From IMG/VR virus record IMGVR_UViG_3300033148_001837, positions 1 through 35,818 of that record: 35,818 nt of DNA, one strand, 5' to 3'. Source of the DNA: a virus. The notes under the pieces are model-generated. The model had not been told where the DNA came from and searched no databases. It was given only the letters and a program-made list of their open reading frames with translations. Below, piece by piece: positions 1 to 35,818 of the stretch. The translations under genes and the position numbers were made by a program. Within the stretch, counting starts at the first letter, position 1; each line of letters begins with the position of its first letter.

Positions 1-356
1 TCAAGATTTTCGTTAAACGTGTCGATATCATGAGAGTTATTTAACTCAAGATCTGCCACCGTTTTACGGATATCTGTTTGAATCGTGGCCGCGTGTGCCG
101 CTCTTGCTGATTTAGCAAAAGCCTGATCGCGGATATTCATATCCTCAGGTATATCAACCCCACCAAGTCGGCCGGTTGCTGCAGCTTCTCCGGCTCGAGC
201 GCCTTCCTGTTGCGCTATGGCGTCGGCCTCTGCATTAAATTGCTTAGAGAAGCCGCTTAATTTTTGCGCCAGGGTATCAAAAGTTTGAGCTTCACCGCGT
301 GGAACGCGGCTAGGCTGAGCGCCTACAGTTGGATCAATTCGTTGAATTTTAGCCAT
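1..356 (-). CDS. Large internal virion protein, N-terminal part (cut by window edge)
   Basis: The ATG at 356-354 overlaps the stop of the upstream gene (TAATG). The reading frame stays open to base 1, giving 118 residues. The product is polar, Ala/Glu-rich and helical, with no signal peptide or membrane segment. It starts MAKIQRIDPTVG and the visible part ends ...DIDTFNENL. The reading frame at the other end of the window (34121-35818) is also open at its edge, runs in the same direction, and continues naturally in character. I infer that the two are halves of one protein of about 684 aa, although joining the window ends directly is one base out of frame. By position after the gp11/gp12-like tail genes it is probably an ejected internal (T7 gp15-like) protein. 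No catalytic motif is visible in this part. Confidence 0.7.
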   Translation of the reverse strand, partial: MAKIQRIDPTVGAQPSRVPRGEAQTFDTLAQKLSGFSKQFNAEADAIAQQEGARAGEAAATGRLGGVDIPEDMNIRDQAFAKSARAAHAATIQTDIRKTVADLELNNSHDIDTFNENL

Positions 357-835
357 TAGCCTCTCAGTCTGTTTCTATTTGCCTGGTCCAATAATGACGC
401 GCCAGCACCAATAACGCCCCTTCTATATCCTGATCGGCCAGAAGCGATAGCCACATCAGCTGCAGATCCAGCGCCAGCTCTCTCGGTTAATATAGCGCCT
501 TCACCAGTTCGTATATCTTCCAGAGCAATATCAGCGCTTGAGCCTTCAAAAAAGGCTATGCCACTAGCTGCGCGTGTCGCATTTTGACTGGCTAAACTTG
601 ATACCAAGCTGCGACGGCGAGCTACTTCTTTATTTTTTGCATCCTGTTTAATCTGGTCCGCTTCAACTCTACCGGAAATTTTTGTCGCCTGACCTCCACG
701 ATACATGGATAACGCGCTTAATCCGGTTAATGCTGTCGCTGCCGAGGGGAGCAAGCTAGCAATACTGGTTGCTGACGCTGCCGCCCCGGTTGTTGCTGAT
801 ATTGCCGAACCGGTACCCATCGCTAATAGTTCCAC
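356..835 (-). CDS. Small internal virion / DNA ejection protein (T7 gp14-like in position)
   Basis: This 159-aa protein starts at a GTG directly after the stop of the tail nozzle gene (TAA|GTG). A GGAGG lies 8 nt upstream of that GTG, so I prefer it to the later in-frame ATG. The first 45 residues are an Ala/Ser/Gly/Thr-rich, weakly hydrophobic segment. A charged helical stretch (about 48-75) and another Ala/Gly-rich region follow. Small proteins with this composition sit between the tail nozzle and the large internal proteins in T7-like phages and are ejected into the host envelope. The assignment rests on position and composition; no sequence motif proves it. Confidence 0.6.
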   Translation of the reverse strand: MELLAMGTGSAISATTGAAASATSIASLLPSAATALTGLSALSMYRGGQATKISGRVEADQIKQDAKNKEVARRRSLVSSLASQNATRAASGIAFFEGSSADIALEDIRTGEGAILTERAGAGSAADVAIASGRSGYRRGVIGAGASLLDQANRNRLRG

Positions 836-2848
836 TTAACTGACCTCCACATCAACGGACACCGCTCGCACGTACATAGGCAATGGATCCGTTTGAGTTA
901 TTGTTATATCGGCTACATGGCTCCACCCGTTGAGCCATACTTCTTTCATACCAGTATATGGATCCGGGATATCTGGAAGCGGTCCAGCCATTGTTCTATC
1001 TGGTAATCGTTTGCCCTCTACTATAATTCCAAGTGATTGATATAAATCAAGCTGAACATGGAAGGGGCGCTTTTCACGCATTAAGCTAGGGCCTGAGGCT
1101 AGGTTAACATTTAAGGGCATTGTAGTCCCTGTTGGATCAAAATTTAACCCTACTTCAACATCAACGCCAGCACGTGCCATCGTAATCGATCCACCTGAGG
1201 GCGTAGCATCAGCCATCACGGCGCCATCAGCCTTAACCCGGCATGATTCTCCATTTAAATGAGATAAGCCGGTTATGGTCGCGCTAGAGCTTTGCGTCTT
1301 AGCGATATTACAATCGGTATAAGTACCCTCGACGGATTGCTCTAAATAATATTTAGTAACTGAGTTTATAACCCGTTTAACCAGGAAGTAAACCTCATCA
1401 ACTACCGATACAACGGATAATATTTCGCCAGCCGTTACCCATTCAGCCCACCCGGCAACACCCTCAGATCTCAGCGTATTTAATACCGCCATGGTGCCGT
1501 CAGTATTAACCACGTAAACCAGGTTGGCGTCGTCGCTTGCTGTGCCTTTTCTGGCCGCTATATCTACCGGTGAATTAATTAAATGGGGCGCCAACAATGA
1601 TATAGGGGACGCGGTATAACCGTCCTCACCAAAATTATAAAGGTATTCACGGACCGCCTTGCCTCGACGTTCGACGAATATAGTCGCGCCATCGATTGCA
1701 ATCGGATCTAATCCGATGGATCCATGCTGTGTTTGATTTTTTAATGTTACCGTAGACGGGGTTAAAATCGCCGAATCTTCAATAAACTCACCGCCTGAGG
1801 TAAATATCTGTAAATGCCGCCCGGATTTAATCGCGCTAATTGCGTTTACCTGGTCTGTATCCATTGTGGCGATAATAGCCTGATCATCTAAACCAGAACC
1901 GGTATCAAAATTAAAAAAGTCGTTGGTTACCGAAGCGATAACCGTTTGTATTCTTTCCTTTGTACCACCAAAAACAAGTCTACCCTGATGAAATGTAACT
2001 GACCTTGGGTAACCTCGGGTAGCGCCCCATATATTTTCGTCCCTTGATGCGCCTATGGTTGTTTCTTCCACATCTATTGCATCGGTGGCGGTTTCCTCGA
2101 CTGATTTCATTATCGGCCAATTTTTTTTACCATCAATACCGTTAAAATACACATCATAAATCAAGCCTGACGGATTAGTTACAACTATACCGCTGCTTCC
2201 TGTGCCAGATAAACCCCATAGAGCTCTCGATATATTGAGTATCTCGGTAGCTGGGTCGGCTCCATAATATATAAGCGCCGTTGTTTCATTATCCAGCTCA
2301 ATTTTATATGTGTCACCAGCTATCCAGCCTACAGGGAAAGTAATCCTTTGAATCTCGTCTGCTCCAGTAGGGCTACTGGCATCATCAAAGCCGTATTGTG
2401 GCACTTCGTCGAAAACAATCGTTGATAGCGTCCATGATGTATGAGAGCCACCGCGCACCAATTTCCTGGGAGCATGGTCCTCATGTACTAAAATCATGGT
2501 ATCGGCTGATTGAGTCCAGCGTAAAGCGGGTAATTGTGCCAGCGTCCAGGGTGTTGTTACATTGGCCTGACTAACACCATCCTTAAATACTTCTAAATTT
2601 AAATTAGTTAAAACAAATAAATAAGTTTGTTCGACGTTAAAAGAAAATGAAGCTAATCGACCATCTAATCCAATATCGTGAACGAACCCCATACCAGGGC
2701 GACGCTTAAAGCCGCCTTGAGGAGTGCATAAAATATTAGTGCCAACACTAAGCCCGGAGTAATATTTCTCGATATCAACCCTGGAAGCTAATCGAGGATC
2801 CAATACGCCGGAATTAAACGTGGATTGCAGGCTAAGATTTTTAGCCAT
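836..2848 (-). CDS. Tail tubular protein B / tail nozzle (T7 gp12-like)
   Basis: The 670-aa length is close to that of T7-like nozzle proteins. The N-terminus has the family hallmark: an ASRVDIEKYYSG segment followed by a GGFKRRPGM segment (residues about 20-55), which I recognise from phage nozzle proteins. The rest is beta-rich with several YLF/YVV strands. It forms the distal tail tube that docks on the gp11-like adaptor. The gene overlaps the upstream adaptor gene by 8 nt, as expected for a translationally coupled pair, and is followed directly by the small internal protein gene. Confidence 0.9.
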   Translation of the reverse strand: MAKNLSLQSTFNSGVLDPRLASRVDIEKYYSGLSVGTNILCTPQGGFKRRPGMGFVHDIGLDGRLASFSFNVEQTYLFVLTNLNLEVFKDGVSQANVTTPWTLAQLPALRWTQSADTMILVHEDHAPRKLVRGGSHTSWTLSTIVFDEVPQYGFDDASSPTGADEIQRITFPVGWIAGDTYKIELDNETTALIYYGADPATEILNISRALWGLSGTGSSGIVVTNPSGLIYDVYFNGIDGKKNWPIMKSVEETATDAIDVEETTIGASRDENIWGATRGYPRSVTFHQGRLVFGGTKERIQTVIASVTNDFFNFDTGSGLDDQAIIATMDTDQVNAISAIKSGRHLQIFTSGGEFIEDSAILTPSTVTLKNQTQHGSIGLDPIAIDGATIFVERRGKAVREYLYNFGEDGYTASPISLLAPHLINSPVDIAARKGTASDDANLVYVVNTDGTMAVLNTLRSEGVAGWAEWVTAGEILSVVSVVDEVYFLVKRVINSVTKYYLEQSVEGTYTDCNIAKTQSSSATITGLSHLNGESCRVKADGAVMADATPSGGSITMARAGVDVEVGLNFDPTGTTMPLNVNLASGPSLMREKRPFHVQLDLYQSLGIIVEGKRLPDRTMAGPLPDIPDPYTGMKEVWLNGWSHVADITITQTDPLPMYVRAVSVDVEVS

Positions 2849-3410
2849 TTAATCCACCGCTAAATCCACCACCTCTGACGTCAACTAATGGATTATCGTC
2901 CATTGAATCCTGCGGTTGTTGCTGGCTATCTAAAAATTTTGCTCGTCTTAACTGTTTTTCAAACATGCCATTATATAAGTCACCGGTCGCCTTGTTACTG
3001 GTTACAGGAACCGCAAATTTAGCCGCTAACAGATACTCCATTGCCGTAACAAAATAAGCAGGTAGCTCGCTTTCTGCTATCCGGTAACGGTAATCGATCT
3101 CTACTTTTGTATTATTACTGTAAAGATTGTCACCGAAAATTTTATATGTGCTAGAGGGATAAGTCCGGTCCAGGATAAGCATTTCAGTCGGGATCTGATA
3201 AGCATAATCAAACTCATTTTGAGGGATCGCGGTTAGCCTAGATAAAGAAACACTCTTTTTTGTAGCAAAGTGCCATCGATGCAAGGTAAGTAGATCCTCA
3301 TAGGTGGCATCATAAAACGCCTCAGCTTGCTCGTTTTCGCTGAGCGCTGATATTTTATTATGCCCTATTAATAATAGAGCTGTGCTGCAGATTGAAACGT
3401 CGCTAGCCAT
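2841..3410 (-). CDS. Tail tubular protein A / tail adaptor (T7 gp11-like)
   Basis: This 189-aa protein has the typical adaptor start (MASDVSICSTALLLIGHNKI), then an acidic helix and the 'YEDLLTLHRWHFATKK' region that is characteristic of T7 gp11-like head-to-tail adaptors. The middle carries aromatic-rich strands (about 65-110). The C-terminus is Gly/Asn-rich and disordered. The adaptor ring connects the portal to the nozzle. The gene overlaps the nozzle gene by 8 nt and is preceded by a short 35-nt spacer. Confidence 0.88.
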   Translation of the reverse strand: MASDVSICSTALLLIGHNKISALSENEQAEAFYDATYEDLLTLHRWHFATKKSVSLSRLTAIPQNEFDYAYQIPTEMLILDRTYPSSTYKIFGDNLYSNNTKVEIDYRYRIAESELPAYFVTAMEYLLAAKFAVPVTSNKATGDLYNGMFEKQLRRAKFLDSQQQPQDSMDDNPLVDVRGGGFSGGLNG

Positions 3411-3445
3411 TATTGTTTCCTATATATCTGTCGGATCTAGGGTTT

Positions 3446-4687
3446 TCATGGATTAATCACTTTATCAAAGTATATATTTTGCTTCTGTGCCGCGCCTTCT
3501 TTAGCGTCACCATATACCGCAAAAGTCTCTCCACCGCTATCAAATAAGAATGTTTTATAATTATTTGTTGAATCAGGCGTATTGTCTCCAAATAGCCCGT
3601 AATAAGTAGGAGTATTAGGATTTGTTATATCAAAAACCGCCGTGCCTGTTTGTCCGTTGGCTAAATAAATATAGCTATTATGAATATCCAGCCCGAGGAT
3701 AGGCTGATCCCCTGCTCTAATCCAAGTATCGTTATCCGTAAAGCCTATCGGCGCGTGCTTCCAATCATTAACGTCAACGGCTGTAGGGCTAGTAATATCC
3801 ATCACCAATAAGCCGCGTTCTGCTCTATCTACATTACCGCCTATGTTATTACAGCAATATATGTACGTGCCATCAGTCACAACATCACGGATTCTTAATT
3901 GAACCGAACCATCGCCATAAGGATCAACTAAAGGCGCATCATACCATTGAGGGTTAGTAGGTGCTGCTCTGTTGGTTACATCTAAAGCTAGAATACCATT
4001 ACCATGATTAGCTAAATAAACCCAATTAGCGTTATAGCATATCCTTGAGGTTTCCCACTTCATGCCTACACCTAAATCAGCCGTTTCTAAATCAGCTTCA
4101 TCATAAGCACCGTGTAGCACCATAGCGTTAGGAGTAGAAACATCTAAAACAGTTAAACCATTAAATTGAGACGCTAAAAATAAATAAGTACCATCTGTTG
4201 CCATGCCTTGATACCAGTCATTGCCGTAGCTTGTGCCAAACGCCACCGGTTTAGGGCTCATATCCGCAGGGCGATAAGTATCTAAATAAGAAGGAGTTGA
4301 TGGGGTTGATATATCATACGATGCAACCATGCCAGTCTCGTTGCTAATATCCCAATCAACAGCACGACCACAAGCAAACAAGGTTGAGCCGATAACTAAA
4401 ACATCAGTTACCGGCATTGATGACTGAACCCCGTTTTCATCCTTAAATCTAATCGCTGTGCCTGTTTGAGTTGGGTTTTCAGGATCGCTTATATCAATCA
4501 CCCATATACCGTCTGTATCCGCAGCAACATACATAGTCGTGCCTGATATGGCGTAATCCCAAACGGCAGAGTTACTATTTGTTTGATTTACATCAATAGC
4601 AGACTTACGAATAAACTGTAGCGCCTTGCTTGCGCCCTTAGTTTTATAAGCCTGTGGTTTAGCTATGTTATAAACAGTATCAGCCAT
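3446..4687 (-). CDS. Beta-propeller protein with LVIVD-type repeats, virion-associated
   Basis: This 413-aa protein contains about six repeats of the form 'G-x-Y/L-(aliphatic)-A-x-x-x-x-G-(aliphatic)-x-V-x-D-I-(S/T)-x-P'. Examples are GIWVIDISDPENP, GLTVLDVSTPNAM, GILALDVTNRAAP and GTAVFDITNPNTP. They match LVIVD repeats, which fold as beta-propeller blades. There is no signal peptide, so it is not exported by Sec. It lies between head-decoration-like genes and the tail adaptor and abuts the next upstream gene (stop and start share one base). I infer a capsid or tail decoration or an adhesion role. LVIVD proteins are common on bacterial surfaces, so acquisition from a cellular source is plausible. 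Confidence 0.75.
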   Translation of the reverse strand: MADTVYNIAKPQAYKTKGASKALQFIRKSAIDVNQTNSNSAVWDYAISGTTMYVAADTDGIWVIDISDPENPTQTGTAIRFKDENGVQSSMPVTDVLVIGSTLFACGRAVDWDISNETGMVASYDISTPSTPSYLDTYRPADMSPKPVAFGTSYGNDWYQGMATDGTYLFLASQFNGLTVLDVSTPNAMVLHGAYDEADLETADLGVGMKWETSRICYNANWVYLANHGNGILALDVTNRAAPTNPQWYDAPLVDPYGDGSVQLRIRDVVTDGTYIYCCNNIGGNVDRAERGLLVMDITSPTAVDVNDWKHAPIGFTDNDTWIRAGDQPILGLDIHNSYIYLANGQTGTAVFDITNPNTPTYYGLFGDNTPDSTNNYKTFLFDSGGETFAVYGDAKEGAAQKQNIYFDKVINP

Positions 4688-5190
4688 TACGAGCCTTTTA
4701 TTAAGGTGATTCTATAACTCTCTAAAATCATGGTGTCGGCAGCATCACCACACCATGCCACAAACTCAATATCAACATCTGCTGTTGTGTCTACTGCCGA
4801 AGTTTCCATTGCTGTTGTCGTTGATCTTATATAATGATCGTCAAGACCTTTACCCATAAATTTTTGAGAACTTGTGCTGTTGTTGTTACTTATAACCGAC
4901 TTAAAGTTACCCGATATATTTGTACCACCGGCACCATTCCTGATAAATACCTCTGTAGCTGCGCCAAATCTGACTTTTGAGTTATAAGTCCCTGCTGTGC
5001 CAGTTTTACTAAACATAAACTCTATTGAGATGGAATCATTGGGCCCCATTGTGCCAGCAGGGAGTGTATAGGTTTTGATGGCAACATTGGCTGTTGTGCC
5101 GTTTGTTGGTTCGGGTGTATTACTGGCCTCAAGCAACCTAATAGAATCGTCAGGCGTTCCTGATATGGTGGATTTAACAGAAGTAGGCAT
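4687..5190 (-). CDS. Predicted beta-sandwich virion accessory protein
   Basis: I do not recognise a named family. The 167-aa product is Thr/Ser/Asn-rich with alternating hydrophobic residues throughout, as in a beta-sandwich or jelly roll. It has almost no charged helix and no signal peptide. The stop abuts the start of the propeller gene and the start lies 1 nt after the 5192-5491 gene, so the three genes form one tightly coupled group. The composition resembles phage head or tail appendage proteins. A capsid fibre or adhesin component is an inference from place and fold. Confidence 0.6.
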   Translation of the reverse strand: MPTSVKSTISGTPDDSIRLLEASNTPEPTNGTTANVAIKTYTLPAGTMGPNDSISIEFMFSKTGTAGTYNSKVRFGAATEVFIRNGAGGTNISGNFKSVISNNNSTSSQKFMGKGLDDHYIRSTTTAMETSAVDTTADVDIEFVAWCGDAADTMILESYRITLIKGS

Positions 5191-5191
5191 C

Positions 5192-5491
5192 TTAAACTCC
5201 CATAGTTACAGTGACAGTGCCGGCGGTCCGCGTAGTTACATTAGCTCTAACTAATTTCCATGGTGCACTAGAAACAAAACCGTCTGTCTCATTATTAGCG
5301 GCTAAACTAATTGTACCCATAACGATCCATTGGACACCATCGTTTGAAACCTCGATATCTACTACTGTGGTGGTCCCGCTTGCGTCATTAGTCGCTTGAA
5401 ATGTTACTGTCTCCTCCATATCAGCAGGAGAACCGGCACCCGTAGCCGCTGCGGCACCGAGCAAAACTACATTGTGCTTATATTTAGACAT
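5192..5491 (-). CDS. Small beta-rich virion accessory protein
   Basis: This 99-aa protein has a hydrophobic/Ala-Gly N-terminus, then strands such as VTFQATN, VVDIEVSNDG and WIVMGTISL, and a short beta C-terminus. Small proteins with 'I-E-V-S-x-D-G-x-x-W' strands occur in phage head/tail decoration modules and in carbohydrate-binding folds. The start follows a GAGGAAT Shine-Dalgarno sequence that sits just after an intrinsic terminator. Its expression therefore depends on readthrough from the capsid genes. Exact role unknown. Confidence 0.6.
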   Translation of the reverse strand: MSKYKHNVVLLGAAAATGAGSPADMEETVTFQATNDASGTTTVVDIEVSNDGVQWIVMGTISLAANNETDGFVSSAPWKLVRANVTTRTAGTVTVTMGV

Positions 5492-5505
5492 TATTTATTC
5501 CTCAT

Positions 5506-5537
5506 AAAAAAGGCACCAAGCCGTTAAGCCAGGTGCC
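5506..5537 (-). terminator. Intrinsic terminator between capsid and accessory virion genes
   Basis: On the minus strand GGCACC (5537-5532) pairs with GGTGCC (5517-5512) across a 14-nt loop and is followed by six U residues (5511-5506). It lies 14 nt before the start codon at 5491. I see no new promoter behind it, so it should lower rather than abolish expression of the downstream tail genes relative to the capsid genes. Confidence 0.75.
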
Positions 5538-5584
5538 CTGCCCTGAATAGCCTAACATTGTTAAGCATACCCATTCTGTTACGA

Positions 5585-5851
5585 CTAATCGCCGTCTGTT
5601 TCTGGAACTGTTAAGCCGTCAGATACATCAACCACGCCAGCCGCGTTACTTAACACGTTTACGAGGGTTGTAGATGGAACATTTGTATCACAAACGAATA
5701 TAACATCGCGAATATCGAGCAAATCAGAGGCATCATTAAAATAACCCTCTGTATTTACGTCAGCAATAGGATCTAGCGTACTGTACATCCATAAGCGAGG
5801 GGAAACACCACCAGGGCCGACCTGGTATAAACCACTAAGTGAAAAAGACAT
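5585..5851 (-). CDS. Small head-associated (decoration-like) protein
   Basis: This 88-aa product starts MSFSLSGLYQVG. Its central pattern is 'P-R-L-W-x-Y-x-T-x-D ... GYF(N/D)DA-x-x-L-x-x-x-D-x-I-x-V'. I associate this arrangement with small conserved phage proteins encoded immediately downstream of the capsid gene. It is beta-rich and acidic at the C-terminus. It lies 35 nt after the major capsid gene with a clear AAGGAGG-type ribosome site and ends before an intrinsic terminator. A decoration or cement role is inferred from position. Confidence 0.6.
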   Translation of the reverse strand: MSFSLSGLYQVGPGGVSPRLWMYSTLDPIADVNTEGYFNDASDLLDIRDVIFVCDTNVPSTTLVNVLSNAAGVVDVSDGLTVPETDGD

Positions 5852-5886
5852 TTTTAAGTCCTCTTAAATTAATAAGGAGGGTAGAA

Positions 5887-6717
5887 TTACTCTACCCAGC
5901 CGATTGATACAATGCCGTTTCCGTTTCGAGAAACTGAGCCCGCTTTCATAACGCCGTTACATAACCAAGAGGTTTTCTGAGCGATATAGTTTACTTCTGC
6001 TTTGATATCGATACCGATAGCAAGGCCGACCGCTTTCTTGTGATATGCGAAGCTTTCCGCGTTACCTGTTGTTACTGGAATACCGCCTTCGTCGCGATCT
6101 TCGATAACTTTCCAATTAAAGCCCATCCAGCCATCGTTCACACCGGCCGAGATAAGCGTTTTAACGGTATTATAGTCGGAGCTGTTTACTTCTGTCTCAG
6201 CAAGTAAATCCTCACAACCGTCACCGGTTAATAGGAAAGTACGATCGCCAGCTGGCACACCTTTTTTAACTAGGGCTGTATTAGCCTGGTTAACTTTTTC
6301 AAAGGTAAGAGCCGTTGAGCCGTGGGCGATTGTTGCAGCTGGCGAGCCTTCTGCATCACAAGCGTCGATAATCAGTTGATCAAGACGACGACCTAGAGCG
6401 CTAGCAATAGCCTCAGATAATTCGCTTTGTTCGTCGAAGTTAACTTCTGCCTGATCAAAAATATCTGTATATTCTGGAGCGTTCCAGTTTTCAAGAGTAC
6501 AGTTAATTAAGTCGTGAACTACGTCCATTGGAGTTACATCGGCCTGGCTAGGCTTTTGATTAGCCATACCTTTACCCATGTGACGGAATTTGTAAATATC
6601 GCCTACAACATTGTTACGAATTGTTACGGTGTTACGAAGTGAACCAGTACCCTGGAACTCTTGCAATACCATATCATCGAACTGCTGTTGAGCTGCTGCT
6701 GATAGAGTTTTAGACAT
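5887..6717 (-). CDS. Major capsid protein
   Basis: This 276-aa protein is encoded two genes after the portal in the canonical order portal, small protein, scaffold, capsid, decoration, tail adaptor. It lacks membrane segments and has the mixed alpha/beta composition of HK97-fold coat proteins. A helical stretch lies at about 95-120 (SELSEAIASALGRRLDQLII), followed by a 'F-E-K-V-N-Q-A-N-T-A-L' spine-helix-like segment. It has its own promoter/terminator leader upstream (6718-6945), consistent with high expression. The start is chosen from the GAGGATGGCATA-ATG context. No proteolytic delta domain is apparent. Confidence 0.85.
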   Translation of the reverse strand: MSKTLSAAAQQQFDDMVLQEFQGTGSLRNTVTIRNNVVGDIYKFRHMGKGMANQKPSQADVTPMDVVHDLINCTLENWNAPEYTDIFDQAEVNFDEQSELSEAIASALGRRLDQLIIDACDAEGSPAATIAHGSTALTFEKVNQANTALVKKGVPAGDRTFLLTGDGCEDLLAETEVNSSDYNTVKTLISAGVNDGWMGFNWKVIEDRDEGGIPVTTGNAESFAYHKKAVGLAIGIDIKAEVNYIAQKTSWLCNGVMKAGSVSRNGNGIVSIGWVE

Positions 6718-6854
6718 TATGCCATCCTCAAAATCGTTAATAAAATAATTAAGCGATCCGGGTATCCACTAGGTGGGCCGATTCTAATGCTTTTCGTTGC
6801 ATTGTTCCGACTACTTTAAGCGGGCCTCGTTTGAGGGTGTCCGATATTGGTAGT

Positions 6855-6883
6855 AAAAAGGCTGGCCCCCTGGGGAGGGGCCA
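6855..6883 (-). terminator. Strong intrinsic terminator upstream of the capsid gene
   Basis: On the minus strand TGGCCCC (6883-6877) pairs with GGGGCCA (6869-6863) across a 7-nt loop. After GCC comes a run of five U residues (6859-6855). It lies downstream of the promoter at 6917-6945 and upstream of the capsid start, so transcripts from that promoter would end after about 55 nt unless they read through. Confidence 0.8.
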
Positions 6884-6916
6884 ACAATAAAGGCCGTTTC
6901 CTAAGCCATTGAAGGT

Positions 6917-6945
6917 AATATAGTCAAACTATTGTCTAGTGTCAA
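6917..6945 (-). promoter_or_regulatory. Near-consensus sigma70 promoter upstream of capsid gene
   Basis: On the minus strand a perfect -35 box TTGACA (6945-6940) is followed by a 17-nt spacer and TATATT (6922-6917). The -35 box directly abuts the end of the scaffold gene. Predicted transcription starts near 6910. It has no 13-bp palindrome of the early promoters, so it is presumably not under the same repressor. Confidence 0.75.
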
Positions 6946-7794
6946 CTATCCGACTACAGTTTGTTTCGGCGCTGATCCATAGAAATCATTATAAGCCTTA
7001 TCAACCTTAGCTTTATAAGTTGGGTCGATGCTCATTAACCTATGGCCATTCTCATCCTTTTTAGCCGCCATTTCTTTCAGTGACTCGGGGGTTACACCGG
7101 TTTGCCCTGGCGTGAAATCACCAGGATTAGGTAATTTATGGCCCTTAGTTAAGCCCATCATTGCCTCTAATACCTGAACGCCGGCCGCTGTGCTAGCTAC
7201 GCCACGAAACGCCTCGTATTCTTCTGTGCTTAGATTAGCTGTGCCGAAGTCCGCTAGATTTTGCAAACGTCGATCAGCATTATCGCCCAGGGTTTTCATT
7301 TCTGTATCGGTGCTAGTTTGATTTAACTCAGCTTCACCAGCAATAAAAGCATGAAGTAAACCAGTAACATGCTCCTGACTTAAATTCTTTTCTTTTGCAT
7401 AAGCCAAAACTTTATTAATTGACGGGTTGCCCTCAATAAATTCACCATCAACACCCTCAGGCATAGTTAACTCGTAATCACCTTCTGGTGCACCGGTTAA
7501 CGTGGACGATTCACCTAGCTTCTTTTCAAGGTCGCTATAAGCTTTAGCCTGGTCCTCAACGGTTTTGTATTTGTCCTTTTTAAACCATTCTTGATCGCCG
7601 TCGCCGCCCGATCCATCACCAGCGCCATCGCCATCACCGGATCCATCGCCGGCACCATCACCGCCGTCGCCTTCGCCACCAGATTTTCCAGCTGGTAACA
7701 TTGATCCATCACCGCCGCCACCTCCGCCGCCGCCATCATCGTCACCGTCGGCCATTGAGTGGATTTTAAATAACCAGTACTTATCTATTTTCAT
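6946..7794 (-). CDS. Capsid scaffolding protein
   Basis: This 282-aa, very acidic protein lies between portal and capsid genes. Its N-terminal 70 residues are a Gly/Asp/Ser low-complexity tract. Helical segments follow (YKTVEDQAKAYSDLEKKLGE, and about 120-215), then a C-terminal Lys/Ala-rich helix (AKVDKAYNDFYGS). This composition and location are typical of podovirus scaffolds, which guide coat assembly and then leave. I keep the start at 7794 because a GGAG lies upstream of it. An alternative start at 7755 (MADGDD) resembles other scaffold N-termini but lacks an obvious ribosome site. Confidence 0.8.
   Translation of the reverse strand: MKIDKYWLFKIHSMADGDDDGGGGGGGGDGSMLPAGKSGGEGDGGDGAGDGSGDGDGAGDGSGGDGDQEWFKKDKYKTVEDQAKAYSDLEKKLGESSTLTGAPEGDYELTMPEGVDGEFIEGNPSINKVLAYAKEKNLSQEHVTGLLHAFIAGEAELNQTSTDTEMKTLGDNADRRLQNLADFGTANLSTEEYEAFRGVASTAAGVQVLEAMMGLTKGHKLPNPGDFTPGQTGVTPESLKEMAAKKDENGHRLMSIDPTYKAKVDKAYNDFYGSAPKQTVVG
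7600..7745 (-). repeat. Low-complexity Gly/Asp codon repeats in scaffold gene
   Basis: Short tandem units of the GGC-GAT-GGT-GCT-GGC-GAT-GG type are reiterated and encode the Gly/Asp-rich tract of the scaffold protein. The repeats are imperfect, so they are an ordinary slippage-prone coding repeat and not a separate element. Confidence 0.7.
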
Positions 7795-7818
7795 TATGGG
7801 TTTCTCCAGGGTAGAGAG

Positions 7819-8127
7819 TTAAGAGCCTTCTGCAAGCTCGATGTTTAAAAGAATTTGACGGACCATATCAGCGCGGCCCTCTCGAATACCTGCCTCGAAT
7901 TGTGTCGCGCTAGGTGTTACCGTCGGTTTTAAAAGTGTTTGTTTGATCATAATGCCTAAGATTGTAGATCCAGCATCATTTTGGACGAAAGCCTGGTGAA
8001 ATAAACTAGCCAGGCTACGGCCTTCTTTTTCCTGTTCCTTTTTTATTTCGTCAAAGGCAGGGCCATCTAGATCCAGAGCGCTCCAGCCCTGGATCTTTTT
8101 TAGTAACTCTTGTGATTTTTCGTTCAT
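7819..8127 (-). CDS. Bbp19-like phage structural-region protein
   Basis: The 102-aa product resembles the Bbp19 family first named in Bordetella phage BPP-1. After an N-terminal charged helix it has the segment 'F-V-Q-N-D-A-G-x-x-I-L', then a short helix and a 'G-x-R-E-G-R-A-D-M-V-R-Q-I-L' C-terminal helix. In relatives this gene also sits between portal and scaffold/capsid genes. It overlaps the portal stop-start region by 4 nt (ATGA type). Function is unknown; a head morphogenesis role is inferred from location. Confidence 0.65.
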   Translation of the reverse strand: MNEKSQELLKKIQGWSALDLDGPAFDEIKKEQEKEGRSLASLFHQAFVQNDAGSTILGIMIKQTLLKPTVTPSATQFEAGIREGRADMVRQILLNIELAEGS

Positions 8128-9665
8128 TGCTGTCCTTCCGCCGCGGCTGCTTGTTGTTGTGCGAGCATACCTGCTACCATTTTCATCATTTCCTCACGCT
8201 CAGGCTTTGTGCGCTGGAGGTCCTGAGGTATTCCAAGCTTGTCACCTAAGTAACCAGGAATATCCTCGATCTTAACGCCTAGGGCTAAAACTTCTTGCCC
8301 TAGTGGGGCTAGTCGCTCCATGTATTGATCATAAGCCATCAGATCCTCTTGATCCTGAGCTCTTGATAATGGGCTGGTGTGCTTGATTGTTACTTCTTTG
8401 CCATCGATACGAATATCAGGGATCTTTCCAAGCTTAGCCAGGATATGTATACCCCGCTTCATAACCTTCTCGACGAACTCAGTCTGTAAGCGACCGAAAT
8501 CTGAGCCGCTATCCATGATAAATTCCTGGCCTCTCATGGATATCTCTGTCGCCGATTTAACCGGTTGGTCAATATCACCGAAAGGCGCCGCAAATAACGC
8601 TGAATTAATATTTTCACGCAGATCCGACAAGATAAGCTCGGCCACGGAAAAATCACCGGACCGCTCAAGCGCTCGAAGTGAGGGATTAGCATTATCATTA
8701 GACTCGACCGGTATAACAGTTCCAGGGGCCACTCTCATAGTCCAGGGATTCATTACGCCGTCACTGGTGCCAGTATAAACGCCAGATATTGCCAGGGCCG
8801 CATTACGCAGCACAAACTCGACAACTTTATTTGCTGTCAAGATATCCGGTAGTATGTTCATTACTCGACCGCGGCCTAACACTTCGCCAGGGACAACCAT
8901 TTCACGGAATATAATCCAGGGGCTAACCTCATAGTCAGCCAGGTAAACTAAATGCTTATCTTCTTCATATATCACAACATGGTAATATTTTTCTGATTTA
9001 GGCTCATATACAGTCCCCTCGGTAAATTCGATCTCTCCAGTTGGGTTATCCTGGACCATTTTTTTAAGATTTTCATTTAGGTCCGCGTTTTTCCAGATAC
9101 GATCGATTAACCTGGCAGCTACTTTGTATTTACGCCAGTTAGTTTCGATTGTTCCACGTGGCCCCTCCTCGGGATTGATCTCAGCCAGTGGAATAGCATT
9201 AAAATGAAACGCGCTATCCCCTTCGCCTTCTTCCATTGTGAGGGTGCCGGTTGATATAGCTAGATCCAGGAATGATTCGTGGGCCTGTTGTGCATAATTA
9301 GAATGATTTAAGTGATCAAAGAAAATTTCTGTAATATTATCAAGTTTCTTTTGCACTTCTTCATGGTCTTTTTCAGGTACTTCGCTACCAGGTGATAATA
9401 TTGTCCACTTGCGCCAGGCCGGGGTTAATGTTGCTTGTGTTCTACTGGCAAATTTCTTTACACCAATAACGGCCGTTGAATCGTAGATATCTAAATTCTT
9501 TTTCTGACCTGGTGAATAACTGTAAAAGGTTTCGCGGTGAGGTATCGCATATCGATAACACTCGCTTAGATGTGATTCCCATGGCTGTTTCCTGGCCACA
9601 GCTGCAGCACATCGTTTTATTAACCCACTGATATCGCCCAGCGCTGGCGGTAATGTAAAAGCCAT
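8124..9665 (-). CDS. Portal protein (head-tail connector, T7-like)
   Basis: The 513-aa length and sequence match the podoviral head-tail connector family. Near the N-terminus is a 'W-E-S-H-L-S-E-C-Y-R-Y-A-I-P' helix, then 'YDSTAVIGVKKFASRTQATL', followed by a 'P-x-W-R-K-W-T' motif that is very typical of these portals. The C-terminus is a helical Gln/Ala/Met-rich barrel-like tail. The dodecameric ring forms the DNA entry vertex and binds TerL. The gene is coupled to the small gene at 9665-9862 by a one-base overlap. Confidence 0.9.
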   Translation of the reverse strand: MAFTLPPALGDISGLIKRCAAAVARKQPWESHLSECYRYAIPHRETFYSYSPGQKKNLDIYDSTAVIGVKKFASRTQATLTPAWRKWTILSPGSEVPEKDHEEVQKKLDNITEIFFDHLNHSNYAQQAHESFLDLAISTGTLTMEEGEGDSAFHFNAIPLAEINPEEGPRGTIETNWRKYKVAARLIDRIWKNADLNENLKKMVQDNPTGEIEFTEGTVYEPKSEKYYHVVIYEEDKHLVYLADYEVSPWIIFREMVVPGEVLGRGRVMNILPDILTANKVVEFVLRNAALAISGVYTGTSDGVMNPWTMRVAPGTVIPVESNDNANPSLRALERSGDFSVAELILSDLRENINSALFAAPFGDIDQPVKSATEISMRGQEFIMDSGSDFGRLQTEFVEKVMKRGIHILAKLGKIPDIRIDGKEVTIKHTSPLSRAQDQEDLMAYDQYMERLAPLGQEVLALGVKIEDIPGYLGDKLGIPQDLQRTKPEREEMMKMVAGMLAQQQAAAAEGQQ

Positions 9666-9862
9666 TATCCTAAAGTTTCCTTAACGCCGCGCTCAGATCC
9701 AGAAATTAAAGAAGCTCGGCCGCCCTGCTTACGAACTAAAGCTGATTTTCTGGCTGATTCTTCGGTTTTTAATCGTTTGATTTCGTCAGACTGGTGGCGT
9801 TCAGCCTCGAGCTGTTCATCCGATTTCTTCGGCATTTTTGGCGAGTGAAAGAGAGTTGTCAT
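9665..9862 (-). CDS. Small charged protein between terminase and portal genes
   Basis: This 65-aa, highly charged helical protein (MTTLFHSPKMPKKSDEQLEA at the start) has a basic/Gly-rich C-terminus (RKQGGRASLISG). Its stop overlaps the portal start and its start lies one base after the stop of the 9864-10268 gene, so it is clearly part of the operon. Small proteins of this kind are common beside podovirus portals, and some are head completion or core components. No specific family recognised. Confidence 0.6.
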   Translation of the reverse strand: MTTLFHSPKMPKKSDEQLEAERHQSDEIKRLKTEESARKSALVRKQGGRASLISGSERGVKETLG

Positions 9863-9863
9863 T

Positions 9864-10268
9864 CTAGCCTCCTAAATATTTATGTAATTGCCTGGGGGTA
9901 AAAATCCACCATGCAGATATCCCTAACAATGATTTTACTTGTTCAACACACGTTATCCAAGTAGGTAAGGGAGCCCGCCATCGGTTAATCTTGCGCCTGG
10001 CGCTTACCTGAATTATATCTGTATATCCTGTATCTGCAAGCGCGACGCGGATATCCTGGTCCATTATGGGTAAAATAGCCATATCTGAGTAACCTAAAGC
10101 CGGATAATACGCCATCCAGGCAAAGCCGGACCATTTAACCGCGTAAACGTGAGAATAATCTTTATCGAGAAATGGGAGCGCTACCGAGGACCTGCAGAAT
10201 ACAATATAAAAATCAGCGTATGATTTGCCATGTAGCAAGGTTTCTCGTTTATATTCTGCTAGGGGCAT
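9864..10268 (-). CDS. Conserved small protein downstream of TerL, unknown function
   Basis: The 134-aa product contains several Trp/Tyr-rich strands (HVYAVKWSGFAWMAYYPALG) and ends with a pattern I associate with a phage family encoded beside TerL: 'T-C-V-x-x-V-K-x-L-L-G-I-x-A-W-W-I-x-T-P-x-Q-L-x-K-Y-L'. A conserved Cys and His are present, but no catalytic triad can be argued. The start overlaps the TerL stop by one base. Possible packaging or head role by position only. Confidence 0.6.
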   Translation of the reverse strand: MPLAEYKRETLLHGKSYADFYIVFCRSSVALPFLDKDYSHVYAVKWSGFAWMAYYPALGYSDMAILPIMDQDIRVALADTGYTDIIQVSARRKINRWRAPLPTWITCVEQVKSLLGISAWWIFTPRQLHKYLGG

Positions 10269-11800
10269 TATCCGAAAGGGCTCCAGTCGTTGGTTGGTGT
10301 AGCTTGAGCGCCCATTATAGGCGCTTTAGGTATTGGTTTCATTAGTTCATCTTTCCAAGCTACTGCCATCATTCTAAAGCTATCAGATCCACCAGCGGCC
10401 CAGTTATGTATCGGCTCCAGGCTAAATACTTTAGTTTCCTCATCATACTTGTAGCTGTAATCAGTTAAGCACGTGATACCTGTTTTACATTGCGTCTCAT
10501 CAAACGAGCAGCGGGAGATAAACGCTTTCGCCGCTTCGATCCCGTCAGCCTTTGGAATATTAGGAACCTGTTTAAATGTAATCCCAGCCGCTTTTGCTGT
10601 GTCGATTCTCTTTTTCTTTGAGGTCCATTCTCTAACTTGGATATCGTGGGGAGCCCAGTGAAGCCCGAAGCTAACGTCGCGCTCTTTAGCCCAGGCGTTA
10701 ATATAAGCGAGATAATGAGGTAGGCCCTCGTCGTCATTTTCATAGTAGTGCACAACCCTTGCCTGGCCGTCCACCAATTGGGCGAACCATATAGTATTTT
10801 TATTTGCTGAGCCTTTTGATACGCCAATATCCCAAAATGTGGAGACTGGTATGCCTGGCGTTACTGGAACATGCTTAATTCGTTTCTCTTTCCAGGCTAA
10901 TTGTATTTGTTTGCCGAATATAGAGCCCTTGTTATAAGCATCAAAACTACAATAAAACTCCTGTTGGATCATTTCATCCGACATACCAGCGTCACTCTCT
11001 GCCTCTACAGCTGCGAGCGGGATCGCTTTGGTGTCTGTTACCGTGAGTAATTGCTGAAACCAGCCAGAGCCATCCTTTTTAGCTAGGGTCTTGGCTTGCT
11101 CATTCATGTGATAGCCGTGGTTCTTACCTCGAGGCGTGTATTCAAAGATAGCCCAGCCATCATTCTCCGCCAGTATTGGCCTGAAATAGTCCCAGGCCAT
11201 TGGATTTTGCAAGCTGTACTCTGAGAATACTATCCCTATAGGGTTGGTTCCCATCATGGCATCGTAACTATCTGAGCCGCCTAACTGGCAGATTGATCCA
11301 TTTATAAACTCTACCGTCATTTCAGTATTGTTTACATTAGCGATCAATGCCTCAGGGAAGTGATCCAAAAATTTAACACCGGGTATGATCTCGCCAGTCT
11401 TAGGATCTTTCTGCTCTTTACCTATACCCTTCCAGATTACTTTCCTGGCCTGGGTTTGTTTAGGCAGTAGATACAAATAATAACCCTTGCGCTCCACCAT
11501 TTTAGATATTAGTAGATTGACACAAGTTTTATCTTTACCAGCGCGACGATGCCACACCAGGACAATACGCTTAACCGCTTCGGCTAGCGGGTTTAGTTTT
11601 ATGTCAGGGAAGAACGCATCCCATACAGGCACTTGATAGGCCCTAGCCTGGTATAGATATGGAAGTGTTATTCCTTCGCTGTCATTAGCTGAGATATCAT
11701 CGATAAGGCTATGGCCGCGCATAACCTCATAATGATCATCATAGGCGTAGAGCTGATCCCTGCTATCATCAGGTATAAATTGTGATACGTGGGCGCTCAT
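10268..11800 (-). CDS. terL: Terminase large subunit (ATPase-nuclease)
   Basis: The 510-aa protein has a deviant Walker A typical of phage terminases (HRRAGKDKT, residues 84-92). A Walker B-like strand ends in PIGIVFSEYS (187-196). The RNase H-like nuclease domain begins with FWDIGVSKG (D324). A downstream 'APHDIQVREW' segment and a 'GGSDSFRMMAVAWKDE' segment supply the remaining acidic residues. It pumps DNA through the portal and cuts concatemers. It begins 4 nt before the methyltransferase stop, as in a coupled operon. No packaging site could be identified. Confidence 0.93.
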   Translation of the reverse strand: MSAHVSQFIPDDSRDQLYAYDDHYEVMRGHSLIDDISANDSEGITLPYLYQARAYQVPVWDAFFPDIKLNPLAEAVKRIVLVWHRRAGKDKTCVNLLISKMVERKGYYLYLLPKQTQARKVIWKGIGKEQKDPKTGEIIPGVKFLDHFPEALIANVNNTEMTVEFINGSICQLGGSDSYDAMMGTNPIGIVFSEYSLQNPMAWDYFRPILAENDGWAIFEYTPRGKNHGYHMNEQAKTLAKKDGSGWFQQLLTVTDTKAIPLAAVEAESDAGMSDEMIQQEFYCSFDAYNKGSIFGKQIQLAWKEKRIKHVPVTPGIPVSTFWDIGVSKGSANKNTIWFAQLVDGQARVVHYYENDDEGLPHYLAYINAWAKERDVSFGLHWAPHDIQVREWTSKKKRIDTAKAAGITFKQVPNIPKADGIEAAKAFISRCSFDETQCKTGITCLTDYSYKYDEETKVFSLEPIHNWAAGGSDSFRMMAVAWKDELMKPIPKAPIMGAQATPTNDWSPFG

Positions 11801-12504
11801 AAATTCATAATTCTGTTTTGCGCTATATCAAAATATTCTTTAATTTTCTCAATACCAATAAAATTACGGTTTAAATTTTTACAAGCTAAGCCAGTGGTAC
11901 CGCTACCCATAGCAAAATCCAATACTTCGTCATGGGGGTTCGTGTATGTTTTAACCAAGTACTCCATAAGCTCAATAGGTTTTTGCGTTGGATGAAGGCG
12001 AGAATGACCTTTATCTGGTTTAATATGCTGGATACTTCTTGGGTGCCGCTCAGTCGAATCATATAAAACTTTTTTTATAGGCTTTCCATATACATCGCTC
12101 CCTATCTCTTTTCTTCCGGCTGTTTTTCTTTCGTGCCCCGTGGTTTTCTGAGGATTATAAGTTGGTAATTTCTTGTAAAACACCAATATATTCTCATGCG
12201 CTTTCAATGGCATCTTATTGGCATTAAAAAATCCAGTAGCAGTAGATTTTTCATATATCCACTCATATCTCAACATCGGTAAATTGCTGCAGCCAAGCAC
12301 TTTATCAAATGGCGTTTGAGCTGTTAAAATAATAGCTCCATTAGGTTTTATGATGCGTTTTAACTGATTCCACATAAGTGGCAAATCGATAACTGAGTCC
12401 CATTTACATTTGGTTGTTCCATAAGGTGGATCAGCCAAAACAAGATCAATAGATTCACTCGGTATATACTTCATTTCTTCTAAACAATCGCCATGAATAA
12501 GCAC
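11797..12504 (-). CDS. DNA methyltransferase (N6-adenine/N4-cytosine, beta-class order)
   Basis: This 235-aa protein shows motif IV DPPYG at residues 25-29, then HPTQKP (171-176), then the S-adenosylmethionine-binding motif I DFAMGSGTTG (196-205). This order defines the beta group of amino-methyltransferases. No restriction enzyme gene is adjacent, so it is an orphan enzyme that may protect phage DNA or alter packaging or regulation. It starts with GTG, sharing one base with the stop of the small gene upstream (TAGTG), with TTGGGG upstream. Its codon usage is more A/T-rich than the neighbouring terminase genes and it splits terS from terL, which suggests insertion. Confidence 0.92.
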   Translation of the reverse strand: MLIHGDCLEEMKYIPSESIDLVLADPPYGTTKCKWDSVIDLPLMWNQLKRIIKPNGAIILTAQTPFDKVLGCSNLPMLRYEWIYEKSTATGFFNANKMPLKAHENILVFYKKLPTYNPQKTTGHERKTAGRKEIGSDVYGKPIKKVLYDSTERHPRSIQHIKPDKGHSRLHPTQKPIELMEYLVKTYTNPHDEVLDFAMGSGTTGLACKNLNRNFIGIEKIKEYFDIAQNRIMNL

Positions 12505-12677
12505 TATTCATTCCCCAATATAGCCAAGGCTCTAGCTTCGCCCTCTGATTCACAGATACAAACAAATTCGCTGTGCATAAAATACTTAGATAGAGACGGC
12601 TTAGTCTCTTCATTTATTGGCACCCACTCAAACACGCACCAGCTATCTCTGCCTGTGCTAAATCTTGCATACATCAT
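12504..12677 (-). CDS. Small orphan protein between TerS and methyltransferase
   Basis: This 57-aa reading frame starts with a double ATG overlapping the TerS stop (ATGATG, 4-nt overlap). It ends with a TAG that shares its last base with the GTG start of the methyltransferase. The sequence begins MMYARFSTGRDSWCVFEWVP and ends in a helix 'SEGEARALAILGNE'. The exact coupling on both sides is strong evidence that this is a real gene and not the opposite-strand frame in the same place. No family is recognised; a small alpha/beta fold is likely. Confidence 0.7.
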   Translation of the reverse strand: MMYARFSTGRDSWCVFEWVPINEETKPSLSKYFMHSEFVCICESEGEARALAILGNE

Positions 12678-13237
12678 CGTGCACCCTCAAAAGTTAAATC
12701 TAGATGCACTTGTGGCGCCTTAGCTTTGTTGCTTTCTTTAAACATGTTTTTAATTTCTGCTAATTTAGTTAATGCGGCTACCTTAGGGTGAAATTTAACC
12801 TCTATCTCAGTGGTTTCGTATTCGTCGCCGCCTTCGCTTATGTTTACTGTTCGCTTGCTCTTTACTGACATAATCGCCCTTCTGGCCCAGGGAGGTATCT
12901 GGTCTAGGTCCTTAACAGTGACAATTCCATCCTTAATATCAAATACATCGATTGGATCTACAAACGCGATCGATGCAAACTCAGCTGTTATTCGCTCGGC
13001 CCTGATATCAAGCTTGGCATTCATCATTGATCTGTAATAATCAACTCTCTCAGCTACATGAGGTCGCTGTAATGCCTGGGAGGCAAGCTGCCTATTGTTT
13101 TGTCCGTGATCTGCATAGCCAGCAACCACATAATTTTGCTGTAGAGTATTAGTCGTTAATACATAAGCCCTTGCTAATGCGTCCTCTTTAGGAGAACAAT
13201 CAAGATGAGTTTTAACTTTAGCTAATTTCTTGGCCAT
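12674..13237 (-). CDS. terS: Terminase small subunit
   Basis: The 187-aa product fits the Terminase_2 family. The N-terminal DNA-binding region contains 'FARAY-like' ALARAYVLTTN, then 'NYVVAGYADHGQNNRQLASQ' and 'ALQRPHVAERVDYYRS', the classic ladder of 'a-Y-x-x-A-G-Y ... A-x-x-L-x-x-P-x-V' motifs. The middle has the 'FVDPIDVFDIKDG' segment and a basic C-terminal region. It recognises the packaging site and presents DNA to TerL. It is separated from terL by two accessory genes. Confidence 0.88.
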   Translation of the reverse strand: MAKKLAKVKTHLDCSPKEDALARAYVLTTNTLQQNYVVAGYADHGQNNRQLASQALQRPHVAERVDYYRSMMNAKLDIRAERITAEFASIAFVDPIDVFDIKDGIVTVKDLDQIPPWARRAIMSVKSKRTVNISEGGDEYETTEIEVKFHPKVAALTKLAEIKNMFKESNKAKAPQVHLDLTFEGAR

Positions 13238-13629
13238 TAATGAATTATAACCCCTGTTTTACTTCTCTGCTTTTTAAGTGCTTCACGTATGCGGAGCCTT
13301 AGCATTTCAGTCGCGCCAGATTTCTCAATGGCTTGATCCTCTACCCACTTCATTAGGTCGAGAAAACTATTTATATCCTGACCACCTGTTTTCCATATAT
13401 GAGCCAGCTCAGCTACAGCCTCGGCTCCCTGGTCCAGCTTATCCTCTGAAAATAATTTAATACACTCTTGGAGTATATGGTCGAAGTTGTTGGCTTTTCT
13501 TAATAATTCCTTTTTCTTTTTGCGTTCGGCTTTCTTTACCCTAGATATACGCATCCTTTCTTTTTTAGCACGATCTAAATTATCAAATCCCCCTATGTTA
13601 CGGCGGATCTCATCTTCTTCCTTACTCAC
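13237..13629 (-). CDS. Basic/helical protein, unknown
   Basis: The 130-aa protein has a very Lys/Arg-rich N-terminal third (ISRVKKAERKKKKELLRKAN) and helical amphipathic segments afterwards (HILQECIKLFSEDKL, FLDLMKWVEDQAIEKS). It is probably all-helical and may bind nucleic acid through the basic stretch. The stop overlaps the TerS start by one base and its start overlaps the next gene by 8 nt. No family recognised. Position before terS could suggest a packaging-linked role, but this is inference only. Confidence 0.6.
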   Translation of the reverse strand: MSKEEDEIRRNIGGFDNLDRAKKERMRISRVKKAERKKKKELLRKANNFDHILQECIKLFSEDKLDQGAEAVAELAHIWKTGGQDINSFLDLMKWVEDQAIEKSGATEMLRLRIREALKKQRSKTGVIIH

Positions 13630-13948
13630 TATTATCTCCTAATGGTGAAGGGGCGTTTAATATGCGATGCTTAAAAGCGTTTGCAGTTAATGATCCGTGA
13701 CTTCTTGCGATAAGATTGGCGTGTATAATATCTCCAATTATTTCACGCTGCTGCTTTAGTAGCTCAGTGACTTCAATCTCTGTAAACTCACTTACTGGTT
13801 CAGCGTGGTAACTGTACCCACCTGAATAGCAGAATGTCCCACCTTCTTTAGATTGTATCAATTCAGCTCTACGCTTTAAGTTAGTCCCGCCATTCCAGAC
13901 CCAACATAATATCCCGTCTTTGCTTGGTAATTTATTTTCCCAACTCAT
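13622..13948 (-). CDS. Hypothetical early-left protein
   Basis: This 108-aa protein starts MSWENKLPSKDGILCWVWNG. The N-terminal half is beta-rich with 'CWVWNGG' and 'GGYSYHAEPVSEF' segments, as in small phage DUFs that resemble 'command' or SH3-like folds. The C-terminal half is one or two helices (EVTELLKQQREIIGDIIH). It is tightly packed between neighbours (8-nt and 1-nt overlaps), so it is expressed. Function not recognised. Confidence 0.55.
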   Translation of the reverse strand: MSWENKLPSKDGILCWVWNGGTNLKRRAELIQSKEGGTFCYSGGYSYHAEPVSEFTEIEVTELLKQQREIIGDIIHANLIARSHGSLTANAFKHRILNAPSPLGDNSE

Positions 13949-14271
13949 TATGTTAATTCCTTGTTTATAATCTCAATAACATCATCAATGGCTTGATTGT
14001 GAACAGGTATAGATTGCTCATACCCATAAACATCTTTCCTTCTTAATCCCTCAACCCGCTCAATTAACGAATCTCTTTTATCGTTAAGCCCTGCTTGATA
14101 GCCGCAGTCATAAGCTGTAGCTATTGCAAATGGCGTGTCAATAACTGTTGATGTAAGTGTGTAGCTGGTAGCCGTATCATCTTCATGGCTTTCATCGCTA
14201 TCGCACCATACAATTTCACCATCTAAAGGAAATAAGAATATTTCTTTATCAGGCATATTATCTTTAGTCAT
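13948..14271 (-). CDS. Hypothetical acidic protein
   Basis: The 107-aa product has an acidic N-terminal half (LDGEIVWCDSDESHEDD) and a helical C-terminus (VHNQAIDDVIEIINKELT). A second in-frame ATG (residue 6) is an alternative start. It lies 8 nt downstream of the SSB stop and overlaps the following gene by one base. Strongly acidic small phage proteins can mimic DNA or bind host regulators, but nothing here proves that. No family recognised. Confidence 0.5.
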   Translation of the reverse strand: MTKDNMPDKEIFLFPLDGEIVWCDSDESHEDDTATSYTLTSTVIDTPFAIATAYDCGYQAGLNDKRDSLIERVEGLRRKDVYGYEQSIPVHNQAIDDVIEIINKELT

Positions 14272-14279
14272 ATCGAACT

Positions 14280-14717
14280 CTAAAAAGGGATATCGTCGTC
14301 AAAAGAATCATCAACCGGGGCCTCTGGTGCCGGCTCGTTCGCTGGCTGCTGTCTCTGCTGTGGCGCCTGATCTCCATCATTTCGACCGCCCAGCATTTGC
14401 ATTTCATTAGCGATGATCTTAGTTGTGTAGCGATCGTTACCGCTTTTATCCTGCCATTTTTCAGTCCGTAAACTGCCTTCGATATAAACTTGCTGGCCTT
14501 TCTTTAGATACTCGCCGGCAATTTCACCCAGGCGATTAAAGAACGTAATATTATGCCACTCGGTGCGTTCTTGCTTCTCACCGGTTTTTTTATCTTTCCA
14601 GCTTTCATTCGTAGCGATACTCATAGTGGTAACTGCGCCACCGCTAGGCATGTAGCGGGTTTCTGGATCTTTACCGCATGTACCAACTAAAATTACTTTG
14701 TTTATGCCTCTAGCCAT
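14280..14717 (-). CDS. ssb: Single-stranded DNA-binding protein
   Basis: The 145-aa protein begins with the bacterial SSB signature: '[26 protein letters not shown]' split over the first two OB-fold strands. '[23 protein letters not shown]' and '[17 protein letters not shown]' follow. The tail is Gln/Pro-rich and ends in the acidic tip DDDIPF, the docking site for host and phage partners. It coats ssDNA during replication and the ERF/exonuclease recombination encoded on the other strand. The start overlaps the VRR-NUC stop by 8 nt. Confidence 0.97.
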
Positions 14718-15090
14718 TTCTAATCCCCATGTAATTACAAATTATTTCTTTTGCATCTAGCCAGTCATAACAAACATAGGTTAAATAACCATCGCTCTCC
14801 GCTTGTACGCTAAACTCGATTTGTTTTTCTGTTGGTTTATTTGGTTTTATTTTTAGCTCAATATATAAGCCGTGATACCCGCCCCTTGCTTTTGGGAGGA
14901 AGATATCTAATACGCCAGGTGTTAACCCTTGAGCCTTAAGCCGATTCATTTGCCGGCCGCGCTGCTTAGGTCCACCATGCAAAAAAGCCCCGTTAGGTAT
15001 GGAGTGCATCCACTTTAGCTGTGGATAATTCTCCGCCCAACTGAATAGAGCTTTTTGATGGTCGTCCTCTAGGTGGTTATTCCGAGCCAT
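14710..15090 (-). CDS. VRR-NUC domain nuclease
   Basis: This 126-aa protein fits the stand-alone phage VRR-NUC (PD-(D/E)xK) family. Key residues are G59-V-L-D62 and E78-L-K80 in the GLYIELK strand, followed by Q and a helix (PTEKQIEF). Before these is the typical 'H-S-I-P-N-G' segment. I choose the ATG at 15090, which has AGGGTGA just upstream, instead of the GTG 15 nt earlier. It may resolve branched DNA during replication or packaging. Overlaps neighbouring genes on both sides. Confidence 0.88.
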
Positions 15091-15637
15091 TATCACCCTG
15101 GCCACGAATTAAAGCGATTAGCTCGGGCTTAGTGGTTTTCTTCAGATAGGATATGATTTCGCCTTCTTCTCGGCCATTGTTCAAGCCATCGATAACGAGC
15201 CTTAGATCCTTAACGCTTTGCTCCTCCAGGCTTTTTTCTGTTTGTGGCACAGTCTCGGTTTCAGTCGCTTCAACTTTAGGGAGTTCAACCCCAACCGATG
15301 GCATAATTAATAACTGAGCTACTGGCATTTGGGGGATAATTTCGATCATTCGCGGCGTACCGGGTGCGTTTCGGTTCCATAAAAGGATCTCGATCTCGCC
15401 CTCTTGGTCGCTAACTAATTCCATACCGCAAGCCAGAACCAAGCCCTCAGAATTGCGACCGCGCAAAGCTACAGCAAAGGCATGGTTATCTGTGTTAATA
15501 GCTATTCCGGTTTTAACCTTGAGGCGCTGGCCCTGGAATAACTTAACGACTTGAGGCACATCAGCCACTAGGATAATACTATCGCCCTGGATAGATTTTT
15601 CCTGAATTTCAGGTGTTCTACATTCGATTTTAAACAT
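15077..15637 (-). CDS. dUTPase-fold protein with degenerate active site and C-terminal HeH-like tail
   Basis: The 186-aa protein has the trimeric dUTPase layout: a motif 2-like RGRNSEG (59-65), a motif 3-like 'CGMELVSDQEGEIEI' (70-84) and a motif 4-like 'PVAQLLIMP' (105-113). The motif 1 Asp signature and the Gly-rich motif 5 are not visible. In motif 3 the usual catalytic Asp position (I-D-x-D-Y) reads L-V-S-D-Q, so the catalytic Asp and Tyr appear lost. The C-terminus (about 137-177) carries a 'V-K-D-L-R ... TKPELIALIRG' stretch like HeH/SAP-type small helical domains. A binding or regulatory role is more likely than dUTP hydrolysis. Confidence 0.65.
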   Translation of the reverse strand: MFKIECRTPEIQEKSIQGDSIILVADVPQVVKLFQGQRLKVKTGIAINTDNHAFAVALRGRNSEGLVLACGMELVSDQEGEIEILLWNRNAPGTPRMIEIIPQMPVAQLLIMPSVGVELPKVEATETETVPQTEKSLEEQSVKDLRLVIDGLNNGREEGEIISYLKKTTKPELIALIRGQGDNGSE

Positions 15638-15818
15638 TCTTTTTATCCTTCATTATGGCCCATTGTTTACGGACCAGGGTTTTTAAATTAATTACAGACT
15701 CAGCGCCGTTTCGCTTTTCCCAGCGGCGTAAAAATTCTTTACGCTTATTGACTGGCCTGATTCTGCAGATATGACGCGCTAAACATTCTTTAAGCCACTC
15801 GGGCCCAGCTTTATCCAT
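15630..15818 (-). CDS. Small basic early-left protein
   Basis: The 62-aa protein is Arg/Lys/Trp-rich and helical, beginning MDKAGPEWLKECLARHICRI. The 'E-W-x-x-E-C-x-A-R-H' start and the later 'R-R-W-E-K-R-x-G' pattern recall small phage proteins encoded near ssb/repressor genes (a DUF7696-like family, weakly recognised). It overlaps both neighbours by 8 nt, so it is translated with them. Function unknown. Confidence 0.55.
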   Translation of the reverse strand: MDKAGPEWLKECLARHICRIRPVNKRKEFLRRWEKRNGAESVINLKTLVRKQWAIMKDKKNV

Positions 15819-16011
15819 CAGGGAATAAAAGCCCCAATAAAGGCAGTTCTTTTTTGCTGGCTAGATGGATTTTTTTAGCTAATACACTGGAAGGCTTACG
15901 GATACCCATGCCTAATTGCTCAAGGTACATAAGCGAAGTGCCTACCTTTTCAGCAAATTCGGTGTTTTCTTCTTTTGTGTGGCGTCTAAGCCATTTTTTC
16001 ATAATATTCAT
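15811..16011 (-). CDS. Cro/YdaS-like helix-turn-helix repressor
   Basis: This 66-aa protein is the first gene of the leftward block. It has the Cro/YdaS-like pattern 'E-F-A-E-K-V-G-T-S-x-x-Y-L-E-Q-L-x-x-G-x-R-K-P-S-S-x-L-A-K-K-I' (residues 18-48), a compact HTH followed by a short C-terminal tail. The ATG at 16011 is only 8 nt from a -10 box at 16024-16019, so the mRNA may be leaderless; an ATG at 16002 is an alternative. It is the best candidate to bind the 13-bp palindromes in the control region and at three rightward promoters. No CI-like partner with a dimerisation or cleavage domain is present. Confidence 0.78.
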   Translation of the reverse strand: MNIMKKWLRRHTKEENTEFAEKVGTSLMYLEQLGMGIRKPSSVLAKKIHLASKKELPLLGLLFPDG

Positions 16012-16018
16012 GCCGCTA

Positions 16019-16048
16019 AATATAGCATAAAGATATCGAATATAGCAA
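16019..16048 (-). promoter_or_regulatory. Leftward promoter for repressor and late block
   Basis: On the minus strand a TTGCTA (16048-16043) is followed after 18 nt by TATATT (16024-16019), immediately before the ATG at 16011. A second TATATT (16044-16039) could give a longer leader but lacks a convincing -35. The -35 box is one half of the palindrome at 16043-16055, so the promoter should be repressible by whatever binds that palindrome. Confidence 0.6.
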
Positions 16049-16100
16049 GCGGCTAAATTAATTTAGTTTAATTACTTGCTATTTGTATAGCTAGTTGCTA
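16043..16100. promoter_or_regulatory. Three-site operator region
   Basis: Three 13-bp sites related to the palindrome TAGCAACTTGCTA lie between the divergent promoters: 16043-16055 (read on minus, TAGCCGCTTGCTA), 16069-16081 (TAATTACTTGCTA, 10 of 13 matching) and 16088-16100 (TAGCTAGTTGCTA). Their centres are 26 and 19 bp apart. They overlap the -35 of the leftward promoter and both boxes of the rightward promoter. The arrangement resembles a lambda-type operator and fits a small Cro-like ligand. Confidence 0.7.
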
Positions 16101-16104
16101 TATT
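16076..16104 (+). promoter_or_regulatory. First rightward early promoter
   Basis: TTGCTA (16076-16081), a 17-nt spacer and TATATT (16099-16104). The operator 16088-16100 ends inside the -10 box and another half-site is the -35 box itself. It drives the genes from 16137 onward. Confidence 0.75.
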
Positions 16105-16136
16105 AGTGGCGTAGGTTAATTTTATTGGAGCTAGTT

Positions 16137-16289
16137 ATGATTTTATTTGTTTGCTGCGTGGTTCTGTTTGCCGTAGTGCAGAGCATATACCTAGCTAAAT
16201 ACCCAGTTAGTGAAGATTTCGGATCGAGTAAGTTTTGCGGTTCCGGGGTTAATGATTTTGATTCTTACTATTGTGGAGGTGATGCGTGA
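16137..16289 (+). CDS. Small membrane-anchored early peptide
   Basis: This is the first rightward gene, 50 aa, preceded by TTGGAG 6-11 nt upstream. The first 20 residues form a hydrophobic helix (MILFVCCVVLFAVVQSIYLA), suited to an N-in membrane anchor or uncleaved signal. The rest is short and polar with two Cys residues in the last 17. It overlaps the next gene by 4 nt (GTGA). No family recognised. Early phage peptides of this kind often act on host membrane proteins, but that is inference. Confidence 0.6.
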   Translation: MILFVCCVVLFAVVQSIYLAKYPVSEDFGSSKFCGSGVNDFDSYYCGGDA

Positions 16290-16453
16290 AAACTCAAGTG
16301 GTTACAATCTTCGGCAAAGAGGTCGAGGTCCAGGTATTGAAAAGAGATAAGTTTAGTATGGATGTAATGCGAGTTGACAATAAAAAGTGTTATCGAATCG
16401 CTGGTCTATCTACTGGATTTAAGCAAGTTAGATTATATCGAGAAGGCGAGTAA
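16286..16453 (+). CDS. Small early protein, unknown
   Basis: The 55-aa frame starts with GTG overlapping the previous stop (GTGA), following a GGAGGTG Shine-Dalgarno sequence just upstream. The product (MKTQVVTIFGKEVEVQVLKR at the start) is basic and predicted beta-rich, with a 'Y-R-I-A-G-L-S-T-G-F' strand. It ends one base before the GTG start of the HD-domain gene, so the three genes are coupled. No function recognised. Confidence 0.6.
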   Translation: MKTQVVTIFGKEVEVQVLKRDKFSMDVMRVDNKKCYRIAGLSTGFKQVRLYREGE

Positions 16454-16454
16454 A

Positions 16455-16880
16455 GTGGAATATTTAGTTATCAAAGCGTTCGACATTGCTACTTTTGCCT
16501 ATAACGGCTTAGTGGATAAATCTGGTGTTGATTATATTTATCACCCTTTAAGTGTGGCTAGGAAAGTTTCTAGTTTAGGTGATGAGTATGAGGCTACTGC
16601 TTTATTACACGATGCGATCGAAGATAGTGAGTTAGATGCTGAGGAATTGATCAACATGGGTATGCCTGGTGTTGTGGTTAATGCTGTAGTGATATTAACT
16701 AAAAAGCCTGGTGTTAGCTATTTGGATTTTGTTAGATCGATTAAAGATAGCGGGAACGTGATGGCTATTAAAGTTAAGTTAGCGGATCTTGAGGATAACA
16801 TGGATTCATCTAGAGGTTATAAAATGCCTGAGAGTATGGCGAAACGATATGCGAAAGCGGTTGAAATTTTAAAAGAGTAA
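16455..16880 (+). CDS. SpoT/MESH1-like HD-domain protein
   Basis: From the GTG at 16455 (preceded by GAAGGCGAG; the longer upstream frame would overlap the previous gene heavily) this is a 141-aa single HD domain. It shows H30-P31 in YIYHPLSVA, H52-D53 in LLHDAIED with E56-D57, and K108-x-x-D111-x-x-x-N in VKLADLEDN. This is the layout of ppGpp hydrolases (SpoT, MESH1) and of small phage and bacterial relatives. The first metal-binding His of the family ('H-x-G-Q-x-(R/D)-K') is Tyr16 here, so activity must be tested. As an early gene it could degrade alarmones or a related nucleotide in the host. Confidence 0.82.
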   Translation: MEYLVIKAFDIATFAYNGLVDKSGVDYIYHPLSVARKVSSLGDEYEATALLHDAIEDSELDAEELINMGMPGVVVNAVVILTKKPGVSYLDFVRSIKDSGNVMAIKVKLADLEDNMDSSRGYKMPESMAKRYAKAVEILKE

Positions 16881-16889
16881 CCTTTTTAG

Positions 16890-16918
16890 TTGTAATCTGT
16901 ATAGCTATTTGCTATATT
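16890..16918 (+). promoter_or_regulatory. Second rightward early promoter with operator
   Basis: TTGTAA (16890-16895), a 17-nt spacer and TATATT (16913-16918). The palindrome TAGCTATTTGCTA (16902-16914) ends in the -10 box. It begins 10 nt after the HD-domain gene and drives the LPD29 gene. Confidence 0.75.
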
Positions 16919-16953
16919 ACAGTTGCTGGTTAATTAATTGCGAGGGTTTAAAA

Positions 16954-17562
16954 ATGTCTAATTATGTTTCTTGTGCTGATACTGCGAAGTTAATCCGTAA
17001 GGCTTTAAAAGAGTCGTTCCCAGGGGTTAAGTTTTCAGTTCGTTCTAAAACTTATTCGGGTGGTGCGTCGATTAACATCGGTTATGAAGATGGTCCTACT
17101 AACGATATGGTTAAAAGCGTTATCTCTCCGTTTGAAGGGGCTTATTTTGATGGCATGATCGATTATAAAGGATCTTGTTACGCTTCGTTAGATGGTGAAG
17201 TGGTTAGTTTTGGCGCGGATTCTATCTTCGTTGAACGTAGCGCCAGTGATAGCTTGGTTAATGAGGCCATTGATGCGGTTGTTGCTGATATGCCAAACAA
17301 CTTTAAAAATGATGGTGTTAGTTTTAGGCCAAAATTGGAAGCTTACAGAAAAGGCTTATTATATAACATGCAGGTTTGTGGTGGTTTGTATTTTGAGAAT
17401 AGCGTCCAGGCCATGATCGGAAATAAGGTTAGCGAAATTTATTATGGTGGCCAAGCTGCTAAGTCAGAAACTTTAGATAGAGTTAAGTTTTTAGGTAGTG
17501 ATGGTTATTCGGCAAGTCAAACGGCTATGGGTATCGGTGCTGCTCCTGGTCGTTCGATGTAA
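16954..17562 (+). CDS. LPD29-domain early protein
   Basis: The start is set by TGCGAGGG before the ATG, a ribosome-site form shared with other early genes here. The first 75 residues of the 202-aa product match the LPD29 (large polyvalent protein-associated) pattern: 'ADTAKLIRKALKESFPGVKF', a following 'SVRSKTYSGGASINIGYEDG', and 'P-T-x-D-M-V-K ... F-x-G-x-x-F-D-G-M-x-D'. The rest is unassigned, with a 'SVSF-like' middle and a C-terminus ending in GIGAAPGRSM. LPD29 domains normally sit inside giant polyvalent proteins delivered by mobile elements; here it is a separate early gene with its own promoter. Role unknown. Confidence 0.75.
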   Translation: MSNYVSCADTAKLIRKALKESFPGVKFSVRSKTYSGGASINIGYEDGPTNDMVKSVISPFEGAYFDGMIDYKGSCYASLDGEVVSFGADSIFVERSASDSLVNEAIDAVVADMPNNFKNDGVSFRPKLEAYRKGLLYNMQVCGGLYFENSVQAMIGNKVSEIYYGGQAAKSETLDRVKFLGSDGYSASQTAMGIGAAPGRSM

Positions 17563-17564
17563 AC

Positions 17565-17593
17565 TAGCATTAACTAGCAAACTGCTATATAAT
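17565..17593 (+). promoter_or_regulatory. Third rightward early promoter with operator
   Basis: TATAAT (17588-17593) follows the palindrome-like TAGCAAACTGCTA (17575-17587). The -35 position (17565-17570, TAGCAT) is poor, so this promoter may be weak. It precedes the zinc-ribbon, ERF and exonuclease genes. Confidence 0.55.
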
Positions 17594-17611
17594 AACCATT
17601 GCGAGGTGGAA

Positions 17612-17866
17612 ATGAATTTCAGGAAACTAATTACAGGCACTATCCCATTAACCAATAATAGCCGGCGTTATATATGGGCGCTAGCCTGGCGTCGTGCTAC
17701 TGGTCTGGAGCCTATTCCACCAGGGCATAAAGTTATGGGCTGTCGCGTTTGCCATAAACCGATTTGGGTTAAAAAAGATTTAGAAATTTCACCTCTCGAT
17801 ATTACATGCTCAGCTGATTGTTATATGCAATTAGAGAAGCTTCGTTTAGATAAACACTGGAGTTAA
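17612..17866 (+). CDS. Small zinc-ribbon protein
   Basis: This 84-aa basic protein starts at the ATG behind TGCGAGGTGG. It has 'G-C-R-V-C-H-K-P-I-W-V' followed about 20 residues later by 'I-T-C-S-A-D-C', i.e. two pairs of metal-binding Cys residues. The N-terminus is Arg-rich (NNSRRYIWALAWRRATG). It is followed after 2 nt by the ERF gene. A DNA- or RNA-binding role alongside recombination is plausible; no family name is certain. Confidence 0.6.
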   Translation: MNFRKLITGTIPLTNNSRRYIWALAWRRATGLEPIPPGHKVMGCRVCHKPIWVKKDLEISPLDITCSADCYMQLEKLRLDKHWS

Positions 17867-17868
17867 TT

Positions 17869-18633
17869 ATGAATAAAGAACTAAAAGCCGCACAAACTGG
17901 GAAAGTGGTCACAATAAATCCCGCTGCCCAGGTAATGCAATCACTAACCAGCGCCCTCGAGTCAGGAAGCCTTACACCTGAATCGCTTACAACGGTTTTA
18001 GATGCCCAGGAGCGGATACTGGACCGCCAGGCTAAACAAGAGTTTTCGATCGATATGGCTAAATGCCAATCAAAAATGCCGGAGATTGTTAAAACAAAAT
18101 ATAACACTCAAACAGACAGCGCCTATGAAGATTTAGGAGGCTTAAACAAAGTTATATCACCAGTCTACACAAAACATGGCTTTGCTGTTTCCTTCGGTAT
18201 GGATAAGAGCGACTTCGATAATATGATGCGAATCACGGCCGAAGTATCTCACAAGAGCGGATTTTCAAAGAACTATTATTATGATCTACCGGTGGATAAT
18301 GTGGGGATAAAGGGATCTGTAAATAAAACCGGCGTTCACGGTTCCGCGTCAACTGTTACTTATGCGCGTCGATACTTGTTAAAAATGATATTCAACCTAA
18401 TAACGTCGGATGATATCGATAACGACGGCAATGCACCCGAGCCGATCGAGTTATTAAGCGAGGAGCAAGTTAACCAGATCCACGCAAAGATAACAGAAAA
18501 CGAGATCCCTATGGCTCGGATGATGGAATGGGTTAAACAACAAATTAAAGTTGATACCCTAGAGGATATTCCAGAATCTTGGTTTAGTGCGGTAGATAAG
18601 CGTATCGACTCAGCTATAAGGGCGAAAAAATGA
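17869..18633 (+). CDS. erf: ERF-family single-strand annealing protein
   Basis: The 254-aa protein matches the ERF (P22 Erf) superfamily. After an N-terminal helical region it has 'Y-E-D-L-G-G-L-N-K-V-I-S-P-V-Y-T-K-H-G-F', then strands with 'I-T-A-E-V-S-H-K-S-G', and the conserved 'G-S-A-S-T-V-T-Y-A-R-R-Y-L-L-K-M-I-F-N' segment. The C-terminus is a charged helical domain. It anneals complementary ssDNA, here together with the exonuclease at 18630 that overlaps it by 4 nt. This Red-like pair probably circularises or recombines the phage genome. Confidence 0.92.
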   Translation: MNKELKAAQTGKVVTINPAAQVMQSLTSALESGSLTPESLTTVLDAQERILDRQAKQEFSIDMAKCQSKMPEIVKTKYNTQTDSAYEDLGGLNKVISPVYTKHGFAVSFGMDKSDFDNMMRITAEVSHKSGFSKNYYYDLPVDNVGIKGSVNKTGVHGSASTVTYARRYLLKMIFNLITSDDIDNDGNAPEPIELLSEEQVNQIHAKITENEIPMARMMEWVKQQIKVDTLEDIPESWFSAVDKRIDSAIRAKK

Positions 18634-19241
18634 TTATACACGATATAGAGCAAGGCACCGAGGAGTGGCACACGTTACGCGCTGGGATACCTACGGCCAG
18701 TTGCTTTTCTAAACTGGTAACGAGCTCGGGCGCGGTTAGTAAATCGATGCCTGAGTATGCCATGACGTTAGCGGCTGAAAAATACGCTGGCAAGGTCCTG
18801 GATGGCTTCCAGGGTAATAAATACACCGATCGCGGGCACGAACTGGAGGAATCTGCCCGCCTAGCTTATTCGATGGATAGTGACCTTGACGTTGATCAAG
18901 TTGGCTTCATTACAAATGATTTAATGCAGTACGGCTGCAGCCCTGATGGATTAGCCGGCGAGGGCCTGGTTGAAATTAAATGCCAGATAGCAAAGGAGCA
19001 CGTTAAAACGCTCATGTATTTTGATAAGCATGGAAAGGCTCCGACCACTTATATCCCACAGGTACAAGGCCAAATGTTTGTTACTGGTCGCCCCTGGTGC
19101 GATTTAACTTTTTATCACCCTGATTTGCCTATGAGAATAATCAGGATAACACCGGATCAATTAGTAGTTGATACGTTAAAAAAGCAGCTCAAAGCCGTTG
19201 AGGCTGAGAGAAATATCATTTTAAAATTATTAAATAAATAG
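18630..19241 (+). CDS. YqaJ/lambda-Exo-type 5'-3' exonuclease
   Basis: The 203-aa protein shows the YqaJ viral recombinase core: 'G-T-E-E-W-H-T-L-R-A-G-I-P-T-A-S' (9-24), 'R-G-H-E-L-E-E' (68-74, E73), 'G-C-S-P-D-G-L' (D106) and 'G-L-V-E-I-K-C' (E115, K117), the PD-(D/E)xK metal site. It chews 5' ends so ERF can anneal. The ATGA overlap with the ERF stop indicates coupled translation and a likely complex. Length fits lambda Exo relatives. Confidence 0.93.
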   Translation: MIIHDIEQGTEEWHTLRAGIPTASCFSKLVTSSGAVSKSMPEYAMTLAAEKYAGKVLDGFQGNKYTDRGHELEESARLAYSMDSDLDVDQVGFITNDLMQYGCSPDGLAGEGLVEIKCQIAKEHVKTLMYFDKHGKAPTTYIPQVQGQMFVTGRPWCDLTFYHPDLPMRIIRITPDQLVVDTLKKQLKAVEAERNIILKLLNK

Positions 19242-19250
19242 GAGCCTAAC

Positions 19251-20237
19251 ATGGCCGCAAAGAAAACCCCTGAAACTCAAACTAAAAAAAACCTGATTAA
19301 TTTAGGTGTAACTGATCAAAAGCTCAACGAGCTAAAGAAAAAGTTTAAAAAAGTACCGGACGCCACAACGGCCGACGGCTACCAGTTAATTGTATCAAAC
19401 GTCGGCGAGCTCCGCACGTTATGGAGCGCTGTGGCTAAAGAGCGCAAGATCCAAACAGCTGAGGCCCTGGAGCACCAGCGCGGCGTTAATGCCGAGGCCA
19501 AGCGTGTAACTGAAATCCTTAAATCAATAGCTCAGCCGATGGTCGATGCTCGCGCAATTGTGGACCAGGCAAAAGAAGAAGCTGAGCGCCGGGAACGTGA
19601 AGTAGAACAAGCGCGTATCCAGATAATTGAGGACCTTATCGCATTAATGCGTAACAAGGTTAACGGGTTACTCAATGCCAGCACAGAAATGATCAAGGAA
19701 CGCTTAAAAGTTGTAAACGCTCTGGAAATCACTGAGAGAATATATCAGGAATTTCTCGAACCAGCACAATTAGCTTTTAACCAGGTTAAAGATGATCTAG
19801 AGAAAGCACTAGATGCCCGTATGGATCTGGACCGACGTGAAGCTGAAAGCAAAGAGCAAGCGGAAAAACTAGCAGAGCAACAAGCTGAGCTTAAAAAAGG
19901 CCAGGACGCTCTCGCCGCTCAGCAACGTGAAGCGGATCAAAAGGCCGAGGATAAACGCAAAGCTGATGAGATTGAATTTAAAGCCGTTGAGGAGGAGCTG
20001 CGCATTAAAAAACAAGCTGAGGCCTTGGCAAAACAAAAGAAAGCGGACGAGAAGCGACGTAAAGCCCTGGCCCCTGATTATAAGAAGATGGACGAGTACC
20101 TTGATCAGGTTATAGCAGTAATCGATAACCAGCCTAAATTAAAAGATAAAGGTTTAACTGCGGCACTAGCTAACTTTAGTCTGGATGCTTTAAAGGTAAT
20201 TAAAACCTATCGAGCTGAGGATAAAAAAGTAGCGTAA
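19251..20237 (+). CDS. Coiled-coil protein of the recombination operon
   Basis: This 328-aa, strongly charged protein starts after AGGAGCCTAAC. From about residue 90 to 280 it is nearly one continuous Glu/Lys/Ala/Gln coiled coil (for example REREVEQARIQIIEDLIALM and EQAEKLAEQQAELKKGQDAL). The N-terminus and C-terminus form short globular regions. Phages that carry ERF/RecT plus YqaJ often encode a coiled-coil protein (DUF1351-like) next to them; this may be such a partner. It is the last gene before an intrinsic terminator. Confidence 0.7.
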   Translation: MAAKKTPETQTKKNLINLGVTDQKLNELKKKFKKVPDATTADGYQLIVSNVGELRTLWSAVAKERKIQTAEALEHQRGVNAEAKRVTEILKSIAQPMVDARAIVDQAKEEAERREREVEQARIQIIEDLIALMRNKVNGLLNASTEMIKERLKVVNALEITERIYQEFLEPAQLAFNQVKDDLEKALDARMDLDRREAESKEQAEKLAEQQAELKKGQDALAAQQREADQKAEDKRKADEIEFKAVEEELRIKKQAEALAKQKKADEKRRKALAPDYKKMDEYLDQVIAVIDNQPKLKDKGLTAALANFSLDALKVIKTYRAEDKKVA

Positions 20238-20242
20238 TAGAA

Positions 20243-20271
20243 GAAGCCCTCAGATAGAGGGCTTCAATTTT
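20243..20271 (+). terminator. Intrinsic terminator after recombination genes
   Basis: GAAGCCCTC (20243-20251), a 5-nt loop AGATA and GAGGGCTTC (20257-20265), followed by AATTTT. The 9-bp perfect stem is strong while the U run is short. It closes the 17612-20237 unit. Confidence 0.8.
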
Positions 20272-20275
20272 GGAA

Positions 20276-20413
20276 TTGACCTTGGGGAAAATTCCTGTAG
20301 TCTTGACCTTGCGAGGGGAACAAAACTACTGGTGTAGCTGAGAACAATTATCTTTGTTTTCTCAGTCTACGTCAATAGTTTCGTTCCTTATTCGCCAAAT
20401 TCAAACAATTTGG
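20276..20413 (+). other. Structured intergenic region with hairpins and a short direct repeat
   Basis: No gene is visible here. TTGACCTTG occurs twice (20276-20284 and 20303-20311). A long stem pairs 20334-20347 with 20354-20370 (GTAG/CTAC, CTGAGAA/TTCTCAG, CAA/TTG, with small bulges). A 7-bp hairpin CCAAATT/AATTTGG (20395-20413) ends where the ribosome site of the 20424 gene begins. The TGCGAGGGG at 20309 resembles the early ribosome sites but has no ATG after it. This could be a leader or a small RNA. Confidence 0.4.
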
Positions 20414-20423
20414 AGATATTACC

Positions 20424-20618
20424 GTGGAAAATGAAACATACGAACAACAAATGAACGACTCGAATATGATTTGCAAGCAAATGGAAGCAGCAAATTACGA
20501 CAACTTTGCAGAAGTACAGAGGGCTATCGTCATGCTGTACGTTCCTGATATGAGTATTTCAAGGGCTGGGATATCTCACGCGCTCAAACATTTAGAAAAT
20601 AATCTATTCAAAAAATAA
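20424..20618 (+). CDS. Small helical protein with a possible HTH
   Basis: The 64-aa frame starts with GTG behind GGAGATATTACC. The C-terminal half 'M-S-I-S-R-A-G-I-S-H-A-L-K-H-L-E-N-N-L' resembles an HTH recognition helix followed by a wing-leading helix (LysR-like spacing), so a DNA-binding role is possible. It is isolated between two non-coding stretches, behind the terminator at 20243-20271. It could be an alternative ligand for the palindromic operators. Confidence 0.5.
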   Translation: MENETYEQQMNDSNMICKQMEAANYDNFAEVQRAIVMLYVPDMSISRAGISHALKHLENNLFKK

Positions 20619-20935
20619 ACCAGCTATACAGGACGGGTATACCAACGGCACTGTATAACTGCGTGAATAGAACAATATACAGATTTAAGAAAGTGGACGA
20701 ATTTATATATTTCCCGTTTGAGACCGACGGCAAAACCATCTAAGCGGATACGTGGGTGAGTTTGACTAGCTATCAGGATGATAATAGTTGTGGATAATAA
20801 GATATATAAATAGGTTATGGATGATTTAGCTTTAAATGATAAACGAAAGAACTGTAGGAATCCCTGATTATTATATGGGTATCCCTTAAGGTCTATGTGC
20901 TGAGTATTGTCAAAATAAACTAGATAAAAAACTTA
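20619..20935 (+). other. Gene-poor stretch with one broken frame
   Basis: This AT-rich stretch lacks any intact gene above about 26 codons. It contains the interrupted frame at 20663-20797 and a 16-codon frame at 20817-20867 (MDDLALNDKRKNCRNP) without a convincing ribosome site. A GGAATCCC/GGGTATCC imperfect hairpin lies at about 20859-20888. The promoter at 20936-20964 ends it. Confidence 0.5.
20663..20797 (+). pseudogene. Interrupted small protein (in-frame TAA)
   Basis: Reading from the GTG at 20663 gives 'VNRTIYRFKKVDEFIYFPF...' and stops at TAA 20741-20743. The same frame then continues as 'ADTWVSLTSYQDDNSCG' to the TAA at 20795. Both halves look like real protein (alternating hydrophobic and charged residues, no repeated rare codons), so it may be a small gene broken by a single nonsense change. 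No ribosome site is visible before the GTG. Confidence 0.35.
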
Positions 20936-20964
20936 TTGATTAACACGTAGCAACTTGCTATATT
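20936..20964 (+). promoter_or_regulatory. Fourth rightward early promoter with operator
   Basis: TTGATT (20936-20941), a 17-nt spacer and TATATT (20959-20964). The perfect palindrome TAGCAACTTGCTA (20948-20960) ends in the -10 box. It drives the unit starting at 20988 and provides the clearest copy of the operator. Confidence 0.8.
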
Positions 20965-20987
20965 ACATTTAACTTGCGAGGTTAAAA

Positions 20988-21272
20988 ATGAATAACAGTT
21001 ATCACAATACTAATAATCTTGAATCTGATGAGCTTGCTAAAAGAGATTGTTTAGCAATAACTCAGGAAGAAAAGATCCTAGCGCTATTTACTCGAACTAA
21101 GGACGATTTTACGCCCTCGGAGGTGCATAAACTTATCTTTAATAACAGTACGCCTATAACTTCCGTTCGTAGAGCCATGACAAACCTAACACGTGATAAC
21201 CACTTGGTTAAAACTGATACCCAGCGTTTAGGTGATTTTGGAAATCTTTGTTATGCGTGGAGGTTAGCATGA
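20988..21272 (+). CDS. Small winged-helix-like DNA-binding protein
   Basis: The 94-aa protein starts after TTGCGAGG. After a polar N-terminus it has 'E-E-K-I-L-A-L-F', a 'F-T-P-S-E-V-H-K-L-I-F' helix and 'P-I-T-S-V-R-R-A-M-T-N-L-T-R-D-N-H-L-V-K-T-D', the usual spacing of a winged HTH with the recognition helix and wing. It is the first gene under the promoter with the perfect operator and overlaps the next gene by ATGA. It probably regulates phage or host transcription. Confidence 0.7.
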   Translation: MNNSYHNTNNLESDELAKRDCLAITQEEKILALFTRTKDDFTPSEVHKLIFNNSTPITSVRRAMTNLTRDNHLVKTDTQRLGDFGNLCYAWRLA

Positions 21273-21640
21273 TTAAGGTAAATAATTACGAAGAATGGAA
21301 AAAACAAAATATCTCTGAAACTAAAAGCGATTCTGTTATTGAGTGCCCAAACTGTGAAAGCGGAACAGTTTATGGAACGTGCGATTGTTGCGACCAGGAA
21401 ACAGAGCATACATGTGAGGAGTGCGACGGCGAAGGGAAACTAGAATTTTCAGAGCTATCTAATGGATCTATCGATTTATTACTTAGTCGAGATAACTATA
21501 TCAATCAGATTAAAGCCGATATAGCCAAATATTGCGAATGGGTTGGCGCCGACAAAATAGAAATATTTATTGATTCTGGATTCACTCCCTGGAGCTCAGT
21601 CTATACAAAAGGATTACACATAAAGGAAGCTGAAAAATGA
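21269..21640 (+). CDS. DnaJ-type zinc-finger protein
   Basis: From the ATGA-coupled start the 123-aa product contains two CxxC pairs in the N-terminal half (C-P-N-C-x-S-G-T and C-D-C-C, then C-E-E-C-D-G-E-G-K) as in the Cys-rich zinc domain of DnaJ. A helical and beta C-terminal half with two Trp residues follows (EWVGADKIEIFIDSGF). Such free-standing zinc-finger proteins are common in phage early regions. Partner unknown. Confidence 0.65.
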   Translation: MIKVNNYEEWKKQNISETKSDSVIECPNCESGTVYGTCDCCDQETEHTCEECDGEGKLEFSELSNGSIDLLLSRDNYINQIKADIAKYCEWVGADKIEIFIDSGFTPWSSVYTKGLHIKEAEK

Positions 21641-22194
21641 GCCAAGAAATGAAACTGCTTAGGCAATTAATGGACTTACAATTAACTTTTATGGATGTGT
21701 GTGGCTTCGATGTTGACTGGAACAATGATAAATGGGAAGTAACCCGACGCCAGAAGAAAAAGCGCGGCCCGGCTAAAACAAATAATAACTACACTAATGA
21801 TTTTCTTGAAGCCTGGAAGCCATACCCTAAACGATCTGGTAATAACTCAAAGATTGAAGCCTTTAGAGCCTGGACCGCTAGAATTAACCAAGGACAAAAG
21901 CCTCAAGATATGATCGCTGGGGTTAATCGATATGCTGCTTATATTATCGTGACCGGTAAAGAAAAAACGGAATTTGTTTTGATGGGCGCTACATTTTTTG
22001 GGCCTTCATTGCCTTATATGGAGGATTGGGCCTTGCCAGCAAAGAAGGTTATCAAAATTAAATTACCGTTTAGTGATGATGATCTGGAGAAATTTGCCAA
22101 GGCTAATGATTTGCCTGGCCCTGGCGTGGGGGTAAATTACTTTGATTATCGTAAAAAGTTACAAGGCTTATTAAATAAGAGAGCGAACCTGTGA
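21637..22194 (+). CDS. Replisome-organiser/helicase-loader-like protein
   Basis: The 185-aa protein has an N-terminal helical and basic part (RRQKKKRGP), then the phage replication C-terminal pattern 'F-L-E-A-W-K-P-Y-P-K-R-S-G-N-N-S-K-I-E-A' continuing with 'F-x-x-W', and 'V-N-R-Y-A-A-Y-I ... G-A-T-F-F-G ... M-E-D-W'. Domains of this kind occur in phage proteins that load the host helicase. It is the only replication-initiation candidate in the window and overlaps neighbours on both sides by 4 nt. Confidence 0.6.
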   Translation: MSQEMKLLRQLMDLQLTFMDVCGFDVDWNNDKWEVTRRQKKKRGPAKTNNNYTNDFLEAWKPYPKRSGNNSKIEAFRAWTARINQGQKPQDMIAGVNRYAAYIIVTGKEKTEFVLMGATFFGPSLPYMEDWALPAKKVIKIKLPFSDDDLEKFAKANDLPGPGVGVNYFDYRKKLQGLLNKRANL

Positions 22195-22607
22195 AAGCTT
22201 TTTTTAAAAAATCAGCTAACGGCGGCTTTTATCCCAACGATGAGGAGACTCAGAAATATTTTAAGAATCGTAAGCCTGGCGTGGTTATTGTCGCCGAGGT
22301 GAAGATCGCCAGGAACTACGGGAACCATTGCCGTTTTTTTAAGTTTCTCGAAACGACGTTCGATATGCAAGATTTTTACACCGAAGAAAAGCATTATCGT
22401 AAATGGTTAACAATGAAGTGCGGATATTATGACGCGATTGTTACACCTAAGGGCGACACGATCTTCGTAGCTCAGTCTATTTCGTTTGAGAATATGGAGG
22501 AGCCAGAATTTAAAAAGTTATTTAGTTCGGCTATTAATGTATTTTTAAAGGAATTTGGCCAGGGCATGACTGAACAGGAAATTTTAAGGGTTATTGATTA
22601 TGATTAA
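22191..22607 (+). CDS. DUF1367-family protein
   Basis: The 138-aa protein matches DUF1367, frequent in lambdoid early (nin-like) regions. It has an N-terminal 'F-x-P-N-D-E-E-x-x-x-Y', then 'I-A-R-N-Y-G-N-H-C-R-F-F-K-F-L', a 'F-Y-T-E-E-K-H-Y-R-K-W-L-T' segment and 'G-D-T-I-F-V-A-Q-S-I-S-F'. Its biochemical role is unknown. The ATGA overlap with the previous gene places it in the same operon. Confidence 0.8.
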   Translation: MKAFFKKSANGGFYPNDEETQKYFKNRKPGVVIVAEVKIARNYGNHCRFFKFLETTFDMQDFYTEEKHYRKWLTMKCGYYDAIVTPKGDTIFVAQSISFENMEEPEFKKLFSSAINVFLKEFGQGMTEQEILRVIDYD

Positions 22608-22637
22608 TGTATTGATTATGTGTGATGGAGAATAGAT

Positions 22638-22949
22638 ATGGTTAAACCAGAAAAGTATAGTTTAAAAAAATGGCTTACTGAAAATATCGTAGTTGGGTTA
22701 AGGGTTTATTACTATCAAACAGGCACGGATACATCCGATACTGATTGGGAGCTAACACCGGCTGAAGGCGCAAAAAAACGAATGAAATCACATAGCGTGA
22801 TTGATCTTGTTGATTTGCGCCCTGATTGGGTCAGGGTCTTACAGGTTAAAAGCTTTGTCATAAAGGAAGTAGATGATTACAAGAAATTTGAAAAAAAAGA
22901 AAAGAAGGATTTAGCTGAATTTGAGAGATTGAAAGCTAAATTTACTTAA
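22638..22949 (+). CDS. Hypothetical charged protein
   Basis: The 103-aa product starts after GATGGAGAATAG. It has a 'W-L-T-E-N-I-V-V-G-L-R-V-Y-Y-Y' beta-rich start, then charged helical parts, ending in a Lys/Glu-rich helix (DYKKFEKKEKKDLAEFERLK). No family recognised. The following genes use a repeated leader (22959-22991 and 23163-23193). Confidence 0.5.
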   Translation: MVKPEKYSLKKWLTENIVVGLRVYYYQTGTDTSDTDWELTPAEGAKKRMKSHSVIDLVDLRPDWVRVLQVKSFVIKEVDDYKKFEKKEKKDLAEFERLKAKFT

Positions 22950-22958
22950 CCACCTAAA

Positions 22959-22991
22959 CCCATTAACGTGTGATATTGGAGAGAGATTATG
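22959..22991 (+). repeat. Leader/ribosome-site repeat, copy 1
   Basis: CCATTAACGTGTGATATTGGAGAGA followed by GATTATG is nearly identical to positions 23163-23193, upstream of the next gene. The GGAGAGA supplies the ribosome site of the 22989 gene. The two copies are about 204 bp apart. Confidence 0.85.
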
Positions 22992-23153
22992 GAATTATCT
23001 GAAACAGTAAAAGCAAAGCTTGCCGAGTTTGTAGAGGCGATAGCTGAAGAGAGTTTAAATGGTATGCCAGCGTTATTGGCTAATTGCCTATATGTCAATC
23101 TTGAGCGTGAAACTATTAAGCAGCTAGAAAATATTAAACAAGAGTTTGAATAA
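22989..23153 (+). CDS. Small acidic helical protein
   Basis: The 54-aa product (MELSETVKAKLAEFVEAIAE at the start) is nearly all helix and acidic. It has an in-frame ATG with the repeated leader as its ribosome site. It is flanked by the two leader repeats, which would allow its deletion by recombination. No family is recognised. Confidence 0.65.
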   Translation: MELSETVKAKLAEFVEAIAEESLNGMPALLANCLYVNLERETIKQLENIKQEFE

Positions 23154-23162
23154 CTGCATAAC

Positions 23163-23193
23163 CCCATTAACGTGTGATATTGGAGAGATTATG
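23163..23193 (+). repeat. Leader/ribosome-site repeat, copy 2
   Basis: CCCATTAACGTGTGATATTGGAGAGATTATG repeats the leader at 22959-22991 with a 2-nt difference near the ATG (GAGAGATTATG against GAGAGAGATTATG). It supplies the start of the 23191 gene. Confidence 0.85.
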
Positions 23194-23376
23194 AGTGATA
23201 AATATAAACTGAGCAGTAATTTAAAGTGGACATGGATTTTCAATGTTGTTCTGTTTTTCATTGGGATTATTTTTGACAGAGAAATAGCTATAGCAGCCAG
23301 TGTAATAATATTTGTAATAATTAGCATTTCAATAGAAATTCTTGATGCGATACATAACCCAACCAACAACCAATAA
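23191..23376 (+). CDS. Small two-helix membrane protein
   Basis: The 61-aa product starts after GGAGAG. It has two adjacent hydrophobic segments (WTWIFNVVLFFIGIIF and IAIAASVIIFVIISISIEIL), separated by DREIA, with short charged tails. Such proteins can be superinfection-exclusion or membrane-stress proteins. The gene position in the early block, away from lysis genes, argues against a holin. Confidence 0.65.
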   Translation: MSDKYKLSSNLKWTWIFNVVLFFIGIIFDREIAIAASVIIFVIISISIEILDAIHNPTNNQ

Positions 23377-23403
23377 GAGGGCTATGCCTTCGAGGATTTG
23401 AAT

Positions 23404-23700
23404 ATGAGTAATTTAATGCCTGATGAAGTGGCACAAAAAATAGTTAGTAATCCGAACGGATATACAAATGAGTCTGTGTTTTTAGCAGAAGCTTATCTTT
23501 GCGTGATGGAAATGAATATTCAAGACCATGAAAAAGAAAACGAGCCAAATGAAGAGCATAAGCATTTATTTAGGTTTTACAATGTAAGTTCTTATGAAGA
23601 ATTGGCAACAGTCCAAGATGAGCATATTGGTAGACTTCAAAAGAAAATACCGAAGATACGAAATACAGAAGTTAATACAAGTAATTTAAGGCAGGGATAA
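23404..23700 (+). CDS. Hypothetical early protein
   Basis: I take the ATG at 23404 (CGAGGATTTGAAT upstream) over a TTG two codons earlier. The 98-aa product is mostly helical: 'LAEAYLCVMEMNIQDHEKEN' and a Lys/Arg-rich tail (RLQKKIPKIRN). A 'F-R-F-Y-N-V-S-S-Y-E-E-L' segment separates the two. No family or function recognised. Confidence 0.5.
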   Translation: MSNLMPDEVAQKIVSNPNGYTNESVFLAEAYLCVMEMNIQDHEKENEPNEEHKHLFRFYNVSSYEELATVQDEHIGRLQKKIPKIRNTEVNTSNLRQG

Positions 23701-23779
23701 CCTTATTAATAACCAGAGATAGAACAAGACAGGTTCAGCGTATTTTTGAATGTGTTGTTATGTGATTACGGAGTGAAAG

Positions 23780-23815
23780 ATGATGGGAAACCGAATAGCA
23801 GTAATAACTAAATGA
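23780..23815 (+). CDS. 11-codon upstream peptide MMGNRIAVITK
   Basis: This tiny frame has a clear ribosome site (GGAGTGAAAG), a double ATG and ends in TGA overlapping the ATG of the next gene (ATGA). Its product MMGNRIAVITK may simply exist to couple translation to the zinc-binding gene. Alternatively it is a remnant of a longer start of that gene. Low functional certainty. Confidence 0.4.
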   Translation: MMGNRIAVITK

Positions 23816-24102
23816 GCAAGCTAACAGAATCCTCCAGGGATAAAACCTGTATTAAGTGCGGAGCTGAGGGAGCTTACTCATGCCATTACAATGGACCACG
23901 CCAGCACGACTACGGCAAGGGTAGAGGTATTAAATGCCATGATATAGTTACAGCTGAGTTCTGCCACAGTTGCGATCAGGAATTTACCGAGGGATCCACC
24001 AGCCACCTATGGGCCAATAAATGGGAGCGCTCGGAGGATTTTTTACATTATGTTACATTAACTAATATTAGACGATACGAGGACGGGGTATTTAAAAAAT
24101 GA
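23812..24102 (+). CDS. Zinc-binding phage protein (DUF1364-like)
   Basis: The 96-aa protein has C-I-K-C at residues 14-17, then 'H-Y-N-G-P-R-Q-H-D-Y-G-K-G-R-G-I-K-C-H-D', a 'F-C-H-S-C-D' pair and 'R-S-E-D-F-L-H-Y-V-T-L-T-N-I-R-R-Y'. The His/Cys spacing resembles DUF1364 (HNH-like) proteins of lambdoid phages, often linked to recombination. It couples to the small peptide upstream and the membrane gene downstream by ATGA overlaps. Confidence 0.6.
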   Translation: MSKLTESSRDKTCIKCGAEGAYSCHYNGPRQHDYGKGRGIKCHDIVTAEFCHSCDQEFTEGSTSHLWANKWERSEDFLHYVTLTNIRRYEDGVFKK

Positions 24103-24266
24103 CTAATGAACCGAAAGACTACGTTGCCAGTGAGCCAGAAATAAAAGAGCTTTGCCATTCAGGAAAAATATTATGCTGGCTTGCGGCATTGTCCGGTGGC
24201 TGGCTTATTTTTTATTTTATTTATTACTTATTTAGATCGATTTTATCAATGCTGAATATTGGTTGA
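24099..24266 (+). CDS. Small C-terminal membrane protein, convergent with spanin gene
   Basis: The 55-aa product has a polar N-terminus (MTNEPKDYVASEPEIKEL) and one hydrophobic segment (ILCWLAALSGGWLIFYFIYY). It is the last rightward gene. Its final 21 bases lie inside the o-spanin gene on the other strand, so the two blocks overlap tail to tail. No terminator is visible here. Function unknown. Confidence 0.55.
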   Translation: MTNEPKDYVASEPEIKELCHSGKILCWLAALSGGWLIFYFIYYLFRSILSMLNIG

Positions 24267-24479
24267 ATTAATTATACCAGTAAGCGTATCAACCCTGCGA
24301 TATGTATCAATAATATCAATATAAGTTTTATCAGATACGCACTCGCCTAAATTAGCTTCAAGCTGTTTTTCGGTGTAGTTGTTTAGTGGCGGAGGTGACT
24401 GTAAAGGTACTGCAATCCGTTTAGGCTCACAGCAACTAGCTAATAGTACGGCCATTACGAGTAATAGGCTTATTCTCAT
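24246..24479 (-). CDS. o-spanin (Rz1-like outer-membrane lipoprotein)
   Basis: This 77-aa protein begins with a signal peptide and lipobox L13-A14-S15-C16, so Cys16 should be lipidated. A short Pro-rich linker follows (PLQSPPPLNNY). It starts inside the i-spanin gene, out of frame with it (44-nt overlap, 24436-24479), the classic Rz/Rz1 arrangement. Together with the i-spanin it fuses inner and outer membranes at lysis, which indicates a Gram-negative host. Confidence 0.85.
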   Translation of the reverse strand: MRISLLLVMAVLLASCCEPKRIAVPLQSPPPLNNYTEKQLEANLGECVSDKTYIDIIDTYRRVDTLTGIINSTNIQH

Positions 24480-24657
24480 CGTTTAACCCTCTGATTAGAG
24501 CTTCCGTTGCATTATTGGATAGCTCAGTAGCTGCTTTTTCATCTGCCAACTCATCTTCTACTCGTTCTTTCTTTTTACGCTGTAGAAGTCCATAAAATAA
24601 AGCCGAAATAAAGGCAGAAATAAAAGCTAATATAGCTAATAATTTACTTTTCACCAA
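24436..24657 (-). CDS. i-spanin (Rz-like)
   Basis: The 73-aa protein has an N-terminal membrane helix (LLAILAFISAFISALFYG) followed by a charged helical periplasmic part (KKKERVEDELADEKAATE). This is short but typical of Rz-like i-spanins. It overlaps the holin-like gene by 14 nt upstream and the o-spanin gene downstream. It is the partner for the lipoprotein encoded within its 3' end. Confidence 0.8.
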   Translation of the reverse strand: MVKSKLLAILAFISAFISALFYGLLQRKKKERVEDELADEKAATELSNNATEALIRGLNDENKPITRNGRTIS

Positions 24658-24841
24658 CTGCGCCCTTGGTGCCCTGCCTTAATACCGCGAAGATAACGCC
24701 AATACAAATAAATACAATCCCATAATAATCGCCTAACTGCTCTCGTAACATAGGTAAATTCTGCTCGATAACACCGAACGCAATAACTAAACTAGCTGTG
24801 TCAAAAGTTCGTGATTTTTTTATAAAGCCTGAGTATTTCAT
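24644..24841 (-). CDS. Holin-like membrane protein
   Basis: I choose the ATG at 24841 (AGAAGATTAA upstream), giving 65 aa. The N-terminus is basic and polar (MKYSGFIKKSRTFD), with two hydrophobic segments, 'T-A-S-L-V-I-A-F-G-V-I' and 'Y-Y-G-I-V-F-I-C-I-G-V-I-F-A-V-L', and a basic C-terminus. This fits small phage holins that sit just upstream of spanins. The endolysin (27073) has no signal peptide, so a holin is needed. Confidence 0.65.
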   Translation of the reverse strand: MKYSGFIKKSRTFDTASLVIAFGVIEQNLPMLREQLGDYYGIVFICIGVIFAVLRQGTKGAVGEK

Positions 24842-24876
24842 ATTTAATCTTCTTATATAGTGATGCAAAAAAAGCA

Positions 24877-24905
24877 AATATAGCCGCTAAAATTCCAGCC
24901 GTAAA
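24877..24905 (-). promoter_or_regulatory. Possible promoter for holin/spanin genes
   Basis: On the minus strand TTTACG (24905-24900), a 17-nt spacer and TATATT (24882-24877), about 36 nt before the holin start. The -35 box is only moderate. It lies inside and just after the 3' end of the 24887 gene. Confidence 0.4.
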
Positions 24906-25255
24906 GTTGGTGGCTTCGGTTGCTTTGGGATTACTGCTGTAACGACCTCAATATTAGATAACTCTGATTCAATACCTTTAACCGCTGCCTTAACCGCGTA
25001 GTATCTCGTATCGCCATCAACTAAACCATGAGTATAAATAAACTCATTAGCGCATAACTCTGATTGTGGGATAGGTTTCCAGTTAACTTTATTTATTGAC
25101 TCATAAAATAAGATTGTTATCTGGTCGTTAATATCAGAATTATCAATATACTTAGCGGGTGCGTCACAATTTAACGTAATCGTTGTGTTAACTGCAGGGT
25201 TAATCTCTACAGCTAATACAGAAAAAGGCAACAACATTAAAAGTAGTTTTATCAT
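24887..25255 (-). CDS. Exported small protein, fibronectin-III-like
   Basis: The 122-aa product has a signal peptide (MIKLLLMLLPFSVLA) and probably a cleavage after SVLA. The mature part is beta-rich with 'T-R-Y-Y-A-V-K-A-A-V' and 'E-S-E-L-S-N-I-E-V-V-T', as in fibronectin-III-like folds, and two Cys residues (about 30 and 68). It overlaps the 25252 gene by ATGA. A periplasmic lysis accessory or envelope-binding role is inferred from location. Confidence 0.55.
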   Translation of the reverse strand: MIKLLLMLLPFSVLAVEINPAVNTTITLNCDAPAKYIDNSDINDQITILFYESINKVNWKPIPQSELCANEFIYTHGLVDGDTRYYAVKAAVKGIESELSNIEVVTAVIPKQPKPPTLRLEF

Positions 25256-25512
25256 TTGCTTAACTCCCGGTTATTTATCTCGTCAACTTTATTGCGAATA
25301 TATTTAAAATTATCCCGCATTTCGTTTTTCATTTCATTTATATCTTTATCTTTTTGCTCCGAGCAATTCGCTATCTCTTGCTTCATTTCAGCCCATGACG
25401 GGCTTTCACGCCTAAGAGCCTCGACTGTTTTATGGTTTACCCATATTAACCTCATCACCCACGTAGCCGCCGCTATTGCGGTAGCGTAAACGTAACGAAT
25501 TTCCTCAGACAT
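25252..25512 (-). CDS. Membrane-anchored coiled-coil protein of lysis cassette
   Basis: The 86-aa product has an N-terminal hydrophobic segment (VYATAIAAATWVMRLIWV) followed by a long charged coiled coil ending NNRELSK. This organisation resembles XhlA/haemolysin-type or i-spanin-like accessory lysis proteins. It lies directly upstream of the exported protein gene (4-nt overlap). Its exact role is unknown; a holin accessory is possible. Confidence 0.5.
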   Translation of the reverse strand: MSEEIRYVYATAIAAATWVMRLIWVNHKTVEALRRESPSWAEMKQEIANCSEQKDKDINEMKNEMRDNFKYIRNKVDEINNRELSK

Positions 25513-25541
25513 AACTTAATCCTTATTATTGTTATTAGCTA

Positions 25542-27065
25542 TTAATTATTTGTCTCTGGAGTCTCATATAAAAATTTGGCCTCACCTATTACTTTTGATA
25601 CCGCGTCGCTATGATCATCATTATAATAAAACTCTAATTTTCCGCCATCTTCCGAAAACATGGGCCGCAAATTAATATCCGTCGTAAACTCTTGCTCAGG
25701 TTGAACCTCATGATCGACGACCATATCAGTGATAACCATACTGGTATCTTCGATAAATACATGGATAGCTGAGTCGCCGTTAGGCTCGGCGTCAAATCTC
25801 CAACTAATAGACGTGTAATAAACATCCTGCATTGAAAATATCCCGAACATTATATCCGAGTAAGTATTATCAGCAGGAGTTGCTGGTAATGCTATTGCAG
25901 TTGATTCATTTGGAGCAGTAAAAGCAAAACCGTTACTATAATATTGGTGTGAAAAGGATGTATCCGGACCATATACATTAACATCGGTGTCAATGTATTC
26001 TAATTGTATTATGTAATAATTATCTGGCGTTAATAACGGATTATTTGGAAGTGCTTTATTTGTACCGGCTGTAAATTCATGGATATGGTATACGCGTTTA
26101 CCTCCTAGCAATGGCTGTGCATAACTTGCGGCTAATGCGGCGCCAATAGTTACATATTGATTACCAGAATCAATACTTGTAACACCGGCCACAGGAATTG
26201 AAGTACCCATATCCCATAACTTGATTCTTATATCGCCTGGTGGCGGGGTTGCGATAAGATTATCAATAATAGAAACCTTGCCGCCCTCAGCGTCATCAAT
26301 CCTAAATCCTATTTTAGTGATAGCCGTAACATCGGTAGTTCCTCCGCCATCCTCAGACATCGATGCTTCGCTTACTTCGTACTTACCCCAAATGTTTTTA
26401 TCTTTTTGAGCTAATTGAGCGCTCTTTGTATTGGTTCCATCCCCTATAAATACACTTACTTTAAATTTATCAAATTCTTTATCAAAATAAGCATCAAAGC
26501 TGCCTGTAAAATCAGTGTAATCCGTAGATGTAATTGTGTTAACCCATTCATCATTTAAGACAGTCCCTAATAGAGACATTGCTTTGTCTCCGGTTTTTAC
26601 AATAGTTTCCTCAAGATCTGCTTCGTTAGTTCCTGATTTTACCCACTCAACGCGCAAAGCCGTGGTATTCGCATAACTTTCAAAATTATCTAAAGAAATA
26701 CCGGCGGCACTTTCAAGCGTCAACATCAAAGCCGAGATATTATCCTTACTTGCTTGAAATACTTGGCCGACTATATTGGATGATGTAACGACGCTCTGAA
26801 TTTCGCGTGAGCTTTCAACTTGCTCATTTAATATTCTTGGAATAAAAGCGATCTTATTCAAATTACCTTTTGATATGGTTGAGGATCCAGTATTAGAGGT
26901 AAGCCTAGTGAATGTTTTAGGCACGCCGAAAGAAGTCGTAACAGGGTAAGGATTATCGCGTGTTACATAATCGTCGTCTTTTGGTCCAATCTCTAGGCGC
27001 CCTAAACTGCTAGCATTAAGACTAAACGAAAGAATTAAAAATAATAAAAATAATAGTTTTTTCAT
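25542..27065 (-). CDS. Large exported beta-rich protein with Sec signal
   Basis: This 507-aa protein begins with a clear Sec signal (MKKLLFLLFLILSFSLNA). The mature region is rich in beta strands. Its middle (about 130-250) has a 'F-E-S-Y-A ... D-Y-T-D-F-T-G-S-F-D-A-Y-F' and 'I-G-F-R-I-D-D-A-E-G-G' pattern resembling carbohydrate-binding modules, followed by another beta-sandwich region. No catalytic motif is visible. It lies between the endolysin and the lysis accessory genes. A phage protein with its own signal peptide is unusual; it may act in the periplasm or on the surface of the infected cell. Confidence 0.6.
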   Translation of the reverse strand: MKKLLFLLFLILSFSLNASSLGRLEIGPKDDDYVTRDNPYPVTTSFGVPKTFTRLTSNTGSSTISKGNLNKIAFIPRILNEQVESSREIQSVVTSSNIVGQVFQASKDNISALMLTLESAAGISLDNFESYANTTALRVEWVKSGTNEADLEETIVKTGDKAMSLLGTVLNDEWVNTITSTDYTDFTGSFDAYFDKEFDKFKVSVFIGDGTNTKSAQLAQKDKNIWGKYEVSEASMSEDGGGTTDVTAITKIGFRIDDAEGGKVSIIDNLIATPPPGDIRIKLWDMGTSIPVAGVTSIDSGNQYVTIGAALAASYAQPLLGGKRVYHIHEFTAGTNKALPNNPLLTPDNYYIIQLEYIDTDVNVYGPDTSFSHQYYSNGFAFTAPNESTAIALPATPADNTYSDIMFGIFSMQDVYYTSISWRFDAEPNGDSAIHVFIEDTSMVITDMVVDHEVQPEQEFTTDINLRPMFSEDGGKLEFYYNDDHSDAVSKVIGEAKFLYETPETNN

Positions 27066-27072
27066 GGTTCAC

Positions 27073-27525
27073 CTATGGATTAAAAATTATAATATCGCCC
27101 TGGCGTGGTTCATAATCTACCTCGATATGATTCCAGCCGGGCGTATGATCTATCCCCTCCATACGAATTATGTACGGGAATTTTTCTTGGTTATTCAGAA
27201 TATAAAAATAAGCTTCCGCAGCTAAATGAAATTTATATTTAGTGTCTGCGGTCCCGCCAAACTTATGGCCGGAGAATTTAGCCCCGATATCGCCATCAGG
27301 TCGTAAACATGAGCTTTTATATTTTCCGCCATAGTGCCAGTTATTAACGGTTACAATTTCCTCCTGGTCGCCAGGAAGCGCGTAACTAAGCTCCGTTTTA
27401 ATGGTTTCCAGGGTAGGCACAAGCATAGGATTTAAAAATGTCTTAGCTCGAACACCTATCGCAGGGTGCTTATAGATATCAGGGTGGACCAATTCACGCA
27501 AATCAAAATGTTTTGATATTTTCAT
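27073..27525 (-). CDS. M15-family peptidase endolysin
   Basis: The 150-aa protein shows the M15 zinc site: S-G-H87-K-F-G-G-T-A-D94 and G-W-N-H133-I-E, typical of VanY/D-Ala-D-Ala or L-Ala-D-Glu peptidases. It begins MKISKHFDLRELVHPDIY, also typical of the family. It lacks a signal peptide, so it needs the holin to reach peptidoglycan. It is followed by the exported protein gene. Confidence 0.85.
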   Translation of the reverse strand: MKISKHFDLRELVHPDIYKHPAIGVRAKTFLNPMLVPTLETIKTELSYALPGDQEEIVTVNNWHYGGKYKSSCLRPDGDIGAKFSGHKFGGTADTKYKFHLAAEAYFYILNNQEKFPYIIRMEGIDHTPGWNHIEVDYEPRQGDIIIFNP

Positions 27526-27529
27526 ATTA

Positions 27530-29587
27530 TTAAGAATTAGTTGAGCGCGTTACTTCTACCCATCCTGGAATGCTCGAATCAAATTGAATGATAAGCCTAT
27601 CACGCGTATTAGCGTGAGCAAAATCACCGGCTAAGTAACAGTTTCCGGTCCCGTCTTTAATTGTCGCAACTCTACCGTTGGCCGTAGAGCTTAAGATTAA
27701 TATTTGGCCATCTACGCCGCCATTTATCGTGTCTATATCATCGGTTCCAGCAAACGCCTCTGTATCAATAACATGGGAACTATCTGAAATAGTAAGAACG
27801 CCAGAAACCGGCTTTATAACTGTATCCTGTGACGGAATAATTAAGCCAGGCGCAGATAATCCCTCGCTCATATTAAGCTTGGCAAACGAATCCCCTGGCT
27901 GATTTGTTATTGTTGCAAATGTGTCGCCAATCACCAGCGCGTTTGGTTCAGAATTTAAGTTTATTTCAATCAATAAGCCGGAGGATACGCCGCTGGGATT
28001 GTATATAGACGTATAATTTGAGTCCGTACAATTGATATCATATTTTCCAGAATCCAGTGTTCCGCTGTTTCTCTGATAGTCTTTAATCTTTGTATTTTGA
28101 CAAAGATAACCGGCTTGCCCGATCTCAATAACATGGTTAGTTATTGTTCCCATATCAAAACAGTGCATCCCGTCAATTATCGTATTAAAGGCTCTAGATA
28201 TTCTTAGAACGCCACCGTGACAAACTTCTGGCGCTGATAACCTTATCCTGTTGTTATAATTGTAATCTGATGCAGACGTAGATAATAGCTGCATGTACGG
28301 CTCTGAACCGCATCTATCTGGACGTAAAATATCAAACTCATTAACGCTTATTAAATTGCTTGTGCTAGTCATATAAATAGCAGAAACAGTATGATTATCC
28401 ATAATCGTCCAAAATAATCCCAATATACGATTAAAGAAAAAGCTAGTATCGTTATGGTTAATGATTGACTTCCCTGTTTCCTCTTGTTTAATCTTGGTTA
28501 CTTTGAGGGTATTGTGATTAAACCAGCCCTGGAAATCAAAAACATGACCCCCGCCAACGCCCACCTGTATAGTAGCCACATCAAAATCCAGAGAATTAAC
28601 TGGCGATGTTTGGCCGAAAATAAACATCGAAGTACCATCAACAAAGCTTTTGTTTTGAAGTATCGCTCCTTGAGGCGAAACCACTCTTTTTCCTGTTCCA
28701 TCTTCCGTTCCGCCATCGATGGCTATCCCTTTTAATTCATAGATGTTACCGGGGGGAAAAAATATACTGTCATGCGCTGTTAAGGCTGCATTAACGGCGG
28801 CGGAATCATCGGCGCTACCATCGTCACCAACAGCACCGAATAATTTTACATTAGCGCTTTCAGCTACCTGTAAAACAGCGATATTATTATTTGCCAGCTC
28901 ATGATCGCCGAACCCATCAAATGCTTGTGGCGCAACAATAATATAATTAGCGCCACCGCCATCCCCTACCGCATAATAACCTTTAGTGCTAATAGTTATC
29001 CCCGTAGCTGGCGAAAGCAACATCATAGCCGCCACTGTGTCGGCCGATGTGTCCGTTATAGCTGAATATGATACGGTTTGAGATGTATTTACTAACGCTT
29101 TAGCGGTTGGACTCCAAGTTAGATATTTATTTGCTTCTGGCTTAGGCCATAAGTTGCTAAACCCGGTTAATTGCTCAGACGCCTGAAACATTAAGCTACG
29201 CTGTTCCTGGTTCATTTCTACTTGCTGCATGAGCGTAATAATTTTATTAAGCTCGGCATTCATAGAAGCGATCGTTAAATCACCGTTAGATAAAAATTCT
29301 GTGTCTCTATCAATGCCATCATCACGGGCAATAGTGATAACGTCGTTTAATGTTGCCCCACTTACTAGGGTTATTTCTTTTGTGCTATTAGATCCGGCGC
29401 CAACAACGGCGTAATGTGTAGAGAGCGTTAAAATATCACCTGAATCGCTCGGATCCACGCCATCAGCTGTTTGGTATACCTTTAAATCAGCGTCCTCTAA
29501 AAACTCAAACGAAACCGTAAATACAGTTTGCCCGGCCGTCGCGGTATATTGGTCCCTTGGTGAAGTATCATTTATATCAAAAGACAT
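27530..29587 (-). CDS. Tail fibre/tailspike with T7-type N-terminus
   Basis: The 685-aa protein starts with a T7 gp17-like tail-attachment domain (about 10-120: 'Q-Y-T-A-T-A-G-Q-T-V-F-T-V-S-F-E-F'). A coiled linker follows, then at about 248-265 a pectate-lyase-superfamily motif (KLFGAVGDDGSADDSAAVNA) that opens a right-handed beta-helix. The latter part contains repeated Asn/Ser-rich strands and a C-terminal beta domain. It binds and possibly degrades a surface polysaccharide. Its 2-kb gene sits just downstream of the internal proteins. Confidence 0.85.
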   Translation of the reverse strand: MSFDINDTSPRDQYTATAGQTVFTVSFEFLEDADLKVYQTADGVDPSDSGDILTLSTHYAVVGAGSNSTKEITLVSGATLNDVITIARDDGIDRDTEFLSNGDLTIASMNAELNKIITLMQQVEMNQEQRSLMFQASEQLTGFSNLWPKPEANKYLTWSPTAKALVNTSQTVSYSAITDTSADTVAAMMLLSPATGITISTKGYYAVGDGGGANYIIVAPQAFDGFGDHELANNNIAVLQVAESANVKLFGAVGDDGSADDSAAVNAALTAHDSIFFPPGNIYELKGIAIDGGTEDGTGKRVVSPQGAILQNKSFVDGTSMFIFGQTSPVNSLDFDVATIQVGVGGGHVFDFQGWFNHNTLKVTKIKQEETGKSIINHNDTSFFFNRILGLFWTIMDNHTVSAIYMTSTSNLISVNEFDILRPDRCGSEPYMQLLSTSASDYNYNNRIRLSAPEVCHGGVLRISRAFNTIIDGMHCFDMGTITNHVIEIGQAGYLCQNTKIKDYQRNSGTLDSGKYDINCTDSNYTSIYNPSGVSSGLLIEINLNSEPNALVIGDTFATITNQPGDSFAKLNMSEGLSAPGLIIPSQDTVIKPVSGVLTISDSSHVIDTEAFAGTDDIDTINGGVDGQILILSSTANGRVATIKDGTGNCYLAGDFAHANTRDRLIIQFDSSIPGWVEVTRSTNS

Positions 29588-29596
29588 GTTAGCCCC

Positions 29597-31999
29597 TTAG
29601 TTTGCTGGTGATGTTTCGCCAGGTTTCCAAAAATATGATTGATTGTAATCTTTTTTACGTTTTCGTTGTATCCGTCTAAATCGAGCCGGTGCACCTGGAT
29701 CCGCCGCCCGCTGCAATTGATCTAGCACCATTCTTTCATAAGCGAGCCTTGTATACCATAGCGAAGTACCTGGCGTGTAAGCCCTGGAAAAATCAACCAG
29801 GTCCGCGCCGAGCTTCATATCTTCACCCTTGGCTAATTGTTGGATATTGCCCTGGGTTAAACTTAATACATCTTCGCCGAGCGCCCACATAGGTCCAAGC
29901 GCCGAGGTTAATGGTCCACCGCCGAAGCGATTAGCATCAGAAAATAAGAAATCACCATAGATACCCGCACCGCCGCCTTGTAAAAATCCAGCGCCCCAGG
30001 TTTTAGGATCGTCCATATTTCGAGGCTGCTTACCCCTGGAGACTTCTTTTAATTGCATAGCAGCCACACCCATTACAGTGGTTCCGATCGTTAAGCCGCC
30101 TAAATATTTAGCTTTAGTCAAGCCGCCATCAGCCAACATGCCGCGATATAAATGGGTAGCGATAACGGTAATAGGGAAAGATTTAAACATGCCTACACCG
30201 CGAGCTATTTCGCCGGAGACTGATCCCCGAGGAAGGCCGCCGGTTGTAATTGCGCGAGCTCTACCATCAGGCATAGGGACCGCGTAATCCATTTCGGTTA
30301 ATACCATTTCATTTAATCGTGTCGCCAAGTGAGTGGCTTGATCTGGATTAAGGTCAGTCCGTTGCATCATATTTTCAACGCTAAAAAATTTAGCACCATC
30401 ATAATCAAGTAATTCTGTTTTTCTCAGGATCTCCCAATCTTCGGCAGATATCCCGTATCGCTTGAAACCTTCTTTCATTGCTGCAGGTAGTTCATCCATG
30501 TTTTTACCAACTTGCTCAGCAAACATACCATAAAATTCCATACCGAAAGCTTTTTGGCCGGCATCGGTCCAGGCAGATAGCATGCTGGCCCGCATAGTAA
30601 AATCAGCTACTTTCGCACTAAACCCGGATCCAGTTGTCTCCGTGAATCGATTAGCAGCCAGGGCGTGATTAGTCCAGGCATTAGCGGTTAGGTGCATTTT
30701 TACAGCTGCTAATCTATCCGCTTCATTTTTTGGATTTAATAAAGATAATTGCCGTTTAAAGGCTTTTGTTGCAGATATTCCGTTAAATCCGGCTGTTTTT
30801 TTCATGAAAGCCATATCAGATACAGCGGATAACATAGCGCCGCCTAATTTACTGGCCACTAATATCGATCTAACCGCTTGCATAAAGTCGGCAAACCTTA
30901 CAGATTTTGTAGCATTACCCTCGCCTGATACCACTCTCCAGACTGAATCCATGAACGCCATTTTTAAATCTTCTTTTCCCTCAGCTTTAAGCGCTAGGTC
31001 CCGCATGTGCTTCCAAGAAGCGCTCGGATTAGGGCCTAAAATTTCCAGTTTTGCGGTATCGTTGGCCATTGAGCTTAGGTGATCTGTTAACGTCGCGTAT
31101 AAATCAGCATGGCCAAATTGATCATGGTAACCGAGCCAGCTATCCGCATCCTTAAATGGTAATACACGGTGATCCCTATGTTGATTAGCTAATTTAGCGC
31201 CGCCTTGTTGCCCTGGTTTTAAACTGGCTAGGCCATCGGTGGCTATATCGTCGTACATTTTCTGTAGCATGATATCGAATTGCATATCGTCTACAGGGAA
31301 GCCTTGGTCGTCAATCATTTTAGATCTATCTAATTTAGGCTTAATGCCTTCAATCCATTCATCTTTTGGCATACGTGAAACTCGAACGGGGTCGTGCCAC
31401 TGTGGCATCCCCCAATCTTCACGCTTAGGAATAGCGCCACCGGCTTTATTAAATCGAACGCGAGCCATTTCAGCTACTTCGCTCCAGACTCTTGCCATAG
31501 TGCTGGCTGTGCCGTCACCTGTGCCGGTGCCAAATAACTCACGGACCATATTGCGAAGGCCCTCTACATCTTGAGTTAGCCCTAAATTTTTTGTTCTATA
31601 CTCAGCCATCGCATTAGCGAATTTAGCCTGGTATGCGGCCAGTATGGCATTACCTCGGCCCTCAATATTTGAATAGCCAGCTCTTGAGCCAAGATCTTTA
31701 ACCAATAAGCTCATAACACCAGTTCTAACACCGGCCGGATGCGAATTAACTTGGCCGGTTATTTTGTGGATAGCCATGGCCTGGAGGCGTGTTTGTCTTT
31801 TTTGTAATGCGAGCTCAGCCTTTTTTGACGCTATAGCCATTACCTCAGCCTCAACCCTTGCCGCTTCTGGCGATACATCACCGCGCAAAGTAATTAGACC
31901 TTCATGCTGATCAATTCGCTTAGCCAGTTCGTCGCCTTCTTCCTGGGTTATTTTCCCAGTAGCGATAGCCGCATCAATACAATCGGTTAAATTAGCCAA
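29597..31999 (-). CDS. Large internal virion protein (800 aa)
   Basis: The 800-aa protein is helical, Ala/Lys-rich, with an N-terminal coiled-coil-like region and long helical bundles (for example DLYATLTDHLSSMANDTAKL). Two Gly-rich hydrophobic stretches are visible (YLGGLTIGTTVMGVAAMQL at about 650 and GGGAGIYGDFLFS). Large internal proteins in this location are ejected into the host by T7-like phages and form part of a channel. No lytic transglycosylase or other enzyme motif is visible. It overlaps the RelA/SpoT-like gene by 8 nt. Confidence 0.7.
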   Translation of the reverse strand: MANLTDCIDAAIATGKITQEEGDELAKRIDQHEGLITLRGDVSPEAARVEAEVMAIASKKAELALQKRQTRLQAMAIHKITGQVNSHPAGVRTGVMSLLVKDLGSRAGYSNIEGRGNAILAAYQAKFANAMAEYRTKNLGLTQDVEGLRNMVRELFGTGTGDGTASTMARVWSEVAEMARVRFNKAGGAIPKREDWGMPQWHDPVRVSRMPKDEWIEGIKPKLDRSKMIDDQGFPVDDMQFDIMLQKMYDDIATDGLASLKPGQQGGAKLANQHRDHRVLPFKDADSWLGYHDQFGHADLYATLTDHLSSMANDTAKLEILGPNPSASWKHMRDLALKAEGKEDLKMAFMDSVWRVVSGEGNATKSVRFADFMQAVRSILVASKLGGAMLSAVSDMAFMKKTAGFNGISATKAFKRQLSLLNPKNEADRLAAVKMHLTANAWTNHALAANRFTETTGSGFSAKVADFTMRASMLSAWTDAGQKAFGMEFYGMFAEQVGKNMDELPAAMKEGFKRYGISAEDWEILRKTELLDYDGAKFFSVENMMQRTDLNPDQATHLATRLNEMVLTEMDYAVPMPDGRARAITTGGLPRGSVSGEIARGVGMFKSFPITVIATHLYRGMLADGGLTKAKYLGGLTIGTTVMGVAAMQLKEVSRGKQPRNMDDPKTWGAGFLQGGGAGIYGDFLFSDANRFGGGPLTSALGPMWALGEDVLSLTQGNIQQLAKGEDMKLGADLVDFSRAYTPGTSLWYTRLAYERMVLDQLQRAADPGAPARFRRIQRKRKKDYNQSYFWKPGETSPAN

Positions 32000-34124
32000 G
32001 TAAGCATCCCTCTAGTTCATTCATCACGTTCGCTTTTGCTTCAATTTCATCGTAAATTTCTTTAGTGCCTTTAATTTCTGGCACAATTTTACCATCAACA
32101 ACGGTTTCACCAATAGGGATATCAAGGTCCTGGTTATATATTTCACGATCGAGAGCCGCTTCACGTGCTGCGATTTCTGGATCAATAGGACCATCAAAAT
32201 ATTTTTCTTGGTTTATCTTGTCGCTTTTTGCTATACTATCGGATATGAAAACTCCTTTCAAATCATCAGAAGTTAAATCCTGGGTAGACTGGGACAATCG
32301 GCCGGCTGTAGTTTCGGAGCCAGCTGATGGCTCCTTGCGTGGCTTCGTGCTTAAATCCGCTAAAGATGGCTGGATAGCTGCCTCGCCCTCTGAAATCTTA
32401 GAATCTGGCCGACGCGTATCAATGAGCGTTTTCCAGTCTCGATTTGCTAGCTTGTTGGCGTCAGAGTAAAGATCTTGCATTTCTTTATTTAAGCTGTTCC
32501 ATTCAGCCCTATCCTTCGCTTCAACGACGTTATTTTTTTCAAGTGAGCGCTGTTTCTCGTATAAATCGTGGCCGGTTTTGCCTTTGGCCGGCACTTTTTG
32601 ACTTTTATCAATTAAGCGTTTTGGTATATGCTTAAAAGCTTCTTTACCTTCCTTGGCGACAAGCATGTGAGGCTCCCACAATTGAACCTCACCGACCGAG
32701 CCGTCCTTAAATCTAACTAATAATTTTCTATCAACATAGCCAGCCGGTGTAATATTCAAGCCTTCATCAAGTACCTCAAATTTCTTAGATACCTGTTTCA
32801 ATACCTGTTGTGCCGCTTCTGGCGTATTAACAATAAACCCACCGCGCACGATATCTGTCATTTCGCCAGGCTTCTCATATTTGTCGAGTTTTTCTATCGC
32901 CCTTCTTTTCCCTTTTATTCCAGGACTAATAAACGCGATATTTTCCGCGCCTATATCGCTAACAATACGAACGGACGCTTGAGTTAAAATAGTTTGGTTT
33001 TTCTGAGCCAGCTTATAAATATCATCCAAAGAACGCTCCATTTGAACGACTTTAAAATCGGTTTCTGTTTGTTTTTTTATAACATCAGGCATATCTGCTA
33101 TTGATACCGGTGCGCCTCGCTTAAATTCAGGGATTACCTCACCCTCACGAATCGTATCGTAAGCTCTGCTTTCTAGTGGAGATATTTCGACCGTATCTTT
33201 ATATGTAGGCCCAACTTGATCTGTTGGCCTTCCAGTCTCAAGATCATTAATAGCCTGGTCGATAGCATTAAAATGGCTGTCAACATCAGCTCCACCGTCC
33301 TCAACATCATCAGCATGGCGCTCCATGATATCCGCTTCCATTTCAGCGGCTTTGCCACCCTCAGCGCGTTTAATCTTTGCTGCTGCTCTCATACTAACCG
33401 CATCGATAACCATGGATCCAGCTGAGCGTATAAGGCCCGCGCCCACCATTGCTGTAAATACGTTTGTTGCCGCTTCTTCCACGGAATACGGCGAGCTAAT
33501 ATCGTTTTTCCAGTCATATACTTTTTTCTGAATAACAGTTTCAGACGCTAGAGCGATACCAGCCTCAATTTTAAAAGCCTTCCAGGCATTAGCCATAAGT
33601 GACCCACCGATCGCCTCACCACCAAAAGGGAGCGTTTGCAATATCAATGGATCAGTAATAACCTGGCGAGCTGTAGCGCCCACCATACCCAAATTAGCAA
33701 AGCCGCGAGCATTAGCAAAGTCTGTCATTGCTTGCTCACGAACCGGCTCAGTCATTTGAGTGTTTTTAGTTAAAATATCCGTATAGGATTGAAGGCTAGG
33801 ATTGTCTTTTTTGGCTTTATTGATTTGATCTTCAAATTTTTTAAGATAGTCGCGTTTTTGCTCGTATCCCCAGCCAGTGGAGTACCGCTTCATTCTTAAA
33901 CCCATGCGGGTACTGGTGCCAGCTGTTAATGCGTAATCAGTCAAAGCTTGATCGATACTACTTTCCATTAGATTAGCTTCTGAATCGCTCCGGCCCTCAT
34001 TGGCCATATATTGATTATACGAGTCGTAAACGTCGCCTATACCTGGATCAGCCATATCCTCGGAGGTAGTTGGTGCCTGGCGCTCGTTTAATTCAGCTAT
34101 TGATTGTCGATCGAGGTTTTTCAT
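31992..34124 (-). CDS. Internal virion protein with RelA/SpoT-like nucleotidyltransferase domain
   Basis: The 710-aa protein has helical N-terminal segments with two hydrophobic stretches, then a domain at about 390-490 with RelA/SpoT hallmarks: K404-G-K406-R-R-A-I-E-K412, D424 in TDIVRGGFIV, 'G-Y-V-D-R-K-L-L-V-R-F' and G-E479-V-Q481-L-W followed by P-H-M. The alternating E-x-Q, the D in 'D-I-x-R-G' and the basic loop match the active-site elements of (p)ppGpp synthetases. The C-terminal region is disordered and helical. As an internal protein it would be ejected into the host. The domain could also be a related NTase-fold toxin; enzymatic product unknown. Confidence 0.7.
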   Translation of the reverse strand: MKNLDRQSIAELNERQAPTTSEDMADPGIGDVYDSYNQYMANEGRSDSEANLMESSIDQALTDYALTAGTSTRMGLRMKRYSTGWGYEQKRDYLKKFEDQINKAKKDNPSLQSYTDILTKNTQMTEPVREQAMTDFANARGFANLGMVGATARQVITDPLILQTLPFGGEAIGGSLMANAWKAFKIEAGIALASETVIQKKVYDWKNDISSPYSVEEAATNVFTAMVGAGLIRSAGSMVIDAVSMRAAAKIKRAEGGKAAEMEADIMERHADDVEDGGADVDSHFNAIDQAINDLETGRPTDQVGPTYKDTVEISPLESRAYDTIREGEVIPEFKRGAPVSIADMPDVIKKQTETDFKVVQMERSLDDIYKLAQKNQTILTQASVRIVSDIGAENIAFISPGIKGKRRAIEKLDKYEKPGEMTDIVRGGFIVNTPEAAQQVLKQVSKKFEVLDEGLNITPAGYVDRKLLVRFKDGSVGEVQLWEPHMLVAKEGKEAFKHIPKRLIDKSQKVPAKGKTGHDLYEKQRSLEKNNVVEAKDRAEWNSLNKEMQDLYSDANKLANRDWKTLIDTRRPDSKISEGEAAIQPSLADLSTKPRKEPSAGSETTAGRLSQSTQDLTSDDLKGVFISDSIAKSDKINQEKYFDGPIDPEIAAREAALDREIYNQDLDIPIGETVVDGKIVPEIKGTKEIYDEIEAKANVMNELEGCLLG

Positions 34125-35818
34125 TCAGTTGGCCATGCTAAAATAAATGGAGATCCATCTATATTATTAATTCTACCGCCTTTAAATTCCAGGTTATATT
34201 TACCGTCACCGATTGACATTAATTTGACTGTTTGATCATTAATAGCCTGAGTTAAATCAGAACTGATACCAGTCACCCCCATAGATTCAACATCGTCCTG
34301 GGTTATGTTCTCCATCCAATCGATCAAAGCATCGTCGTCAACGCCATCAGCTGGCGCCTCAATAGTGTAATCAGGATCAAAGCCCCAACCACCCGCGCCC
34401 TGGTAACTTAATTCAATCATCCCGCCAGTAACGGTATCCATAAGCTTATCAAGTCGTTCTGTGTTTATAGCTTCGCCATTGGTGTCGCCATTAACTGATG
34501 ATTCGTAAGCATATAGGTTTTTAGCTGATTCACGTAAAGCCTCTATTTGTCCAGGTCGATGATTATAAGCAGCCCCGATGTAATTATTAAACGAGTCGTT
34601 AAACTCTTTAGGAATAATTTGAGGATACGCCGCAATAATGTCGATACCTTTTAGCATCGCCATACCGGTCGGGCCTTTACCATCCACCACCATAGAGCCA
34701 GCCATCGCAAAAGTGCCTGAACCTTTATTGCTTAGCTGTTCAAAAATTGGCATAGACTCGGCGCCCAGGGAGCCAACAAGCTCGGACATTTGGCTTATTT
34801 TTTCTTTTGTTGTTGATTCGTCCAGGCTTATTTTAAGGTCGTCGATTTCTACGTCCGTCATAACAGAAATAGGCTGGCCATAATGCGCCTCAGCCGCTTT
34901 CGCTAAATCTTGACGCTGAGCCAAGCCGCCTTCCTGATTTAATGGGGGCAGTTCTTGGATAATTCCTTGTTTTAATGCTAGATCTAATCCTCGGCCGGCT
35001 TTTAATTCGCTTCGAGTATAATCGCGCGTTTTCTCTAATCGCTCGATCAATCTTACTTCTTCGCCGCCGTGGGATTTTTTACTTTTTATCTTTGTAAGTG
35101 TTGCGTCCATTTCTTTCGGAGGTAACTGCACAAACTCATTAACCGCGTCCTGGTGTTTTTGAATTAACTTTAATTCTTTCTCGTATTTAGTTCCACGTGA
35201 AACCTCTAAAAGTTCATCAATGTTATCTACCTGGTAGCCTTTATTGAGCGAGTTATTAGCATTATCTACGCTGCGTTTTAATGCTTTTTCTACCGCTTTA
35301 ATCTCAGCGTTTTTGCGTGTTATCTCAGATCTTAATTTGGCCCGCTCCTGGTTTAGTGCTGAGCGCATTTTATTGGTAATTTTTTCTTTTAATACCGGAT
35401 CGATATCTTTACGTTTTTGGAAATTAGAGTAAGATTTTTCAGCCTGATCCAGTCCCTCATCTTCTATGGTACGATCAAATACGCCTATAACATTTTGAGT
35501 TAATACGTTATCGTTAAATTCTAGCTTTAATGCTTCTGCCTTAGCTTTATCGTATAGATTGTTTTCTACACCTTGATCAAGCAACATAAAATATTGAGCT
35601 TGTTTATTTTGTAATTGAGCCTCGTCACCATGATAAGCCGCGATCATTGAATCATCGCTCATGCCATCGATAGCGACATTAATAGCCGCTAGGTTTTCTG
35701 TTTCAGCTTTATCAAATATATTTTTTTCAATACGAACCTGGGAGCGGACCTTGTAATCTCCGAGCTCCTGGATTGCCATCGGTTTCAAGCTTTCATCGAT
35801 TTCCTCGAATAAACCGGA
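34121..35818 (-). CDS. Large internal virion protein, C-terminal part (cut by window edge)
   Basis: The frame is open at the window edge (SGLFEEIDESLKPMAIQELG) and runs 565 residues to its stop, which overlaps the next gene by ATGA. It is highly helical with long coiled-coil segments (about 130-260) and a small globular C-terminus with Gly/Trp-rich strands (GAGGWGFDPDY). A TTG at 35788 could serve as a start, but the upstream residues continue the same helical character, so I treat it as the C-terminal part of the protein that begins at 356. It is likely an ejected tail/internal protein. Confidence 0.7.
   Translation of the reverse strand, partial: SGLFEEIDESLKPMAIQELGDYKVRSQVRIEKNIFDKAETENLAAINVAIDGMSDDSMIAAYHGDEAQLQNKQAQYFMLLDQGVENNLYDKAKAEALKLEFNDNVLTQNVIGVFDRTIEDEGLDQAEKSYSNFQKRKDIDPVLKEKITNKMRSALNQERAKLRSEITRKNAEIKAVEKALKRSVDNANNSLNKGYQVDNIDELLEVSRGTKYEKELKLIQKHQDAVNEFVQLPPKEMDATLTKIKSKKSHGGEEVRLIERLEKTRDYTRSELKAGRGLDLALKQGIIQELPPLNQEGGLAQRQDLAKAAEAHYGQPISVMTDVEIDDLKISLDESTTKEKISQMSELVGSLGAESMPIFEQLSNKGSGTFAMAGSMVVDGKGPTGMAMLKGIDIIAAYPQIIPKEFNDSFNNYIGAAYNHRPGQIEALRESAKNLYAYESSVNGDTNGEAINTERLDKLMDTVTGGMIELSYQGAGGWGFDPDYTIEAPADGVDDDALIDWMENITQDDVESMGVTGISSDLTQAINDQTVKLMSIGDGKYNLEFKGGRINNIDGSPFILAWPTE

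Follow-up and report, generated by a model that had tools for sequence, protein, structure and literature searches.

Is the small HD-type hydrolase encoded by this phage the partner of an alarmone synthetase domain that the same phage would inject into its host? An earlier note had proposed either such an inject-then-remove pair or a counter to host alarmone defence. We examined the question in the window, the whole stretch of viral DNA analysed here (an IMG/VR virus record of 35,818 nucleotides), and in related virus records.

Identification of the alarmone hydrolase gene

The gene that raised the question is the following:

16455..16880, + strand: small alarmone hydrolase (SAH, Aph1-like), 141 aa; database matches, alignment and AF2 model

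The open reading frame starts with GTG and its 141-aa product was compared with domain and structure databases. The results showed matches to phrog_990 (metal-dependent phosphohydrolase) in PHROGs (E=5e-40) and to NCBIfam spoT_relA in its RSH hydrolase part (6e-9), with Pfam HD_4 scoring slightly below the cut-off. The best solved relative in the PDB was 7smg, a (p)ppApp hydrolase from Bacteroides caccae (E=2.8e-23, and 7.7e-44 with the SAH family profile). The syntenic phage G001 carries a homologue with 76% identity at the same genome place, and pN/pS between the two genes was 0.26, indicating that the SAH gene is under purifying selection. Together, the phrog_990 and 7smg matches, the syntenic homologue and the pN/pS value indicate that the reading frame is not a chance one.

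The AF2 model of the SAH (pLDDT 96.3) was subjected to structure comparison, which revealed a single HD-type hydrolase domain with the RSH hydrolase fold. The closest fold was 7smg (Z 22.8, rmsd 1.4 Å over 137 aa), and the other SAHs PaSAH and MESH1 gave Z 19.1 and Z 18.6. These matches and the modelled fold bear out the SpoT/MESH1-like class given in the earlier note, and H52-D53, the ED motif E56-D57 and D111 are present in the translated frame exactly as it had claimed. By its sequence and modelled fold, the product is a small alarmone hydrolase with an intact metal site.

Metal site and probable substrate of the SAH

The metal site was defined by the pattern H, H-D, D (RelSeq H53, H77, D78, D144), and the corresponding ligands in the SAH are H30, H52, D53 and D111. 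SAH H30 aligns at an offset of +23 to RelSeq H53, the metal-binding His, and it sits in the motif YIYHP (Y-I-x-H-P in Rel/SpoT alignments). Across 35 phage SAH homologues, H30, H52, D53, E56, K108 and D111 were invariant. At position 16, >90% of these homologues have His; the Tyr there is shared by the window and G001 and is therefore no sequencing error. Tyr16 had been read as a replacement of the first metal-binding His that might leave the enzyme inactive. We rejected this reading, because at the same offset Tyr16 falls on Rel residue 39, a position where His is common but does not bind the metal, and the metal His, H30, is present; the worry about inactivity is thus unfounded.

At position 21 the SAH has Asp where the alignment places Arg44 of Rel, and Asp at this position is common to 7smg and the pneumococcal Aph1-type SAH. 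The R44Q mutant of B. subtilis Rel serves as a hydrolase-defective control for (p)ppGpp (PMC9765508). Asp21 would therefore point to (p)ppApp rather than (p)ppGpp as the substrate, an argument that rests on the alignment and the R44Q statement. The SAH would thus most likely be a Mn-dependent (p)ppApp 3'-pyrophosphohydrolase like Aph1.

Early region around the SAH gene

The SAH gene is the third short open reading frame downstream of a divergent regulatory/promoter region, and the following features flank it:

16072..16121, + strand: putative early promoter/operator of the SAH operon (TTGCTA-17-TATATT, extended -10; palindrome TATAGC...GCTATA)
16886..16935, + strand: second copy of the promoter/palindrome element, directly after the SAH gene (78% identical over 50 nt)
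16954..17562, + strand: gene next after the SAH, with LPD29 (large polyvalent protein associated domain 29); domain match

Very similar elements were found at both corresponding places in G001, before the operon and after the SAH gene. A promoter scan of the window gave a number of matches not above that in shuffled sequences. The genes downstream of the SAH comprise the LPD29 gene and others encoding an annealing protein of the Erf type, an exonuclease like YqaJ and a replication protein like DnaD; G128, a divergent relative, likewise has an LPD29 gene close to its SAH. The position of the gene, after the divergent promoter region and ahead of the recombination and replication genes, suggests that the SAH is likely expressed early.

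A Tas1-like synthetase domain in a predicted ejection protein

The proposed partner lies in a cluster of genes on the minus strand:

34121..35788, - strand: epsilon15 gp15-like internal virion protein (phrog_992), its gene seemingly truncated where the contig ends; PHROGs match
31992..34124, - strand: predicted ejection protein of 710 aa in the epsilon15 gp16 position, bearing the synthetase domain; gene order
32379..33128, - strand: RelA/SpoT-like pyrophosphokinase (Tas1-like synthetase) domain, residues 333-582; sequence profile and AF2 fold
29597..31999, - strand: epsilon15 gp17-like internal virion protein (phrog_684), overlapping the end of the synthetase-bearing gene; PHROGs match

Pfam, PHROGs and NCBIfam did not recognise the synthetase domain, and Pfam gave neither Phage_Mu_F nor any other match for the 710-aa protein. 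Residues 333-582 directly matched Tas1, a T6SS effector that makes (p)ppApp (phmmer E=7.6e-5), and a profile built from 11 relatives of the domain found Tas1 as the top match (1.4e-14), followed by other RSH synthetases. The AF2 model of the domain (pLDDT 91.9) also had Tas1 as its top match in Foldseek (5e-8) and in VIA (Z 16.7 over 182 residues), compared with Z of about 13 for SAS enzymes and about 7 for unrelated nucleotidyltransferases. By this comparison the modelled domain has the RSH synthetase fold, and the RelA/SpoT-like domain that the earlier note had placed in this protein proved real. Named phage relatives were sought with the whole window and with the domain, and none was found.

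Among 27 aligned synthetase relatives, K72, K80, D92, R95, Y131, D133, G143, E147, Q149 and K159 (domain numbering) were invariant. The catalytic Asp (DLxGxR-like), the catalytic Glu (EIQ-like) and the ATP-binding Lys/Arg positions were found among K72, K80, D92, R95, E147 and Q149. The syn3 motif reads GYxDxK; of the 27 sequences, almost every one has DxK and none has GxN. (p)ppGpp synthetases have SxH in syn3, and GxN has been reported as the signature of Apk (p)ppApp synthetases (PMC12226406). Since syn3 is neither of these, the acceptor nucleotide and product of the domain are uncertain, and with GxN absent we regard the domain as Apk-like and do not file it as an Apk. It had no direct BLAST match to the pneumococcal MuF-Apk2 domain.

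The G001 homologue of the ejection protein (L012:8000-11137) has an additional module (phrog_10691, about 345 aa; a ParB-like motif was seen by eye only) between its N-terminal part and the synthetase domain, and the window protein does not have this module.

Gene order and exchangeable cargo at the gp16 position

The 710-aa protein is encoded between the gp15-like and gp17-like genes, the same order as in phiV10, epsilon15 and their relatives. From this position, the synthetase-bearing protein is probably ejected into the host. These two virion genes are its neighbours; the SAH gene is about 15 kb away, and no immunity gene adjoins the synthetase gene in the window. The gp15-like protein has 555 aa in the window versus 686 aa in G001, and its gene seems to be cut at the contig end (35788-35818, 1-356), so the window would be short of a few hundred genome bases.

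In sister lineages without the synthetase domain, other domains occupy the same position:

L125:6739-10005, L130:7000-10005 and L133:6708-9998: zeta-toxin-bearing proteins in the epsilon15 gp16 position; domain match
L182:7167-9668: transglycosylase SLT domain in the epsilon15 gp16 position; domain match

The zeta-toxin domains matched with E values from 2e-38 to 6e-19. Further sister lineages without the synthetase had no recognised domain in the protein at that position. This variable cargo resembles the polymorphic C-termini of MuF toxins, and the gp16-position proteins may form a polymorphic family of ejection-protein effectors.

Co-occurrence of the synthetase domain and the SAH

Single-sequence scans (P0002, gp17-like protein) returned nothing or only G001, and alignment queries were needed. 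A scan for viral contigs carrying the synthetase domain gave 25 records, among which G001 and the divergent G009 have an SAH. A second, divergent synthetase clade (the G091 clade) has an SAH in 5/5 contigs ≥27 kb (G091, G125, G128, G130 and G132) and in two short fragments; none was found in the 26.3-kb fragment G089. In contrast to the window SAH, the SAHs of this clade (L227-L232, L203) have Arg at the position of Rel Arg44 and are similar to (p)ppGpp hydrolases. Substrate matching between an SAH and the subtype of its partner synthetase is possible. The synthetases that accompany the SAHs of the G091 clade form a separate subtype.

The background sample consisted of 50 podovirus records picked via the gp17-like protein. 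Within it, the SAH was absent from all 42 sister records without the synthetase domain. For podovirus contigs of ≥27 kb that share the ejection module, an SAH was present in 7/14 synthetase-positive and 0/32 synthetase-negative ones (one-sided p=6e-5); this cut-off was picked after the data had been seen, and cut-offs of 25 kb and 30 kb gave p=6e-5 and p=4e-4. Counted by lineage, the association was weaker (3/7 versus 0/9, p=0.06; p=0.14 without the window clade). The co-occurrence in relatives that the earlier note had called for thus holds clearly by contig and less so by lineage. Strict, obligatory pairing was rejected, since four of the seven synthetase lineages show no SAH.

In the converse direction, no Tas1-like domain of this family was detected in 47/49 SAH-positive virus records, some of which are Apk2 prophages that the Tas1-like domain profile misses. 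The other two of the 49 SAH-positive records carry synthetase-like proteins:

L239:5818-10575, - strand: DarB-like polyvalent protein with a Tas1-like domain (SAH of the same record, L102:10001-10402)
L123:1024-2001: 325-aa synthetase-like protein (SAH of the same record, L071:10001-10411)

The first belongs to a 51.6-kb record (G060), in which the domain lies inside a 1585-aa protein, and the second to a 130-kb record (G037), in which the gene is next to a terminase-like gene and about 7 kb from the SAH. A maximum-likelihood tree of SAHs separated those of the window pair, the G091 clade, G009 and G060 into different clades, several of them strongly supported, with the G009 SAH on a long branch. 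As each pairing lineage has an SAH from a different clade, the pairing appears to have arisen repeatedly, and this repeated, independent pairing is the strongest argument suggesting a functional link between SAH and synthetase. Two results uphold the idea of a pair: the SAHs that co-occur with the synthetase come from no fewer than four distinct clades, and none was found in the synthetase-negative sisters.

Proposed mechanism and alternative explanations

We favour, with some reserve, an injected alarmone-synthetase toxin countered by an early SAH antidote, which on balance we consider probable. Both folds, the intact catalytic positions, the genome positions and the recurrent co-occurrence were observed, and from these we infer the following course. 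The virion would deliver the synthetase domain together with the phage DNA into the host cytoplasm, where the domain, with ATP as pyrophosphate donor, would modify a nucleotide at its 3'-OH and so probably make (p)ppApp. This would be toxic, draining ATP and ADP and halting host growth. The early SAH would then act as antidote and reverse the effect, allowing the phage to replicate, and it may protect the cell again late in infection, as large amounts of the ejection protein are produced. Several observations weigh against this reading: most synthetase lineages yielded no SAH and the association by lineage is weak, SAHs are common in phages that showed no such synthetase domain, syn3 fits neither known class, the G091-clade SAHs resemble (p)ppGpp hydrolases, and the synthetase gene has no adjoining immunity gene.

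A less probable explanation, which still deserves weight, is counter-defence: the early SAH would remove host alarmones, either (p)ppGpp of the stringent response or (p)ppApp and pyrophosphorylated products of toxSAS, and the ejected synthetase would be incidental. SAHs occur in about 406/50,697 phage records, many of them from large phages, and the 47 SAH-positive records without a Tas1-like domain of this family fit this explanation, as do the SAHs of phages PVP-SE1 and SSU5, which neutralise the toxSAS FaRel (Jimmy et al. 2020, as cited in PMC7644958). However, counter-defence does not sit well with the contrast between the 42 synthetase-negative sisters, none with an SAH, and the G091 clade, in which every near-complete synthetase-bearing member has one, and Asp21 in place of Rel Arg44 speaks against (p)ppGpp as the main substrate.

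It is improbable that the pair forms a switch for nucleotide recycling and host takeover, in which a brief alarmone made by the injected domain stops host transcription and the SAH later ends the signal and frees nucleotides. Gene positions suit such an order, with the synthetase arriving with the DNA and the hydrolase following from the early operon, but the closest characterised relatives, Tas1 and Apk2, are toxins, and sister phages carry the zeta toxin and other effectors at the same position; sequence alone does not separate the switch from the toxin-antidote reading. We give very little credence to the synthetase domain being a non-catalytic structural relic, with the SAH alone serving as a metabolic gene such as an NADPH or general alarmone hydrolase: the syn3 motif is unlike both known classes and MESH1-like SAHs can act on NADPH (PMC9765508), but the SAH has an intact metal site and evolves under constraint (see its pN/pS above), and the catalytic Asp and Glu of the synthetase, invariant in its divergent relatives, make a relic unlikely.

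Beyond this phage, we propose more tentatively, as something that could about as easily prove wrong, that the ejection protein of epsilon15-like podoviruses is an exchangeable effector carrier. Its cargo would be a pyrophosphokinase (for alarmones or another nucleotide/tRNA), a kinase of the zeta-toxin type or a transglycosylase. On repeated, independent occasions, phages with the pyrophosphokinase would have acquired an alarmone hydrolase for self-protection, its substrate class possibly matching the synthetase subtype.

Relation to known systems and implications

The pair had been presented in the earlier note as a new type of phage nucleotide control, which overstates its novelty. Apk2, a MuF-linked (p)ppApp synthetase, and the Aph1 hydrolase have already been described in prophages of S. 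pneumoniae, Mannheimia and Pasteurella, where together with IapK they form a toxin-immunity module (PMC12226406). Like that module, the window combines a virion-linked phage protein bearing a C-terminal RSH synthetase domain with an SAH in the same phage, and the best phage matches of the window SAH include the SAH beside the MuF gene of pneumococcal prophages (44-50% identity), the setting of Aph1 (PMC12226406). Unlike it, the window has a podovirus ejection protein as the carrier instead of MuF, an SAH that lies in an early operon remote from the synthetase gene, no iapK-like or aph1 gene adjacent to the synthetase, and GYxDxK in syn3.

The (p)ppApp hydrolase of B. caccae (7smg) shares the fold, the metal ligands and the Asp at the Rel-Arg44 position with the window SAH; the two differ in that identity is 40%, Tyr16 stands for the common non-metal His and the window gene is not beside a toxin. 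Tas1/Apk1 of P. aeruginosa (6ox6) resembles the window synthetase in its fold, in the invariant Asp and Glu positions and in a C-terminal extension with GH..Y, whereas it is delivered by a T6SS PAAR protein, has GxN instead of DxK in syn3 and is about 20% identical.

Iyer et al. (2017, PMC5512222) had noted that polyvalent proteins of phages can contain RelA/SpoT domains; they described injected multidomain phage proteins with such a domain and proposed that these act at invasion. The passages of that paper considered here name spirochaete and epsilonproteobacterial prophages and MuF fusions, and in those passages podovirus ejection proteins and a hydrolase partner are not mentioned. The SAHs of PVP-SE1 and SSU5 are phage-encoded like the window SAH, and they can neutralise a (p)ppApp-making toxSAS; they differ in that no ejected synthetase partner is reported for them in the account of Jimmy et al. 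given in PMC7644958. Other nearest systems are Bxa and related MuF toxins (PMC11699363) and exported alarmone synthetases (PMC12691689). Within the open-access literature, we found no description of a synthetase domain in a podovirus ejection protein combined with a remote early SAH.

If the toxin-antidote reading is correct, alarmone toxin-immunity pairs of phages would be linked not just to prophage MuF head proteins but also to the machinery by which short-tailed phages eject proteins, and the antidote would there be relocated to an early operon. The pair makes it testable whether nucleotide-signalling enzymes are injected at entry, and why a hydrolase is needed. Likewise testable is how SAHs with no toxin gene beside them may nonetheless be partnered from another part of the genome.
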